This document shows positions 1-64,000 of a DNA stretch of 64,000 bases, piece by piece. The notes beneath the pieces are model-generated. The model had not been told where the DNA came from. It made no database searches and saw only the letters and a list, made by a program, of their open reading frames with translations. This stretch comes from Bacteroidetes bacterium 37-13 (GTDB lineage: Bacteria; Bacteroidota; Bacteroidia; Chitinophagales; LD1). The stretch's first letter is position 1, and each line of letters begins with the position of its first letter. The stretch spans positions 78,428-142,427 of the forward strand of contig MKTC01000031.1 in assembly GCA_001897535.1 (NCBI GenBank), written 5' to 3'. The translations under genes were made by a program, and so were the position numbers.

Positions 1-3000
1 TCAAGTAAAAGTACTGGAGTTACATAGCCAGTATCAAACTGAGGGTTGGTATAAGTATGAGGTTGATTAAAGTAAACCGTATCGCCATAAACAATCGGCA
101 TGGTTTGAACATCTCCCACGCGCCATTGGATATCGGCTTTTTGAGTTTCATAAACTTTACCGGAGAAGAATACTGTTAATGGTCTGCAACCATAAGGAGG
201 AGATATTTGTACATTGTCTAAACGAGGTCCTAAAATAGAAACTAACTTTTTCTTAACTAAAGAATCTCTACATCCACCTTTCTGCCCAACTAAAGCAACA
301 TCATAATCTCCTGGAAATTTGTAAATGTGATATGGACTTGTTTCGTTAGAAGTTGGTGTGTGGTCGCCAAAGTACCAAGTGAAGGTAATACCGGTATCAG
401 TAGTAGTATTTATAAATTGCGTTGCATAAGGTGGGCAAGCTACTGTAATTGCTGTGTTGAAGAAATCTAATCCAATGCTTTGAATTATTACTTTTTTTGC
501 AATGGTTGTAGAGCAACCATTGGTTTTTGATATTGCTGTTAAGGTAACATAATAGCTATCTGTTTGAGCATAGGTATGAAAAACGTTTGAGTTGGTTGGT
601 CGGTGAAGTGTATCGCCATCACCAAAATCCCAAATATAATTATAATGGGCAGGGCTAATGGTTGTATTTCTAAAAGTTAGTTGGTTGCCGGCACATAAGG
701 CACCAGAAAAAGTAAAATTAGCTTCTATTACTGTTTCGTCAATATACCTATTTTTCTGTAGAGTATCTTTACAGCCCAAAGAATCTGTAACAATTAGTCT
801 TACGTTATTAAAGGTATTCATTCCAGTAAAAATCCAAGTGGTATCTCCGTTGTTTACAGGATTTACATCACTGCCATATCTTCCAGAGGCTGAAAATGCC
901 CAATTCCATGCTACAATAGGGGCATAATTTCCAGTACTAGTACTTGTGAAGTGGACGGATAAAGGACTACAACCTGAAGTTTTGTCTGCCACAAAATCGG
1001 CATGAGGCTTATTTACAGTAATATAGTTTACTTTAATAATGGAATCGTTGCAAGGCAAACCTTTGTTGATAACTAATTTAACTGTATATTTTCCAGCAGC
1101 TTTATATTTTTTAATTGGATTTTGCGCAGAGCTGGTATCTCCATCACCAAAATACCACTTCCATTTACTTCCAAAATTTGTGGAATCTGTAAAAGTTATT
1201 GCCTCCCCAACACAAACATTTCTCTTATCTGCGCCAAAAGTTTTGGTTTGGCTTAAAAGATTTATTTTTTTAGTAATTGAATCTGTACATCCGGTAGCAA
1301 TATTGTAAGCATACAAGGTAACATTATAGCTTCCCATTACAGGATAAACATAATTTTTCTTTGTAACGGTATCACGTGGTGTAGTCGGCATTCCGTTATC
1401 CATGCGCCACCATAATGAATCTGCTCCAATAGAAGTAGAAGTAAAATCTACACTTAAAGGATTGCCGCAAGATGTTTTGTAAGTAAAGTCAGCTTTAGGA
1501 TCATTAGAAGTTATATATTGTGTTTTGGTAACAGTAGTAGCGCATCTTCCATTTTTCACAGTTAAAGTAACAGTGTGAGGTCCTGGTTGATCATAGGTAT
1601 AATTAGGATTTTGCTGGGTGCTTGTGCCTGGTCCTAAATTCCATAAATAACTTGTGCCGCCTGTACATTGGCAAGTAAACTGAATTGGTGTTTTTAAACA
1701 AGCCTGTAATGGAGTAGCAACAAAATTTGCAGTAGGTGGTGAAGTTACATTTATTGTAGTATAGGCTGTGTCATAGCAACCATCAGCAGTTTGAACTCTT
1801 AGCCAAACATTGTAAGTGCCGGGATTTTGAAAGGTATATGAAAAAGGATTGGTACAGTCAGTTGATTGAATTATTCCATTTCCCATACTCCATTTGCAAT
1901 CTACAATAGGCGATCCGCCAGCCGGAGTGCCATTAGAAAATGTAACTTTTAATGGCGCACAACCTGCAGTAGAATCTGTATTGATGACTGCATCAAAAGG
2001 TTGAATACATACATAATTCTTTTTTACAATTTTAGATACACAGCCCGATGGTGAAGTTGCAAATAGCGTAACGTCATAGCAGCCTGTGCGTGTGTAAGTA
2101 TAAGAACAATTGAGTGTTGGACAAGTATTGTTGTTATCTCCCCAATTGTATTGTACAACGCTTGCTCCGGGAGCACTACCTGTAAAGTTTACGGTAAGTG
2201 GCGGTACACATTTTTGCAGAGGAGTTCCTGTAAAGTTTACTGTAATTGGATCGGTAATAGTTATTGGTTTTGAAATGGTATCTGTACAGCCATTCATACT
2301 TACTCGAAGCGAAATTCTTCTTGAACCATTTGTGCTATAAGCATAACAAGGATTGGTATCTGATGAAACTACATTTCCTCCAAGATTCCAGCTATAGGTA
2401 ACATTCCCTCCTATACCCTGTGTAGTAGAAGTGTTTGTTAAGCAAAAAGAGTCTTCTCTGCACACATTATTATTACTTAATGTAAAATTAGCAACCACTT
2501 TTGTTACGTTTATTCTATGTGAATCTATAGAGAAACAGCCTTTAGAGTCGTTTGATCTTAAAACAATATTGTAAGAGCCGGGTGGATAACACTTTTGTGC
2601 AGGAGAGGTTACTGTACTACTTGTGCCATCTCCAAAATTCCAAACAAAACCGATAGGGAAACCTTGTGGATGAGAAGAGTTATTGGTGAACTGAACACAA
2701 AGTGGTGCAGTACAAGAACTATTTTGCGATACTGTAAAATTAGATATCGGAGGTTGCCGAACTGTTACTTTTATATTAGCTAAAATTCCTTGGCAGCCAT
2801 TGGTGTCCACTAATACGCGAGTAACATTGTATGTACCCGGGTTTTTGTATGAAAAACAAGTATCGCTGCAATTGTTTAAAACTGGTGGAATACCAAAATC
2901 CCATAAGCAATTCATGAGTGGGGCATCGCCTAAAATATTATTGGAGGAAGTACATACATTGGAATTTATACAAATAGTATCGCTCGATAAAGTGAACTGA

Positions 3001-3323
3001 GGAACAGGAGAGCGGAAAGACTGAATAAGAACTGTAGCTGTATCACTTAATGTACCATTAGAAGCAATAAGTCTTATAGTTTTTGTTCCTGAAGCCATGT
3101 AAATTTTTGAAGGATTTACATCATTGGAAAAATCGCCATCTCCTAAATCCCAAGTATAAGAAGTGGCTCCGGTAGAAGTATTGGTAAAATTTACCTGAAA
3201 CTGCCCGGCACATCCTTTGTATTTATCAGCAGTAAAACTTGCTATTGGTTGTGCAACTATATGCTTAACACTGAAAAAAATTAAAAATAAGTAGAGGTAG
3301 AAATTAAATATTCTCATGTTCAT
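1..3323 (-). CDS. Giant secreted PKD-repeat protein, C-terminus cut by window edge
   Basis: The minus-strand frame is open from an ATG at 3323 (or 3317, in frame) to the left edge, giving about 1,107 residues without a stop. It starts with a hydrophobic signal peptide ending near HIVAQ. After it come about twelve PKD-type modules of 80-95 residues and the start of a thirteenth, each opening with a strand such as ASFTAD or ANFTLS followed by Cys, then a core such as WDLGDG, WNFGDG or WYFGDG, and closing near Y-x-x-x-G-x-Y-x-V. Almost every module has a Cys near its start, suggesting inter-strand disulfides. PKD modules are extracellular beta-sandwiches seen in adhesins and T9SS cargo. The missing C-terminus probably carries a sorting domain, but that is inference. 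It may be an adhesin; no catalytic domain is visible in the part present. Confidence 0.85.
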   Translation of the reverse strand, partial: MNMRIFNFYLYLFLIFFSVKHIVAQPIASFTADKYKGCAGQFQVNFTNTSTGATSYTWDLGDGDFSNDVNPSKIYMASGTKTIRLIASNGTLSDTATVLIQSFRSPVPQFTLSSDTICINSNVCTSSNNILGDAPLMNCLWDFGIPPVLNNCSDTCFSYKNPGTYNVTRVLVDTNGCQGILANIKVTVRQPPISNFTVSQNSSCTAPLCVQFTNNSSHPQGFPIGFVWNFGDGTSSTVTSPAQKCYPPGSYNIVLRSNDSKGCFSIDSHRINVTKVVANFTLSNNNVCREDSFCLTNTSTTQGIGGNVTYSWNLGGNVVSSDTNPCYAYSTNGSRRISLRVSMNGCTDTISKPITITDPITVNFTGTPLQKCVPPLTVNFTGSAPGASVVQYNWGDNNNTCPTLNCSYTYTRTGCYDVTLFATSPSGCVSKIVKKNYVCIQPFDAVINTDSTAGCAPLKVTFSNGTPAGGSPIVDCKWSMGNGIIQSTDCTNPFSYTFQNPGTYNVWLRVQTADGCYDTAYTTINVTSPPTANFVATPLQACLKTPIQFTCQCTGGTSYLWNLGPGTSTQQNPNYTYDQPGPHTVTLTVKNGRCATTVTKTQYITSNDPKADFTYKTSCGNPLSVDFTSTSIGADSLWWRMDNGMPTTPRDTVTKKNYVYPVMGSYNVTLYAYNIATGCTDSITKKINLLSQTKTFGADKRNVCVGEAITFTDSTNFGSKWKWYFGDGDTSSAQNPIKKYKAAGKYTVKLVINKGLPCNDSIIKVNYITVNKPHADFVADKTSGCSPLSVHFTSTSTGNYAPIVAWNWAFSASGRYGSDVNPVNNGDTTWIFTGMNTFNNVRLIVTDSLGCKDTLQKNRYIDETVIEANFTFSGALCAGNQLTFRNTTISPAHYNYIWDFGDGDTLHRPTNSNVFHTYAQTDSYYVTLTAISKTNGCSTTIAKKVIIQSIGLDFFNTAITVACPPYATQFINTTTDTGITFTWYFGDHTPTSNETSPYHIYKFPGDYDVALVGQKGGCRDSLVKKKLVSILGPRLDNVQISPPYGCRPLTVFFSGKVYETQKADIQWRVGDVQTMPIVYGDTVYFNQPHTYTNPQFDTGYVTPVLLL

Positions 3324-3465
3324 CTTCTGTACTCAATAGACGTTGATTCTTTAAAATTGGTTTGCTTGTGTCGCAGTTTGATGTTTTCTAAAGGCTAATA
3401 ATAAAGAAATCTATTTAATTAGGAAGGCTCTTCAATTCTAACTTTTGAGTTGATTTCAACTTTTC

Positions 3466-4245
3466 TTAAAAAAAAAGCTGAAAATTTTCCTTTTTAAGTT
3501 TACTTTTTTGAAAGAAAACAAACCCCATTCTGTAAATATCAATAGTGAGTTTTACTTGCTCATGTTGTTTGATTATTTCCCATGCTTCAGTCATTTCTTC
3601 ACTCCAATAAATATCATCGAAAACAACAATAGAACATTCGTTACAAAAATTCAATATTTCTTCAAAATAGCGAAGTGTTGCTTCCTTTTTATGATTGCCA
3701 TCTATGAAAACAAAGTCAACTTGCTCTATTTTTTTTAAGATAGAAAGAAGTACTGCATCAAAATTTCCTACTTCAAAATTGATATTCTTTATTTCTAATT
3801 TATTTGCGTTTTGTTGGGCAATTTGGCTCAACTCTTTGCTTCCCTCAATTGTGAAAACTTGAGCGCCATTATTCCCATTTGCTAAATAGCAAGTTCCTAT
3901 GCCGATATTGGTTCCAAGCTCTAAAATTGTTTTAGGTTTAAAATGCGCAACGGCATTCAAAAGCACTTTACCATATTTAGATGCTATGGCACTTTTTTTT
4001 GTAATGGTAGAAATTTTTCGTGTGTACTTTTTCCCTTCATTGCCTAAATCTACGAAGCTGATATTGTGATTACTTTTTAGCAGAGAATATCTCAGGTTTT
4101 CTATTGCAGAAATATCATTTTTCCCTTCTAAAACATGTGTGTAGAACTCAAAAACAAAAGGAGAGTGTAAGTAGTATTTTGTTTTTGCAGTAACTAAATA
4201 TTTACAGTAAGATTTTATTCTATGTAGAATATCTTTCATTCGCAT
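3466..4245 (-). CDS. Class I SAM-dependent methyltransferase
   Basis: With the start at 4245 the protein has 259 residues. Motif I of a Rossmann methyltransferase is at about 108-117 (LELGTNIGIG), followed by an acidic strand end (FTIEG) that should bind the ribose of SAM. FIDGNH at about 170-175 is typical of the O-methyltransferase / Methyltransf_24 group. The substrate cannot be told. The frame stays open up to 4317, but that extension would overlap the divergent gene at 4259; ATGs at 4245 and 4239 remove the overlap and leave the two start codons only about 14 bp apart. A small inverted repeat (AGTTGA/TCAACT, 3448-3461) lies just after the stop. Confidence 0.8.
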   Translation of the reverse strand: MRMKDILHRIKSYCKYLVTAKTKYYLHSPFVFEFYTHVLEGKNDISAIENLRYSLLKSNHNISFVDLGNEGKKYTRKISTITKKSAIASKYGKVLLNAVAHFKPKTILELGTNIGIGTCYLANGNNGAQVFTIEGSKELSQIAQQNANKLEIKNINFEVGNFDAVLLSILKKIEQVDFVFIDGNHKKEATLRYFEEILNFCNECSIVVFDDIYWSEEMTEAWEIIKQHEQVKLTIDIYRMGFVFFQKSKLKKENFQLFF

Positions 4246-4258
4246 TAAATTTGCTAAG

Positions 4259-5050
4259 GTGAAACAATTCTTCATATTTCTATTATTGCTGCCAACTATA
4301 GTTTTTGCACAGCGCAAAAGTTTTCATTTAGGCGTAAGCGGAGCTGCCAATGTTTCTTTTATTTTAAACCAAAATAATTTTGGCACACTTGCACCATTTG
4401 GTCAGCAGGTAGTGCGCCAATCTGAACTGGCATATTTGTTTACAGGAGGCGGAACAGCTGGTGTAAATTTTGGATATTTTTTTGATGATAAATGGGGGCT
4501 CGAAATGCACGCACTTTATCTTAGAGCAGGGCAGCATTATGAAGACGACATGGCTGGACCGGCAACTATTCCACAGGGAACTTTTGGCACAAAGGGAAAT
4601 GGACGGGTGAAGGTGAAACGCAGCATAGATTTTAATTATATCCAAATTCCAATACTGGCTAAATTTACTTATGGCGATGAATTAGCTAAATTTTATGCGG
4701 CTTTGGGGCCTTCAATTAGTGCTTTGGTGAGTGGGAAAGAGAAGGTGAGTATTGCCGGATATGATTACATTGACAGCAAAAACAACTTTACTTTCGATGA
4801 GAAATTTAGGAAGTACGATTTTGGTATTGCATTAAATTTAGGCGTAGATATCTGGTTTGGGAAAAACTTGTTTTTGAATATTGGATTGCACAGTTATTGC
4901 AGCATTTTAGATATTAACGGAAATAAAATGCGCGAAGTAGATTGGTATAGCAAAAACGACTTAACATATCAAAAATCATATAACTTTTATACCGGTTTGA
5001 ATGTTGGAATTCACTATGTTTTTGTAAAGCGAAAGTTAAATCAGTTTTAG
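4259..5050 (+). CDS. Outer-membrane beta-barrel protein (PorT-like family)
   Basis: A 263-residue protein with a clear signal peptide (MKQFFIFLLLLPTIVFAQ) and then alternating amphipathic strands such as FHLGVSGAAN, FYAALGPSIS, FGIALNLGVDIWF and FYTGLNVGIHYVF. This is the pattern of the small outer-membrane beta-barrels abundant in Bacteroidota (OMP_b-brl / PorT-like). The start is GTG; no in-frame ATG upstream fits better and the signal peptide begins right there. The gene is divergent from the methyltransferase with almost no space, so its promoter must lie inside the methyltransferase coding sequence. The exact role is unknown. Confidence 0.75.
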   Translation: MKQFFIFLLLLPTIVFAQRKSFHLGVSGAANVSFILNQNNFGTLAPFGQQVVRQSELAYLFTGGGTAGVNFGYFFDDKWGLEMHALYLRAGQHYEDDMAGPATIPQGTFGTKGNGRVKVKRSIDFNYIQIPILAKFTYGDELAKFYAALGPSISALVSGKEKVSIAGYDYIDSKNNFTFDEKFRKYDFGIALNLGVDIWFGKNLFLNIGLHSYCSILDINGNKMREVDWYSKNDLTYQKSYNFYTGLNVGIHYVFVKRKLNQF

Positions 5051-5082
5051 CATTTAAGCAATTTTTTTAGCTTACAATTTTT

Positions 5083-5883
5083 ATGATGAGAGCACTTGGA
5101 ATATTAAATAAAATGCCCACAAGTTTTGTGCATCCTGTTCAATATAAATTAAAATTAGGCGATGATAATGTACTACTAAACGAATTGCTGGGGAAAGAAA
5201 TTCAAATTAAATGGACAGGCAATATTTATTGCATTTTGTGTGGTAGAAAAACAAAAAAAAGTTTTGGCGAAGGCTTGTGCTATCCATGTTTCATGAATGC
5301 TCCCGAAAGTGCGGAATGTATTTTGCATCCTGAACTTTGCAAAGCACATTTACACGAAGGCCGCGACCCGGAATGGGAAGAAAAACACCACAACCAACCA
5401 CACTTTGTTTATTTGGCGCTCACCAGCGATGTAAAAGTTGGTATCACACGCGATACGCAAATTCCAACGCGCTGGATAGACCAAGGTGCAGCAGCAGCAA
5501 TAATTTTAGCACAAACTCCATATAGGCAAAAGGCAGGTGAAATTGAAGTTTTTTTAAAGCAGTTTATGACCGACAAAACTCAGTGGAATAAAATGCTTAC
5601 AAATATTACGGCAGCAGAAAGAAATTTGGTGGAAGAAAAACAAAAAGCAACAAATTTATTACCCGAAGATTTACGAATATTTGTAAACGATAGCAATGAA
5701 GTTTTGTGGTTAGAATATCCCGTAATAAACTATCCCGCCAAAGTAAGTAGCTTATCGTTGGATAAAATTGATGATATAAAATTAAAACTAAACGGTATTC
5801 GTGGACAATACCTTTTGTTTGAAAGCGGAAAGGTGCTAAACATTCGCAAGCACAGCGGATATGAAGTGGAACTAATTGCTTAA
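5083..5883 (+). CDS. DUF2797 zinc-binding protein
   Basis: A 266-residue cytoplasmic protein. Four cysteines at 50, 53, 66 and 69 form a CxxC-x12-CxxC zinc knuckle, followed by more Cys and His residues (ECILHPELCKAH). After it, FVYLAL...KVGIT...RW resembles the two-strand core and following Arg of GIY-YIG domains. That resemblance is my inference; catalysis is not shown. The layout and length fit DUF2797, a conserved family of unknown function. It lies 32 bp after the beta-barrel gene on the same strand, so they may be cotranscribed, and it converges with the histidine kinase, whose stop is only 8 bp away. Confidence 0.75.
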   Translation: MMRALGILNKMPTSFVHPVQYKLKLGDDNVLLNELLGKEIQIKWTGNIYCILCGRKTKKSFGEGLCYPCFMNAPESAECILHPELCKAHLHEGRDPEWEEKHHNQPHFVYLALTSDVKVGITRDTQIPTRWIDQGAAAAIILAQTPYRQKAGEIEVFLKQFMTDKTQWNKMLTNITAAERNLVEEKQKATNLLPEDLRIFVNDSNEVLWLEYPVINYPAKVSSLSLDKIDDIKLKLNGIRGQYLLFESGKVLNIRKHSGYEVELIA

Positions 5884-5890
5884 AACTAAA

Positions 5891-7483
5891 TTAGTTTTTG
5901 GGCGTTTCTTTAAAAGGCAAGTAAATTTCAAACGTACTTCCTTTTCCTATTTCACTATCTGCTGAAACATCGCCACCATGTGCCGCCATCACAATTTTTA
6001 CATAGCTAAGCCCTAATCCAAAGCCTTTTACATTATGGAGGTTTCCGGTTGGCACACGATAAAACTTTTCAAAAATCCTTTTCAAATCTTCTTTCGCAAT
6101 TCCAATTCCATTGTCTTTTATGGTAATGTAAATTCCGTGTTTTGAGCTGCGCGTACTTACTTCAATTTCCGGGTCGGCATCTCTGCGATATTTTATGGCA
6201 TTATCAAACAGGTTGTAAAAAGCATTAGTGAGGTGAAATTTATCTCCTTCAATTTCATTTTTTGTTGCTTGCAAATTAGTAGTCAATTTGCCATTTTCAT
6301 TTTGCAATCTGAGCGTGAGCGAATGTCCAATATCTTCTAAGAGCGTATGAATATTTATTGCTTCGTGTTTTAGTTTAAAATCGCCACGATCTAATCGAGC
6401 TACTTGCAACACGTTTTCGATATGCCCACTTAATCGCTTGTTTTCTTCTTCAATTATATGTGCGTAGTTACTTATTTTTTCTTTGTTTTCTTGCACACGT
6501 TCATTCAATAGCATTTGGCTGGCAAGTGAAATAGTTGAAACCGGAGTTTTAAATTCATGTGTCATATTGTTGATGAAATCGGTTTTCAATTCATCTAATT
6601 TTTTCTGCCTGAAAATAATATAGAACGCACCGCCAAACGAAGCTACAATAATCATTAGGAACGCAAGTGAGGCACTTAACATTAGCCACATATTGCTATA
6701 AATATAGTTGCGCTTATTCGGAAAATTTACAATTAGAATACCCGAATTTTCGTAAAAATCATTCGGAAAAAGCGGAATAGAATAGTAACTTGAAAACTGT
6801 GCTTTGTTTACTTTTTCTAAGCTTCCAAAAAGTTTTTTATCCATGAAATTATCGAACACAGCATATTGAAAATTAGTGTCCACTCTTTCTTTTGCAAATT
6901 CTGTTTTCAAGAGCATTTCCACTAAAGATTGATTGAGCTTATCGTCTAAACATTTATCTTCCAACATAAACTGCATTGCCAGATCCTGAAACATGTGGTT
7001 GTATTTCCGAAACTGATATTCAATCAATTCTTTTTCGCGCTCTTCAGGTGTTTTAGCTGTTGCAACATCGCCTTTCTGAATGGTGTGTAAATTTTTGGCG
7101 TGGTCTTGTAAATATTCAATGCTGCCATAAAATTTACTGATAAAGGCACCCGAAGTATCGGTGAAGCCAAATTTTAAAGCATGTTGCCCAATAGAGTCAA
7201 TTAGAGTAAACTTTGTGTTGAACGATTTTATGAGTTGAATAGTGTCGTAAATTTTTGTCATTGCTTTGCCTAAATCGGGCAATCCGGTTTGCGAAAAATA
7301 CAGTACAGCTTCATTGCGTTCAAGCTGTTGTGTAGTCGCGTTTAGTGCTATCATTACACTTTGGTCAAAGCGGTCTTCGCGCACTTCGTAGCTTTGCTTC
7401 ACCCAATTAAACTGTATAAATATTAAACCGCCAAGCGCCAGCGTAATGGCAATGGCAATAGTAAGTACGCCTCTAATTTTCAT
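5891..7483 (-). CDS. Membrane sensor histidine kinase, orphan
   Basis: 530 residues. The first membrane helix is about 5-25, then a periplasmic sensor region of about 235 residues with no recognised fold, then a second helix about 262-291. The HisKA box has the phospho-acceptor His309 in MTHEFKTP. It is followed by the ATPase domain with an N-box (NLFDNAIKY), a G1 box (DNGIGI) and a G2 region (GFGLGLSYV). No HAMP domain is obvious between the second helix and HisKA. No response regulator is adjacent: mdh diverges upstream and the DUF2797 gene converges downstream. Its partner must be elsewhere; by architecture it resembles RprX-like Bacteroidota kinases, which is a loose comparison. Confidence 0.9.
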   Translation of the reverse strand: MKIRGVLTIAIAITLALGGLIFIQFNWVKQSYEVREDRFDQSVMIALNATTQQLERNEAVLYFSQTGLPDLGKAMTKIYDTIQLIKSFNTKFTLIDSIGQHALKFGFTDTSGAFISKFYGSIEYLQDHAKNLHTIQKGDVATAKTPEEREKELIEYQFRKYNHMFQDLAMQFMLEDKCLDDKLNQSLVEMLLKTEFAKERVDTNFQYAVFDNFMDKKLFGSLEKVNKAQFSSYYSIPLFPNDFYENSGILIVNFPNKRNYIYSNMWLMLSASLAFLMIIVASFGGAFYIIFRQKKLDELKTDFINNMTHEFKTPVSTISLASQMLLNERVQENKEKISNYAHIIEEENKRLSGHIENVLQVARLDRGDFKLKHEAINIHTLLEDIGHSLTLRLQNENGKLTTNLQATKNEIEGDKFHLTNAFYNLFDNAIKYRRDADPEIEVSTRSSKHGIYITIKDNGIGIAKEDLKRIFEKFYRVPTGNLHNVKGFGLGLSYVKIVMAAHGGDVSADSEIGKGSTFEIYLPFKETPKN

Positions 7484-7618
7484 TCACTATAAGTTTCCAT
7501 ACAAATATGCACTTTGCCTTTAAAATTTTAGATGTATTAACGTTAGTTACAAGGTGAACACGTTTACAAATTCAATTTTACGCTTAGCTTCGCACGAATT
7601 TTAAAAATTTATATAAAA

Positions 7619-8548
7619 ATGAAAATAACAGTAGTAGGTGCCGGAGCAGTAGGTGCAACAGCGGCAGACAACATTGCAAGAAGAGGTCTTGCAGAAGAAG
7701 TGATTTTATTAGACATTAAAGAAGGTTTTGCAGAAGGGAAAGCAATGGACATGATGCAGACGGCTGCATTAAACGGCTTCGATACGAAAGTGAAAGGCGT
7801 AACAAACGATTATGCTGCAACCGCAGGAACTGATGTGGTAGTAATCACTTCAGGTATTCCACGCAAACCGGGAATGACACGCGAAGAACTTATTGGTACC
7901 AATGCTTCTATTGTGAAAGGTGTGGCAGAGAACATTTTGAAATATTCTCCAAATGTGATTTTTGTGATAGTAAGTAACCCAATGGATACCATGACTTACT
8001 TGGCTTTAAAAACTACAGGACTGCCGAAAAACCGTATTATCGGTATGGGTGGTGCATTAGATAGCTCACGTTTTAAATTCTATTTGAGCCAAGCATTAAA
8101 CAGTTCGCCAAACGATGTGCAAGGCGTGGTAATTGGTGGGCATGGTGACACAACTATGATTCCTTTAACTCGTTTAGCTACTTTAAATAGCTTGCCTGTA
8201 AGCAATGTTTTAGATGAAGCTACATTAAACAAAGTTGCTGCAGATACAATGGTTGGCGGTGCTACTTTAACCAAATTGATTGGTACTTCTGCTTGGTATG
8301 CACCAGGTGCAGCAGTTGCATTTTTGGTTCAAAGTATTGTGTGCGATGAGAAAAAAGTATTGCCTTGCTGTGTTTATTTAGATGGCGAATATGGACAAAA
8401 AGATATTTGCTTAGGCGTGCCTGTAGTATTAGGAAAAACAGGTTGGGAAAAAATAGTTGATTACAAACTAAATGCAGCGGAGCAAGAACAGTTCAACAAT
8501 AGCGCTGATGCTGTTCGTAAAATGAACGATGTGTTGAATACGCTATAG
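7619..8548 (+). CDS. mdh: Malate dehydrogenase (LDH-like type)
   Basis: 309 residues; interconverts malate and oxaloacetate with NAD in the TCA cycle. The nucleotide-binding loop is GAGAVGATAA at 7-16, and Asp32 at the end of strand 2 (LLDI) predicts NAD rather than NADP. Substrate-binding arginines are Arg82 and Arg88 (RKPGMTR) and Arg151 (DSSRF); Arg82 marks a malate rather than lactate enzyme. The catalytic pair is Asp148 and His175 (GGHGDTTM). Length and sequence fit the [LDH-like] MDH group found in Bacteroidota. It stands alone, divergent from the kinase, with a strong hairpin terminator just after its stop. Confidence 0.96.
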   Translation: MKITVVGAGAVGATAADNIARRGLAEEVILLDIKEGFAEGKAMDMMQTAALNGFDTKVKGVTNDYAATAGTDVVVITSGIPRKPGMTREELIGTNASIVKGVAENILKYSPNVIFVIVSNPMDTMTYLALKTTGLPKNRIIGMGGALDSSRFKFYLSQALNSSPNDVQGVVIGGHGDTTMIPLTRLATLNSLPVSNVLDEATLNKVAADTMVGGATLTKLIGTSAWYAPGAAVAFLVQSIVCDEKKVLPCCVYLDGEYGQKDICLGVPVVLGKTGWEKIVDYKLNAAEQEQFNNSADAVRKMNDVLNTL

Positions 8549-8568
8549 AATGTTACAGTATAAAACGG

Positions 8569-8615
8569 AACAGTAAAAGGCGAAAGCAGGGAAACTTGTT
8601 TTCGCCTTTTCTGTT
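8569..8615 (+). terminator. Hairpin terminator after mdh
   Basis: AACAGTAAAAGGCGAAA (8569-8585) pairs with TTTCGCCTTTTCTGTT (8600-8615), with one bulged base and a 14-nt loop. It lies 21 bp after the mdh stop. There is no clean U-tract after the stem, but the distal arm itself is T-rich. The lgt start lies only 35 bp further on. Confidence 0.7.
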
Positions 8616-8650
8616 TACGTGTATTGCAAACTTTTACTCATTTTTGCTTC

Positions 8651-9439
8651 ATGCTAAATTATATTTTGTGGAATCCAAGCCCAAACGCAATTACCATTGG
8701 CTCTTTTTCGGTGCAGTGGTACGGCTTGTGTTGGGGCACAGCCATTCTTTTGTGCTATTTTTTAGCGCAATGGTTTTGTAAACGCGAAGGCAAAGACCCT
8801 GAGAAAATGGCAGATTTAATGATTTATGTTTTTTCTGCTGCACTAATTGGCGCGCGACTAGCTCAAGCAATTTTTTATGAACCGGAATTGTATCTGCAAA
8901 ACCCAGTTGAAATTTTTAAAGTTTGGAAAGGCGGTTTAGCAAGTCATGGCGGAGTAGTTGGTGTGTTTGTAGGCATGTGGATTTTTAGTAAAAAATTTCC
9001 TGACTACGGTTATTTGTGGTTGATGGAGCGAACTGCTATTACAGCAATGATTGCAGGAATTTTAATTCGCTTTGGAAATTTAATGAATAGTGAAATTGTA
9101 GGGAAAGTAACTGATGTTTCGTGGGCGTTTATTTTTGAAAGAGTAGATGAATTACCGCGCCACCCAACGGTTTTGTACGAAGCAATTGCCTATTTGCTCA
9201 TCTTTATTTTTCAGCTTTTGTTGTATAGAAAAATTAAAAGTTTGCTGCCTGGAATTTATCTAAGTGTATTTTTAACGGTGGTGTTTTCAACACGCTTGCT
9301 TTTAGAATTTACCAAGCAGCCGGAAAGCAGCGGTGTATTTGGTTTAAGCAATACGCAAACGCTTAGCTTGCCTTTAATTGCAGCAGGTTTAATTATGTTT
9401 GCTCTTACTTTTAGCGGTAAATTAAAGAATGTAAAATGA
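8651..9439 (+). CDS. lgt: Prolipoprotein diacylglyceryl transferase
   Basis: 262 residues from the ATG at 8651; it transfers diacylglycerol from phosphatidylglycerol to the lipobox Cys of prolipoproteins in the inner membrane. The Lgt signature is present as RFGNLMNSEIVGKVTD, the essential HGG as ASHGG, and the C-terminal RHPTVLYEA motif is intact; about seven hydrophobic helices are visible. An earlier TTG at 8624 is possible, but MLNYILWN is the usual beginning of this family. The last codons overlap the next gene by 4 bp (ATGA), indicating translational coupling. Lipoprotein substrates in this window include the cytochrome c at 30998 and the esterase at 61772. Confidence 0.95.
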   Translation: MLNYILWNPSPNAITIGSFSVQWYGLCWGTAILLCYFLAQWFCKREGKDPEKMADLMIYVFSAALIGARLAQAIFYEPELYLQNPVEIFKVWKGGLASHGGVVGVFVGMWIFSKKFPDYGYLWLMERTAITAMIAGILIRFGNLMNSEIVGKVTDVSWAFIFERVDELPRHPTVLYEAIAYLLIFIFQLLLYRKIKSLLPGIYLSVFLTVVFSTRLLLEFTKQPESSGVFGLSNTQTLSLPLIAAGLIMFALTFSGKLKNVK

Positions 9440-10149
9440 GCTACAGCAAATGGATTGGCGCAGGTTTGGGCTGGATGGTTGGCGGACCTATCGGTGGCTT
9501 ATTAGGCTTTGCCGCAGGTGAAATTTTAAATGCTTCGCCCGAAGCAGAAGCTACTACAGAAAGCAGCCATGTGAGCGAGTTAGAGGCTTGCTTATTGGTA
9601 ATTGCATCTCATGTAATTAAAACTGATGGAAAAGCTACTTTACAAGAAATTGAGTTTGTGCGTCAGCAGCTAATTGCTGTTAATGGCGATTACCATATTG
9701 AAGATAAAATGCGCGTGTTCCATCACTGCTTGGCGCATGAATATGAATTAGAAAAATCTTGTGGTTACATTCGTATCTATCAAAGTGAAACTGTTGCTAT
9801 ACAATCGCTGCGATGGGCTTTTGCCATTGCTATTTGCGATAAAGAACTTTCTGAAGGAGAAAGAAAATTGCTCTATTACATCGCAGCATCTTTAAATATA
9901 AGCAAAGAACTCTTTTTGAAATTACTAACCGAATGGCAACCGAAAACACAATCACTTTTCGATTTATTTGAATTAGAAGAAACCGCCACAAAAACAGAAT
10001 TGGTTGCCGTGTATAGAAAGTTAGTTTTAAAATTTCACCCCGATAGGAACCCCAATTATACCGAAACACAACGCAAACAAGCAGAGTTAAAACTCCAGCA
10101 ACTTCGCGAAGCTTATGAAAAACTTTTAAAAGAAAAATATAGTGCATAA
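9436..10149 (+). CDS. TerB-like plus J-domain co-chaperone
   Basis: 237 residues. The N-terminus (residues 7-30) is a glycine-rich hydrophobic stretch (GLGWMVGGPIGGLLGFAAG) that could insert in or associate with membrane. The middle (about 45-160) is an all-helical TerB/DjlA-like segment. The C-terminus is a J domain with HPD at 201-203 (KFHPDRNP), which should stimulate a DnaK ATPase. This matches the layout of DjlA-type membrane co-chaperones. It overlaps lgt by 4 bp and the next gene by 8 bp, so it sits in the middle of a coupled operon with envelope and lipid genes. Confidence 0.85.
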   Translation: MSYSKWIGAGLGWMVGGPIGGLLGFAAGEILNASPEAEATTESSHVSELEACLLVIASHVIKTDGKATLQEIEFVRQQLIAVNGDYHIEDKMRVFHHCLAHEYELEKSCGYIRIYQSETVAIQSLRWAFAIAICDKELSEGERKLLYYIAASLNISKELFLKLLTEWQPKTQSLFDLFELEETATKTELVAVYRKLVLKFHPDRNPNYTETQRKQAELKLQQLREAYEKLLKEKYSA

Positions 10150-11716
10150 TTCGGCATTGGCAATAGCGATTATTGAAAGTATTCCTGAGAGATTTAGAAC
10201 AGAAAAGGCAGTGAATTTTAATGCAATTATTCACTTAAATTTGAGTGGAGAATTTGCTTTGCTCTATACTGTTGCAATTGAAAACCAAACATGCAATTTA
10301 CAAAAAGGGTTGCATGGAAAAGCTAATTGCATTGTTACGTCCTCTATCGAAAATTATGAAGCCTTAGAAATAGGGCAGTTAAATCCGCAAGAAGCATTGC
10401 TCACAGGAAAAGTACAAGTGAGTGATATTGCAGTGATGATTCAATTTGTGAAGTGCTTTAAACGTTATAGCACAACGCCAAAATTAGAGCAAAATTTATT
10501 TGAAAATATTCAGCAAAGAATAGAATTAGAAGGACCATTAAAAGGAGTTAGAATTATAGATTTTACAAGGCTTTTGCCTGGTCCGCTGGCAACTATGTTT
10601 TTGGCACAGCAAGGTGCAGAAGTCATAAAAATTGAAGATCCGGAAAATCCTGATTATATACGGGATTTTGAACCTAAAGTTGGGAATAGCTCCGCATTTT
10701 ATCTTTCGCTTAATGCAAATAAAAAAAGTTTTTCAATTAACTATTTGAATAAAAAAGGGCGGCAAATTTTGCTTGAACTTATCAAAACTGCAGATGTGTT
10801 GGTAGAACAATTTCGCCCTTCGGTGATGCAGAAATTCGGTTTAGATTTTGAAACTTTAAAAGGAATAAATCCTAAGCTAATTTATGTTTCAATTACAGGT
10901 TATGGCTCGCAATCAAGTTTGCAGAATGCAGCAGGACACGATTTGAATTTTATTGCCGAAAGTGGCTTGCCATATATTTCCGGTAGCAAGCCAACGCTGT
11001 TTGGATTTCAAGCGGCTGATGTTGCCGGAGGTTCGTATATGGCAATGAATGCAATTGCAACAGCACTTTTTCAACGTGAAAAAACAGGGAAAGGCACTTT
11101 TGTGAATGTTTCGATGAGCGATGGTGCATTGCCGTTGATGGCTTTGCCATTAGCTTTACAGCAATTTAAGAGTGAAAATATTTCAGCCCAAAATTTTGAA
11201 TTGGCAGGCGCTGTTGCTAATTACAATATTTACGAGTGTAGCGATGGAAATTTTGTTGCGCTTGCAGCATTAGAACCAAAGTTTTGGAATAATTTTTGTA
11301 TTGCTATCAGCAAACCGGAATGGAAAGAAAAAATTCTTTCATCGGGTGAAAAAATGAATGAATTGAAAAAGGAATTGGAGCTTTTATTCCTATCGAAAAC
11401 AAAAGCTGAATGGTTGAATATTTTAGTTAAAGCAGATTGTTGTTTTTCGGCTGTAAATTCACCAAAAGAAACTTTAGAATCACCTTATTTTAAAGAACAA
11501 AGTATGTTTATTGAAACAGAATTTTCTGCCAATAACAAACTAAAAATATTGCGCCATCCGCTTGTGTTTGAGCAAACTGATTTTTCAAAAAAATGGAACG
11601 CACCGGACTTGGGCGAAGACAGCATTGCATTGCTTCAAAGTTTGAGAGTTGAAAAAAATGAAATTCAAGATTTAGTTACACAAGGAATTGTGAAACAATC
11701 ACAGTCTAATTCCTAA
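10142..11716 (+). CDS. SCP2 domain fused to CaiB/BaiF CoA-transferase or racemase
   Basis: 524 residues from a GTG start overlapping the upstream gene by 8 bp. Residues about 1-115 look like an SCP2 sterol-carrier domain (GLHGKANCIV, then LNPQEALLTGKVQV), a lipid or acyl-CoA binding fold. From about 133 a CaiB/BaiF class III CoA-transferase follows (GVRIIDFTRLLPGPLA, INPKLIYVSITGYG). GHD with His266 and Asp267, and Asp293 in ADVAGG, line up with the His/Asp pair of alpha-methylacyl-CoA racemase, so racemase-like chemistry on a lipid-bound acyl-CoA is more likely than simple CoA transfer. The substrate is unknown. No internal ATG would preserve the SCP2 part, which supports the GTG. Confidence 0.82.
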   Translation: MHNSALAIAIIESIPERFRTEKAVNFNAIIHLNLSGEFALLYTVAIENQTCNLQKGLHGKANCIVTSSIENYEALEIGQLNPQEALLTGKVQVSDIAVMIQFVKCFKRYSTTPKLEQNLFENIQQRIELEGPLKGVRIIDFTRLLPGPLATMFLAQQGAEVIKIEDPENPDYIRDFEPKVGNSSAFYLSLNANKKSFSINYLNKKGRQILLELIKTADVLVEQFRPSVMQKFGLDFETLKGINPKLIYVSITGYGSQSSLQNAAGHDLNFIAESGLPYISGSKPTLFGFQAADVAGGSYMAMNAIATALFQREKTGKGTFVNVSMSDGALPLMALPLALQQFKSENISAQNFELAGAVANYNIYECSDGNFVALAALEPKFWNNFCIAISKPEWKEKILSSGEKMNELKKELELLFLSKTKAEWLNILVKADCCFSAVNSPKETLESPYFKEQSMFIETEFSANNKLKILRHPLVFEQTDFSKKWNAPDLGEDSIALLQSLRVEKNEIQDLVTQGIVKQSQSNS

Positions 11717-11735
11717 TTGCAATTAGTTTTGCCAC

Positions 11736-12650
11736 GTGATAAATATCCTATTGATTTTTGTTTACCTGATAAGCGGTTGGTGTGCAGTAAAATTCAACTT
11801 GCTGAAGCCAATTTTTTCTGCACGGCTTAATTTTGTTGTTATCAATATTTGCTTGCCGGCACTTACCTTGCTAAGTCTTCCAAAATTAGAGTTTAGTCGC
11901 GATTTGTGGATGCCTGTTTCTATGGCATGGATGGTGTTTTTATTGGCAATTCCTTTCTTTCTTTTGGGGAAGAAATTGCTTGGTTTTAATAATTCAACTT
12001 TAGGCAGTTTAATACTTTGTTGCGGTCTGCTTAATAGTGCATTTGTTGGCTTCCCGGTTATGAAAGCGTTGTATGGTGAAGAGGGATTGAGTATCGCAAT
12101 TGTTACAGACCAAGCAGGCTCGTTTTTAGTATTAAGTACTTTAGGTATATTTGCTGCTGCTTTTTTTTCTTCGGGCAAGGCAGATATTTTTGCGATTGCA
12201 AAAAAGATATTTTCATTCCCGCCACTTTGGGCATTTGTTATAGCAGTTGTAATGTGGAATTTTAAAGTTCAAATTCCTGCACCGTATTCGGTGCTGCTAT
12301 CTTACATTGCTATGCTGCTTGTGCCTTTGGCGTTGTTTTCGGTTGGGTTGCAACTAAATATTAAGCCTGATTTAGAGCTTAAAAAAGAGATAGCAGCAGG
12401 TTTGCTTTACAAACTTGTAATTGCTCCGATTTTTGTGTTTTGTGTATTTCGCTTTTTTGAAAAGGATATTTCGCTCATTATGAAAGTGAGCTCACTACAA
12501 GCTGCGATGGGGCCGATGGTTTCGGGTAGTATTTTGGCAATTACTTACAACCTAAATCCCAAGCTTTCTAATACTTTAGTTGGTATTGGAATTCCGATTT
12601 CGTTTGCAACAATTGCTTTTTGGTATTTTATTTTAGAGTTTGTGTTGTGA
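11736..12650 (+). CDS. AEC-family (auxin efflux carrier) transporter
   Basis: 304 residues, nearly all hydrophobic, with about ten membrane helices. The discontinuous-helix regions typical of the family are seen as NFVVINICLPALTLLSL near the start and GILNSAF-like LLNSAFVGFPV in the middle, then SSLQAAMGPMVSGSI near the end. AEC proteins carry organic acids, amino acids or similar solutes out of or into the cell; the substrate here cannot be read. It starts with GTG 19 bp after the SCP2-racemase gene and is probably the last gene of that operon. A complementary-strand frame in this region is an artefact. Confidence 0.85.
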   Translation: MINILLIFVYLISGWCAVKFNLLKPIFSARLNFVVINICLPALTLLSLPKLEFSRDLWMPVSMAWMVFLLAIPFFLLGKKLLGFNNSTLGSLILCCGLLNSAFVGFPVMKALYGEEGLSIAIVTDQAGSFLVLSTLGIFAAAFFSSGKADIFAIAKKIFSFPPLWAFVIAVVMWNFKVQIPAPYSVLLSYIAMLLVPLALFSVGLQLNIKPDLELKKEIAAGLLYKLVIAPIFVFCVFRFFEKDISLIMKVSSLQAAMGPMVSGSILAITYNLNPKLSNTLVGIGIPISFATIAFWYFILEFVL

Positions 12651-12772
12651 TTTCCTCTATTTTCAGTTGGTTCTAAACGGTTAGCCATATTTAAAATAGT
12701 GAAATATAGCAGCTTACAATAAGGCATAGCGCGGGATTTAATTTTAGCACTACCAAATGTTACTTATTATTC

Positions 12773-12780
12773 TATTTTTG
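12773..12780 (+). promoter_or_regulatory. -7 promoter box of hppA
   Basis: TATTTTTG is an exact match to the Bacteroidota -7 element TAnnTTTG, 50 bp before the hppA ATG. No clear TTTG -33 box is seen at the usual distance. Confidence 0.5.
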
Positions 12781-12830
12781 CCGTCCTTTTTTAAACAAAT
12801 CAGGAAAATTTTAACACAATAATTACAAGT

Positions 12831-15092
12831 ATGGAGCAGTTTATTTACATTCTTCCTTTGTTTGGCGTAATAGCACTTGCCTACATGGTATTTCTTTCAA
12901 GCTGGGTGAACAAGCAAGATGCAGGTGATAGCAAAATGAATGGAATAGCTAAAAATATTGCAGATGGTGCAATGGCATTTCTAAAAGCAGAGTACAAAAT
13001 TTTGGCAATTTATGTAGTAATTGCCGGAACTGGTTTAGGCATTTTATCGCAGGTTGAAAAAGTAGCAGTACACTCACACTTTTTAATTGTAGCGGCATTT
13101 GTTACAGGCTGTGTATTTTCTGCATTAGCAGGTTTTATTGGTATGCGTATTGCTACTAAAGCAAACGTGCGCACCACACAAGCGGCTAAAACTTCATTAG
13201 CAAAAGCATTAAAAGTATCTTTTGGCGGTGGCACGGTAATGGGTTTAGGCGTTGCCGGTTTAGCAGTTTTGGGTTTAAGCATGTTGTTTATCATTTTCTA
13301 CAAAATGTTCACCACCGGCACTTACGATTATCATGATATGACTCGCGTATTAGAAGTATTAACCGGATTTTCGGTTGGTGCTGAATCTATTGCGTTATTT
13401 GCGCGCGTGGGTGGAGGTATCTACACAAAAGCTGCCGATGTGGGAGCAGATTTAGTAGGTAAAGTAGAAGCAGGAATTCCTGAAGATGATCCAAGAAACC
13501 CTGCAACTATTGCCGATAACGTGGGCGATAATGTGGGTGACGTAGCCGGAATGGGTGCCGACCTTTTTGGTTCTTATGTTGCTACCGTTTTGGCTTCAAT
13601 GGTTTTGGGTAATTACTTAATTAAAGAAAACCCGGGATTAACTGATGATTTCGGAGGCATCGGTGCAATTTTGCTCCCTGTCGCTATTGCCGGAATTGGT
13701 ATTGTGGCTTCAATTATAGGAAGCTGGTTAGTAAATGTAAAAGAAGGTAGTGAAGTAAGTACCGATAAAGTACAAAGTGCATTAAACTTAGGCAACTGGA
13801 GTTCAATAGTTATTTCATTGGTTGCTTCTTACTTCTTAATCAATGCAATGTTGCCGGAAAGCATTCAAATGACATTGGATGGTGTTGTTACATCTGTTGC
13901 AAGAATGAATGTGTTCTTTGCAGTGTGCGTGGGAATGGTAGTTGGTGCAGTTATTTCGGTTATTACTGAATATTACACAGGATTAGGCAAAGCACCGGTA
14001 GTTGCTATCGTTCAAAAATCAGCAACTGGAGCAGCTACAAATATTATTGCAGGATTAGGCACAGGAATGCTTTCTACTGCAATGCCAGTATTGCTTTTTG
14101 CCGGAGCAATTTGGGGTTCTTATGCTTTAGCAGGTTTTTATGGTGTAGGTATTGCAGCCGCAGCTATGATGGCAAATACCGCAATGCAATTAGCTATTGA
14201 CGCTTTTGGTCCAATTGCTGACAACGCAGGCGGAATTGCAGAAATGAGCGAATTGCCAAAAGAAGTTCGTGAAACAACCGATGTATTAGATTCTGTAGGA
14301 AACACAACTGCTGCCGTTGGTAAAGGCTTTGCCATTGCTTCTGCGGCATTAACAGCTTTGGCTTTATTTGCAGCTTATGTAAATATTACCGGCATTCCGG
14401 GAATCAATATTTTTAATGCAAAAGTACTTGCTGCATTATTTATTGGCGGAATGATTCCAGTAGTATTTTCTGCACTTGCCATGAATAGCGTAGGTAAAGC
14501 TGCAATGGATATGGTAAATGAAGTTCGCAGACAATTCCGCGAAATTCCAGGTATTTTAGAAGGAACAGGGAAACCTGATTATAGCAAATGTGTAGAAATT
14601 TCAACACAAGCAGCTCTGCGCGAAATGATTGCTCCGGGCATTATCACAATTGTAACTCCAATTGCAGTTGGTTTAATCATGGGCGCTGAAGCTTTAGGTG
14701 CTTACATGGCTGGTGTAACTGTGAGCGGTGTGTTGTGGGCTATTTTCCAAAACAATGCCGGTGGCGCTTGGGACAATGCAAAAAAATCTTTTGAAAAAGG
14801 TATCGAAATTGAAGTGAATGGAAAAAAAGAAGTTTTCTACAAAAAATCTGAACCACATAAAGCTGCCGTAGTTGGCGATACAGTTGGCGATCCTTTCAAA
14901 GATACTTCCGGCCCTTCAATGAATATTTTAATTAAACTTTCATCGTTGGTGGGCTTAACTATTGCTCCGCTAATTGCTGTGAAATCTGATGCCACTTCTG
15001 CTAAACCTGTTGAGCCGGTAAAGCAAGAAATTCAAGCAGTAAAACAAGAAACTACACAAGCTGTAAACTATACGGCTTACCTTAATAAGTAA
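12831..15092 (+). CDS. hppA: Membrane-bound ion-pumping pyrophosphatase
   Basis: 753 residues with about 16 membrane helices; hydrolyses pyrophosphate and pumps cations across the inner membrane. The substrate motif [11 protein letters not shown] is at 203-213 and the second Asp-rich motif ([18 protein letters not shown]) ends at Asp244. GNTTAAVGK (Ala494, Gly497) is the K+-dependent signature, as opposed to GNTTK in K+-independent enzymes. After Asp244 the helix-6 glutamate positions are occupied by Gly247 and Ala251; instead helix 5 carries Glu185 (GAES). From memory this is the arrangement of Flavobacterium-type K+-dependent H+ pumps. The last 35 residues form a soluble tail rich in Lys, Gln and Val. 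Flanked by its own promoter box and terminator, so monocistronic. Confidence 0.95.
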
Positions 15093-15106
15093 GAAAATTT
15101 ACGCAT

Positions 15107-15138
15107 AAAAAACCGAAGGTATTTTCTTCGGTTTTTTT
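15107..15138 (+). terminator. Rho-independent terminator after hppA
   Basis: AAAAAACCGAAG (15107-15118), a 7-nt loop and CTTCGGTTTTTT (15126-15137) form a perfect 12-bp stem ending in a T-run, 15 bp after the stop. The A-tract on the left would also let it work on the minus strand. Confidence 0.9.
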
Positions 15139-15260
15139 TATGTAAACATTATTTTCTAATACTTTTCCACATCATGAATTTTCAACTTTCATTAAACTAT
15201 TATTTTCACCGCGTGAAATTAAAGTAGCACTCCGAATTTTGACTAACCAAAACAAAATTG

Positions 15261-17714
15261 ATGAAGAGATTTCTATTAGCTTTAAATATATTATTCGTAC
15301 TTTACGCACAAAGTCAAACTAAAGTAAAGGGAACAGTAATTGACGACAAAGACAGCTCTCCGCTTATTGGTGTTGCTGTTGCAGTTAGAGGCACTTCTGG
15401 TGGCGCTTCAACTGATATGGACGGCAATTTTGAATTAGAAGTAAAGCCCGGCAAAGTAATTTTAGACTTTAGTTATCTTGGTTACGATAAAAGAACCTTA
15501 GAAGTATTTGTAAAAGAAGGAGAAACAAAAGCAGTTTCTACCCGAATGGCAGAAACTCAAAAAGAGTTAGATATAGTAGTAGTTACAGGCAGTAAATACG
15601 AAAAAAAATTAGGCGAAGAAACTGTTTCGATGGAAGTGCTGAAAGGGCAACAAATTACCCAAAGTAGCGCTAAAGCAGAAGAAGCATTAAACTATGTTCC
15701 AGGCGTAAACATGCTTGGAAAAAACATAAGCATAAGAGGCGGTAGCGGTTTTTCTGACGGAGCAGGAAGCCGTGTTTTGGTAATGTTAGACGATATTCCA
15801 ATTACCAGCCCGGAAAATGGCGGTGTAAACTGGAATGGAATGCCATTGGAAGCTATTGAACAAGTAGAGATTATTAAAGGTGCATCGTCTGCATCGTATG
15901 GCTCAAGTGCACTGAATGGTATTATGAACTTTAGAACCATTGCGCCTAAAACAGAAATGTACAATAAGCTTTTGGTGAATGTTGGTTTTTATCAACAGCC
16001 TAAAGATAAATCGCAAACTTGGTTTTGGAGAAGAACAAAAACAAAGAATGGTAAAACAAAAACTGTTGTCGATCGCCCGATGTTTGGTGGATTTCAATAT
16101 ACACACGCTAAAAAATATGGCGATTTTGATGTAGTGCTTTCCGGTGCTTACCAAGAAGATGAAGGTTTTAGATACGCTAACAAACAGCGCACTATCAGAG
16201 GATTTGGTAAGTTGCGTTACATTCCAAAGAAGTTTGATAGAATTTCTGTAGGTGCCAACTTTGGTGTGTTGCGCGAAGATTTTAAAGATTTCTTTGTGAT
16301 GTGGTCTTATGGCAGTGATTCTATTGACCATTACTGGCCTGGTTTTGCAGATAAATCTTTTAATAAAACGCCATACTCACAAGCCGGATTAGATACTTCG
16401 TTTGGTTATATTCCTTCGCAAATTGCGAACAGAACTACAACCACAGTGAATGTGGATCCATACATTACTTATTACGATAAAAAAGAAAATCGCCACAGTT
16501 TAAAGTCGCGCATTTATTTTACTGAATTATATAACGATGCCAATAGCGATGCGCCTCCGGTGATTGTGAACGGACAACCAATTTCCGGTGGAGATTCTTC
16601 AAAAACAACTCAATCTTACGTTGAGTATTCATTTTTTAAAGAAATAAAGCCATTAGCGCTTACCATTTCTACAGGCGCTTCATTTTACTATACAAACTTG
16701 CAGAGTATCACTTTCAACAATAGAACTGCATACAATGTTGGGGCGTTTGTAAATATTGATAAGAAGTTTTTGAATAAAATAACCTTGAACGTAGGCTTGC
16801 GATTAGAACATGCTAAATTAGATAGTCAAATTCAGAAGGCAGATATTTTTGCCACTTCTATAAATAGCGGTAAAAATAATCTTGTGAAACCGGTTTACTC
16901 TCCAGTGATTCCTGTAATTAGAGTTGGATTAAATTATCAAGCTACTGAAGGAACATTTTTGCGTTTAAGCTTCGGGCAAGGGTTTCGTTTCCCTGCCATT
17001 GCAGAAAAATATGTGCGCACTATTCGCAGTGGTATAAAGGTGTTTCCCAATCCTGATTTATTACCGGAATCCGGTTGGGGTGCGGAGTTTGGTATTAAGC
17101 AGGGTATGAAAATAAGCCGCTGGGTGTTTTATGCAGATGTAAGCACTTTTGTGAACTATTTTAAAAATATGATTGAATTTCAATCGGCCAATCCGGCAAA
17201 ATTTCCTGGTGCAGGCTTATCTTTTCAAGCAACCAATGTGCCTTCTGCAAGAATAGTTGGTGCTGAAATTTCTGCCATTGGAAATGGTAAAATTTATTCC
17301 GTTCCATTGAACTTTATAGTTGGTTACACTTATATCAATCCAATAAATTTAGCTTACAATCCAGATAGCTTTGCTTTAGACTATAAAATTTTGAAGTATA
17401 GAATAGAGCATTCTTTTAAAGCCGATGTTTCTGCCAATATTAAAGGTGTGAACATTGGTGTGCGCTGCTTCTACAATAGTTTTATGCGCGAAGTTGATAA
17501 GATTGGAGTTGGTGCATTACGCTCGGTTACAAACTTTAGAAACGAACACAACAAGGGGAATTTTGTGATGGACGTGCGAATGGGTTATTCATTTAAGGAT
17601 AAGTTGAACTTTAATGTAATTGCCAAAAATGTAACTAATGCAGAATATACTTTGCGCCCGGGTTTAATTGAAGCTCCGCGCAATTATACTTTCCAAGTTG
17701 GCTACCAGTTTTAG
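15261..17714 (+). CDS. TonB-dependent outer-membrane receptor
   Basis: 817 residues from the ATG at 15261 (a TTG lies directly before it). Signal peptide 1-18, then a carboxypeptidase-regulatory-like beta domain about 20-100 (GTVIDDKDSSPLIGVAVAV, STDMDGNFEL), a plug about 105-230 (IVVVTGSKYEKK, LNYVPGV, ISIRGGSGFSDGAGSRVLVMLDDIP, IEIIKGASSASYGSSALNGI), then a long barrel ending in a C-terminal aromatic residue (FQVGYQF). It imports a ligand using TonB energy. No SusD partner follows, so a glycan utilisation locus is unlikely; siderophore, metal or vitamin uptake is more likely, but the ligand cannot be read. Confidence 0.93.
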   Translation: MKRFLLALNILFVLYAQSQTKVKGTVIDDKDSSPLIGVAVAVRGTSGGASTDMDGNFELEVKPGKVILDFSYLGYDKRTLEVFVKEGETKAVSTRMAETQKELDIVVVTGSKYEKKLGEETVSMEVLKGQQITQSSAKAEEALNYVPGVNMLGKNISIRGGSGFSDGAGSRVLVMLDDIPITSPENGGVNWNGMPLEAIEQVEIIKGASSASYGSSALNGIMNFRTIAPKTEMYNKLLVNVGFYQQPKDKSQTWFWRRTKTKNGKTKTVVDRPMFGGFQYTHAKKYGDFDVVLSGAYQEDEGFRYANKQRTIRGFGKLRYIPKKFDRISVGANFGVLREDFKDFFVMWSYGSDSIDHYWPGFADKSFNKTPYSQAGLDTSFGYIPSQIANRTTTTVNVDPYITYYDKKENRHSLKSRIYFTELYNDANSDAPPVIVNGQPISGGDSSKTTQSYVEYSFFKEIKPLALTISTGASFYYTNLQSITFNNRTAYNVGAFVNIDKKFLNKITLNVGLRLEHAKLDSQIQKADIFATSINSGKNNLVKPVYSPVIPVIRVGLNYQATEGTFLRLSFGQGFRFPAIAEKYVRTIRSGIKVFPNPDLLPESGWGAEFGIKQGMKISRWVFYADVSTFVNYFKNMIEFQSANPAKFPGAGLSFQATNVPSARIVGAEISAIGNGKIYSVPLNFIVGYTYINPINLAYNPDSFALDYKILKYRIEHSFKADVSANIKGVNIGVRCFYNSFMREVDKIGVGALRSVTNFRNEHNKGNFVMDVRMGYSFKDKLNFNVIAKNVTNAEYTLRPGLIEAPRNYTFQVGYQF

Positions 17715-17779
17715 TAAGGTGAGTTTGGCATTGCCGTACTCAAAGTAATACAATAGAAAGGTTATTCTGTTCCAATAAG

Positions 17780-17810
17780 TTTTAGGATAAACTTTAAGCA
17801 CATAAATTTG
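17780..17810 (+). promoter_or_regulatory. Promoter of rodA, nearly leaderless
   Basis: TAAATTTG at 17803-17810 is an exact TAnnTTTG -7 box, with TTTA at 17781-17784 at a suitable 18-bp spacing as a weak -33 box. The rodA ATG is 11 bp downstream, so the transcript leader must be only a few bases long. Confidence 0.55.
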
Positions 17811-17821
17811 CACAGTATTTT

Positions 17822-19081
17822 ATGGGGCGCAAAGAAGATTCGCTTACGGGGCATTTTGATTGGCTTACAGTACTATTGTATATAGTGCTGGTGCTAATCG
17901 GTTGGGCAACTATTTATAGCGCTGTTTATAGCGAAGAACACAGTAATATTTTTGATGTAACTCGAAATAGCGGAAAGCAATTTCAATGGATGGTTACTTG
18001 TTCTATTGTGGCGCTTTTGCTGCTCATAATTGATGGAAAATTCTTCTCCACTTTTGCTTATGTAATTTATGGCTTTGTACTGCTCATTTGTGTTGGCGTA
18101 ATGTTTTTTGGAGTTGAAGTTAAAGGGCAGCAAAACTGGATTCGCTTTGGTGGTTTTCAAATGCAGCCTTCGGAATTGGCGAAGTTTGCTACGGCATTAG
18201 CACTTTCAAAATATTTATCGGGTTTAACCATAGATGTGCGCAAATGGAAAGATAAAATTATTGCAATGGCGATAATTGTAATTCCAATGCTTACCATTGC
18301 TATACAAGGCGATGCGGGTTCTGCGATTGTGTTTGTGGCATTGGTTCTTGCCTTGTTTCGCGAAGGTTTAGAATCGTATTTTTTAATCATTGGCGGCACC
18401 ATTATTATTTTGTCGCTCTTGGCTTTAGTGGCAGATAAATTTTTACTTGTTGGAGTTTTGCTTGGCTTAACCATTCTCTTTATTTGGATAAACTGGCGAA
18501 TGAGAAAATATACCTTGTATTTGTTAGCGTTTTGGTTTCTGGCAAGTGGCTATGTTTTTTCTGTAGATTATGGATTTAGTAAATTGAAAGGACACCAAAA
18601 AGACCGTATAAATGTATTGCTCGGCAAAGAAAACGATCCCGCTAAAGATTGGAATGTGAGGCAATCAATTATTGCAGTTGGTTCTGGTGGTTTATTAGGA
18701 AAAGGCTATTTAAAAGGTACGCAAACTAAGTTGAATTTTGTGCCGGAGCAAAGTACCGATTTTATCTTTTCATCTATTGGTGAAGAATTTGGTTTTGTGG
18801 GAAGTGTAGTGCTAATTGGAATATTTGTAGCATTACTTTTTAGGTTAGTGTTTTTAGCCGAGCGACAGCGAAGTAGATTTAGTAGGGTTTACGGATATTG
18901 TGTAGTGAGTATTCTCTTTTTTCACTTGGTTATAAATATTGGAATGGCAATTGGTATTGCGCCTGTAATTGGTATTCCGCTCCCGTTTATCAGCTATGGC
19001 GGCTCATCGCTTCTTTCGTTTACTGTTCTGCTTTTTATTTTTATTCGTTTAGATGCACAACGTTTAGAAGTGCTTAGATAA
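17822..19081 (+). CDS. rodA: RodA, SEDS-family peptidoglycan glycosyltransferase
   Basis: 419 residues, about ten membrane helices. SEDS proteins polymerise lipid II into glycan strands; RodA acts in cell elongation with a class B penicillin-binding protein. Diagnostic stretches are GVEVKGQQNWIRFGGFQMQPSE (near 98-119), DFIFSSIGEEFGFVG and the C-terminal PLPFISYGGSSLLS. It is assigned RodA rather than FtsW because of the FIFSSIGEE and GGSSLLS wording and the absence of cell-division neighbours. Other mre/pbp genes are not in this window. It has its own promoter and converges with the PepSY-like gene. Confidence 0.9.
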   Translation: MGRKEDSLTGHFDWLTVLLYIVLVLIGWATIYSAVYSEEHSNIFDVTRNSGKQFQWMVTCSIVALLLLIIDGKFFSTFAYVIYGFVLLICVGVMFFGVEVKGQQNWIRFGGFQMQPSELAKFATALALSKYLSGLTIDVRKWKDKIIAMAIIVIPMLTIAIQGDAGSAIVFVALVLALFREGLESYFLIIGGTIIILSLLALVADKFLLVGVLLGLTILFIWINWRMRKYTLYLLAFWFLASGYVFSVDYGFSKLKGHQKDRINVLLGKENDPAKDWNVRQSIIAVGSGGLLGKGYLKGTQTKLNFVPEQSTDFIFSSIGEEFGFVGSVVLIGIFVALLFRLVFLAERQRSRFSRVYGYCVVSILFFHLVINIGMAIGIAPVIGIPLPFISYGGSSLLSFTVLLFIFIRLDAQRLEVLR

Positions 19082-19087
19082 CGGATA

Positions 19088-19120
19088 CAAAAAAGCCCAA
19101 GTTGTACTTCAACTCGGGCT
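19088..19120 (-). terminator. Terminator between rodA and the PepSY-like gene
   Basis: Read on the minus strand, AGCCCGAGTTG pairs with CAACTTGGGCT (one G-U pair, short loop) and is followed by a TTTTTT run, so it ends the minus-strand PepSY-like transcript. The same stem, without a good U-tract, may also stop rodA transcription. Confidence 0.85.
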
Positions 19121-19145
19121 AAAGTTTATATAGCTTTTTAAGAAT

Positions 19146-19595
19146 TTAGTCTGCTATTTTTTGCAATAGTTTCCCGTTGCTATCGTAAGCCATTTTCCAT
19201 TCTTGTGTGAATGATTTTAAATCTAAAGTATAGCTAACTGTGTTTCCTTCCGAAATCTTTTTTACATCAGAAATGCGAAAACCTTTGTAGTCCTTATTTA
19301 TGGCTGCTAAAACACTTTTAGGTAAATCAGTACTTGAAATTTCTTCTTTGTGTTTTACCATTGTTCCGGCTTTGTCGTACCAAACACTATGATCCACACC
19401 AAGCAAGCCAATTTCAAATTCTACTTTGTATAAATCTCCTTTTAGTTCCCATTCTACATTAGATGCTTTCGGGAAACTTTGTTGAAATTTATTTAGTGTT
19501 AAAGACGGAACTTGGCTCTGCAAAATATCTTGTGAAAATGCTGAACCTGCCAACAAAAATAGCGCGAACGCTGTAGTTAAAATGCTCTTTTTCAT
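19146..19595 (-). CDS. Secreted PepSY-like (BLIP-fold) protein
   Basis: 149 residues with a signal peptide (MKKSILTTAFALFLLAGSAFSQ). The rest has two related halves, each with a strand-rich PepSY-like unit: FPKASNVEWELKGDLYKVEFE, and after LPKSVLAAINKDYKGFRISDV a second strand set ending KMAYDSNGKLLQKI. This matches the PepSY_like (PF11396) family, small periplasmic proteins of unclear function in Bacteroidota. It lies 96 bp after the histidine kinase on the same strand. Such proteins are often found beside two-component systems, so it may be a sensor accessory or target of the system; that is inference. Confidence 0.8.
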   Translation of the reverse strand: MKKSILTTAFALFLLAGSAFSQDILQSQVPSLTLNKFQQSFPKASNVEWELKGDLYKVEFEIGLLGVDHSVWYDKAGTMVKHKEEISSTDLPKSVLAAINKDYKGFRISDVKKISEGNTVSYTLDLKSFTQEWKMAYDSNGKLLQKIAD

Positions 19596-19691
19596 AATTC
19601 TTTAATTTAGTTTATGATGCAAAGGAAACTACACAATCTGGAAAGACTTGGGAACTTTTGCCTCTCGCAATTTTTTTTTGAAAAATATTTT

Positions 19692-20972
19692 TTACTTGAA
19701 GTTTATCTTGAAATGGTGAAGACTATTTTCAAAATAATACGTGATTGAAAAACCATATAAATCGCAAATTGCTTTTACAATACTTAATCCCAAACCGGTA
19801 CCATTTTGCGATTGTTCTGATTTGTAAAAACGCGTGAAAATTTTCTGTGCATCTAAAGCTTTCTCACTTCCTGAATTGCTTATGGTTATTGAGTTCTCAG
19901 AAACAAAGACTGTTACAGTTCCATTTGGAATATTGTGAAACAAAGCATTTCTAAGCAAGTTTGAAATGATGGTGTTGGCTAAAGAAGAATCCATTTCTGC
20001 TGCTAAATTTCCACCTTCGGTATAGGATATTTTTACTGCTTTAAAATCTGCAATTTCTTCAAAGTCATTTATGTTTTGCAACACGATTTTGTTGAAGTTA
20101 ATTTGCTTGTTATCAAATATTTGTTTGTTCTCAATTTTGGTAAGTAGCAGTAGCGATTTATTTAAGCGAATTAGTCGTTCAACGGTGTTCATTATTTCAT
20201 AAATGCTTTCTGCCTGCTCCGGTTTCAACGAATTTTTTTCAATAAGTAATTCTAGCTTGTTTATGGTAATTGCCAAAGGCGTTTGCAATTCGTGTGAAGC
20301 ATTACCGATAAATTGTTTTTGCTGCTCAAAACTTTCTATACTTCGCTGAAGCAAAATGTGTACTGCATTTTGTAAATCAATAAACTCTTTCGTGTTTGTT
20401 TTTACTGCGGGCAGTTTTTCTTTGGTTTCAATTCTAAACTGTTTTAATTGGTTTAGAAATAAGTAAAAAGGTTTCCATAATCGCTGTAACACAAAGTTGT
20501 TTATCAAGATAATAAAGAGCATTAAAATGCCGTAAAGCCAAAGCGATCCATGCAGTAATTGTTCAACCAAATCATCTTCTTCAACCATCGAATTGATAAT
20601 ACTCAGCTTGTAGTATTTTCCATCTTTTTCAAATGCGGAAGTAAGCATTCGCACAGTTTCGGACTCTGCTTCATCGTCATCTTTATCGCGCATAAACATG
20701 ACGGTGTCAGCGTAAGTATCATGTATTTGCAATGCTTGTAGGTGTGTAATTTCATTGATGGAAAAAAAGCCATTATTGAAATTGCTGTGTGTGAGAAGTG
20801 TTGTGTCTCGTTCTGTTTTGTAAATTATTTGACGTTTAAAATTGTCTAAACCTTCATCTACGCTGCTTTTTATTTCTTTCAATAAATTGAAATAAAAAAA
20901 GATTGAACTCAAGCTAATAATGAGCAAAAGTGAAACCGAAAGGTAGATGATAGATTTGTTTAGTAGTTTCAC
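19692..20972 (-). CDS. Sensor histidine kinase of a two-component system
   Basis: 426 residues. Membrane helices at about 7-29 and 140-160 flank a short periplasmic segment of about 110 residues rich in Asp and Glu (RDKDDDEAESE), which could bind cations. HisKA with His227 in NASHELQTP, then an ATPase domain with NLLRNALFHN, an atypical G1 region (TISNSGSEKAL, lacking the usual DNGxG), and FKSEQSQNGTGLGLSI. The weak G1 box is worth noting, but the rest is intact. The start codon overlaps the stop of the upstream response regulator by 4 bp, so the two proteins are translationally coupled. Confidence 0.92.
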   Translation of the reverse strand: MKLLNKSIIYLSVSLLLIISLSSIFFYFNLLKEIKSSVDEGLDNFKRQIIYKTERDTTLLTHSNFNNGFFSINEITHLQALQIHDTYADTVMFMRDKDDDEAESETVRMLTSAFEKDGKYYKLSIINSMVEEDDLVEQLLHGSLWLYGILMLFIILINNFVLQRLWKPFYLFLNQLKQFRIETKEKLPAVKTNTKEFIDLQNAVHILLQRSIESFEQQKQFIGNASHELQTPLAITINKLELLIEKNSLKPEQAESIYEIMNTVERLIRLNKSLLLLTKIENKQIFDNKQINFNKIVLQNINDFEEIADFKAVKISYTEGGNLAAEMDSSLANTIISNLLRNALFHNIPNGTVTVFVSENSITISNSGSEKALDAQKIFTRFYKSEQSQNGTGLGLSIVKAICDLYGFSITYYFENSLHHFKINFK

Positions 20973-21646
20973 TTCTCTATTAGTTTATATCCAAAACCAT
21001 AAACTGCCTCAATTTCAATATCGGCTTGTGCTGTTTGCAATTTTTTGCGCAGGTTTTTTATTTGGTAATAAATAAAATCAAAGTTATCGGCTTGGTCAAT
21101 ATTATCGCCCCAAACGTGTTCTGCCAAAGCAGTTTTTGTTACTAAACGATTTTTATTCAGCAAAAAATAATTTAGAATATCAAACTCTTTTCTGTTTAAC
21201 GGAATGTTTTCTTTGTTAATGGTGAGTTGTCTTTCCTTTAAATCTAAAGCAACATTTGCAATCTCAATAGTTGTTTTTCCGCCCAAATCTTTTCTGCGTA
21301 AAACAGCTTTTACTCTTGCATTCAGCTCTGCAATGTGAAATGGTTTAGTAAGGTAATCATCGGCACCAAGTTCTAACCCTTTTAGTTTATCATCAAGCGA
21401 ATTTTTTGCAGAAATAATGATTACGTTTTCAGACTTTCCAAGCTTTTTAAGTTCCTCTAAAAGTTGAAGCCCACTACCTCCGGGCAGCATTATATCAAGC
21501 AAAATGCAATCGTAATCGTAAATAGCAATCTTATCGCTGGCAGTTGCAAAATCTCCGGCAGTTTCAATAATAAAATGTTCTTTTTCAAGCGAAGCTGAAA
21601 TGGCTTGCATGAGTTCTTTCTCGTCTTCAACAACTAAAATTTTCAT
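20969..21646 (-). CDS. OmpR-family response regulator
   Basis: 225 residues. Receiver domain 1-120 with acidic pocket Glu7/Asp8 and phospho-acceptor Asp51 (LLDIMLPGG), the switch Thr/Ser region (IIISAK) and Lys in YLTKPF. The C-terminal winged helix (about 130-225) has the usual NRKEFDILNYFL and the recognition helix near DNIDQADNFDFIYYQIKNLRKKL. It is first in the minus-strand operon, followed by the kinase and then the PepSY-like gene. A variant -7 box (TATTTTCG on the minus strand, 21654-21661) lies just before the start. Confidence 0.93.
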   Translation of the reverse strand: MKILVVEDEKELMQAISASLEKEHFIIETAGDFATASDKIAIYDYDCILLDIMLPGGSGLQLLEELKKLGKSENVIIISAKNSLDDKLKGLELGADDYLTKPFHIAELNARVKAVLRRKDLGGKTTIEIANVALDLKERQLTINKENIPLNRKEFDILNYFLLNKNRLVTKTALAEHVWGDNIDQADNFDFIYYQIKNLRKKLQTAQADIEIEAVYGFGYKLIEK

Positions 21647-21771
21647 ACAAGCACGAAAATAGTTATTGAATTTGGGAAAGAAATGGGAATTGAGTTATTC
21701 TGTGTGAAATTCAACTGATAACTGCACGATACATTCTTGCAATTATCGGTTGGAAAAATTGTTGTAGGAGT

Positions 21772-22458
21772 TTAGTTTAAAACAATATTCACTACTTCGT
21801 AGAGGTCATCAACCAAGTGTGTGTGATTCGTTTTCTCTAATACTGAACGCGGTTGAGCGCCAGTGGTTAAGCCAATAATATATTTGCAACCCGCGGCAGT
21901 TCCTTCTCCTAAATCGCTTTCGGTATCGCCTATTTTCGCAACTTCTTTTGAATCGGTAACACCCGCAATTTCCATTGCTTTTAGCACCATATCCGCGTGT
22001 GGACGACCTTGTTTTACTTCATCGCTGGCAACCCAAAAATCTACTACTTGTTGAATATCCCAACCTAATCGGTCAATAATTGCATCGGCAATTTGTTTAG
22101 AAAAACCAGTGTCTAACGCCACTTTCACGCCTGCATTTTTTAGTGCCAACATGGTGCGAACAGCATTTGTTTTTGCCTTTACGTTTTTATCTGTTTGATA
22201 AAAATCAATCATTGTTTGAATAAAATCTGCGTGAATATTTGACACTAATGCTTCAAAATCTTCAGGTGTTTCTTCAAAAATATCGTTTAATAATTCGCGA
22301 ATTACCAATGGCTTTGGTATCCCCATTTTGGTGTTTGCATGTTTATGCGATATAAACAAATCTTGTTTTTCAAACGCTTTCACCAATGCTTCTGCTACGT
22401 AGTCTTTATCTTCTACCGTAGTACCCGAAATATCAAAAACCGCAAGTTTTATTGCCAT
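21772..22458 (-). CDS. Phosphonatase-like HAD hydrolase
   Basis: 228 residues. The HAD nucleophile motif is FDISGTTVED with Asp9; the second acidic residue of the usual DxDGT is Ser11, as in the phosphonoacetaldehyde hydrolase branch (DxAGTT) which also lacks it. Lys49 in KMGIPK lines up with the Schiff-base lysine of phosphonatase. Motif II is ALDTGFS, motif III lysine is in VKQGRP and motif IV is KIGDTESDLGEG. This fits the PhnX-like TIGR03351 group. No other phosphonate genes are nearby, so the true substrate may be a different phospho-compound. It stands alone. Confidence 0.82.
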   Translation of the reverse strand: MAIKLAVFDISGTTVEDKDYVAEALVKAFEKQDLFISHKHANTKMGIPKPLVIRELLNDIFEETPEDFEALVSNIHADFIQTMIDFYQTDKNVKAKTNAVRTMLALKNAGVKVALDTGFSKQIADAIIDRLGWDIQQVVDFWVASDEVKQGRPHADMVLKAMEIAGVTDSKEVAKIGDTESDLGEGTAAGCKYIIGLTTGAQPRSVLEKTNHTHLVDDLYEVVNIVLN

Positions 22459-22621
22459 AGATAAATTTTGTGCAATGTTATTTCTAAAGAATGTTTTTTA
22501 CAAGGATTATTTTTACACAATCCATAAAAATATTTTTTGAGCATTGTACTGAAGGCAAAACTTCTTTGCTGTGCTTTAATCAATCTACACTATTAAATAT
22601 TTGAAAAATTTGCTTAATATA

Positions 22622-22652
22622 AATGTTGGAAACAAGAAAATTCTTCAACATT
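22622..22652. promoter_or_regulatory. Inverted repeat upstream of the 22690 gene
   Basis: AATGTTG (22622-22628) and CAACATT (22646-22652) are perfect inverted arms 17 bp apart, with nested GAA/TTC. It lies 38 bp before the 22690 start. Could be an operator or a leader hairpin; function unproven. Confidence 0.3.
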
Positions 22653-22689
22653 GCAAATATAAAAGTGGTAATTTTAGCAAGTGATATAT

Positions 22690-23274
22690 ATGAAACAAAT
22701 CTTTATTCTTCTCCTCTTACTTATTTCAACCATAACTTTTAGTAGCGATAAAGTAAATTTTGAAATTATACTCTTTGGAAATAAAATTGGAAAACTTACG
22801 GTAACAAAACAAATAAAAGGCGACACAACACACTACTTGCTCGAAAGCAATGCAAGGGCAAAAGTGCTTTGGATGAGTTATATTGACTATACTTTTATGA
22901 ATATTAAGTACGTGAAAGATAGGTTACATTCTGTAAATTATTTTGAAGACCAAAATGACAAACGAAAGTATTTTACAAATATGGTTTATGATGGAAAACA
23001 ATATACTGTGAGTACTAAAAACGGCACGCGAAATATTGTTCCTGAAAAATATCCTTCGTTGCTTTCATTATATTTTACTGAGCCAAAAAATATTTCTAAA
23101 ATTTATTTTGAAGCGCAGTTGTTTGCCACACCTGTTGAAGAGAAAAAGCCAGGTTGGTATATTTTTAAAACGAAAGAAGGAAACGACAACGAATATATCT
23201 ACAAGAATGGCGTACTCGAAGAATTGATTTTTCACACAAATATTGCTACCGTGAAAATGAAACGTGTGGAGTAA
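22690..23274 (+). CDS. Secreted DUF6134-like protein
   Basis: 194 residues from the ATG at 22690 (a GTG lies three codons earlier). Signal peptide MKQIFILLLLLISTITFS, then a beta-rich domain with strands such as VNFEIILFGNKIGKLTVTKQ, HYLLESNARAKVLW and a late GWYIFKTKEGNDNEYIYKNG. It resembles the DUF6134 / DUF3108-like group of small periplasmic proteins; the assignment is tentative. It ends 40 bp before the response regulator gene on the same strand, so it may be the first gene of the metal-efflux operon and act as a periplasmic accessory. Confidence 0.6.
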   Translation: MKQIFILLLLLISTITFSSDKVNFEIILFGNKIGKLTVTKQIKGDTTHYLLESNARAKVLWMSYIDYTFMNIKYVKDRLHSVNYFEDQNDKRKYFTNMVYDGKQYTVSTKNGTRNIVPEKYPSLLSLYFTEPKNISKIYFEAQLFATPVEEKKPGWYIFKTKEGNDNEYIYKNGVLEELIFHTNIATVKMKRVE

Positions 23275-23314
23275 ATCTGCTTCCGGAATTTTATATTAAA
23301 CTATTTCCAACTTT

Positions 23315-23986
23315 ATGAATGTTTTGATAATTGAAGATGATACAACGCTAAATCAAAATATTAGTGAAGCATTACAGGCAGAAGGTATAATTGTAACTTC
23401 AATTTACGATGGTTTGTTAGCCGAGCGAACACTCAAAAGAAACACATTCGATTGTGTGGTAATGGACATAAATTTGCCAGGGAAAAATGGATTTGATTTG
23501 TGTAGCGATTTCAGGCAATTCAATACAAACACGCCTGTGATAATGCTCACAGCTTTTGGTGAGTTAGATGATAAGATTCAAGGATTTAATTGCGGTGCAG
23601 ATGATTATCTCACAAAACCGTTTTATATGCGAGAATTACTTCTTCGCATTCACTCGCTGGTGAAAAGAGCAAACACAAAAGATGTTCAGAATGCAATAAT
23701 TACTGCCGATGATATTGTGATTGATACAAAAACAAAAAGTGTAACTCGACAAGGTGAAGCAATTACGCTCACACCAAGAGAATACCAAATTTTGCTGCGA
23801 CTAATTGAGAATAAAGGTGAGCTGGTTTCTAAGAAAGAATTGATACAAGAAATTTGGGGAAACATTTTAGAAGCCAATACAAATACTATTGAAGTGTATA
23901 TCAATTTTCTTCGCAATAAAATTGATAAACCTTTTAGAAAACAAAATATTAAAACAAAAGTAGGATATGGTTACTACTTTGAATAA
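23315..23986 (+). CDS. OmpR-family response regulator
   Basis: 223 residues. Receiver domain with Glu7, Asp8 and Asp9 in the acidic pocket, Asp51 (VVMDINLPG) as phospho-acceptor, the switch Thr in MLTAFGE and Lys in YLTKPF. The winged-helix domain (about 128-223) contains LTPREYQILLRLIENKGELVS and a recognition helix in NTNTIEVYINFLRNKI. It is 6 bp upstream of its kinase and upstream of the efflux genes, so it is the likely regulator of the pump, as CzcR/CusR are in Proteobacteria. Confidence 0.93.
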   Translation: MNVLIIEDDTTLNQNISEALQAEGIIVTSIYDGLLAERTLKRNTFDCVVMDINLPGKNGFDLCSDFRQFNTNTPVIMLTAFGELDDKIQGFNCGADDYLTKPFYMRELLLRIHSLVKRANTKDVQNAIITADDIVIDTKTKSVTRQGEAITLTPREYQILLRLIENKGELVSKKELIQEIWGNILEANTNTIEVYINFLRNKIDKPFRKQNIKTKVGYGYYFE

Positions 23987-23992
23987 AGGCAC

Positions 23993-25357
23993 ATGAAAAT
24001 TAGAAGTAAAATTACGGTTTACTTTTCGTTCACTACCTTGCTCATTATAGGTGTGGCTTTTATTCTTGTTTATCTATTGTTTTCTCAAAATAGGAAAGAA
24101 GAATTTCAAGTAAGGCAAAAGGAAAAAATAGCGACTACGCTCGATTTGCTTGCCAAAATTAAAGACACAGAAGGTAAGCTTTTAGAAGAAATAGATTTAC
24201 TTACCATTCACGATTTGTACGATGAAAAGTTATTACTTTTTAATAGCAATAAGAAACTGATTTACTCAAGTATAGATGATATTCCAATACACTTTCCGGA
24301 GAAAATTCTATTGCAATTAACACCGGAAAATAAATGGCTTTACGACAAAGAAGATTTATACGATATAGTTGGTGCTTATGTGGAATCGAATGGGAGAATT
24401 TACTATGGAATTAGTAAGGCTTATGATACGTTTGGCTATTCAAAATTAAGCTATTTGCGCAATGTACTTCTAATTACTTTTATCATTATTTCCATCATTC
24501 TAATTTTTGTTTCTTCTTATTTATCACAAAAAATTACAGAGCCATTGGCTTTAGTTTCCAAGAAGATAACCGACTATAATTTTGAAGAAAATTATTCACC
24601 ATTAGCAGTATCGAAATCTAAAGATGAAGTGGCTTTACTTGCCATGCAGTTTAATAAATTGATGAAGCGAATGAACGAAGCTTTTGCATTTCAAAAACAC
24701 GCTGTGCATCACATTTCGCACGAATTGAAAACACCTATAAGCATTTTGGTTTCTAACTTTGAAAGGATTGAACGCGAAACAGATTCGGCTAAAATTAAGG
24801 CGTTAATTTCAACACAAAAAGAAGATACGAAGAGTTTAAGCGAAATTATAAATGCGCTGTTAGAAATCTCAAAAACAGAATCACTTAATGTTTTAAATCA
24901 AGAAAAATTACGAATTGATGAGTTGATTTTTGATGTGGCAGCAGAACTTAAAAATATATATCCAAATTTTAAGTTCTTAATTGAATATGATTCTGAAAAT
25001 ATTGATGAAAATCAACTTACCATTTCTGCCAATATGCAACTCTTAAAATTAGCATTGGTAAACTTAATGCAAAATTGTGCACAATATGGCGATGAAAATA
25101 TGGCGCATGTGAAAGTACAAGCAGGAAACAATGAAATTAAACTTGTATTTGAAAATAGAGGAACTCCAATTTCGGGGGAAGAAAATGGATATATTTTTCA
25201 ACGTTTTTTTAGAGGCGAAAACAGTAAAGGGAAACGTGGGTTTGGCTTGGGCTTAGTTTTGGTTCATAAAATTATTTTCCTTCACAAAGGTTCTATCGCT
25301 TACCATTCAGAAAATATGCAAACAAATATTTTTACGGTTCAGCTTCCATTAAGCTAA
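23993..25357 (+). CDS. Sensor histidine kinase, likely metal-responsive
   Basis: 454 residues. Membrane helices at about 9-30 and 157-176 flank a periplasmic sensor of about 125 residues; a HAMP domain follows (ITEPLALVSKKI, then DEVALLAMQFNKLMKRM), then HisKA with His243 (HHISHELKTP). The ATPase domain has NLMQNCAQYG as N-box, a degenerate G1 (ENRGTPI), FQRFFRGEN and GFGLGLVLVHK. Domain order and genetic position match CzcS/CusS-type kinases, whose periplasmic domains sense metal. The periplasmic part lacks obvious His or Cys clusters, so the ligand is uncertain. Confidence 0.92.
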   Translation: MKIRSKITVYFSFTTLLIIGVAFILVYLLFSQNRKEEFQVRQKEKIATTLDLLAKIKDTEGKLLEEIDLLTIHDLYDEKLLLFNSNKKLIYSSIDDIPIHFPEKILLQLTPENKWLYDKEDLYDIVGAYVESNGRIYYGISKAYDTFGYSKLSYLRNVLLITFIIISIILIFVSSYLSQKITEPLALVSKKITDYNFEENYSPLAVSKSKDEVALLAMQFNKLMKRMNEAFAFQKHAVHHISHELKTPISILVSNFERIERETDSAKIKALISTQKEDTKSLSEIINALLEISKTESLNVLNQEKLRIDELIFDVAAELKNIYPNFKFLIEYDSENIDENQLTISANMQLLKLALVNLMQNCAQYGDENMAHVKVQAGNNEIKLVFENRGTPISGEENGYIFQRFFRGENSKGKRGFGLGLVLVHKIIFLHKGSIAYHSENMQTNIFTVQLPLS

Positions 25358-25426
25358 AATTTATTTGCATTAAGGTGTTTTTAAGTTTGTTCTAAAAACA
25401 TTTGTACCCGAAAACAATAGCGTACA

Positions 25427-26677
25427 ATGTGCTTAAGAACTTTTTATAGTGCAATAGTTTTGTGTTTTTCAATAATAGTTAATGCTCAAGATACTTTGAG
25501 AGTTGCCATACAAACTGCTGATAGTTTGTTTCAGAAAAACAACTTTTCACTCTTGGCTTCTTCCATGAATATTGAAGCACAAAAAGCTCAAATTATTCAA
25601 GCAAAAGTTTATCCCAATCCAATATTTACAGTTGATTTGAATGTTTATGATCCTCAAAACAATAAAGCATTTCATGTTGGTGCAAGTGGGCAAAAAGCAT
25701 TTCAATTAGAGCAACTTATCTTACTTGGAGGTAAGCGAAAATCTGAAATTGAAATGGCAAAAACCAACTCTAAAATTGCTGAGTTAGAGTTTCAACAATT
25801 GCTGCTTCAACTAAAGTTTAAGTTGCATAGCAATTTGTTTTCGATGGGGCAGATAAAACTACTCTTAGAACGCTACAATCAGCAACTTGAACTTTTAGAA
25901 AATTTAGTTTCTGCCTATGAGTTGCAAGCTCAGAAAGGAAATATTCCATTAAAAGATGTAGTGCGATTAAAAGGCGCTTATTTAAACTTAAACAATAATA
26001 GAGCAGATTTACTTAAAGACTATTTTGAAACGCAAAGTTCATTGCAAACTTTACTTCGGACCTCTGCCGTTGTAGTTTTTCAGTTTTCAGAATCAGACAT
26101 TGAAAAATATTTACAAGCAAAATCTATTGAAGAAATAAAAGAAACAGCATTTAGTAACAATCCTGAATTGCAAATTATTCAAAGCAACAAAACACTTGCG
26201 GAGCAGTATCTACAGTATCAAAAAAGATTGGCAGTTCCAGACATCAACATCATCACTTCTTATGACCAGCGCGGAGGCGCATTCACAAATCAGTTTAATG
26301 CGGGTTTTGCCATTCCGCTTCCACTTTGGAATAGAAATAGAGGAAACATTAAAACCTCTCAATACCAGATTAAAGCGGCAGATTACAATGTTCAAAGTAT
26401 GCAGAATGAAATTACAAGTAATCTGCAAAATGCTTTTCAACTCTATACACAATCGGCAGTAGAGTATCAAAAATCTACAGCTATTTACAATGAAGATTTT
26501 GAAGTAACCGTGAAAGGAATGACCGATAATTTTCAAAAGCGAAATGTTAGTGTAATTGAGTTCATGGACTTTTTTGAATCGTATAATGAAGCATTAAATG
26601 AACTTACAAGAATTAAAACTCAGCTCATCAATTCCGCAGAAAAAATAAATCTATTAACTGGTAAAGCCATTTATTAA
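25427..26677 (+). CDS. TolC-like outer-membrane efflux protein (CzcC family)
   Basis: 416 residues with a signal peptide ending at VNAQ. Two related halves of long amphipathic helices each begin with short beta segments, as in TolC: residues after AKVYPNPIFTVDLNVY carry the first outer-membrane strands and GFAIPLPLWNRNRG the second. It provides the outer-membrane channel for the adaptor and RND pump that follow; it ends 2 bp before the adaptor start, indicating tight coupling. The NPxF and PLPLWNRNRG wording is characteristic of the CzcC/CusC group. Confidence 0.9.
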   Translation: MCLRTFYSAIVLCFSIIVNAQDTLRVAIQTADSLFQKNNFSLLASSMNIEAQKAQIIQAKVYPNPIFTVDLNVYDPQNNKAFHVGASGQKAFQLEQLILLGGKRKSEIEMAKTNSKIAELEFQQLLLQLKFKLHSNLFSMGQIKLLLERYNQQLELLENLVSAYELQAQKGNIPLKDVVRLKGAYLNLNNNRADLLKDYFETQSSLQTLLRTSAVVVFQFSESDIEKYLQAKSIEEIKETAFSNNPELQIIQSNKTLAEQYLQYQKRLAVPDINIITSYDQRGGAFTNQFNAGFAIPLPLWNRNRGNIKTSQYQIKAADYNVQSMQNEITSNLQNAFQLYTQSAVEYQKSTAIYNEDFEVTVKGMTDNFQKRNVSVIEFMDFFESYNEALNELTRIKTQLINSAEKINLLTGKAIY

Positions 26678-26679
26678 AA

Positions 26680-27771
26680 ATGAAAATTAGAATATCAATT
26701 ATTACGTGGATGCTATTAGCTTTTATGGCAGCGATAGAAAGTTGTAAGAGTAAACCGATGGAAGAAGATGCTACTGCATTTTCTATGAGTGATACCATGA
26801 TGCGCAAGTGCGATTTTTACAAAGTAGGCTATGAAGATGTGAAGAACGAGGTGCGACTTTTTGGAAAAATTGAAGCCGATAATAACAAGACAGCTCAAGT
26901 GTTTTCAGCTGTTGATGGCTTGGTAACATCAATAAATATTGGGCTTGGAGATTATGTGAAAGAAGGTGAAGTATTAGCAACAATACAAAGTAGCGAGGTA
27001 GCGCGGTATGAACAAGAGCGTTTAGATGCAATAAATGAAGTAGCTATTGCCGAGAAAAATTTGCAAGTACAGAATGATTTATCAGCCGGAAAATTGAACT
27101 CCGAAAAAGATTTAAAAGTGGCGGAATCCGAGTTAGCAAAAGCTAAGGCAAACCTTGCACGCTTAAATGAAATTTACAAAATTTATCACTTCAAAAAAGG
27201 CTCTGTGTTTCCTGTAATAGCGCCAATTAGCGGCTTTATTACTACTAAGCAAATCAATATAAATGAACTGCTTCGGTTAAATGAAGAGAATCCTCTTTTT
27301 TCAATAGCCAATATAAGTGAAGTGTGGGCAGTTGCTTATGTGAACGAAAGCAATATTGCATACATAAAAGAAGGGTACGATGTAAATGTAAACACACTTG
27401 CTTTTCCTGATTCGCCATACAAAGGAAAGATTGAAAAAATTTACAACGTAATAGATGCGAATACGAAATCAATGAAATTTAGAGTGCGCATTCCTAACAG
27501 CGATTTTAAACTAAAACCAGATATGAATTGTACGGTTAGCGTAAACTATACTGAGAATAAAAATATGTTGGCAGTGCCTTCTGCTGCTGTAATTTTTGAT
27601 AAGAGTAAGTATTGGGTGATGGTTTTTAAAGACCGAAATAACATAGAAACTCGACAAGTTGAAATATATCGCCAGTTAGGAAATACAAGCTATATCCTGA
27701 GCGGGCTTAGTGAAGGTGAAACCATAATTTCAAAAAATGGTTTGTTGGTTTATGATGCTATTAACGATTAA
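26680..27771 (+). CDS. RND efflux periplasmic adaptor (CzcB/CusB-like)
   Basis: 363 residues. N-terminal hydrophobic signal followed by Cys22 in AIESCKS, which could be a relaxed lipobox. The lipoyl-like half-motifs are GLVTSINIGLGDYVKEGEVLATIQS and PVIAPISGFITTKQINI, separated by a helical hairpin (residues about 110-170) rich in Ala, Lys and Glu; beta-barrel and membrane-proximal domains follow (LAVPSAAVIFDKSKYWVMVF). It links the inner-membrane pump to the outer-membrane channel. No additional N-terminal His-rich or Met-rich metal-binding segment is obvious, although Met residues are frequent between residues 26 and 45. Confidence 0.9.
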   Translation: MKIRISIITWMLLAFMAAIESCKSKPMEEDATAFSMSDTMMRKCDFYKVGYEDVKNEVRLFGKIEADNNKTAQVFSAVDGLVTSINIGLGDYVKEGEVLATIQSSEVARYEQERLDAINEVAIAEKNLQVQNDLSAGKLNSEKDLKVAESELAKAKANLARLNEIYKIYHFKKGSVFPVIAPISGFITTKQININELLRLNEENPLFSIANISEVWAVAYVNESNIAYIKEGYDVNVNTLAFPDSPYKGKIEKIYNVIDANTKSMKFRVRIPNSDFKLKPDMNCTVSVNYTENKNMLAVPSAAVIFDKSKYWVMVFKDRNNIETRQVEIYRQLGNTSYILSGLSEGETIISKNGLLVYDAIND

Positions 27772-27782
27772 AGTTTTAAGCT

Positions 27783-30700
27783 GTGAATAATTTTATTAAA
27801 AACATAATAGCATTCTCACTCAAGAATAAATTCTTTACATTCTTTTGGGTTGGAATAGTTGTGATTGCAGGAGTTTTCAGCTTTTTAAAAATTCCTATTG
27901 AAGCATTTCCTGATGTAACCAATACACAAATAATAATCGTAACTCAATGGAATGGAAGAAGTGCCGAAGAGGTTGAGCGCTTTGTAACTACACCTATTGA
28001 AATAGCGATGAACAGCGTGCAGCGCAAAACTAATGTGCGCAGTATTACCATGTTTGGCTTGTCGGTAGTGAAAATAATTTTTGATGATGATGTTGAAGAT
28101 TTTTTTGCTCGCCAGCAGGTAAATAATCAACTGCGCAATGTTTCATTGCCTGATGGTGTAGAGCCTGATGTACAGCCACCTTACGGACCTACGGGAGAAA
28201 TTTTTAGATATACATTAAAGAGTGATGAACGAGATTCAAGAGATTTATTAACGATACAAAATTGGACTATTGACCGTGAACTAAGGCGCGTGCCTGGTGT
28301 TGCGGATATTGTGGCTTTTGGTGGTCAAGAAAAAATTTATGAAATATCGGTAAATCCGCTTAAGTTACAGCAATATGATTTAACACCATTAGAGTTGTTT
28401 GATGCAGTAAGTAAATCAAACTTGAATGTGGGAGGTGATGTAATAGAAAAAAACAGTCAAGCTTATGTGGTGCGCGGTATTGGATTATTGGATAGCAAGC
28501 GCGATATTGAAAACACGATTGTAGATATTTTTAATGGAAACCCTTTGCTGGTAAAAGATGTAGCTGATGTTCGGGAATCAAGTAAGCCGCGAGTTGGGCA
28601 AGCAGGTTTAGATGAAAATGATGATGTAGTTGAAGGAATAATTGTGATGCGCAAAGGCGAAAATCCAAGTGAAGTTTTAGCACGCGTGAAAGATAAAATT
28701 GAAGAACTAAACACTTCAATACTACCTTCTGATGTGAAAATGGTAACTTTTTACGATAGAGATAATTTAATGGCTTACTGCACAAAAACAGTAATGCACA
28801 ACCTCTTTGAAGGTATGATTTTAGTTACTGTAATTGTATTTGTGTTTATGGCAGATTGGCGAACAACAGTTGTTGTTTCTATCATCATTCCATTGTCTTT
28901 GCTTTTCTCGTTTTTGATGTTGAAGTTGAAAGGAATGAGTGCCAATCTGCTTTCTCTTGGTGCCATAGATTTTGGAATAATTATTGATGGCGCAGTTGTG
29001 ATGGTTGAAGGCGTTTTTGTGGCACTTGACCATAAAGCACATCAAGTTGGTATGAAGCGGTTTAACCCATTAGCTAAAATGGGATTGATAAAGAATACCG
29101 GCATACAAATGGGCAAAGCAATTTTCTTTTCAAAACTTATTATTATTTCAGCGCTTCTACCAATCTTTTCATTTGAAAAAGTAGAGGGCAAAATGTTTTC
29201 GCCTTTGGCTTGGACATTAGGCTTTGCACTTCTTGGGGCACTTATATTTACACTTACCTTAGTTCCTGTTTTAATTTCAATTTTGTTGAATAAAGATGTA
29301 AGAGAAAAAGATAATTTCTTTACACGTTTTGTAAATAGTTCAGTAGCAAAAGCTTTTTACTGGACATTTTCAAATAAGAAACTTACAATGATGATTGCAG
29401 GAGGTTGCTTTGTGCTCACCATGCTTTCAACACATTGGCTTGGCACAGAATTTTTACCGCAGCTAAACGAAGGTGCTTTGTGGGTGGAAGCAAAAATGCC
29501 AATAAGTTATTCGCTTCCCAAAACGGTTGAAATGACTCGTGTTCTTCGTGCTGAGTTAAATAAATTCCCGGAAGTAAATGGGGTGCTTTCGCAAACAGGA
29601 AGAAGCAATGATGGAACAGATCCAAGTGGATTTTACTATGTACAAATGCAAGTGAATTTGAAGCCAAAAGAAGAGTGGAAGCGAAAAATTTCTATGGATA
29701 ATTTGGTTGAAGAAATGGATAAGAAATTGAAACATTACCAAGGAATAAATTACAATTATTCGCAGCCGATAATTGATAATGTGGCAGAAGCTGTTGCCGG
29801 ATTAAATGCTTCAAACGCAGTGAAAATTTACGGTGATGATTTGAATAAATTAGATGAATATGCCAATGAGGTAATTGCACAAATACAAAACGTGCCTGGA
29901 ATAAAAGATGTAGGCATATTAAGAAATATTGGTCAGCCGGAAATTAGTATTCTTTTAGATGAAGAAAGAATGGCGATTTATGGTGTTACCAAAGCCGAAA
30001 CTCAGGCGGTAATTGAAATGGCAATTGGTGGAAAAACAGTCACACAAAAGTATGAAGGAGAGAAGAAATTTGATATTAGAATTCGCTACAACCCAGAGTT
30101 TAGAAAGAATGAAGACGATATTTTAATGCTGATGATTCCAAACATCACCGGAAATAGAATACCGTTAAAAGAAATTGCCTCCATAAAACAAATTACAGGA
30201 CCTGCATTTATTTATCGCGATAACACAAAGCGTTTTATTGGTGTTAAATTTTCGGTACGCGAACGCGACTTGGGAAGCACCATTGCAGAAGCTCAAAAGA
30301 AAGTGAAAGCACATGTGAAATTAGGCGAAGGTTACCACATCGGTTGGACTGGTGAGTTTGAAAATCAAGTGCGTGCAAGTAAAAGATTAACACAAGTAGT
30401 GCCAATTAGTTTGTTACTTATTTTTGTGTTGTTGTTTATCATGTTCAACAATGCAAAAGATGCCGCTTATGTGCTTATCAATGTACCGTTTGCACTCATT
30501 GGAGGTATTCTTGCGCTGCATATCACAGGAATGAATTTTGGAATTTCTGCCGGAGTTGGGTTTATAGCACTATTTGGAATTTGTGTGCAAAATGGAGTTA
30601 TTCTAATTTCTGAATTTCATAAACAAGCAAAAGTTGAAAACGACTTAAATCACGCAATTATCAATGCTGTAAAAATTAGAACTCGACCGGTGGTGATGAC

Positions 30701-30914
30701 AGCGCTTATGGCTGCTATTGGCTTATTGCCTGCTGCGGTAAGCACGGGAATTGGCTCCGAAAGTCAAAAACCATTAGCAATCGTAATTATTGGCGGTTTG
30801 GTAACTGCAACAATTTTTACCTTGTTAGTTTTTCCAATAGTATATCATAAAGCTTTGCATGTGCGCGAAATGAAAAAAAGCATGAAACAAGCCGCTTTCA
30901 ATCACTCTTTGTAA
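27783..30914 (+). CDS. czcA: CzcA-family heavy-metal RND efflux pump
   Basis: 1,043 residues from a GTG start. Twelve membrane helices in the RND pattern with two large periplasmic loops. Helix 4 carries the proton-relay signature DFGIIIDGAVVMVE with Asp396, Asp402 and Glu409. This DFG-D-E wording matches divalent-cation exporters of the CzcA/CnrA type; Cu/Ag exporters such as CusA have a different helix-4 motif lacking the first Asp. The pump is therefore predicted to export Zn, Co, Cd or Ni by proton antiport. It follows the adaptor by 11 bp and completes a RR-HK-TolC-adaptor-pump operon. Confidence 0.93.
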   Translation: MNNFIKNIIAFSLKNKFFTFFWVGIVVIAGVFSFLKIPIEAFPDVTNTQIIIVTQWNGRSAEEVERFVTTPIEIAMNSVQRKTNVRSITMFGLSVVKIIFDDDVEDFFARQQVNNQLRNVSLPDGVEPDVQPPYGPTGEIFRYTLKSDERDSRDLLTIQNWTIDRELRRVPGVADIVAFGGQEKIYEISVNPLKLQQYDLTPLELFDAVSKSNLNVGGDVIEKNSQAYVVRGIGLLDSKRDIENTIVDIFNGNPLLVKDVADVRESSKPRVGQAGLDENDDVVEGIIVMRKGENPSEVLARVKDKIEELNTSILPSDVKMVTFYDRDNLMAYCTKTVMHNLFEGMILVTVIVFVFMADWRTTVVVSIIIPLSLLFSFLMLKLKGMSANLLSLGAIDFGIIIDGAVVMVEGVFVALDHKAHQVGMKRFNPLAKMGLIKNTGIQMGKAIFFSKLIIISALLPIFSFEKVEGKMFSPLAWTLGFALLGALIFTLTLVPVLISILLNKDVREKDNFFTRFVNSSVAKAFYWTFSNKKLTMMIAGGCFVLTMLSTHWLGTEFLPQLNEGALWVEAKMPISYSLPKTVEMTRVLRAELNKFPEVNGVLSQTGRSNDGTDPSGFYYVQMQVNLKPKEEWKRKISMDNLVEEMDKKLKHYQGINYNYSQPIIDNVAEAVAGLNASNAVKIYGDDLNKLDEYANEVIAQIQNVPGIKDVGILRNIGQPEISILLDEERMAIYGVTKAETQAVIEMAIGGKTVTQKYEGEKKFDIRIRYNPEFRKNEDDILMLMIPNITGNRIPLKEIASIKQITGPAFIYRDNTKRFIGVKFSVRERDLGSTIAEAQKKVKAHVKLGEGYHIGWTGEFENQVRASKRLTQVVPISLLLIFVLLFIMFNNAKDAAYVLINVPFALIGGILALHITGMNFGISAGVGFIALFGICVQNGVILISEFHKQAKVENDLNHAIINAVKIRTRPVVMTALMAAIGLLPAAVSTGIGSESQKPLAIVIIGGLVTATIFTLLVFPIVYHKALHVREMKKSMKQAAFNHSL

Positions 30915-30938
30915 ACCTTGTTTTGGAATAGAATTAAC

Positions 30939-30973
30939 TTTGTGTTTCACAAACAGATATTTTTATACATTTG
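30939..30973 (+). promoter_or_regulatory. Promoter of the cytochrome c gene
   Basis: TACATTTG (30966-30973) is an exact -7 box. TTTG at 30939-30942 may be the -33 box, but the 23-bp spacing is a little long. The ATG is at 30998, giving a leader of about 20 nt. Confidence 0.5.
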
Positions 30974-30997
30974 CTTAAAATACAAATATTGTTAGTT

Positions 30998-31483
30998 ATG
31001 AATAGAAAAACCATCATTGCCTGCTTATTAGCACTGCCATTATTCTTTGTTGCTTGTAATAGCGGAGGAGAAACTGCAACCCAAGAAACGACAACCACAG
31101 ACGCTCCTAAAGAAGAAGCTGCTGATGCAAATTATGATCCTTCGCGCGGAGAGGGAGAATTCGATTCAACCAATGTTGTATTAGGTGCATTAGATCCTGC
31201 TCTTGCCACAAAAGGTAAAGCAATTGCAGATACCAAATGTGCTTCATGCCACAAAATGACTTCAGAGCAATTAGTTGGGCCGGGTTGGAAAGGCGTTACA
31301 GAAAGAAGAACCCCACACTGGATATTGAACTTTATTACCAATCCAGATCCAATGATTGAAAAAGATCCTGCAGTTCAAGCACAACTTGAAGCTTGTTTGG
31401 TTCGTATGCCAAACCAAAATCTTAATGCAACCGAAGCAAGAGAAATTTTGGAATATATGCGCCAAAACGATGGAGCCAAATAG
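30998..31483 (+). CDS. Lipoprotein c-type cytochrome
   Basis: 161 residues from the ATG at 30998; an upstream alternative start would put extra residues before the signal and would lie between the promoter box and this ATG. A lipobox ends at Cys20 (FFVAC), followed by a Thr/Glu-rich linker of about 40 residues. The heme site is CASCH (81-85) and Met137 (VRMPNQ) is the probable distal ligand, giving a class I monoheme cytochrome c. It should sit on the periplasmic face of a membrane and pass electrons to an oxidase or reductase. A strong terminator follows; it is transcribed alone. Confidence 0.93.
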   Translation: MNRKTIIACLLALPLFFVACNSGGETATQETTTTDAPKEEAADANYDPSRGEGEFDSTNVVLGALDPALATKGKAIADTKCASCHKMTSEQLVGPGWKGVTERRTPHWILNFITNPDPMIEKDPAVQAQLEACLVRMPNQNLNATEAREILEYMRQNDGAK

Positions 31484-31510
31484 TTTAAACTTTAAATAAT
31501 TATCATTAGA

Positions 31511-31547
31511 AAAAATCCGAGTAAATAAACCTACTCGGATTTTTTTT
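31511..31547 (+). terminator. Rho-independent terminator after the cytochrome c gene
   Basis: AAAAATCCGAGTA (31511-31523) and TACTCGGATTTTT (31532-31544) form a perfect 13-bp stem with an 8-nt loop, followed by further T residues, 27 bp after the stop. Confidence 0.92.
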
Positions 31548-31641
31548 GCTTTTGATAGTAGAGAGTTTTCGATTTTAAGAATGGAAAAGTACTAAGAGAT
31601 AAAAAACCTAAAAGTATTCTACAAAGTTAAATCAATACACA

Positions 31642-31649
31642 TAAATTTG
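31642..31649 (+). promoter_or_regulatory. -7 promoter box of the haemoglobin gene
   Basis: TAAATTTG is an exact TAnnTTTG match, 65 bp before the ATG at 31715. No clear TTTG is found about 20 bp upstream of it. Confidence 0.45.
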
Positions 31650-31714
31650 CCTTTAAGTTAAAGAGCGATTAGTGCATCTAATGCAATATTTAATTAACAA
31701 CTAGTTAAGAAATA

Positions 31715-32080
31715 ATGAAGCCTGACATCACCAATAAAGCAGATATAAAAAAAGTAGTTGCGATATTCTATGAAAAATTGAAGGCTGATGAAGAATTATA
31801 TTTCTTCTTTACCAAAGTTATTCCAGTAAACTGGGATAGGCATATCGCTATGATGAGCAAGTTTTGGGAAAATGTGCTTTTTTATACCGGTGATTACGAA
31901 GGAAATCCATTAGAAACACATAGAAGAATAAATGCTAAACATGCAACCGAGCCAGAGCATTTTAAAAAATGGTTGCAACTTTTTGATGAAACACTCGATC
32001 AAAATTTCAAGGGCGAAAACACAGAAAAAATTCGCCAACATGCTAGAACTATTGCTTCTGTAATGGAAAATAAAATGTAG
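31715..32080 (+). CDS. Group III truncated haemoglobin
   Basis: 121 residues, the usual length for this 2-over-2 globin. The proximal heme ligand is His82 (EHFKKWLQLF), with Trp86 one turn further. MMSKFWENVLF, then YEGNPLETH with His69, is the conserved E-helix stretch of group III proteins such as Campylobacter Ctb. These globins bind O2 tightly and are linked to nitrosative stress or oxygen handling. It has its own promoter box. A reductase resembling the FNR part of flavohaemoglobin is encoded 1.5 kb downstream and could regenerate its ferrous form; that link is inference. Confidence 0.9.
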   Translation: MKPDITNKADIKKVVAIFYEKLKADEELYFFFTKVIPVNWDRHIAMMSKFWENVLFYTGDYEGNPLETHRRINAKHATEPEHFKKWLQLFDETLDQNFKGENTEKIRQHARTIASVMENKM

Positions 32081-32203
32081 CATTAGTGATATTTTTTGCT
32101 AAGCTGTACCTATCTTTTCAATCAAAGTTCTATTGCTTTTTACTTTTTTAGGTGTCTGGCAATGCTAAAGCATATACTTTTAAAATTTAGTTAGCACTAT
32201 TTT

Positions 32204-32241
32204 GTAACCTATTTAAGGTATGGTTACTCTATAATAGTAAC
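32204..32241. promoter_or_regulatory. Alternating GTTAC half-sites before the sigma-folE operon
   Basis: GTAACC (32204-32209), GGTTACT (32222-32228) and AGTAAC (32236-32241) alternate in orientation; the last two form GTTACT-n7-AGTAAC. TTTG at 32201-32204 could be a -33 box. The arrangement looks like a bound operator over a promoter, 38 bp before the sigma gene. The regulator is unknown; a Crp/Fnr protein or an autoregulated site are possibilities. Confidence 0.4.
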
Positions 32242-32278
32242 TAACTTGTTTTTTTACATCAAAAGCCAACTTTAAATC

Positions 32279-32926
32279 ATGATTCAAGTAGAAAGTAATT
32301 CTGAAGTTGAACTATTAGAAAGAATAATTTCTGGTGATAAGGCACTATATGAAATAGTAGTTCGGAGATACAATCCATTCTTGTATAAGATTGGCCGCTC
32401 GTATAACTACGACCACGAAGACACGCAAGACCTTATGCAAGAAACTTTTATTGATGCTTACAAAAGCTTATCGAAATTTGAAAATCGCGCAAGTTTTAAA
32501 ACGTGGATATTCAGAATTATGTTGAATAACTGCCATCGAAAAAGTCAAAAATTAAGTTTTAAAAATGAACTTTCAAAAGAAATAAAAGAAGATTCAAAGC
32601 CCATGTTTTCAAACTCAAAAAATAGTGCAGATGCTATGGTTCACAAACGCGAAGTAGCACATGTGATAGAGGCAGCCCTATCAAAAATTCCGGAAGAATA
32701 CAGAATGGTTTTCTCGCTTAGGGAAATAAACGAGTTGAGCACTGCTGAAACTGCTGAGCTTTTAAATATTACAGAAACAAATGTGAAGGTTCGTTTAAAT
32801 AGAGCCAAAACAATGCTTAGAAACGAAATTGAAAAGAATTACACCGCTAAAGAGCTTTACGAATTCAACTTAATTTATTGCAATGCAATAGTGAGTAATG
32901 TGATGCAAAAGATAAATGAACTTTAA
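32279..32926 (+). CDS. ECF-type RNA polymerase sigma factor
   Basis: 215 residues with region 2 (YNPFLYKIGRSY, then DTQDLMQETFIDAYKSLSKF and FKTWIFRIMLNNC) and region 4 (LSKIPEEYRMVFSLREINELS, then ETAELLNITETNVKVRLNRAKTML). A C-terminal extension of about 30 residues contains FNLIYCNAIVSNVM, common in Bacteroidota sigma factors of this type. No anti-sigma gene is next to it; instead folE follows after 5 bp and a reductase after that. It could be constitutively active or controlled at the transcript level through the palindromes upstream. Confidence 0.9.
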   Translation: MIQVESNSEVELLERIISGDKALYEIVVRRYNPFLYKIGRSYNYDHEDTQDLMQETFIDAYKSLSKFENRASFKTWIFRIMLNNCHRKSQKLSFKNELSKEIKEDSKPMFSNSKNSADAMVHKREVAHVIEAALSKIPEEYRMVFSLREINELSTAETAELLNITETNVKVRLNRAKTMLRNEIEKNYTAKELYEFNLIYCNAIVSNVMQKINEL

Positions 32927-32931
32927 ACAAA

Positions 32932-33588
32932 ATGAACACTAAAAACTTTATGGAGGAAATAATGAAGAGTAACACAAATGAAGTGATAACAAGTACTTTG
33001 CTTCGAGAAGATGCTTTTGAATTAAATGATGAACAGAAAATATACCAAATTGAACACCACTTTGCACAGATAATGAAAACACTTGGCTTAGACCTAAATG
33101 ATGATAGCCTAAGTAACACACCAAGGCGAGTCGCAAAAATGTTTGTGAAAGAAACATTTAGCGGCTTAAATCCTATCAATGAACCGGAGGTTACATTATT
33201 TGAAAACAAGTACGACTACAACAGAATGTTGGTAGAAAAAAATATCACGCTATTCTCTACTTGTGAGCATCATTTTGTGCCAATTATTGGCAAAGTTCAC
33301 GTGGCTTATTTCCCCGATAAGGAAGTAATTGGTCTTTCAAAAATAAATCGAATTGTACAGTATTATGCAAAGCGTCCGCAAGTGCAAGAAAGACTCACTA
33401 TTCAAATTGCCGAAGCACTAAAATCAATTTTTGGACACGATGATGTGGCGGTATTGATTGAAGCTGATCATTTATGTGTGGCATCGCGCGGCATTAAAGA
33501 TACCAACAGCAACACCGTTACTTCAAGCTATTCCGGCAAGTTTGAAAATCAAAATATCAAACAAGAATTTTTGTCTTATGTAAAATAA
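32932..33588 (+). CDS. folE: GTP cyclohydrolase I (type IA)
   Basis: 218 residues as annotated; converts GTP to 7,8-dihydroneopterin triphosphate, the first step to folate or tetrahydrobiopterin. Zinc ligands are Cys111, His114 and Cys182 (STCEHHF and DHLCVASRG), matching Cys110, His113 and Cys181 of the E. coli enzyme, and His113 is the catalytic neighbour. TPRRVAKM and GLSKINRIVQYYAKRPQVQERLT are family hallmarks. A second in-frame ATG at 32962 follows GGAGG at a 5-bp spacing and could be the real start, which would remove ten non-conserved residues. The gene is 5 bp after the sigma factor and 14 bp before the reductase. Confidence 0.95.
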   Translation: MNTKNFMEEIMKSNTNEVITSTLLREDAFELNDEQKIYQIEHHFAQIMKTLGLDLNDDSLSNTPRRVAKMFVKETFSGLNPINEPEVTLFENKYDYNRMLVEKNITLFSTCEHHFVPIIGKVHVAYFPDKEVIGLSKINRIVQYYAKRPQVQERLTIQIAEALKSIFGHDDVAVLIEADHLCVASRGIKDTNSNTVTSSYSGKFENQNIKQEFLSYVK

Positions 33589-33602
33589 TAAAACAACATA
33601 TC

Positions 33603-34271
33603 ATGAGCAGTATAGTTAAAATAAAAACCATTGAACATCTCACACACGATGTACTAAAAATAGTGGCAGAAAAACCTAAAGAATTGAGTTACAGCCCGGG
33701 TCAAGCAGTTGATGTTTCTATAAACAAATCGGGCTGGGAAAAAGAATTGAGAGCATTCACCTTTACTTCGCTGCCGGAAGATGACCATATAGAATTTAAT
33801 ATTAAAACCTATCCTTCGCACAATGGTGTTACCAACCAATTGCTTACGCTCAAAACCGGAGATGAACTAATTATTGGCGATGTGTTTGGCGATATTAGTT
33901 ACAAAGGTGAAGGCATTTTTATTGCAGGCGGAGCGGGCATCACACCGTTTCTTGCAATTCTTAGAAACTTAGAAAAATCTAAATCTATTGGACACAGTAA
34001 ATTGCTTTTTGCAAACAAAACAAAGGCAGATATTATTCAAGAAGAAGGCTTTAAAAAGATGCTCGGAAACAACTTTGTAAATATACTTTCTGATGAGCAA
34101 TTGGAAGGTTACGAACATGGATTTATCTCTGCTGAAGTAATTAAAAAGCATAGTGCTCCAAACTTGAAGTACTACTATTTGTGCGGACCTCCACCAATGA
34201 TGACTGCTGTTGAAAAGCACTTGGCAACATTAGGTGTTGCAAATGAATTTATTGTGCGCGAAGCATTTTAA
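33603..34271 (+). CDS. Flavohaemoprotein-type FAD/NAD(P) reductase
   Basis: 222 residues. The FAD half has LRAFTFTS (the RxYT/S-type flavin motif) and the NAD(P) half has GIFIAGGAGITPFLAILRN and YYLCGPPPMM. This is a ferredoxin-NADP reductase-like module similar to the reductase part of flavohaemoglobin or to phenol/benzoate dioxygenase reductases, but with no globin and no 2Fe-2S cysteines. It follows folE by 14 bp and probably shares the operon. Likely electron acceptors are the truncated haemoglobin nearby or a ferredoxin; this is inference. Confidence 0.85.
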   Translation: MSSIVKIKTIEHLTHDVLKIVAEKPKELSYSPGQAVDVSINKSGWEKELRAFTFTSLPEDDHIEFNIKTYPSHNGVTNQLLTLKTGDELIIGDVFGDISYKGEGIFIAGGAGITPFLAILRNLEKSKSIGHSKLLFANKTKADIIQEEGFKKMLGNNFVNILSDEQLEGYEHGFISAEVIKKHSAPNLKYYYLCGPPPMMTAVEKHLATLGVANEFIVREAF

Positions 34272-34299
34272 TAAGTTTTATGTAGCCTGAAAATATAGA

Positions 34300-34333
34300 G
34301 TGAAAAGGTTTGAGTAAATTAGAGCCTTTTGAC
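34300..34333 (+). terminator. Weak hairpin after the reductase gene
   Basis: GTGAAAAGG (34300-34308) pairs with CCTTTTGAC (34325-34333), eight of nine bases. There is no T-run after it, so termination is uncertain. Confidence 0.3.
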
Positions 34334-34363
34334 TTAGTATTTGCTATTTTATTGATATAGGTT

Positions 34364-35059
34364 ATGGCAAAAACATTTGCAGATAAAGTAATTCAGTTCA
34401 ATGAGTCTCTTCATTATTTCGGTGAGTTGCCGAAAGGCTTTCAGGTGTTGAATCCTTACATGGATAACCCTGAAACGATGGAAGTGATGCGCAAGTTTTA
34501 TTACAAGTATTACAACGACAATACAAAACGGAAATTTATTATTGGAATTAACCCAAGCCGTCATGGTGCGGGAGTTACCGGAGTTCCTTTCACAGATACA
34601 AAGCGATTAGAAAATGTATGCGGCATAAAAATGAAATCGGCTTACACACACGAAGTTTCTTCTGTTTTTCTTTATGATATGATTGCCGAATATGGCGGAG
34701 CAGAAGCATTTTATAGAAACTTCTATATCAATTCACCTTTTCCCTTAGCCATAGTTAGAGAAACAAAAGACGGCAAATGGTTGAATGCAAATTACTATGA
34801 CGAGCCAGCGCTTTTTAAAATGGTAAAAGACTTTATGATAGAATCGTTGAAGCAGCATTTGAGCGTTGGCTTATACAGTTCTGAAGTGTATGTGTTAGGC
34901 AAAAAAAATGCCGCTTTTATTCGGCAACTAAATGATGAAGCAAAATTGTTTAAGCAAATTTCAGTTTTAGAACATCCGCGTTTTATTCAACAATATAAAT
35001 CGAAAGAAAAACAGCATTATATTGATAAATATATTCTCACGCTTCACAATGAATTATGA
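34364..35059 (+). CDS. SMUG2-like uracil-DNA glycosylase (DUF4918)
   Basis: 231 residues. GINPSRHGAGVTGVPF at 61-76 matches the SMUG-type motif 1 (GxNPG...TGVPF), and His204 in LEHPRF sits where motif 2 (HPSP) is expected. The family is DUF4918, described as SMUG2 uracil-DNA glycosylases in Bacteroidota such as Pedobacter. It should remove uracil or related damaged bases from DNA. The usual HPSP is reduced to HPRF, so activity needs testing. It overlaps the following DUF488 gene by 4 bp (ATGA), which implies coupled translation. Confidence 0.85.
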   Translation: MAKTFADKVIQFNESLHYFGELPKGFQVLNPYMDNPETMEVMRKFYYKYYNDNTKRKFIIGINPSRHGAGVTGVPFTDTKRLENVCGIKMKSAYTHEVSSVFLYDMIAEYGGAEAFYRNFYINSPFPLAIVRETKDGKWLNANYYDEPALFKMVKDFMIESLKQHLSVGLYSSEVYVLGKKNAAFIRQLNDEAKLFKQISVLEHPRFIQQYKSKEKQHYIDKYILTLHNEL

Positions 35060-35610
35060 AGAAGGAAGAACAACATACGGTTTATACTATTGGTCATTCA
35101 ACGCATACTTTTGAGGTGTTTTTAGAAATGCTGCAATCGTTTAAAATTCAAGTGTTGGCTGATATTAGAAGTTTGCCCGGTTCTAATAAATATCCGCAGT
35201 TTAATAAAGAGGCATTGCAAGTTTCATTGCCGGAAAACAATATAGCGTATTTGCATTTGCTTGATTTAGACGGTAGAAGAAGAGTGAAGAAAGATTCGCA
35301 CAATAACCGATGGCGCAACGATTCGTTTAAAGGCTATGCCGATTACATGGAAACTCCGGAGTTTGAAAAAGCCATTGAAAATTTAGAACAAATTGCACTG
35401 AAGAAAACTACAGCTTATATGTGTGCCGAAGCTGTTTGGTGGCGCTGCCATCGCTCTATGGTTTCAGATTATTTAAAGGCAAAAGGCTGGAATGTGCAGC
35501 ATATAATGGCAGTGGGAAAAACTCAAGAGCACACTTACACATCACCTGCAATTATTATTGGCGATAAAGTTTCGTATGCTGATATAGACTTGTTTAATGC
35601 GGCATGCTAA
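35056..35610 (+). CDS. DUF488 family protein
   Basis: 184 residues. Family hallmarks are TIGHSTHTFEVFLEML at the start, LADIRSLPGSNKYPQFN, LDLDGRRR and the Cys-containing AYMCAEAVWWRCHRSM near 130-147. The conserved ADIRS, RR and CAE-x-CHR-type residues suggest an enzyme pocket, but no activity is established; WWRCHR has two Trp residues where some relatives have fewer. The start codon lies within the stop of the glycosylase gene, so the two are made together, pointing to a shared role in nucleic acid repair or processing. Confidence 0.85.
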   Translation: MKKEEQHTVYTIGHSTHTFEVFLEMLQSFKIQVLADIRSLPGSNKYPQFNKEALQVSLPENNIAYLHLLDLDGRRRVKKDSHNNRWRNDSFKGYADYMETPEFEKAIENLEQIALKKTTAYMCAEAVWWRCHRSMVSDYLKAKGWNVQHIMAVGKTQEHTYTSPAIIIGDKVSYADIDLFNAAC

Positions 35611-35701
35611 TTATACAAGTTTTTGTAATGATAATTGTGAACTATTGCTTCAATGCAAAATTCAGTAATCTTTGCAGTGCAAAAACTGAAAGTAACAGCG
35701 C

Positions 35702-37810
35702 ATGAAGAAGGGAAAGAAAAAGGAAGAATTAGCAGCTACAAAGCCAACAACTGCGAATGTAGTAAGCGGAACAAACGCCAATTCACAACAGAAGTATTTG
35801 CCTTATTTACTCATTTTTCTTTTTACCTGCTTGGTTTATGGCAATACTCTATGGAATAAATACGCCTCAGACGATGCGATTGTGCTTACAGAAAACATAT
35901 ATGTGAAAGAAGGGTTTTCGGGTATAAAAGACATATTTACACACGATGTTTTTGAAGGCTTTTTTAAAGAGAAAAAAAGTTTGGTTGCGGGAGGAAGATA
36001 CCGACCGCTGAGTGTTGCCACATTTGCCGTAGAGTATGGATTATTTGGTTTAGATCCTATGCTTAGCCATGCTATAAATGTTTTGCTCTTTGGCGCTACT
36101 TGTCTTTTAATTTATTTCTTGTTGTTGCAGTTGTTTCCTGATAAAAAGGATATTCCATTCTATCTTTCAATTCCGTTTTTAGCAACACTTTTTTATGCCG
36201 CACATCCTATCCACACCGAAGCAGTAGCTAACATAAAAGGGCGCGATGAAATTATGAGTATGCTCTTTGCTATTGCATCGCTTATTGGTACAGTGCTGTA
36301 TATTTCAAAGGGTTCGAAGTGGTTAGTGTTTGCTGGTGTTTCAATGTTTCTTTCGCTACTTGCAAAAGAAAATTCTGTTACCTTTTTAGCAGTGGTGCCA
36401 CTCACGTTTTATTTCTTTACTAAAGCAAATGCAAAGCAGTATTTAATAGCAGTTGCAGCCATACTTTTGCCTACGGTTTTGTATCTGATTTTACGTAGTC
36501 AGTATGCGGCTTCGGGCTTAGCAGAAGAATCTTCAGAGATACTGAATAATCCGTTTGTGCACGCTACTTTTGCAGAGCGATATGCCACTCCGGTTTATAG
36601 CTTTTTATTGTATTACTATAAATTAGTTTTTCCGCATCCACTGAGCCACGATTATTACTTTAATCAAATTCCACTTATTGGTTTTGGCGATGTGAAGTTT
36701 ATCACTTCAGCCGTTGTAACCATTGCGCTACTTGGTATTTCGCTTAATCAACTTAAACGCAAAACTGTTGTTTCATATTCTATCTTGTATTATTTCATTA
36801 CATTTTCTGTGGTTTCTAATATTCTTTTTTCTGTGGGAATTATTATGAATGAGCGTTTTCTTTTTATGCCTTCATTAGGATTTTGTTTGTTGCTGGCTGC
36901 TGGTTTTCAGTACTTTTTGCAAACAAAAAAAATACCTGTAGTAGCTACACAAATTTTAATGGTTGCGGTTATTGGTTTGTATAGTTTCAAAACTTATAGT
37001 AGAAATATGGTTTGGAAAGATAACCTAACACTCTTCATCACCGATGCGAAAAATTCACCGAATAGCGCAAAGGTAAACACAAGTGCCGGTGGCGATTTGC
37101 TTGCTGCAAGCGATACCGAAACAGATTCTTTAAAGCGCAAGCAAATGATAGAAGAAGCGATGGGTTATTTAACGCAAGCACTGAAAATTTATCCTGAAAA
37201 TTTTAATACGCTTTTGCTTATGGGAAATGCACAGTTCAAGTATTACAAAAGTGCTGAAGCTGCAACTCCATTTTATGATAAGATAATTGCCATGAATAAA
37301 GGTGGAGAGTTTCTTGCTAACCAAAATGCAGGTAATTTGCTTTTTGGCGAGCAGAAATATGCGTTGGCAATTCCTTACTTGAAGCGTGCAGTAAACATGC
37401 AGCCAGATAACATTGATATGCTATTGCGTTTGAGTGATAGTTATGCTTACAACAACCAAGCAGACACGGCTTTAATGTATGCAGAAGTTGCGTACAAAAA
37501 CCAGCCAGATAATGCTGCAACAGTGCATCAATTAGGAAGAATTTACGGCAAAAGTTTTAATCGCTTAGACGATGCAATCCCGTACTTATTAAAAGCTACG
37601 CAGCTCAATCCAAATGAATCTGCTTACTTGGAAGATTTGGGTGTTGCGTATGGTTTAAAAGGAGATTTTGATGCAGTGATTGAAACCATGAACAAGCTAT
37701 TGCAAATTAGACCAAACTATAAACCTGCATACATGAATTTAAGTATTTCGTATAGGAATAAAGGCGATAATGCTAATGCAGATTTATATATGCAAAAAGC
37801 AAATGAATAG
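35702..37810 (+). CDS. TMTC-like GT-C glycosyltransferase with TPR domain
   Basis: 702 residues. A Lys-rich cytoplasmic N-terminus (1-30) is followed by a first membrane helix, then a loop with Asp57-Asp58 (YASDDAIVL) in the place of the catalytic acidic motif of GT-C transferases. GRYRPLSVATFAVEY and HPIHTEAVANIKGRDEIMSM are the conserved stretches of the TMTC/DUF1736 family, whose animal members O-mannosylate cadherins. About ten more helices run to residue 440, then TPR repeats to the end (LGNAQFKYYKSAEAA, ALAIPYLKRAVNMQPD, ALMYAEVAYKNQPD, AIPYLLKATQLNPNESAYLEDLG). Predicted to glycosylate exported proteins from a polyprenyl-sugar donor; substrate unknown. Confidence 0.85.
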   Translation: MKKGKKKEELAATKPTTANVVSGTNANSQQKYLPYLLIFLFTCLVYGNTLWNKYASDDAIVLTENIYVKEGFSGIKDIFTHDVFEGFFKEKKSLVAGGRYRPLSVATFAVEYGLFGLDPMLSHAINVLLFGATCLLIYFLLLQLFPDKKDIPFYLSIPFLATLFYAAHPIHTEAVANIKGRDEIMSMLFAIASLIGTVLYISKGSKWLVFAGVSMFLSLLAKENSVTFLAVVPLTFYFFTKANAKQYLIAVAAILLPTVLYLILRSQYAASGLAEESSEILNNPFVHATFAERYATPVYSFLLYYYKLVFPHPLSHDYYFNQIPLIGFGDVKFITSAVVTIALLGISLNQLKRKTVVSYSILYYFITFSVVSNILFSVGIIMNERFLFMPSLGFCLLLAAGFQYFLQTKKIPVVATQILMVAVIGLYSFKTYSRNMVWKDNLTLFITDAKNSPNSAKVNTSAGGDLLAASDTETDSLKRKQMIEEAMGYLTQALKIYPENFNTLLLMGNAQFKYYKSAEAATPFYDKIIAMNKGGEFLANQNAGNLLFGEQKYALAIPYLKRAVNMQPDNIDMLLRLSDSYAYNNQADTALMYAEVAYKNQPDNAATVHQLGRIYGKSFNRLDDAIPYLLKATQLNPNESAYLEDLGVAYGLKGDFDAVIETMNKLLQIRPNYKPAYMNLSISYRNKGDNANADLYMQKANE

Positions 37811-37812
37811 AT

Positions 37813-38442
37813 TTAGTTGTTGCTGCTTACGAGAAAATAATTGAGGAGAAAAAAGGCGTAAAGATAAAGCCATAAGCCATCAACAAAATGCCAATAAAGC
37901 GCTAAACATTTTACTTTCAATTTAGCCACAGGGTCAGTATCAAAAAGCAATTCTTTTACTGGATTGTCTTGACGTTCTTTTGCTTTTAACCAAAAAATGG
38001 AAAGCACAATAATACCCGCAATAATATGTAGAAAGTGTAAGCCGGAAATCACATACAAGTAAGCTCCTGCAACATTACTTTGCATACTGATACCGCTATT
38101 AAAGAGTTCGCTCCATGCTACAATTTGAAATGCTGCAAATGCAATTCCTAATAGCATTGTAACCAATAAACCGATTGAATATGCGCGCTCATCATCTCTT
38201 AAATTTGCAAGTCGTGTTTGGTGCATGCTGTAGCTGCTCACTAAAATTATCACAGAGTTTGCATGAAAAAGTAAAGGCAGTTTGAATGAACTGAAATGTG
38301 TATTGTAAGTAGTGTACAAATAGGCAATTGATAAGGCAAAGAAAATACTTGTGATACCTAATAAAAGTAAATAAGTAACTACAACTATCGGGTGAAAGCG
38401 ATAGGAGGTTTTGTTGTTTTGTTTTTGTATAGAAGTAAGCAT
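37813..38442 (-). CDS. Haem-copper oxidase subunit III family protein
   Basis: 209 residues with five membrane helices, the short form of subunit III (CyoC-like). Helix sequences include SYSMHQTRLANL with the preceding SVIILVS, and SGLHFLHIIAGIIVLSIFW with the conserved His pair, and ALYWHFVDGLWLYLYAFFL at the end, the strongest subunit III signature. Subunits I and II are not in the window; only a small CxxC membrane protein lies upstream on the same strand, 26 bp away. It may serve an oxidase encoded elsewhere or be an extra copy. It converges with the TMTC-like gene, with the stops 2 bp apart. Confidence 0.85.
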   Translation of the reverse strand: MLTSIQKQNNKTSYRFHPIVVVTYLLLLGITSIFFALSIAYLYTTYNTHFSSFKLPLLFHANSVIILVSSYSMHQTRLANLRDDERAYSIGLLVTMLLGIAFAAFQIVAWSELFNSGISMQSNVAGAYLYVISGLHFLHIIAGIIVLSIFWLKAKERQDNPVKELLFDTDPVAKLKVKCLALYWHFVDGLWLYLYAFFLLNYFLVSSNN

Positions 38443-38468
38443 TTTTAGCTTATTGCTGTAGTTAGCAA

Positions 38469-38702
38469 TTAGGCTTCAGCGCGCTTTTTGTTGCGCCACC
38501 AAAAAAAGCCGATTACACCACCTACAATGTAGGGTGTAAAGAACAAATACAATATGCCTTTATTTATTCCGGCAGCTCCACTGGAGCCGCTTTGTATTGA
38601 CGTTTCAGCACCCGCTTTGCACATAGCACATTGTGCATTGGCTTCCGTAGCAACGAAAGTTAATGCTGCAAAAAGCAAAATAGCAACCAAACATTTTTTC
38701 AT
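38469..38702 (-). CDS. Small membrane protein with CAMC motif
   Basis: 77 residues from the ATG at 38702; a longer frame to 38729 would add nine residues before the signal. Signal peptide MKKCLVAILLFAALTFVATEANA, then QCAMCKAG as the mature N-terminus, a Ser/Gly-rich stretch, and one membrane helix (ILYLFFTPYIVGGVIGFFWW) with a basic tail. The periplasmic CxxC could bind copper or haem or act as a thiol pair. Its place before oxidase subunit III suggests a part in oxidase assembly; this is inference from context. Confidence 0.7.
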   Translation of the reverse strand: MKKCLVAILLFAALTFVATEANAQCAMCKAGAETSIQSGSSGAAGINKGILYLFFTPYIVGGVIGFFWWRNKKRAEA

Positions 38703-38833
38703 ATCGCGAAGGTAGTATTCTGTAAACAAAACAAGCGTTAAATTATTATTTCATAGAAAAGGAGTTCGCATAGCAGAAGGAAAGCTTTGTCAATATCAGT
38801 TTTGACCAGCTTCTCATTTAGTGTGCAAAAATT

Positions 38834-38866
38834 ATTGAATTTTTAAATACAACTGTTTTACCTTTG
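38834..38866 (+). promoter_or_regulatory. Promoter of the YkuK-like gene
   Basis: TACCTTTG (38859-38866) is an exact -7 box; ATTG at 38834-38837, 21 bp upstream, is a partial -33 box. The ATG at 38950 leaves a leader of about 75 nt. Confidence 0.45.
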
Positions 38867-38949
38867 AGCAACTCTAAAATTGAGTGAGTCTTTTGTTCTA
38901 TTTTTTTAGCTGAGTTCTTGTTTTCATTTAAAAACGAAAAGCATTTTTT

Positions 38950-39438
38950 ATGGAAAGCATTACACAAAAAGTTTGGCGAAAGCTAAATGGAAATCGCATT
39001 GAAAAGCCAATTGGAGAGGCATTGGAAGATGCTTTAATTCTTGAACGAGAATTGGGAAATCCTATTAAAGTTTGTATTGGAACAGATAGCCAGGTGCATG
39101 GTGCAGAAACAGAATTTGCTACTGTAATTGTGGTTTTAAGGCAGGGGAGAGGCGGCTACATGTTTATTCAAAACGAAAGGAGCAACCGCAAAATGACACT
39201 TAAAGAAAGATTGCTTTTAGAAGTACATCGCTCTATTGATGTTGCCTATAAATTATGTCCGCTGTTAGATAAATATAAAACTGCATTGGAAGTTCATGCA
39301 GATATAAACACCGATCCTCGTTTTAATAGCAATATTGCATTAAACGAAGCGATGGGTTATATACTTTCAATGGGATTTACTTTTAAGGCAAAACCTGATG
39401 CTACTGCTGCAAGTTGTTGTGCAAATAAAGTAGTTTAA
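38950..39438 (+). CDS. YkuK-like ribonuclease H-fold protein (DUF458)
   Basis: 162 residues. KVCIGTDSQVHG (near 40-51) carries the first Asp of an RNase H-like fold, followed by TVIVVLRQGRGG, LLLEVHRSIDVAYKL with a conserved Glu, ALEVHADINTDP and the C-terminal KPDATAASCCANKV. These match YkuK/DUF458 proteins, annotated as ribonuclease H-like; the presence of Asp, Glu, Asp-Asp residues in the right order suggests an active nuclease, but the substrate is unknown. It stands alone with its own promoter and converges with the Crp-family gene. Confidence 0.83.
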   Translation: MESITQKVWRKLNGNRIEKPIGEALEDALILERELGNPIKVCIGTDSQVHGAETEFATVIVVLRQGRGGYMFIQNERSNRKMTLKERLLLEVHRSIDVAYKLCPLLDKYKTALEVHADINTDPRFNSNIALNEAMGYILSMGFTFKAKPDATAASCCANKVV

Positions 39439-39448
39439 ATAGTAGAAA

Positions 39449-40078
39449 TTACAAGTCTTTCAATAGCTTAATTTGGTTTCTGTAAAGCAGTAGTTTTCCA
39501 TCGTTTTCAAGTTTTTTTAGCAAGCGCGAAATCACTACTCTGGAAGTAGCTAATTCGCTCGCAATTTGCTCGTGCGATACGTTTATGAGCGATGAATTAT
39601 TTGTTTTTGCTTTTTCTTTCAAGTAGTTAATTAAGCGTTCATCTAATTTTTGAAAGGCAATTTGGTCTATTGTTTTTAGCAATTCATTAAAGCGATTGCG
39701 CATGGTGCGCATCACAAAACTTTTCCATGTTGGATATTTTACTAACCATTCGTCCATTATCCCAATAGGAATTGCAAGTAGCTCAGAATCTTCTTCGGCA
39801 GTGGCTTTTATTTCACTTGGAAATTGCTGCATACAGCAGGTAAAAGTCATGGCACAGCTTTCGTTGGCATTTACATAGTAAAGTAAAAGTTCGTGTCCTT
39901 CTTCGTTTGGGCGTGTAACTTTTAAGCTACCCGAAAGTAAAATAGGAATATTGCGAACTATTTGCCCCGGCTCCATGATTATGGTGCCTTCTTTTACTTC
40001 CATTAGCTGACCTTTTTGTTCAATTTCTTTGAGCAATGCAGGTTCAAAAACATTGGCAAATTGTGGAAGTGTTTTCAT
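39449..40078 (-). CDS. Crp/Fnr-family transcription regulator
   Basis: 209 residues. The N-terminal cyclic-nucleotide-like domain has EVKEGTIIMEPGQIVRNIPILLSGSLKV; the C-terminal helix-turn-helix is INVSHEQIASELATSRVVISRLLKKLENDG. Cys residues in ESCAMTFTCCMQQ (about 92-104) are clustered and could sense redox state, metal or NO, although they do not match the FNR 4Fe-4S pattern. It is a candidate regulator for the nearby respiratory and redox genes, including the palindromes at 32204-32241; no direct evidence links them. Confidence 0.9.
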   Translation of the reverse strand: MKTLPQFANVFEPALLKEIEQKGQLMEVKEGTIIMEPGQIVRNIPILLSGSLKVTRPNEEGHELLLYYVNANESCAMTFTCCMQQFPSEIKATAEEDSELLAIPIGIMDEWLVKYPTWKSFVMRTMRNRFNELLKTIDQIAFQKLDERLINYLKEKAKTNNSSLINVSHEQIASELATSRVVISRLLKKLENDGKLLLYRNQIKLLKDL

Positions 40079-40115
40079 AAAGCTAAGGTAGCAAAATAAG
40101 CGTGTGAGTACAATG

Positions 40116-41531
<1,416 letters not shown>

Positions 41532-41622
41532 TTATACAGCAATTTTAAAATAAATTACAATGTCTATCTTATTCAGTAAGATATATAGTAAAGATAAATA
41601 GTATGTCAAAGTAGTGATACTT

Positions 41623-44481
41623 CTACCGCTTCACCATGCGCTTGGTATCAATTACATTGCCATCGGCAATAAGCGTGTAGCTGTAAACACCGCTGCTTAA
41701 ATCTTGTGCATATACGTTAATTGCTCCCTTGCCGCGTGTGGCTATTTCTGCGCGGTTTATTTCTCTGCCTTCGGCATTGTAAAATATAATGGCTGCGGTT
41801 TTTACTTCTTGCGGTAAATAGTAGCCAATTACTGTTTGCTCAGCAAAAGGATTTGGTGTGTTTTGGTTTAGGATAATGGTTTGCAGGTTTTTAAGTTGAA
41901 TATCTTGTTGAGGTACATTAGTTTCGTTATTTTGTTCCTTTTTAAATGCCGGAGCGTTGTTTGTGTTACATAAATTAGCTCGCTGCATACAATCTTCTAT
42001 ATATAAAATTCTATTCGCAAGTGCTGCTATTACTGAATCTTTGGACTCTAAGCGATTTTGCTGCTCTTGCATTGCCGCTACAATAATACCAAACAGCGCA
42101 TTATAGTTCACTCCTTTGTAATCTATGGCAGGATATATCACTTTTCCCGATGTGTCAATATATTCAGGTTTATGAATGCCGCTTACAAGTTCAGGCAAAA
42201 TTTGTTCTACATCTTGTGCTATAAATCCATATTGTTTTTTACCTGAAAACCGAATACCATATGTATTAGCAGTATCAAAAAAATAGGTTTTAGGCTGCAA
42301 TTGGTTGATAATGGATATTGGATTGGCAATGGTATCTATATTTCTTTTTAAAATTCGGTCGGAAGAATTGATAAGGTTGCCCGTTACCACCACATGTCCA
42401 TCAAAGAAACCTGCGTAAGTGTTGGCATAGTTGGTATCTGCATAACCATATACTGCATAGTTTGCTGCTCCGTTGGAGGCGTTGCCATATACTCCATAGT
42501 TGGCATCAGCATTGCTATCATCCACAGAGCCACGCACTCCATAATTATATGCGTTCTGTTCGGCAGTACCGAACACTCCTGTGCCGTAGGTTGCTATAGC
42601 AGCATTTAGGGCATGTGCAGAACTTCCATATATTCCGGCATTGCTCCCTCTCGCCTCTGTAATTATCCCCATTATACCATAAGATGTATTTCTTAATGGT
42701 AAGTGAGTGCCATTTGTAACACCTGCAATTGCAGCATGTCCATATACTGCAGGCATGGTATCGCTTTGCTCAACATACAGCCTTGCCGGAAATTGTAAGC
42801 CGCAATTAGATATATTTCCAATGTTTACGGAACTATTATCATTATTTCCTGCTCTAAAATTATATGTATTGCCATTCAACGGTATTTCAAAATCACTTGT
42901 AAGCGGTTTTGGCGTACTGCCGCAGTAGTTGCCGATGTTGGGAGCATTGTTAGCTTCCACATAAACCACATCGCCTTCGGCATCTACCGCCAAAACGCCA
43001 AGACCCGGGTTGGTGCGGGCAGGTGAGGCTGTGTTTAAGTCTGTAAAGCGAAGCCCGCTGCTGCCGCCACTATCGCTTACTGCTCCCCAAGAGTTTACCT
43101 CTAAAGTGGCGGTGGGGTTGGCGCTGCTGCCATAGTATTGATTTGCAATAGGGTCTCCGCCAATACCTGTGTAAATTTCTTCTTTTACGTTTAACCCGTT
43201 AATCGTAACATTGGGTGTCATTCGCAAGCCCTCCAAACCATTTTGCCCTTCTGCCGGAAGACCCAATCCGGGATTGCTTGTAGCTGTAAATAGTATTTTG
43301 AAATTGTCGGGACCCGATTGTCCGGGCTGATTATCGCCCCATGCCAGCACCGCATCTGCTCCATTGTTTGAGGTGTCTAAGCCCAGATATACATGATCGC
43401 TGCCTTGCGAAACAAACATGCCTACATCCATCCACGAGCGCCAACCGTCATTACTTGTGGAGTTGGCTACATCATAGCCCAAATGCAATAAACTCAAAGG
43501 GCGGGTTACGGGTGTTGCAGGATTGTGGCTGATGCCGATGCGGGTGAGGTTGTTTGCCAAGCCACCCGGATTAAAAGCCACTCCGTTATTTAAAGCGCCT
43601 GTGTGCATCATGCGGAGGCGCTCGCCATTATTGGAATACAAAGAAAGCCTGTCATTTTCTTTCTGTATTATCTGTGCTTCGGAGTTGCTCTCTGCATAGC
43701 CTATGTGCAAGCCGTCATTTTTGGTTTGTTCTGTAACCTTTTCGTTGGTAATTTGGAGATAAACCTGCTTATCTGAGGCTGTACTTAAGTGCAGCAGATT
43801 TTGCGGGCGCACATAATTAGGATGGTCGGCAGTTAAGCCAAAGGTGTTGCCAAAACCTATTTGCCCGAAAGGTGTAAAACGGGCAATGTTTACGCCATCT
43901 AAATCGCTTGGGTCGGTAAAATCGCTCGATACAGAACTTGCGCCCGGACCACCACCCAAAAAACGAAATACCAAATCATCGGGACCGAGTTCTCCGCCAC
44001 CGTCATCAGCCCAGGCGATGGTGGTTTCGGTAATATCTTCCTTTTCGCCCACTTGGCGCAATCCCATATACGATAAATCTTGGTTGCCTGTGAGCGTGAT
44101 GCCCGTTTGCATCCAGTTGCGGTAGCCGAGTTCATCAATTCCATTGCTTTTGCCGTTTAAATGTAGCAGACTAAAAGCTCCCGTATTGTATATTGGGTTA
44201 GAGGTGCTGTTGAAGCTGTTATCTGTTCCAAGCAGCAAGTAACCGCTGCGGCCGATATTTGTTCCTGGTGCTCCGTTGATGGCGTAGCTGATATTTTCGT
44301 TGAGTTTCATGCGGTTTGAGCCGTTGGTTTGGAAGCGAATGGGGAAATTTTGTCCTGTACCTAAAATATTGTTAGTGGTGGAAATCCCCGTATTGTTCCC
44401 TGCGGTATTCCAATCAGGCGTTTGCGCAAAAATACTTAAACTTACAAGTACTAATGCTAATGGTAAAAATATTTTCTTCAT
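41623..44481 (-). CDS. T9SS-exported protein with S74 self-cleaving chaperone domain
   Basis: 952 residues. Signal peptide 1-20. Residues about 102-205 and 328-430 are two related copies of one module (SLLHL, RNWM/RSWM, YMGL/YLGL, AWADD/AWGDN, GPDDL/GPDNF). Residues 575-700 hold YGV-x-G repeats as in phage tail-fibre shafts. Ser707-Asp708 and Lys712 (SDRILK) begin a Peptidase_S74 intramolecular chaperone (YGFIAQDVEQILPELV), which in phage spikes trims itself after trimerisation. A coiled coil (about 800-835) and a type A T9SS sorting domain (875-952, PNPFAEQTVIGYYL to the end) follow. Predicted to be a trimeric surface fibre; combining S74 with T9SS sorting raises the question of whether cleavage would release the fibre from its sorting tail. 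Confidence 0.88.
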   Translation of the reverse strand: MKKIFLPLALVLVSLSIFAQTPDWNTAGNNTGISTTNNILGTGQNFPIRFQTNGSNRMKLNENISYAINGAPGTNIGRSGYLLLGTDNSFNSTSNPIYNTGAFSLLHLNGKSNGIDELGYRNWMQTGITLTGNQDLSYMGLRQVGEKEDITETTIAWADDGGGELGPDDLVFRFLGGGPGASSVSSDFTDPSDLDGVNIARFTPFGQIGFGNTFGLTADHPNYVRPQNLLHLSTASDKQVYLQITNEKVTEQTKNDGLHIGYAESNSEAQIIQKENDRLSLYSNNGERLRMMHTGALNNGVAFNPGGLANNLTRIGISHNPATPVTRPLSLLHLGYDVANSTSNDGWRSWMDVGMFVSQGSDHVYLGLDTSNNGADAVLAWGDNQPGQSGPDNFKILFTATSNPGLGLPAEGQNGLEGLRMTPNVTINGLNVKEEIYTGIGGDPIANQYYGSSANPTATLEVNSWGAVSDSGGSSGLRFTDLNTASPARTNPGLGVLAVDAEGDVVYVEANNAPNIGNYCGSTPKPLTSDFEIPLNGNTYNFRAGNNDNSSVNIGNISNCGLQFPARLYVEQSDTMPAVYGHAAIAGVTNGTHLPLRNTSYGIMGIITEARGSNAGIYGSSAHALNAAIATYGTGVFGTAEQNAYNYGVRGSVDDSNADANYGVYGNASNGAANYAVYGYADTNYANTYAGFFDGHVVVTGNLINSSDRILKRNIDTIANPISIINQLQPKTYFFDTANTYGIRFSGKKQYGFIAQDVEQILPELVSGIHKPEYIDTSGKVIYPAIDYKGVNYNALFGIIVAAMQEQQNRLESKDSVIAALANRILYIEDCMQRANLCNTNNAPAFKKEQNNETNVPQQDIQLKNLQTIILNQNTPNPFAEQTVIGYYLPQEVKTAAIIFYNAEGREINRAEIATRGKGAINVYAQDLSSGVYSYTLIADGNVIDTKRMVKR

Positions 44482-44525
44482 AGAATTGAATTGTGGTAAT
44501 TAAAAAATAGTTTGTGTTTTCAATA

Positions 44526-45503
44526 TTATCGTAACAATGTGAATGAACTTTCTTTCTTGAAGGATATACGCTGAATTAGGTTATCGGGCAAAGGAATATC
44601 TGCATAAATATAATATGTATAAATACCTACAGGTTGTGGCTTGTCTTTGTAGTAGCCATCCCAACCAATAGTAGGATTATCGTGTATCAGTTGCCCCCAA
44701 CGATTGTAGACTCTAAATTCACGAACAGCTATTGTGCTATCGAAATACACAGGATAATAAAAGTCATTTATGCCATCTCCATTTGGACTAAACGAAGTTG
44801 GCATTGCTAACGGAGCAAAAAATTCGACCACAGAAACATCATCAATAAAATAGTATGCTTGCTCAGCAGCCCATTCTGCACCTCCACTTATTGGAATCCA
44901 ATCGGTATTTGCTTCGTCTGTAAAAACGCCTATGGTTATATACTGTTCGCCTCCTGTAGCACGAAATATACCACTTATCTGAATCCAGTCAATATCGTCA
45001 ATTATTGGATTGTTAGGTTTGCTTATTACTTGCGGTGAATACGGTAAGTGTTCTGTATTTAATACAGAGATTGCTGTTGTTGAAAAATATATGCCCATAT
45101 TATCACAAGAACCTCCACTACTATCGCCCATTGAAATAAAGAATGTTACTTTGTAGTTTTTATCAGCCTCTAATGGTTGTATTAACTTACACTGAATATA
45201 TTCACGATATAAAGCCTTACCAATGGCAATGCCTACATAAGCATTGCCTGTTCGAGCGTTTTGGTATCCTCCAATATTTTGAGGAATACCCCCATTAGAT
45301 AAATTAAAATAATCTGGAGTTGCAAGTGTTGGGGTTGTCCAATTTTGTGTTAGAGCAATATCAAAATCACCACATAATGATGATGGACAATTGGTAATGC
45401 TTTCAAACGAAGGGTTCGGCACAAGATTTACTTGTGCATGAACTAAGGAAGTATTTAACGAAGTGAGTAACATAAGGAGTAGTAATGCTTTTATACTTTT
45501 CAC
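44526..45503 (-). CDS. Secreted protein with T9SS type B (gliding-motility C-terminal) domain
   Basis: 325 residues if started at the GTG at 45503, which places a signal peptide (SIKALLLLMLLTSLNTSLVHAQ) at the N-terminus. The open frame reaches 45827, but that extension overlaps the divergent XRE gene and its promoter. The N-terminal domain (NLVPNPSFESITNCP, then YIFIDDVSV-like YYFIDDVSVVEFF) is a carbohydrate-binding-like jelly roll. The C-terminal 85 residues (SFSPNGDGINDFYY, FRVYNRWGQLI, GWDGYYKDKPQPVGIYTY) are a CHU_C / gliding-motility-associated sorting domain that directs T9SS export. Function unknown; possibly glycan binding. Confidence 0.85.
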   Translation of the reverse strand: MKSIKALLLLMLLTSLNTSLVHAQVNLVPNPSFESITNCPSSLCGDFDIALTQNWTTPTLATPDYFNLSNGGIPQNIGGYQNARTGNAYVGIAIGKALYREYIQCKLIQPLEADKNYKVTFFISMGDSSGGSCDNMGIYFSTTAISVLNTEHLPYSPQVISKPNNPIIDDIDWIQISGIFRATGGEQYITIGVFTDEANTDWIPISGGAEWAAEQAYYFIDDVSVVEFFAPLAMPTSFSPNGDGINDFYYPVYFDSTIAVREFRVYNRWGQLIHDNPTIGWDGYYKDKPQPVGIYTYYIYADIPLPDNLIQRISFKKESSFTLLR

Positions 45504-45638
45504 AATCTTAATTTTAGTTAGGAACGAATGTAAAAAGCCGTAATAGAGTTTTGTGGCTTTACAAATATGTTGCACATACAAACACAAATTCAAGCAAAAT
45601 GAAAACATAAATAAGATGTATTTTGTATTAAAAATGAT

Positions 45639-45646
45639 TATTTTTG
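45639..45646 (+). promoter_or_regulatory. -7 promoter box of the XRE gene
   Basis: TATTTTTG is an exact TAnnTTTG match, 17 bp before the ATG at 45664, implying a short leader. No clear -33 box. Confidence 0.45.
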
Positions 45647-45663
45647 CATAGTAAAAATAGATT

Positions 45664-46023
45664 ATGGAAGATAAACTACAAAAAATATTAGACAAAGTAA
45701 AAGAGGAACGCATCTTAAAACGAGTAGGACAAAAAGAGATTGCAGCATTTATGGATATTGATGTCCGTACATATAACCAAATTGAAAACGGTAAATCAAA
45801 CTTATCATTACAGCAACTGTTAAGCATTGCCGCATTTTTTAAAAGAGATATTAGCTATTTCATTTCATCAGACCAAAGTAATCATATTGAAAGTTCTCCT
45901 AACTCAGGTGTATTTTATGATACTAGTTCCCAAAATAATTATAGCAGCGAAGCAATTGCTGCCTACAAGTTGCTCGTAAAAAACCTACAAGAAGAAGTTA
46001 AACGGCTTAATTCGCAAGTTTAA
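45664..46023 (+). CDS. XRE-family helix-turn-helix regulator
   Basis: 119 residues. The N-terminal HTH is KRVGQKEIAAFMDIDVRTYNQIENGKSNLS (residues about 19-50), the standard Cro/C1 fold. A linker rich in Ser and Asn follows and then a C-terminal coiled coil (YKLLVKNLQEEVKRLNSQV) that probably dimerises. This layout is common for small Bacteroidota regulators. It diverges from the T9SS type B cargo gene and lies next to a gene relic, so local control of the surface genes is possible but unproven. Confidence 0.88.
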   Translation: MEDKLQKILDKVKEERILKRVGQKEIAAFMDIDVRTYNQIENGKSNLSLQQLLSIAAFFKRDISYFISSDQSNHIESSPNSGVFYDTSSQNNYSSEAIAAYKLLVKNLQEEVKRLNSQV

Positions 46024-46025
46024 AC

Positions 46026-46066
46026 TTCGGCAATATCTTCTTTTTCGCCCACTTGGTGCAAACCCA
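46026..46066 (-). pseudogene. Relic of an S74/T9SS protein gene
   Basis: These 41 bp match 44026-44066 inside the S74 gene at 37 of 41 positions. Read on the minus strand they encode GLHQVGEKEDIAE, against GLRQVGEKEDITE at residues 140-152 of the S74 protein. Three of the four differences are transitions. The match begins 3 bp after the XRE stop and ends abruptly before the hairpins, so it is a remnant of a lost paralogue or of a recombination event. Confidence 0.7.
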
Positions 46067-46073
46067 CCTAGCT

Positions 46074-46173
46074 GTTCAAGATGTTCTGAAAGGCATCTCG
46101 AACGGCAGATATGGAGGGATTTAAAATCCCGTTTATCTGTTCTTTGAGATACGCTACGCTAACATCTCAAAGA
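46074..46173. repeat. Array of three consecutive hairpins, REP-like
   Basis: First hairpin: GTTCAAGATG (46074-46083) with CATCTCGAAC (46094-46103), one mismatch. Second: CAGATA (46106-46111) with TATCTG (46134-46139), enclosing the near-perfect palindrome GGGATTTAAAATCCC (46116-46130). Third: TCTTTGAGAT (46141-46150) with ATCTCAAAGA (46164-46173), perfect. The central palindrome resembles REP-type sequences mobilised by RAYT transposases in Bacteroidota, from memory. No transposase is nearby. It could also be a structured RNA or a MITE remnant. Confidence 0.6.
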
Positions 46174-46360
46174 GCAAAGCCATTTGTTAGAACAACCTCG
46201 AAAAACTATTGAACAATAAAATTAACTGCTAAATGAATTTTTATTCATTAAAGGTTAATTACAATTTATTATGCTTGTGCATTGCTATTGCCAGAATTGG
46301 AGTTATAGTTAAAAAAATGCGATTGAATTTGATGGCTTTGCAACTATAAAAGATATAGAA

Positions 46361-47185
46361 ATGAGTAACGAAATACAAACAATAATTACTGCCGAGCCTG
46401 ATACGCAGCTTACGTATCTTAAGAAAATTTGGAAGTACCGTTCGCTAATTTCGGTTTTTGCCAAGCGCGACTTAAAAGTAAAATACGCGCAAACGGCATT
46501 AGGCTTAGGTTGGACAATTGCACAGCCGCTCACCGGACTATTTATTTTTACGTTTTTCTTTAGTTATGTTTTGCATTGGGAAGCCGATGGTTTGCCTTAT
46601 GCACTATATATTTTAACGGGTTTATTGGGCTGGAATTTTTTCTCCTATATCGTGTTTCAAGGCATGGGCAGCGTGCAAGAATCTGCCAATGTGATTAAGA
46701 AAATTTATTTCCCCAAAGCAGTGCTGCCATTATCGAAAGTGCTGGTGGCTTTAGTAGAACTTTCAGTTACGTTTTTATTGTTGATACCGCTTTTAATTTG
46801 GTACGAACAACCGCTTTCGTGGCGGATAATTTTTATCCCCATTATTTTATTGTTTAATACGCTAATGGGCTTAGCGGTGGTGTTTATTACTGCTGCACTT
46901 TCATATAAAAAACGCGATTTAACGCACCTTGTTCCGTTCTTAATGTACTTTGGAATTTGGGTTACACCTGTGTTTTTTGCGAAGAATATTTTGCCACAAA
47001 ATTTGCAGTTTATTTGGTACTTAAACCCAATGGCGGCAGTGGTTGAAGGTTGGCGCTGGTGCTTGTTTTCTAATTGGAATTTCGATATACTTTTTTTACC
47101 TGCATTGCTCGGAAGCCTTGTGCTGTTTTGGCTGGGTTTTTATTTATTTAATTTGGTAGAAAATAAATTTAGTGATTTTGCATGA
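46361..47185 (+). CDS. ABC-2 polysaccharide export permease (Wzm-like)
   Basis: 274 residues with six membrane helices. The N-terminal ...YRSLISVFAKRDLKVKYAQTALGLGWTIAQPL is the amphipathic gate-helix region of Wzm/TagG permeases, and LNPMAAVVEGWRW near the C-terminus is the other hallmark. With the ATPase encoded next (4-bp overlap) it forms an exporter for O-antigen, teichoic-acid-like or other lipid-linked glycans. No glycan synthesis genes lie nearby. Confidence 0.9.
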   Translation: MSNEIQTIITAEPDTQLTYLKKIWKYRSLISVFAKRDLKVKYAQTALGLGWTIAQPLTGLFIFTFFFSYVLHWEADGLPYALYILTGLLGWNFFSYIVFQGMGSVQESANVIKKIYFPKAVLPLSKVLVALVELSVTFLLLIPLLIWYEQPLSWRIIFIPIILLFNTLMGLAVVFITAALSYKKRDLTHLVPFLMYFGIWVTPVFFAKNILPQNLQFIWYLNPMAAVVEGWRWCLFSNWNFDILFLPALLGSLVLFWLGFYLFNLVENKFSDFA

Positions 47186-48492
47186 GCCGTGATATTGCTA
47201 TTTCTGTTGAAAATCTTTCAAAATGTTTTGTGTTACAAAATGGTTTTTCAACTGATGGTAATAGCAATAATTTGTGGGCTTTGTCAAACATTTCTTTTCA
47301 AATTAAGAAAGGAGAAAGCGTAGGAATAATTGGGCCGAACGGCAGCGGAAAAAGTACCTTGTTGAAAATATTGGCAGGCATAACCAAGCCAACTTCCGGC
47401 ACGGTGAAAGTGCAAGGAAAGGTTGCGAGTATTCTAGATATTGGCGCAGGTTTTCACCCTGATTTAAGCGGACATGAAAACATTTTCTTGATAGGAAGTA
47501 TTCACGGTTTTTCAAATAGCGAAATTGAAAATTACTATTGTGAAATTGTGGCGTTTAGCGGTATTGAACCGTTTATTTTTGAGCCTGTAAAGAATTATTC
47601 AAACGGAATGTTTTTGCGCCTGGCATTTAGTATTATGGCACATTTAGATTTTGATGTGTATCTTTTTGATGAAGTTTTTAGTGTGGGCGATGCGCAATTT
47701 GAGCAGCAGTCTAAACAGAAATTACAAGAGTTAGTCAATACAGGGAAAACAACTGTTTTTGTAAGCCACAACATGGCAGAATTAAGCCATCAGAGTTTAT
47801 TTGTTTTATTGGAAAAAGGTAAAGTAAGTAGAATAGAAAATAGCTCAAAATTGCTTACCGAATATCTTGAAAGAAACATACAGAAATCTGGTGAAACTAT
47901 TCACACGGGTAATATTTTACTTACTAATTTTTCGATGTTTCCAACTTCAGATAGTTTGAAAGTGAAGCAGGTAGAATTATTGCAAGAAAACTCTGGAAGA
48001 TTTAGTACAAATAAAGATACGCGATTTAAAATTTTATTTGAAAAAGTAAACGATAGCGATTGGGTAGATATAGCACTTGTAATTACCGATATTCAAGGAG
48101 GAGTTGTACTTACTACAACTTCTTTAACCGTTGAAAATTTGAGTTGCAATAGCGAAGGTTTATACATGTATGAATGTATCTTTCCTGAAAATTTTTTCAG
48201 CTATCACGCATATCGCATAAGCGTTTTGTTTATCACCGATGCTCAAAAACTTTATAGTGCAGCAAGTGAATCTATTTCGGTTTCGGAGCAAGGTGTTTCT
48301 AATGTTTTGAATACTGCTTTTTACTTGCAAAATGTAATCACATTTAAAATGAATTTTGAGCTAAGTGGCACTTCGGTTAAATTAGAAAATTTGAATTTGG
48401 GTGGCGGTTTGCTTCCGTTTTTAAAATGGGAGTTGTCTCCAATTCAGTTATCGCAGGTTTTGCCACTTAACAAAAAATTACCTTGCAATTAA
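47182..48492 (+). CDS. ABC exporter ATPase with C-terminal carbohydrate-binding-type domain (Wzt-like)
   Basis: 436 residues. Walker A is GPNGSGKST (51-59), the signature is YSNGMFLRLAFS, Walker B is FDVYLFDEVFSVGDAQF, and the H-loop His is in FVSHNMAEL. A C-terminal part of about 190 residues after 245 is beta-rich (FKILFEKVNDSDWVDIALVI, GLYMYECIFPENFF) and corresponds to the Wzt C-terminal domain, which recognises the capped end of the exported glycan. That implies export of a finished, terminally modified polymer. The gene overlaps the permease by 4 bp. Confidence 0.9.
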   Translation: MSRDIAISVENLSKCFVLQNGFSTDGNSNNLWALSNISFQIKKGESVGIIGPNGSGKSTLLKILAGITKPTSGTVKVQGKVASILDIGAGFHPDLSGHENIFLIGSIHGFSNSEIENYYCEIVAFSGIEPFIFEPVKNYSNGMFLRLAFSIMAHLDFDVYLFDEVFSVGDAQFEQQSKQKLQELVNTGKTTVFVSHNMAELSHQSLFVLLEKGKVSRIENSSKLLTEYLERNIQKSGETIHTGNILLTNFSMFPTSDSLKVKQVELLQENSGRFSTNKDTRFKILFEKVNDSDWVDIALVITDIQGGVVLTTTSLTVENLSCNSEGLYMYECIFPENFFSYHAYRISVLFITDAQKLYSAASESISVSEQGVSNVLNTAFYLQNVITFKMNFELSGTSVKLENLNLGGGLLPFLKWELSPIQLSQVLPLNKKLPCN

Positions 48493-48507
48493 AAAATATA
48501 TGCAATT

Positions 48508-48539
48508 TTTGATTGTGTTTAAACGTTTTGGTATATTTC
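48508..48539 (+). promoter_or_regulatory. Promoter before the 48586 outer-membrane gene
   Basis: TTTG (48508-48511), 20 bp, then TATATTTC (48532-48539), one base off TAnnTTTG. Spacing is ideal. The ATG is at 48586. Confidence 0.45.
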
Positions 48540-48585
48540 TACTTTTAGAAAAATAGCGCTTAATCACATTTTAAACGATAGAAGT

Positions 48586-49389
48586 ATGTTGGGGAAATAT
48601 TGGATTAGTTTGTTGCTGTGTGTTTTTGTTTTGCAACTTGCTGCGCAAGAAGACAATGTGTTGCCACCAACGCCAAAGTTTAAGAAAATGCCAAGAAGCG
48701 AAGAGCCTTCTGCTGCACCCGAAAACGCTCCAAATGATGATGTGCCAGGTACAATAAATCATGAAAAAAAAGATGAAGAGTTTAAGCCGTTTTCTAAGCG
48801 TAAAAAGTTTGATTTAAGTAAGTTTATTATCGAGCCAAATTTTAATCTTTCGTTGGGTAGCGGAAGATTTGATGTGGGACTTTCACCTTATGTTGGCTAT
48901 AGAATTTGGCAATCTAAAAAGGCAAAATCCGGCAGCATGACAGGGCTTTATGCCGGAGGCGGAATTACTTACTACTACACTGGGTTTAATAACCTTGAAT
49001 TTGTAGATCCATCGGGAACATTTCGTTTTACTACGAAAGCGAAATTTCAAACTTATGGCGGAGGAGTTTTTCTCCAGTACAATATTTGGAAAGGCTTTTT
49101 TGCGCGTGCTCGTTTTGAAGTGCTGCATCGCGATTTAGATGATATTGATAATGCTTATTTAGCTGCTTATGGTCCTCCACAAAATACACAGTACAAAATT
49201 GTTTTTCCACGCATTCAAAAAACAATTCCTTCGCTTTTAATTGGCGTTGGCTACAATCTTTTGCAGAGCCGAAATTTCTTTTTTCCACTTATGGTTTCCT
49301 ATAATGTTTTGCATACAGTAGTTGATCAAACGTATTCGCTTTACCCACGCGGCATTGTGGTTCAGCTTGGTTTTATCAATTTGTTTTAG
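48586..49389 (+). CDS. Outer-membrane beta-barrel protein of unknown function
   Basis: 267 residues with a signal peptide (MLGKYWISLLLCVFVLQLAAQ), a Pro/Glu/Lys-rich unstructured stretch (residues 22-75), then a barrel of alternating strands (FNLSLGSGRFDVGLSPYVGYRIW, GLYAGGGITYYY, YGGGVFLQYNIW, GFFARARFEVLHR, LLIGVGYNLL) ending in IVVQLGFINLF with the C-terminal Phe of outer-membrane proteins. The charged linker may reach into the periplasm. It lies just downstream of the ABC exporter but has its own promoter; the name of the family is not recognised. Confidence 0.7.
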   Translation: MLGKYWISLLLCVFVLQLAAQEDNVLPPTPKFKKMPRSEEPSAAPENAPNDDVPGTINHEKKDEEFKPFSKRKKFDLSKFIIEPNFNLSLGSGRFDVGLSPYVGYRIWQSKKAKSGSMTGLYAGGGITYYYTGFNNLEFVDPSGTFRFTTKAKFQTYGGGVFLQYNIWKGFFARARFEVLHRDLDDIDNAYLAAYGPPQNTQYKIVFPRIQKTIPSLLIGVGYNLLQSRNFFFPLMVSYNVLHTVVDQTYSLYPRGIVVQLGFINLF

Positions 49390-49476
49390 AAGCTGTTAAA
49401 CAGTTTCTTAAACTAAACTTCGCATTTCCGCTCTTAAATTTTAGTATTGTAGCATTATTGTCATCAATTCTATTTC

Positions 49477-51708
49477 ATGAAATATTTTGTATTTGCAGTT
49501 GTGTTTTTTGCAGTAAATTTTTCATTGCAAGCGCAGCCTAAAATTTCGGCTTCTACAAGGCTTTTATTGCATAAAATAAAGCAAGAAGAAGGTAAGTTTT
49601 TCTTTGATGGTTTTGTGTATAAACAAGATAATGCAGGTAAAGTTTATGTGTCTGGTTTTGCGGAAGTAAATAGCAATTTTAATGCTGCAAGTTTTGAAAC
49701 ACTTGGTGTGAAAACCGGAAGTAAATCGGGCAATATTTATACTGTTCGAGTGCCGATAGAAAATCTGCAAAAGTTCACACAATTAGAAAATATAATTGCA
49801 ATAGATTTAGACCAACCGGTAACGATGCAGTTAGATTCTGTGCGAAGAGCAACTCGCGTAGATTCTGTGCATGGCGGCTACGATTTGCCAATGCCATACA
49901 CTGGAAAAAATGTTGTGGTTGGTATTGTTGATGCGGGTTTCGATTATTCACACCCTGCATTTTACGATACTGCTTATGGAAAATATAGAGTAAAAAAAGT
50001 GTGGGAGCAAAAGAGCAACGGCACAGCGCCACAAGGATTTTCGTATGGAAATGAATTGACGGATTCTTCTTCAATTCTAATAAAAGGAACTGATATTACT
50101 GAAGGCTCGCACGGAACACACGTTGCTGGAATTGCAGGTGGCTCAGGCATTGGTGGCGATACATCGAATAAAGTTTTTAGAGGAATTGCCTATAATAGCG
50201 ATTTGGCTTTTGTGGCTATTTATCCAACACCGCAATATTGGCTTTCAACCGGCATGAGCGATATGCTTGATGGCATACACTATGTGTTTAATTATGCCGC
50301 ATCGGTTGGAAAGCCGGCTGTGGCAAATTTGAGTTGGGGTTGTCCGCTTGGCCCGCACGATGGCAATTCACTGTTTAGCAAGGCTTGTGATAGCACGGTT
50401 GGCGCAGGAAAAATTTTCGTACTTTCAGGAGGAAATAATAACTCAGATATTATTCACTTGCGCAAAAAATTTGCAGCAAATGATACAGTAGTTTCAACCA
50501 TTGTTACTTTTCCCACCACTATTCCTGAAAAGAAAAATCAAGTGGATATTTGGGGCGATTCGAGCCAAACATTTTGTTTGAGTTTTAGCCTTTGGAATGT
50601 GAATACAAAAACAGATAGTACTGTTCAAGTTTGTTTAGATAATCAAGTTTACAATTTTAGTTTGGTTGGTTCTGATGGCGACACTTGTTTTATTACGCTT
50701 TCTACCGTAGTAAGTGAGTTTAATAATAAGCCGCATGCACTTATTCAGTTGCGCTCAAAAACTGCCGATAACTTGGCACTAACAGTTTCTTCTAATGCAG
50801 GAAATATTGATATGTGGCAAGGAATTGTGGTGAAAACAAGTGGTCATTACGGAACTTTTGCACAGTTAGGGCATACTTGGGCAACTGCGGGCGATGCCGA
50901 AATGGTAGTGAGCGATATGGTAACTACGCACAGAGCTATTGCCGTAGCAGCATATAATTCAAAAAACACCTTTAGAAACGTGAACGGTTTTAAGCAAATT
51001 TATTCGGGATATTCTCCGGGAAAAATTGCTGCATTCAGCAGCCACGGACCTACTGCCGATGGCAGAACAAAACCAGATATTGCTGCACCGGGAATGATTG
51101 TGGCTTCTGCTGTGAGTTCTGCAGATAGCTCATTTATGAGTTCCGGTAGTGAATACAATGCGGTTACAAGTGTTTACACCTCGCCACAGAATGGAAAAAA
51201 ATATTCGTATGCAGCTTTAGGCGGCACATCAATGGCAGGGCCGGCAGTGAGCGGCATTGTTGCACTAATGTTGGAAGTAAATCCGAATTTATCACCTGAG
51301 CAAGTTTTTGATATTTTTAAAACAACTGCTATTGTAGATAAGTTTACAGATACTATTCCCGCTGCCGGTAGCAACATTTGGGGTTTTGGTAAAGTGAATG
51401 CTTATGCCGCAGTGAAAAAAGCACTTGAAACGGTTGGTATTGTTCACGAACCATCGGTGTTGTCTTGTTTACTTTTTCCAAATCCTTCGGTAGGAAACTA
51501 TCAAATTCAGCTTAATAGCGAGAGCAATTCTACCGCAAAAGTAAATGTGTTTACAATGGATATGAAACAAATTCAGAGCCAAAATTTTAATGTAATCATA
51601 GGCGCGAATTATTTGAATTTAGACTTGTCGAATCCACCTTCCGGCATGTATTTGGTTACAATAGAAACAGCTAATAAAAAAGCTGTTGTGCGTGTGTTGA
51701 AACAGTGA
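49477..51708 (+). CDS. Subtilisin-like S8 serine protease, T9SS cargo
   Basis: 743 residues. Signal peptide ends at SLQAQ. A propeptide-like region about 20-140 precedes the S8 catalytic domain: Asp152 (GIVDAGFDYSHP), His212 (EGSHGTHVAGIAGG) and Ser585 (GGTSMAGPAVSGI), with the oxyanion Asn in VANLSWGCP. A 200-residue insertion (about 330-530) between the His and Ser parts is beta-rich and probably a domain that controls substrate access. The C-terminal 80 residues (LFPNPSVGNYQIQL to VVRVLKQ) are a type A T9SS sorting domain. It is thus a secreted or surface protease. Confidence 0.93.
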   Translation: MKYFVFAVVFFAVNFSLQAQPKISASTRLLLHKIKQEEGKFFFDGFVYKQDNAGKVYVSGFAEVNSNFNAASFETLGVKTGSKSGNIYTVRVPIENLQKFTQLENIIAIDLDQPVTMQLDSVRRATRVDSVHGGYDLPMPYTGKNVVVGIVDAGFDYSHPAFYDTAYGKYRVKKVWEQKSNGTAPQGFSYGNELTDSSSILIKGTDITEGSHGTHVAGIAGGSGIGGDTSNKVFRGIAYNSDLAFVAIYPTPQYWLSTGMSDMLDGIHYVFNYAASVGKPAVANLSWGCPLGPHDGNSLFSKACDSTVGAGKIFVLSGGNNNSDIIHLRKKFAANDTVVSTIVTFPTTIPEKKNQVDIWGDSSQTFCLSFSLWNVNTKTDSTVQVCLDNQVYNFSLVGSDGDTCFITLSTVVSEFNNKPHALIQLRSKTADNLALTVSSNAGNIDMWQGIVVKTSGHYGTFAQLGHTWATAGDAEMVVSDMVTTHRAIAVAAYNSKNTFRNVNGFKQIYSGYSPGKIAAFSSHGPTADGRTKPDIAAPGMIVASAVSSADSSFMSSGSEYNAVTSVYTSPQNGKKYSYAALGGTSMAGPAVSGIVALMLEVNPNLSPEQVFDIFKTTAIVDKFTDTIPAAGSNIWGFGKVNAYAAVKKALETVGIVHEPSVLSCLLFPNPSVGNYQIQLNSESNSTAKVNVFTMDMKQIQSQNFNVIIGANYLNLDLSNPPSGMYLVTIETANKKAVVRVLKQ

Positions 51709-51716
51709 TATAGATT

Positions 51717-51751
51717 TGAGAACCAAGAGCCAAGAAATAAGAAATTAGACG
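51717..51751 (+). repeat. Degenerate heptanucleotide repeats after the protease gene
   Basis: CAAGAGC, CAAGAAA, TAAGAAA and TTAGACG follow one another with a 7-bp period from 51724, just after the protease stop. The same unit occurs at 63922-63956. Confidence 0.5.
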
Positions 51752-51833
51752 TGAACGATGAGGAGATAATTGCCAGTTTTAATTCTAAGCAAACAAATAC
51801 ACACAGTGAGGAAAAATGTTTAGCTTGTGATTG

Positions 51834-52919
51834 CTAAAACACAACTTTAGGTTCTTGTTGGCTCAAGCAATGGAAACTGCCAAGTCCCCAAATTAAATCA
51901 GTAGAATCTATACCGACTACTTTTCGTGTTGCAAAGCACGATTGCAAAATGTCTAATGCCTTTGTATCGTTTTTATCATCGCGAAAAGTTGGCACAATCA
52001 CCGCTTCATTAGAAATATAAAAGTTGGCATAAGAAGCCGGAAGTTGTTGGTCTTCATACACAACAGGTGTTGGCATTGGTATTTCAATGATGTTTAGTGG
52101 TTTACCATTTTCTAACCTAAATGTTTTTAATATTTCCAAGTTCTCTTGAAGTATTGAATAGTTTTCATCTTGCTTGTTTTCCTCTATGGCAGTAACTACT
52201 GTGTCTTCATTTACAAAACGTGTAATATCGTCAATATGTCCATCTGTATCATCTCCAATAATGCCATCGCCTAACCATAAAATATTTTCCACACCATAGT
52301 ATTCGTATAGAAAATCTTCAATTTGTTTTTGGTTTAAATGTGGATTCCTGTTTGGGTTTAGTAAACATGCTTTTGTGGTGAGCAAAGTACCTTTACCGTT
52401 AAATTCAACACTACCACCTTCCATCACAATTTCGGGTTCGTAAACAGGTAAGTTAAGTGCTTCAGCAATGCGTGTAGGAATCACATCGTCTAAGTCGAAA
52501 GGAGGATATTTACCGCCCCAAGCATTGTGATGCCAATCTACAATAGCTTTTTGGTTATTGTTTTTATTCAATAAAAATGCCGGACCGTGGTCGCGACACC
52601 AAGCATCGTTTGTTGGAAAAAAATAAAAATGTACATTGTTTAATGCTGCGGAATTAAAAAGATGAGCCACTTTTTGTAGTTCCTGCAAAGCAAAATTTTT
52701 CATGCTTTCATCAGCTATATTGATGCACACTTTTTGGTGCGAAGCAACTGTGAGAATAAACTTGCAATAAGAGTCATAAACGGTATGAATTTTTCCGGGC
52801 CAGCTTGCTTCTTTATGTATCCACGAAAGCCACATTGCCTCTTGTGCAGCAAACTCTGCGGGGAAATAAAAACCTGCTTGTTTGGGCGTAGGTTGTTCTT
52901 TAGTTATTCTTTTAAACAT
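51834..52919 (-). CDS. aguA: Agmatine deiminase / peptidyl-arginine deiminase family
   Basis: 361 residues; converts agmatine to N-carbamoylputrescine and ammonia in polyamine synthesis. Family hallmarks: GFYFPAEFAAQEAMWLSW at the start, NDAWCRDHGPAF with the catalytic Asp and neighbouring residues, MEGGSVEFNGKGTLLTTKACLL, DDTDGHIDDITRF with the catalytic His, and the nucleophile Cys351 in GLGSFHCLSQQEP. No carbamoylputrescine amidohydrolase is adjacent, so if it acts on agmatine the next step is encoded elsewhere. The gene stands alone on the minus strand. Confidence 0.92.
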   Translation of the reverse strand: MFKRITKEQPTPKQAGFYFPAEFAAQEAMWLSWIHKEASWPGKIHTVYDSYCKFILTVASHQKVCINIADESMKNFALQELQKVAHLFNSAALNNVHFYFFPTNDAWCRDHGPAFLLNKNNNQKAIVDWHHNAWGGKYPPFDLDDVIPTRIAEALNLPVYEPEIVMEGGSVEFNGKGTLLTTKACLLNPNRNPHLNQKQIEDFLYEYYGVENILWLGDGIIGDDTDGHIDDITRFVNEDTVVTAIEENKQDENYSILQENLEILKTFRLENGKPLNIIEIPMPTPVVYEDQQLPASYANFYISNEAVIVPTFRDDKNDTKALDILQSCFATRKVVGIDSTDLIWGLGSFHCLSQQEPKVVF

Positions 52920-52998
52920 GGTTGCAAGAATACAATATTCGGTTCATTTTCCCCTTTGATTGAGTTTATTTAGCGGAGTGCTGTTTCTTGTTTATTAT

Positions 52999-54531
52999 CT
53001 ACATATTATACTGTACTTCGTATTCGTAAGTAAGTGTTTTCTTCTCGTTCGGCTTTAAATTCAATTCCCATTTAATTTCTGAGCTTGGATTTATTCCGGT
53101 GTAATAGTAGTTTTTCAGTTTGGTTACATTGGCGTTGTCGCTTTGCTTATTTACTTCACCGGTAAGGTTTTTGGTAACTTTTAATTCTATTGCAGTTTCT
53201 TGAAAGTTTTCGATAGTGATTGTGCCTTTAAGTGTTGCCTTACCAAAGTTTGCCTTGCCAACCTTTTTGTAATTATCATTTCGGCTTGTTTCTTCTTCTT
53301 GGTTTTTAAGAATTACATCAATTGCTTTTGAAAGTTTTACCGAAGTGATAGCATTGCTTGGCGTGTATTCAATTTTATCTTGAGCTAAAAACTGCTCCTT
53401 ATCATTTAAAACCATTATTGGTGCGGAAGTGAGTGGCACTCCGGCAGTATTTTTAATTTCTAATGAATGATAAACATCGTATTTGGTTTCGCTATTATTG
53501 GTGTAGCGAGTAGCATAAAAATTTACAGCATCCGGAATGGCGCAATTGTACTTGTTTTTGTATTCCAGTTCTTTGGCAAAAATAGGGAAGGTGCCTTTAG
53601 TATTTTTTGAAATTGAAATTTTACCAAGTTTATAGAAATATAAATCGCCTGTTTTTTCACCTTCTGTATCAAAGTTTCCGGTAAAAGCATCTCCATCTGA
53701 AGCCATTTCTGCCATCATGGCTCTGCCTGCCGCTTTATACATGTATTGTGGCGCAGATGGTGCAATATTTTGGTTAGAAACATAATCATAAGTCATTGGG
53801 TCTGCCTTTAAACCATAGGCTAATTGTGGTGAACCAACCACTAATTCTGCTTCGGCATTTTCTATGTTTTCGCCACCGTTTTCAATGAGTGCTTTCATTT
53901 CTAAACGAGCATTTTTTTCATCTTTCAATTTAAGGAAAAATGAGGGAACCCAATTCATGCCGCTTTGTAAATAAAACTCTTGCATAGAAAGATTTGCAGC
54001 AGCTTTTTCCGGCTGCACTACTACCATTCTTTTTAAGCTATCGGCAACAAAACTTGTGTTTTCTGTTTCCTTAAATTCTACTTGATAAATCTTGCTTGCG
54101 TTTATCCATAAATTTCCTTTATCGGTTTTAAATTTCAACATGTCTGTGGGTTGGTAGAAATCTGCAATTGTGCCGCTCACATTTTTATCGAGATTAGCTG
54201 AAGCGGTGTAAGAAATAGTTGCTTGTTTACCAATGTTTCCGGCTAAAAACTCAGCAACATTTTCACAGCGTTTTTGTTTTTTAAGCGTATCGGTTCTAAA
54301 GTTAATTTGCTTTATGGGATTTTCTTTTGTTGAGCCAATCCAGTATGCTCCATAAAGTGCTTTTTCCGGTAGCGGCAACACGGCTTTTCCGTTTTTGGTT
54401 GCCACTGTTCCTTCATTTACAATTAGCGCAGTACCATTGCTATAAACAGTTACTTTTTTAGAATTAAGTGCCGTTTGGGCAAAAGTTTGCATTGCCGCAA
54501 ATGCAGCTGCGAAAACAAATATTTTCTTCAT
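52999..54531 (-). CDS. DUF4139 domain-containing exported protein
   Basis: 510 residues from the ATG at 54531, where a signal peptide begins (MKKIFVFAAAFAAMQTFAQ); a longer frame to 54576 adds 15 residues with no support. The N-terminal beta part has VTVYSNGTALIVNEG and LPLPEKALYGAYWIGS, and the C-terminal part has strands such as YTNNSETKYDVYHSLEIKN and VKLSKAIDVILKNQ and ends IKWELNLKPNEKKTLTYEYEV, typical of the DUF4139 / mucoidy inhibitor-like family. Its function is unknown; in related proteins it is periplasmic or surface-associated. Confidence 0.8.
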   Translation of the reverse strand: MKKIFVFAAAFAAMQTFAQTALNSKKVTVYSNGTALIVNEGTVATKNGKAVLPLPEKALYGAYWIGSTKENPIKQINFRTDTLKKQKRCENVAEFLAGNIGKQATISYTASANLDKNVSGTIADFYQPTDMLKFKTDKGNLWINASKIYQVEFKETENTSFVADSLKRMVVVQPEKAAANLSMQEFYLQSGMNWVPSFFLKLKDEKNARLEMKALIENGGENIENAEAELVVGSPQLAYGLKADPMTYDYVSNQNIAPSAPQYMYKAAGRAMMAEMASDGDAFTGNFDTEGEKTGDLYFYKLGKISISKNTKGTFPIFAKELEYKNKYNCAIPDAVNFYATRYTNNSETKYDVYHSLEIKNTAGVPLTSAPIMVLNDKEQFLAQDKIEYTPSNAITSVKLSKAIDVILKNQEEETSRNDNYKKVGKANFGKATLKGTITIENFQETAIELKVTKNLTGEVNKQSDNANVTKLKNYYYTGINPSSEIKWELNLKPNEKKTLTYEYEVQYNM

Positions 54532-54596
54532 AATTTTTATTTGAAGTTTTAGATGAAAACTGAAATAAAATTCCACAAGCCTAAACTGTGAAAATT

Positions 54597-55481
54597 TTAA
54601 AATTTAATGTTGCCGAAAACTTTTTGTAAAATATCGGTAGTACGCGCAACAGGATCTTTTCTAATTTTTGCTTCTTCTTGACCAATTAAGTAAAACAAAC
54701 CACTCACACCTTTTCGTGTAACATAATCCGGCAAATCGGTATTTATTTTTTGTACAAATGGAATGCGGTTGTACTGCGACATTGCTTGACTCCAATAGCG
54801 TGTTGCTAAAGTTTGGTCTAAAGCTGTTTTAATGCTTGGCTTAAAGGCTGAAACCAACTGCTCGGTAGTTGTTCTTTCTAAAAATTTTGTAGCAGCATCA
54901 GGTTGTTGGTTACTCACAATGCTTATGGCATCGTTGATATTCATTTGCGTAATAGAATTGATGAAAATTTGCTTTGCTTTTGGTGCAGCTTTTTCAGCAG
55001 CGCGGTTCATGGTAAGTATAATATTATCAACCAAAGCTCCGGCTCCAATTTGCCTAAGTGTGCTTTCCATTGCGCGTGCTTCAGGAGGCATTAAAACTTT
55101 AATAAAAGCATTTTTAAAAAATCCATCTGTTGCAGAAGCCTTTACTACGCCATTTGTAATTCCATTTAAAAGTGCATCTTTAATAGCTTTGCCTGCTTCT
55201 GCTTCGGTAAATGAATTTGTTCCACTTGTTTGAGTATTACTATTGCTGTTTCCACTTCCGTTGCTGCCCATGTTAGGTTTTGTAGAAGTGTTTGTAGTAT
55301 TTGTGTTGCTACTTCCATTTCCATCCATACTTGGTTTTCCCGTAGTAGAAGTTGCATTTTGCTTTGTGCCAATTAACGTTTGCGTTGCACGTTTATGCGT
55401 TCTGTTGGTTTTTTCCCAACCGGCTTGGCTGTATATTTGCGAAAACGCCAACAGGCAAACTAGTGTTATCAATATTCTCAT
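54597..55481 (-). CDS. DUF4197 domain-containing exported protein
   Basis: 294 residues. Signal peptide MRILITLVCLLAFSQIYSQ, then a low-complexity linker (about 40-90) rich in Asn, Ser, Thr and Gly (SNTNTTNTSTK, SGNSNSNTQTSG), then a helical DUF4197 domain (AGKAIKDALLNGITNGVVKAS, LRQIGAGALVDNIILTMN, INSITQMNINDAISIVS, TRYWSQAMSQYNRIP). Family of unknown function, found in periplasm-facing proteins. The linker contains a tandem KPxMxxxGSxNxN segment of about 20 residues repeated twice. It lies 20 bp after the DUF4139 gene's 5' end on the same strand, so the two are probably cotranscribed. Confidence 0.82.
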   Translation of the reverse strand: MRILITLVCLLAFSQIYSQAGWEKTNRTHKRATQTLIGTKQNATSTTGKPSMDGNGSSNTNTTNTSTKPNMGSNGSGNSNSNTQTSGTNSFTEAEAGKAIKDALLNGITNGVVKASATDGFFKNAFIKVLMPPEARAMESTLRQIGAGALVDNIILTMNRAAEKAAPKAKQIFINSITQMNINDAISIVSNQQPDAATKFLERTTTEQLVSAFKPSIKTALDQTLATRYWSQAMSQYNRIPFVQKINTDLPDYVTRKGVSGLFYLIGQEEAKIRKDPVARTTDILQKVFGNIKF

Positions 55482-55598
55482 TTTAAGTTATTTAGAGTGA
55501 AAGATAGTAATTAGCCTTAAATGTTAAATCTGAAATTTTCTTTTAAGAGTTTTTTGCATAGATACAATATAGAGAAAATCTTCGCTTATGGAACTTTG

Positions 55599-55606
55599 TA
55601 TTTTTG
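55599..55606 (+). promoter_or_regulatory. -7 promoter box of the 55659 gene
   Basis: TATTTTTG is an exact TAnnTTTG box lying inside the longer open frame, about 52 bp before the ATG at 55659, which supports that ATG as the start. Confidence 0.5.
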
Positions 55607-55658
55607 CTATCTAAGTATAAAATATTATTTTAGTTCACACAAAAAAAAACATTGCCTT

Positions 55659-56471
55659 ATGAAAAAACTCTTACTCGCAGTAGCAACTTTTGCTACTATA
55701 TTTTCAACTGCAAGCGCACAAAATTCTGATGTAAATACACTAAACGAAAAACAAGTTTCGCAACTTGATGTTAGCGGAAAATGGGTTGGAAAGCGTTTTC
55801 AATATACTGCCGACCACAAAAACGTGTTGCAAACTTTTGAATACGAATTTGACTTAAAACAAAACGGTGATATTGTTACCGGCACTACTTCTATTTCGGG
55901 TGAAAACGGAATTTTTGGTGATATGAAAATGCGCGGTGTCATCAGCGGTAACAAACTAATTTTTGAAGAGTACGAAATTGTTTCAGAAAATATTTTAAAC
56001 GAGGGCAAAACATGGTGTTACAAAGTTGGTGAATTAAGCTTTGCCAAAGATGGCGGACAGGTTGCGCTTTTAGGTGAAACACCAAGCTATATGCCATATT
56101 ACGGCTTTCCTTGTACCGGAGGTTTTAGTAATATGAAAAAGGTAGATAGCGGTAGCGAAGCAATAGATTTTTCAAATTTTGCTTCTTCAAAATTAAACGA
56201 AGGCGGTTTTAGCATGAATGTGCAGCCCAATCCTTTTGTGAGTAAGGCTACCATAAATTTCAATTTAGATAAGGACGCAAAAGTTGAACTTTCGGTAATG
56301 GATTTGAGTGGTAAAACGGTTGCTACTTTGCAAAATGGAAAATTAGAAAAAGGTAATCACGAGTTTATTTTTGATGTGCAGAAAAATACAGTTGCAGCAG
56401 CAAATTATATTGCAGTTTTAAAAGTAAACGGAGAAACACACAGTAGTTTAATTACCAAAGCAAACTACTAA
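55659..56471 (+). CDS. Secreted protein with T9SS type A sorting domain
   Basis: 270 residues from the ATG at 55659, where the signal peptide MKKLLLAVATFATIFSTASAQ begins; the frame is open from 55521 but the extra residues precede the promoter box. Residues about 40-170 form a beta-barrel-like domain (VSGKWVGKRFQYTAD, LKQNGDIVTGTTSISGENG, MRGVISGNKLIFEEYEI) resembling lipocalin-type or avidin-like folds, with no clear ligand. The C-terminal 75 residues (MNVQPNPFVSKATINFNL to LITKANY) form a T9SS sorting domain. Function unknown. Confidence 0.85.
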   Translation: MKKLLLAVATFATIFSTASAQNSDVNTLNEKQVSQLDVSGKWVGKRFQYTADHKNVLQTFEYEFDLKQNGDIVTGTTSISGENGIFGDMKMRGVISGNKLIFEEYEIVSENILNEGKTWCYKVGELSFAKDGGQVALLGETPSYMPYYGFPCTGGFSNMKKVDSGSEAIDFSNFASSKLNEGGFSMNVQPNPFVSKATINFNLDKDAKVELSVMDLSGKTVATLQNGKLEKGNHEFIFDVQKNTVAAANYIAVLKVNGETHSSLITKANY

Positions 56472-56478
56472 ACTTTAC

Positions 56479-56510
56479 ATTGCAGTAGCTTAATATTTCC
56501 TATAAATTTG
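56479..56510 (+). promoter_or_regulatory. Promoter of the SDR gene
   Basis: TAAATTTG (56503-56510) is an exact -7 box; ATTG at 56479-56482 is 20 bp upstream as a -33 box. It covers the TTG at 56508, so that codon cannot be the start and the ATG at 56526 is preferred. Confidence 0.55.
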
Positions 56511-56525
56511 CCTGAAACGAACACA

Positions 56526-57296
56526 ATGTTTCAGGCAAATTTATTTTTAGGAAAAACGGCATTAGTAACCGGAGGCGGTAGCGGCATTGGTTTTGCCATA
56601 AGCAAGCAATTTTTAGAACTGGGCGCAAGTGTAATTATCGCTTCGCGCAACGAAGAAAAATTAGCAAAAGCCGCTCAGGAACTTTCGCAGTATGGCTCGG
56701 TGCGCTATGTAGTTTGCGATATTCGAGATGCAGCACAAGTAGATGCTTTGGTAAGCAATATTCTGGCAAACGAAAAGCAGTTAGATATTTTAGTGAATAA
56801 TGCCGGAGGGCAATTTCCTTCTGCAGCAGAAAATATTTCACCCAAAGGATTTGCTGCGGTTGTAAACAATAATTTAAACGGTACTTGGAATTTAATTCAT
56901 GCAGCAGCCAATAGTTTTTTTATTCCGCAAAATTCCGGTATTATTTTAAATATAATAGCTAATGTTTATCGAGGATTTCCTGGTATGGCGCATACGGGCG
57001 CAGCAAGAGCTGGTGTTGCTAATTTAACTATGTCGCTGGCGGTGGAGTGGAGCAAATATAATATAACCATAAATGCTGTGGCTCCGGGCTTTATACAAAG
57101 CAGCGGTATGGAGCAATACCCTGAAGATTTTAAGCGCGGCATGGAAGATACTGTTCCTGCAAAGCGCTTAGGCACGGTAGAAGAAGTGGCTCTGCTTACT
57201 ATTTTTCTTTGTACAGAACAAATGAAATATATTACCGGAGAAACAATTTATATTGATGGTGGACAGCGCTTATGGGGCGATTTGTTTAAACTCTAA
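56526..57296 (+). CDS. SDR oxidoreductase, enoyl-CoA reductase-like branch
   Basis: 256 residues. NADP-binding TGGGSGIGFAIS, then ASRNEEK with Arg after the strand (NADP preference), VNNAGGQ, and the C-terminal ITGETIYIDGGQ. The classical YxxxK is not seen: the place is occupied by HTGAAR (AHTGAARAGVANLTMSLAVEW), as in peroxisomal trans-2-enoyl-CoA reductase and 2,4-dienoyl-CoA reductase-like SDRs, from memory. It may act in fatty acid metabolism rather than as FabG. It ends within the convergent tsaE gene (4-bp overlap). Confidence 0.85.
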   Translation: MFQANLFLGKTALVTGGGSGIGFAISKQFLELGASVIIASRNEEKLAKAAQELSQYGSVRYVVCDIRDAAQVDALVSNILANEKQLDILVNNAGGQFPSAAENISPKGFAAVVNNNLNGTWNLIHAAANSFFIPQNSGIILNIIANVYRGFPGMAHTGAARAGVANLTMSLAVEWSKYNITINAVAPGFIQSSGMEQYPEDFKRGMEDTVPAKRLGTVEEVALLTIFLCTEQMKYITGETIYIDGGQRLWGDLFKL

Positions 57297-57715
57297 AAAC
57301 TACGCACTACAATATTTCGGGTGTCGCTTTCTGCTTTTTCAATTTCAATTATGGCGCAATTTTCGGGAAGTAAATCTTCGGCAATTTCAAACCACTCTAC
57401 AAAGCAGTAGCAACCACTAAAAAGCACTTCTTCTACTCCGGCATTTAGTGCTTCTTCAACATTTTTTAGGCGATAAAGATCTAAATGAAAAACACTATTG
57501 CCTTGTGCTGTTTTATATTCATTCACTATGGAATAAGTTGGGCTTGCAGCAGTGTCTATTACATTCAGCAACTTGCAAAAATTTTGTGTTAAGGTGGTTT
57601 TTCCTGCACCTAAATTTCCTTGTAATAAAAATACTTTCGCAGTAGGAAAAAGCGCAAGTATTTCCTTTGCTACAAGAGGCATTTCTTGCAATGAAATTTG
57701 CTTAAAAGTTTTCAT
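57293..57715 (-). CDS. tsaE: tRNA threonylcarbamoyladenosine biosynthesis ATPase
   Basis: 140 residues; the essential ATPase that supports TsaD/TsaB in making t6A37 of ANN-decoding tRNAs. Walker A is GNLGAGKTT, followed by ASPTYSIVNEY, the family signature, and FHLDLYRLKNVEEALNAGVEE with Walker-B-like Asp; EWFEIAEDLLP is near the end. It ends 4 bp inside the SDR coding sequence on the opposite strand and follows parC by 20 bp on the same strand, so parC and tsaE probably share a transcript. Confidence 0.93.
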   Translation of the reverse strand: MKTFKQISLQEMPLVAKEILALFPTAKVFLLQGNLGAGKTTLTQNFCKLLNVIDTAASPTYSIVNEYKTAQGNSVFHLDLYRLKNVEEALNAGVEEVLFSGCYCFVEWFEIAEDLLPENCAIIEIEKAESDTRNIVVRSF

Positions 57716-57735
57716 TGTTCATAGATAAATTCAGA

Positions 57736-60339
57736 CTAAAATAAATCGCCCTGTGAGCCTTGTTTTCCTGCTTTGTTGTTTATTTCCCATTCAATAGTAT
57801 TGCCAACATTCAGGTTGGTATCAGTTTCATTACCCTGCTCAATTTCCGGCTCTATTTCTTCCGGTGTGATGTCTGTAATTTTTCCTGTAACAACATGCTG
57901 CGTAAGCCTGTTTCCAAGTGCTTTCCAACCTTTTACATCAATAATATCTGTAAGCGGTTGTTCAATTTCGTATTTTTCTTTGCTCTTTCCTTTCACGAAA
58001 TTAAACTTCACTATTGGATTGGCTGCGCTGCTAAATACCGCGAGTTTACTGTCTTTATGGTCGCTGATAATGCTTGATTTCGTTTTTTCTGTTTTCATTT
58101 CCACAAGAAAACGTTTCACATACCAGTTTTTACTGTTGCCATCAAAATAAACTGCACTATACACTTTTTCGGGCTTAAACATTTCTACCAACAAAACATC
58201 GTTTGGTTCGTAGCGATTGGTGAGTTCAAAATCCGTGAGCTCTACATCGCCATCTTTGTGAACGACTAAAATTTGCTTTCCGGTATCGAACTCGCCAAGA
58301 TATTTACCTTTTTCATCTTGGTTTAATCTGCCATATTCCGCATCGAACCAAATTTTGATGCCGCCAATACTCGAAGTTCCTTTTTCTTTTAAATCAATTT
58401 TACGCACCGGAAATTTTGTGAGAATATTTCCATTTGCCTGTCTTCCTTTTATGCCAATACTGCTGAAGTCGAAATTGAATTCCTTAATTCTTGCAGAAGA
58501 ATTTGGGTGAAGCTGCACGCGCACAATTTCGCTTTCGCTATTTGGGTTTACGGTGAAGTAAAGCACTTTGCTACCGGTAGTTCCTTGCGTGAGATCGTAT
58601 TCTGTGTTGCGCGTAATGGAAGTTACATTAAAGCGTTTCACGAAAGTGCGTTTGCTGGCTCCATCGTAATACACCATGTTGTAGGCAGTACGGTCATCGC
58701 CTTTTTTCCAAACAGCAATATGTATAATTTCTTTGCCTATAAATTTCTTGTCTTCAATTTTAAAGACCATCATTTTTCCGCTCCGCGTGAAAACGACCAC
58801 ATCGTCAATATCGGAGCAGTCGCATACAAACTCATCTTTCTTTAAACCGCTTCCTGCAAAGCCATCAGCGCGATTTACATATAGTTTTGTGTTGTTGAAA
58901 GCCACTGCTTTTACTTCAATATTTTCGAAGCCGCGAATTTCTGTTTTGCGCTCTTTGCCTTTGCCGTATTTTTTTATCAGGTTTTCATAATAGGCAATAG
59001 AATAATCGGTAAGGTGCTCTAAGTCGTGCAATACTTGTGCTAAGGCATCTTCAATTTTCTTTATTTCATCATCGGCTTTAAACGAATCGTATTTCGAGAT
59101 ACGTTTAATTTTTATTTCGGTGAGTTTAAGAACATCTTCTTGCGTAATTTCTCTGCGGAAAAGTTTTTTGTAAGGCTTCAAACCTTTGTCAATTCTGCTT
59201 ATTACTTCTTCAAAAGTTACCGCTTCTTCAATGTCGCGGTAAATTCTTTTTTCAATAAATATTTTTTCTAGCGAAGCAAAATGCCAAGCTTCGTTTAGCT
59301 CTGCTAACTTAATTTCGAGTTCGCGCTTTAGCAGTTCTTTTGTTTGCTCTGCATTTTTGCGAAGTATTTCATCTACAGTAACAAACACCGGTCTGTCGCC
59401 TTCAATCACGCAGGCGTTGGTGCTTATGCTCACTTCGCAATCGGTGAAAGCATAAAGCGCATCAATGGTTTTATCGGCATCAACACCAGCTTGCAGTTCT
59501 ATTTCTATATCTACATTTTTGGCGGTGTTATCCGTAACTTTTTTAATTTTTATTTTGCCTTTATCGTTAGCTTTTAAAATGCTTTCAATAAGAGAAGTGG
59601 TGGTGGTTGAAAAAGGAATTTCGGTGATGCTCAAATTCTTTTTATCAACGGCTTCAATTTTTGCACGAATCTTTACTTTTCCGCCTCTTGCTCCGCCATT
59701 GTATTCACTTACATCGGCAAAACCTCCGGTTGGAAAATCGGGATAAATTTTTGTTTTCTTTCCTTTTAAAACATCAATTGCAGCTTTACAAATTTCAATA
59801 AAATTGTGTGGTAAAATTTTGGTTGAAAGCCCTACTGCAATACCATCGGCACCTTGCGAAACTACCAATGGAAATTTCATTGGCAATGTAATCGGTTCTT
59901 TTTTTCTGCCATCGTAGCTTAATTGCCATTCAGTGGTTTGTGGATTAAAAGCTACTTCTTTTGCAAATTTTGATAAGCGCACTTCAATATATCGCGGAGC
60001 AGCAGCTGCATCTCCGGTGCGAATATCGCCCCAGTTTCCTTGAATATCGAAGAGTAATTCTTTTTGCCCGATGTTTACCAAAGCATCGCCAATGCTTGCA
60101 TCTCCGTGTGGGTGATATTGCATGGTTTGCCCAATCACGTTTGCTACTTTATTAAATCTGCCATCGTCCATTTCATTTAGCGCATGTAAAATTCTGCGTT
60201 GCACGGGTTTTAAACCGTCTTCCATAGCTGGCACGGCACGTTCCAAAATTACATAGCTGGCATAGTCTAAAAACCAGTTTTTAAACATGCCGCTAATTGG
60301 CACTACTTCTTCAGCCTTATTTTCTAAATCTTCACTCAT
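57736..60339 (-). CDS. parC: DNA topoisomerase IV subunit A
   Basis: 867 residues. Breakage-reunion domain with EDGLKPVQRRIL, the DNA-gate HPHGDASIGDALV and the catalytic Tyr117 in APRYIEVRLSK. Middle coiled-coil region about 350-480, then a C-terminal beta-pinwheel with repeated blades (VVFTRSGKMMVFK, YFTVNPNSESEIV, GIKGRQANGNILTKFP, LVVHKDGDVELTDF). No canonical GyrA box (QRRGGKG) is seen, so I name it ParC rather than GyrA. ParE is not in the window, unlike many genomes with parEC pairs. The last 50 residues are acidic and unstructured. Confidence 0.9.
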   Translation of the reverse strand: MSEDLENKAEEVVPISGMFKNWFLDYASYVILERAVPAMEDGLKPVQRRILHALNEMDDGRFNKVANVIGQTMQYHPHGDASIGDALVNIGQKELLFDIQGNWGDIRTGDAAAAPRYIEVRLSKFAKEVAFNPQTTEWQLSYDGRKKEPITLPMKFPLVVSQGADGIAVGLSTKILPHNFIEICKAAIDVLKGKKTKIYPDFPTGGFADVSEYNGGARGGKVKIRAKIEAVDKKNLSITEIPFSTTTTSLIESILKANDKGKIKIKKVTDNTAKNVDIEIELQAGVDADKTIDALYAFTDCEVSISTNACVIEGDRPVFVTVDEILRKNAEQTKELLKRELEIKLAELNEAWHFASLEKIFIEKRIYRDIEEAVTFEEVISRIDKGLKPYKKLFRREITQEDVLKLTEIKIKRISKYDSFKADDEIKKIEDALAQVLHDLEHLTDYSIAYYENLIKKYGKGKERKTEIRGFENIEVKAVAFNNTKLYVNRADGFAGSGLKKDEFVCDCSDIDDVVVFTRSGKMMVFKIEDKKFIGKEIIHIAVWKKGDDRTAYNMVYYDGASKRTFVKRFNVTSITRNTEYDLTQGTTGSKVLYFTVNPNSESEIVRVQLHPNSSARIKEFNFDFSSIGIKGRQANGNILTKFPVRKIDLKEKGTSSIGGIKIWFDAEYGRLNQDEKGKYLGEFDTGKQILVVHKDGDVELTDFELTNRYEPNDVLLVEMFKPEKVYSAVYFDGNSKNWYVKRFLVEMKTEKTKSSIISDHKDSKLAVFSSAANPIVKFNFVKGKSKEKYEIEQPLTDIIDVKGWKALGNRLTQHVVTGKITDITPEEIEPEIEQGNETDTNLNVGNTIEWEINNKAGKQGSQGDLF

Positions 60340-60505
60340 TTTGTTGCTAAACTAAGTATTGAAGCCGTTTTGTGTATGGTGGCTTTCCACATTTTTACAA
60401 AAAGTAGAGAAAAGGACGAAAAAATTGTACAAATAACTTTTACCTCGCTATCTGAATTTATAGCGCAATAGATTATTATTTACAGAAAATAAACAGAAGT
60501 AACTT

Positions 60506-61636
60506 TTATAAATTTCCTCTCAGTTCTTGTTCTCTTTCAATAGATTCAAACAGGGCTTTGAAATTACCTTTGCCAAAGCTTTTTGCTCCGCAGCGTTGAA
60601 TAATTTCGTAGAAAACTGTTGGGCGATCTTGAATTGGTTTGGAAAAAAGTTGTAATAAGTAGCCTTCGTCATCTCTATCCACCAAAATATTCAAGTCGCG
60701 AATGGCTTTTGTGTCTTCTTTAATAGCGCCAACTCGTTCCCAAACTTCATCGTAGTAATTATCCGGCACATAAAGAAATTCCACACCGCGTCTGCGCAAT
60801 TCAGAAACTGTGGCAATAATATCATCGGTAGCTACGGCAATATGCTGCAAGCCCGCACCTTTGTAAAACTCTACATACTCTTCAATCTGCGATTTTTTCT
60901 TGCCTTCGGCAGGTTCGTTTATTGGGAACTTTACATAGCCGGTTCCATTGCTCACCACTTTGCTCATTAGTGCAGAATATTCGGTAGAAATATCGCTATC
61001 GTCAAACGTAATCAGCAATTTAAAACCCATCACATCTTCGTAGAATTTCACCCATTTGTTCATGTCGCCTAATTCTACATTTCCTACACAATGGTCAATA
61101 TATTTTAAGCCCACAGATTTTACAGGTACGTTGCTTTTCTGTGCTTTGTAGCCGGGTAAAAATGCGCCTGTATAATTTTTTCGTTCTACAAATTTATGAA
61201 TGGTATCGCCATAAGTTTCGATGGCAGAAATTATTACTTCGCCAAATTCATCTTTTAAAACAGTTGGTTGCATCACAGCCACAGCACCGCGCTTAGTAGT
61301 TTCTTCAAAACTTTTGCGTGCATCATCAACCCAAAGTGCTAATACTTTCACGCCATCGCCATGTTGCAAATGGTGTTTTGCAATTTCGTGTTCCGGTGAA
61401 AGTGCAGAGGTAAGTACCAAGCGAATTTTACCTTGTTGAAGTACGTAACTTGCACGGTCGCGCACTCCGGTTTCAGGACCGGCATAAGCTACTAATTCAT
61501 AACCCCATGCACTTTGGTAATAGTAGGCACTTTGCTTTGCGTTACCTACATAAAACTCAACATGGTCGGTTCCGTTTAACGGAAGAAAATCTGCTGTAGT
61601 ATTCGTTGTGCCTTTTTCTAAAGTATCTGTATTCAT
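60506..61636 (-). CDS. hpd: 4-hydroxyphenylpyruvate dioxygenase
   Basis: 376 residues; converts 4-hydroxyphenylpyruvate to homogentisate in tyrosine breakdown using Fe(II). Iron ligands are His182 (YIDHCVGN), His265 (LQHIAVATDD) and Glu344 (VFYEIIQR). The N-terminal half repeats the fold with DHVEFYVGNAKQSAYYYQ, as usual for this two-domain VOC enzyme, and the C-terminal FGKGNFKALFESIE is diagnostic. No homogentisate dioxygenase is adjacent. It stands alone on the minus strand, with the esterase divergent upstream. Confidence 0.95.
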   Translation of the reverse strand: MNTDTLEKGTTNTTADFLPLNGTDHVEFYVGNAKQSAYYYQSAWGYELVAYAGPETGVRDRASYVLQQGKIRLVLTSALSPEHEIAKHHLQHGDGVKVLALWVDDARKSFEETTKRGAVAVMQPTVLKDEFGEVIISAIETYGDTIHKFVERKNYTGAFLPGYKAQKSNVPVKSVGLKYIDHCVGNVELGDMNKWVKFYEDVMGFKLLITFDDSDISTEYSALMSKVVSNGTGYVKFPINEPAEGKKKSQIEEYVEFYKGAGLQHIAVATDDIIATVSELRRRGVEFLYVPDNYYDEVWERVGAIKEDTKAIRDLNILVDRDDEGYLLQLFSKPIQDRPTVFYEIIQRCGAKSFGKGNFKALFESIEREQELRGNL

Positions 61637-61758
61637 AACTAAAAGTTTTCGTTTTGTGGTGCTAAGGTAAAAATTACGGTTTAACTCGAAAGCTAAATCA
61701 TGTTTTTAAGGAGTTGAGATCGGCTATTCATTTAAAAAAATATTTAAAAATAATCCTA

Positions 61759-61766
61759 TACTTTTG
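61759..61766 (+). promoter_or_regulatory. -7 promoter box abutting the esterase gene
   Basis: TACTTTTG is an exact TAnnTTTG box ending 5 bp before the ATG at 61772. The transcript should therefore start at or very near the start codon, giving a leaderless mRNA. Confidence 0.5.
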
Positions 61767-61771
61767 CATAT

Positions 61772-62665
61772 ATGAGTACGACTGAACAGAAGTGCCTCTT
61801 TTTAATTTTAGGGATTGTAATGCTGAGTTTGCAATCTTGCTTTAAAGAGCCGCTTAGCAATAACAGCAAGCCAACCGGCAGCAGCAATTTAAAAGATACT
61901 ACAGTTTTAAATGTGGTTTATGGCACAAACAGCGCACAAGTTTACGATGCTTATTTACCTGCTCAAAGAGATTCTAACACGCCTGTGATAATTATGATAC
62001 ACGGTGGTGCTTGGAAGGCAGGGCAAAAAGAAGACATGAATGTGTTTATGAATATTATAAAAAACCAGTGGAAAGATGCCGCGGTTGTGAATATGAATTA
62101 CCGCTTGGCAAGCAATACTAAAAATATTCACCATACAGAAATTATCGAAGATATTTCGGCAGTAGTTTCGCAGTTGGATAGTTTAAAAGAGAGTTATCAT
62201 ATTTCTGCAAAAATGGGAATAATGGGTGCAAGCGCAGGTGGACAATTGGCTATGATTTACGCTTATAGATACGATAGTTTGAACCACATAAAATGTGTGG
62301 GAAATTTTTACGGACCAAGTATTATAAACGATTGGGATTGGTATAACAGTTTTAACCTTTGGTTGGGCGGAAAAGTAGGCGATATTTTGGCAGAATATGT
62401 TGGGCAAACTTGGGATACAACAGAATATAAAACTGTGAGTCCATATTGGAATATTAGCAGTAGTAGTCAGCCAACAATTATTTTTCACGGCAATGCAGAT
62501 CCGATTGTGCCACATTACCAAAGCCAATGGCTGAACAGTAAATTAAAATCGCTTGGCGTAGCTGTTGAATACAAGGAATATCCTGCTTTTCACGGATTTG
62601 ACGGTAACCAAAATAATGATGCTATCATTCGCCTAATCAATTTTTTTAAGCCGCGACTACAATAA
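61772..62665 (+). CDS. Lipoprotein alpha/beta hydrolase (esterase)
   Basis: 297 residues. A lipobox ends at Cys23 (LSLQSC), so the mature protein is lipid-anchored. The hydrolase fold has the oxyanion HGGAWKAGQ, the nucleophile Ser154 in GASAGG, the acid Asp243 in HGNADPIVP and His274 in AFHGFDG. This HGG plus GxSxGG combination places it with BD-FAE-like carboxylesterases of the hormone-sensitive-lipase type. The natural substrate is probably an acylated sugar or a small ester, but this cannot be read. The start lies only 5 bp after a -7 box. Confidence 0.88.
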   Translation: MSTTEQKCLFLILGIVMLSLQSCFKEPLSNNSKPTGSSNLKDTTVLNVVYGTNSAQVYDAYLPAQRDSNTPVIIMIHGGAWKAGQKEDMNVFMNIIKNQWKDAAVVNMNYRLASNTKNIHHTEIIEDISAVVSQLDSLKESYHISAKMGIMGASAGGQLAMIYAYRYDSLNHIKCVGNFYGPSIINDWDWYNSFNLWLGGKVGDILAEYVGQTWDTTEYKTVSPYWNISSSSQPTIIFHGNADPIVPHYQSQWLNSKLKSLGVAVEYKEYPAFHGFDGNQNNDAIIRLINFFKPRLQ

Positions 62666-62668
62666 ACT

Positions 62669-63874
62669 TTAGCTTAATTCTGCATAGTTTTTTAAATAGC
62701 TGAAAGGCTCATTTAATAAGCCTTTATACACTACTGTTGCATTGTAAATAACCGGATGATTGCCGCGTATTAACTTAGGAATTACACGGCTGATGAGCAT
62801 ATTCCCAAAATCTTCTGAAGCATCGCGTGGTAGTTCGTTTGGCAAATTATCTACCGCCATCACATCAATTACATTTTCGCCAAATGGCGCTTCAATATTT
62901 TTAGAGTTTGGATTGTAACCGTAATAAGGTTCATCAATAGTTGAAGCTTTTAAAGTGCTTGGCACAGAGGCTTCGGGAGCAATGTCGCAAGTAATATCGG
63001 CAATTTGTTTTATTCTGAAATCGTTTTCTTGCATTTGCTCTTTGGTGAAAAAAACAGGAATGCGTTTATCCCAATAAATTCCATTGATAAACATATCTGT
63101 AACTTTGGTAAACGGATAAAAAGCGCTCTTGTAAAGTTCAGGATGTTTGTGGTAGTCAAGCGTGTCAAACTCATCTAAATTATCGCGATAAAAAAGATGT
63201 TTGCTTTCTAATTGTGTGTAAACAGTTTCATTAAACTGCTTGCGCAAAAAATCAACAGGTTCAATTTTTTTAATGCCTGCAAGTTCCAATAAAAAGTTTG
63301 CGCCATCGCTCACTCTTCCGGTGCCTGTGAGCACAATATTTAAAGGCGGTAATTTTAATTTTAAAAATTCTTTTTGTGCTTCTGCAAAATTGTGGCATTC
63401 ATTCATTTGCCGAATATTAAAAGCCTTTGAGCGCAGCCCAATCATTCGCAAAGCATGGTAAGCTCCAACAATTCCTGCCCAGCGTCCGAAAGCAATAATG
63501 CGTTTGTTTTTATCGTCTTTTAAACATTCATAATCTATAAGCGAAGATTTTTGTTTTATGAATGTTTGGAGTAGCTTTTTGTTGTGCGCTTGCTCTTTTA
63601 TCGTGTGCGAAAAAATAAGGTAAGTTTTGTTCGGTAAAATATGCTCAACAGGAATTTCTTTCACGCCAAGTAGATAATCGCAACTGCTTAAATCTTCGCG
63701 TACCGGCACGCCTTGCCAGCGATATTCATCGTTTGTGTAGCAGCGGTGTTCACTCGGTTGAATGGCAATCCACAAATCGGGATAATCTTCCATTAAAGTT
63801 CTGCATTGCGAAGGCGTGAGCGGAACACGGTTATCGTGTGGTGTTTTTTCTTCTCTAATAATTCCAATTTTCAT
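62669..63874 (-). CDS. Saccharopine/alanine dehydrogenase-like NAD(P) enzyme
   Basis: 401 residues. The N-terminus MKIGIIREEKTPHDNRVPLTP is the typical start of the AlaDH/PNT and NAD-dependent saccharopine dehydrogenase families, with Lys and His residues (GVKEI, FSHTIKEQ) of the substrate site. The central part has IAFGRWAGIVGAYHALRM, a saccharopine-dehydrogenase (lysine-forming) stretch, and the coenzyme domain has NIVLTGTGRVSDGA with a GTGRVSDGA loop. DIAPEASVPSTLKASTIDEPYYG near the C-terminus is also family-typical. The exact reaction (lysine or another amino acid) is unresolved. It ends 3 bp from the esterase stop (convergent). Confidence 0.85.
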   Translation of the reverse strand: MKIGIIREEKTPHDNRVPLTPSQCRTLMEDYPDLWIAIQPSEHRCYTNDEYRWQGVPVREDLSSCDYLLGVKEIPVEHILPNKTYLIFSHTIKEQAHNKKLLQTFIKQKSSLIDYECLKDDKNKRIIAFGRWAGIVGAYHALRMIGLRSKAFNIRQMNECHNFAEAQKEFLKLKLPPLNIVLTGTGRVSDGANFLLELAGIKKIEPVDFLRKQFNETVYTQLESKHLFYRDNLDEFDTLDYHKHPELYKSAFYPFTKVTDMFINGIYWDKRIPVFFTKEQMQENDFRIKQIADITCDIAPEASVPSTLKASTIDEPYYGYNPNSKNIEAPFGENVIDVMAVDNLPNELPRDASEDFGNMLISRVIPKLIRGNHPVIYNATVVYKGLLNEPFSYLKNYAELS

Positions 63875-63921
63875 CGTCCGTCTTTTTTCTAAACTTCAAA
63901 TAAAGGAAATTAAAATAGAGT

Positions 63922-63956
63922 CAAGAATCAAGAGCCAAGAACCAAGAGTCAAGAAG
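63922..63956 (+). repeat. Heptanucleotide tandem repeat (CAAGARN x5)
   Basis: Five head-to-tail units with a 7-bp period: CAAGAAT, CAAGAGC, CAAGAAC, CAAGAGT, CAAGAAG. The first five bases of every unit are identical, the sixth is A or G and the seventh is free. It lies in the intergenic stretch before the dehydrogenase start and resembles the degenerate units at 51724-51751. Confidence 0.8.
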
Positions 63957-63966
63957 GTTGTCTGCT

Positions 63967-64000
63967 ATGAGTTATGAGCAATGGGTTGTGAGTGATGCAC
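63967..64000 (+). repeat. Second heptanucleotide repeat at window end
   Basis: ATGAGTT, ATGAGCA, ATGGGTT, GTGAGTG, then ATGCAC: five units of 7 bp with an RTGRG core, running to the window edge. The unit differs from the neighbouring CAAGARN repeat but has the same period. Confidence 0.6.

Follow-up and report, generated by a model that had tools for sequence, protein, structure and literature searches.

Among the described systems closest to the protein analyzed here are the MAT fibres of Bdellovibrio, which are non-phage bacterial fibres with an S74 domain of the SDxxxK type. For one of them, Bd3182, self-cleavage at the Ser of this motif has been demonstrated and is abolished in the S782A mutant (PMC10769870), and by this precedent a bacterial S74 fibre can cut itself. 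As reported for the family, a conserved β-rich domain of ~130 amino acids follows the signal peptide, and 13 MATs terminate in S74 (PMC10769870). S74 chaperones also fold phage tailspikes and tail fibres (endoNF, 3gw6; 6f45), and S74 proteins are reported in eCIS operons, which are phage-tail-derived but lie in non-phage bacterial loci (PMC8213781). In MyRF (MYRF), which is tied to the ER membrane, the cut made by the corresponding ICA domain (7dc3) releases the N-terminal part from the membrane anchor as a homo-trimer (PMC6117317). The MyRF reaction is abolished by S587A and by K592A (the equivalents in endoNF are S911 and K916), is supported by Y615 and Y617, and gains new, extra cut sites in R590A (PMC8326128). 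On the side of secretion, ordinary cargo of the type IX secretion system (T9SS) has its C-terminal tail removed by PorU (PMC4804311), and type A cargo has been described as anchored at the surface via anionic LPS (PMC9143113).

The gene P0001 lies in a window of 64,000 nt from Bacteroidetes bacterium 37-13 (contig MKTC01000031.1, positions 78,428-142,427, forward strand) and combines features of all these systems. In P0001, unlike in those 13 MATs, S74 is followed by a linker and then by a type A sorting domain of the T9SS, so that a cut at the start of S74 would also remove the export signal. With the phage chaperones it shares the dyad, the predicted fold, the similarity of the upstream region to fibres and a sequence match to 6f45, but it differs from them by its secretion tail and by what looks like a signal peptide, and no phage genes were found among five neighbours scanned. 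MyRF provides the best Foldseek match and the same Ser-Lys dyad, with the difference that the analogue of the membrane anchor in P0001 would be the sorting tail. In contrast to the eCIS proteins, P0001 appears to be a stand-alone secreted protein. Finally, it resembles type A cargo (TIGR04183) in the sequence of its tail, possibly in the predicted fold of that tail, and in being encoded together with PorU and SprA, and differs from it by a second, built-in predicted cutter in front of the tail. The parts are known, and the recurrent order of fibre, self-cutter and T9SS tail is undescribed in the literature searched. The initial annotation knew of no detailed description of the combination; our full-text searches, with most subscription papers outside their scope, returned no description of this layout, and the main text of a T9SS review (PMC11205867) has no mention of tail fiber, S74, endosialidase or trimer. 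We propose, with a probability of roughly 0.55, that P0001 is a chromosomal, tail-fibre-like secreted protein that would be exported by the T9SS, trimerize through S74 and then cut itself between Ser706 and Ser707, freeing the fibre.

Domain anatomy and predicted fold

The features of P0001 and of its upstream neighbour are collected in Table 1. The initial annotation had read Ser707, Asp708 and Lys712 as the start of an S74 domain that is preceded by YGV repeats and followed by a terminal T9SS domain, and profile searches bore out this anatomy with both domains over their cut-offs. PF13884 (Peptidase_S74) matched residues 707-766 with 50.2 bits (cut-off 22, E 3.3e-13), its first columns holding the three named residues, and TIGR04183 of NCBIfam, the T9SS type A sorting domain, matched residues 875-951 with 30.1 bits (cut-off 23, E 3.5e-7). 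Its Pfam counterpart, PF18962, scored 22.5 bits on the tail, under the cut-off of 27. The repeats immediately upstream of S74 read YGVRG, YGVYG and YAVYG, and residues 541-822 are similar to a PHROGs tail-fibre family (best E 5e-20). The N-terminus, MKKIFLPLALVLVSLSIFAQ-TPDW, looks like a signal peptide when read by eye. The passenger that follows gave zero Pfam matches up to E 1, and its model, built from a 5-row alignment, has a pLDDT of 31.6.

Table 1. Features of P0001 and its upstream neighbour, in positions of the window
Feature	Position	Strand	Basis
Whole gene P0001, S74 fibre protein with T9SS type A tail, 952 aa	41623..44481	(-)	ORF list
Sec signal peptide (probable), residues 1-20	44422..44481	(-)	Read by eye
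N-terminal passenger, ~residues 21-498	42988..44421	(-)	Pfam, GC3
Tail-fibre-like shaft with YGV repeats, ~residues 541-706	42364..42861	(-)	Sequence, PHROGs
Ser707, predicted nucleophile; predicted cut Ser706/Ser707	42361..42363	(-)	Pfam, alignments, MyRF S587 equivalence
Lys712, predicted general base of Ser-Lys dyad	42346..42348	(-)	Pfam, alignments, MyRF K592 equivalence
S74 / ICA domain with long C-terminal helix, residues 707-834	41980..42363	(-)	Pfam 707-766, model
Linker, residues 835-874, partly low-confidence in model	41860..41979	(-)	AlphaFold2
T9SS type A sorting domain, residues 875-951	41629..41859	(-)	TIGR04183, model
Upstream neighbour with T9SS type B (CHU_C) tail, 44 bp away	44526..45827	(-)	ORF list (start codon uncertain), domain profiles

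We modeled residues 596-952 with AlphaFold2 from alignment A3, which consists of 48 of 56 listed related rows together with P0001. Confidence is high over S74 and the sorting domain (blocks mostly 85-98) and low over the shaft and some of the linker. The three top Foldseek matches were MyRF ICA chains (7dc3, E 3e-6 to 1e-5), followed by endoNF chaperone chains (3gw6, E 3e-4 and above); 7dc3_B superimposed with a Z score of 10.3 and 2.3 Å over 133 residues, and the predicted monomer contains the ICA fold with its long C-terminal helix. By sequence, only two solved relatives were found up to E 1, the phage long tail fibre 6f45 (E 3e-5) and MyRF 7dc3 (E 0.15). Among the matches of the tail model were the C-terminal domains of PorU from P. 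gingivalis (Z 10.2) and of mirolase from T. forsythia (Z 9.5). Unrelated immunoglobulin-like domains scored just as high in many cases, and the identity of the tail therefore rests on the sequence profile. Taken together, the S74 and T9SS tail matches are far beyond chance, and both domains are confidently modeled.

The putative active site agrees with the known S74 / ICA enzymes in its spacing, with Ser at the start of the domain and Lys at +5. Counted along the alignment, Ser707 and Lys712 correspond to S587 and K592 of MyRF, Tyr733 to Y615, and Phe735 to Y617; the Y615 equivalent is Tyr or Phe in 64/64 of the bacterial tailed domains described below. At position +3, where MyRF has R590, P0001 has Ile710, and the Arg is also absent from 29/64 of these domains. 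We asked whether loss of this Arg marks the tailed S74 domains and set the idea aside: the Arg is present in 35/64 tailed and 50/74 untailed bacterial domains (p 0.16), and the difference from viral domains (53/61, p 8e-5) comes down to only 2 independent pairs on well-supported branches, too few to conclude from.

Conservation of the dyad and recurrence of the layout

In an alignment of 31 proteins with S74 and tail (A1), PF13884 matched all 31 and TIGR04183 matched 30, and both Ser707 and Lys712 fell among the only 10 invariant columns (31/31). We then compared a wider set, seeded by P0001, A2 and PF13884, and hence biased towards recognizable S74 domains; to lessen this bias, it was defined by a profile that covers only what follows the motif. 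S74 matches that started past model position 25 or scored ≤15 bits were dropped, as were exact duplicates and, among bacterial ORFs without a tail, those with an open 3' end. Tails were called with a custom profile, with which the curated TIGR04183 agreed in 30/31 rows of A1. The resulting 64 tailed rows come from 60 proteins, with four proteins contributing two domains each. Both dyad residues are present in 63 of the 64 tailed domains, the remaining one being masked, in 70/74 untailed domains, with truncated fragments accounting for two of the four exceptions, and in 61/61 viral domains, whose rows include near-copies. Among 117 columns of the tailed group, with a mean identity of 0.42, the three most conserved are Lys712 (64/64), Gly752 (64/64) and Ser707 (63/64).

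This conservation points to retained catalysis rather than to folding alone. The MyRF domain was crystallized with Ala at the Ser position (S587A, 7dc3; PMC8326128), which means that its fold can do without this residue, and for this reason we consider that self-cleavage is probably retained in the tailed proteins. Two features temper the argument. First, the PF13884 profile begins at the dyad motif, which weakens the argument from conservation but does not remove it; a structural role of the residues or the search method might explain part of the signal. Second, the dyad is kept equally well in domains that lack a tail. Catalysis would therefore be a conserved property of S74 domains as a whole that has persisted despite the tail, rather than one specific to tailed proteins.

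The same data bear on the possibility that S74 serves only as a trimerization and folding module, with no cut, the tail being taken off by PorU and the fibre either remaining at the cell surface or being secreted, uncut in both cases. A type A tail together with PorU is the ordinary export route, and no second cut is needed for it. The Ile710 in place of the supporting Arg fits such a protein, as does L184, on a contig from a viral collection, which has an S74-like domain and a T9SS tail but has lost the SDxxxK dyad; the layout can therefore exist without a Ser-Lys cut, and L184 offers a natural non-cutting control. It is difficult to reconcile a purely structural S74 with Ser and Lys being two of the three most conserved residues of the tailed group, in a fold that does not depend on the Ser, and we regard this explanation as unlikely, at something over one chance in five.

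The initial annotation had asked for a search for the domain pair across Bacteroidota, and the pair was indeed found. In an even sample of the phylum, S74 occurred in 39/148 genomes (75 matches), and among the 73 matches examined, 15 genes in 7/148 genomes carried an in-frame tail, nine of them in a single genome (G182); one further gene, in G058, is split by a frame break. Among 59 relatives, at least 32 matches in 22 genomes span from residue 712 or before to residue 940 or beyond. Two other scans covered 80 of 268 relatives and 80 of 115. The spacing of the two matches is variable, with 11-73 residues between S74 and tail (median 29, 67 proteins). Tandem forms exist as well: L007, L008 and L009 have two S74 domains followed by a tail, with both dyads intact, and L125 has the same arrangement with its first S74 partly masked, including the dyad. 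The layout is thus not unique to P0001, an idea we discarded given its recurrence in relatives, across the phylum and in tandem. Nor did a single origin of the join find support: 21 changes of the tail label, by joins or losses, were counted on a poorly resolved 150-row tree, and its well-supported branches force at least two. The genome of P0001 encodes four S74 proteins, of which only P0001 is tailed; the other three (L002, L003 and L004) have intact dyads.

Proposed order of export, cleavage and release

The genome encodes SprA (2446 bits) and PorU (1257.9 bits), each scoring above its cut-off. Of 231 candidate type A tails in the genome, 150 were scored and at least 125 exceeded the cut-off. 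Export by the T9SS is therefore likely. We infer the following course for P0001. The signal peptide would take the protein across the inner membrane, and the C-terminal type A domain would direct it through the T9SS (SprA, PorU). S74 would drive trimer formation and folding of the fibre, whereupon the Ser707-Lys712 dyad would cut the Ser706-Ser707 bond and part the fibre from S74, the linker and the sorting tail. The cut would follow passage across the outer membrane or be held back until then, and whatever the fate of the C-terminal piece at PorU, the fibre would no longer share it.

The timing is suggested by the position of the predicted cut. Cleavage between 706 and 707 would take the export signal off the fibre. 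A fibre destined for the outside would thus have to be cut after export; a cut in the periplasm would leave it stranded. In the tandem relatives, most of the chain would be left behind by a cut that preceded export, which favours export, then trimerization and cleavage, then release. These considerations suggest that the fibre is cut from its export tag after leaving the cell. The initial annotation had linked export, trimerization and release through a cut at Ser707; the anatomy, the catalytic residues and the near-invariant dyad favour its cut of the fibre from the tail, and the order of the steps that it assumed is one we would draw from the arguments above.

Cleavage might also occur without release, if the fibre and the S74 trimer stay non-covalently joined and the PorU-anchored S74 acts as a socket that displays the fibre. 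The endoNF chaperone separates. The mature tip of Bd3182 was crystallized without its chaperone (PMC10769870), which argues against such retention; anchoring of type A cargo through anionic LPS (PMC9143113) would fit it, and the residues between S74 and tail would be enough for an anchored S74. We consider a socket improbable, at odds of about one in seven, and prefer release of the fibre. That trimerization and cleavage take place in the periplasm, the tail exporting only spent S74 and the fibre remaining periplasmic or getting to the surface by a different route, is very improbable: the untailed S74 proteins of the same genome apparently manage without a tail, but an export signal that served just to remove a by-product would be hard to explain in 15/73 S74 genes.

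If self-release after export is correct, a folding-and-cutting module known from phages would serve as a quality gate for T9SS cargo, linking oligomerization to release. It would also raise the testable questions of whether the T9SS passes such cargo as monomers or as trimers and where the cut is made, for which the many relatives of the same architecture, among them the tandem forms and the dyad-less one, are natural replicates. More tentatively, and with the odds about two to one against, these proteins could form a self-releasing class of T9SS cargo, in which a trimer-gated protease between passenger and sorting tail frees the correctly folded fibre trimer outside the cell independently of PorU, and in which the tandem form would yield two fibres per polyprotein.

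The locus and a possibly exchanged passenger

The gene upstream of P0001 encodes a protein with a type B tail (Table 1). A homologue lies upstream in four of the seven other loci with the same passenger (L105, L109, L126 and L017), or 5/8 including the window, and one of the remaining three loci, L110, has only 538 bases upstream. All 60 genomes searched had homologues, many of them matching by the type B tail only. The neighbour may belong to the same system as the S74 fibre gene. The coordinates suggest a type B homologue upstream at G006:C9 and G038:C469 too.

We also considered a prophage origin of the locus and found no support for it, with no phage structural genes among the five neighbours scanned. 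With PHROGs, four of these five had no match up to E 0.01 and the fifth had a weak match to an HTH (E 0.0037), and PADLOC gave no match for the two proteins scanned.

The passenger differs from the rest of the gene in its codon usage. GC3 is 0.47-0.51 over the first 500 codons (42988-44481) and 0.26-0.37 thereafter. For comparison, 155 blocks from the other window ORFs give a background of 0.305 (sd 0.051), with one block at 0.46. In L105, GC3 of the same passenger is 0.20-0.29, so the protein sequence does not dictate the high value. In the closest homologue, L264, GC3 is 0.27 to 0.46 in the first five blocks and 0.18 to 0.26 in the rest. These values suggest a mosaic gene, perhaps formed when the passenger was exchanged onto a resident module of shaft, S74 and tail. 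A protein of the same type, with an in-frame stop in the passenger, is found on the L109 contig; this contig is labelled Candidatus Competibacteraceae and is probably misbinned.
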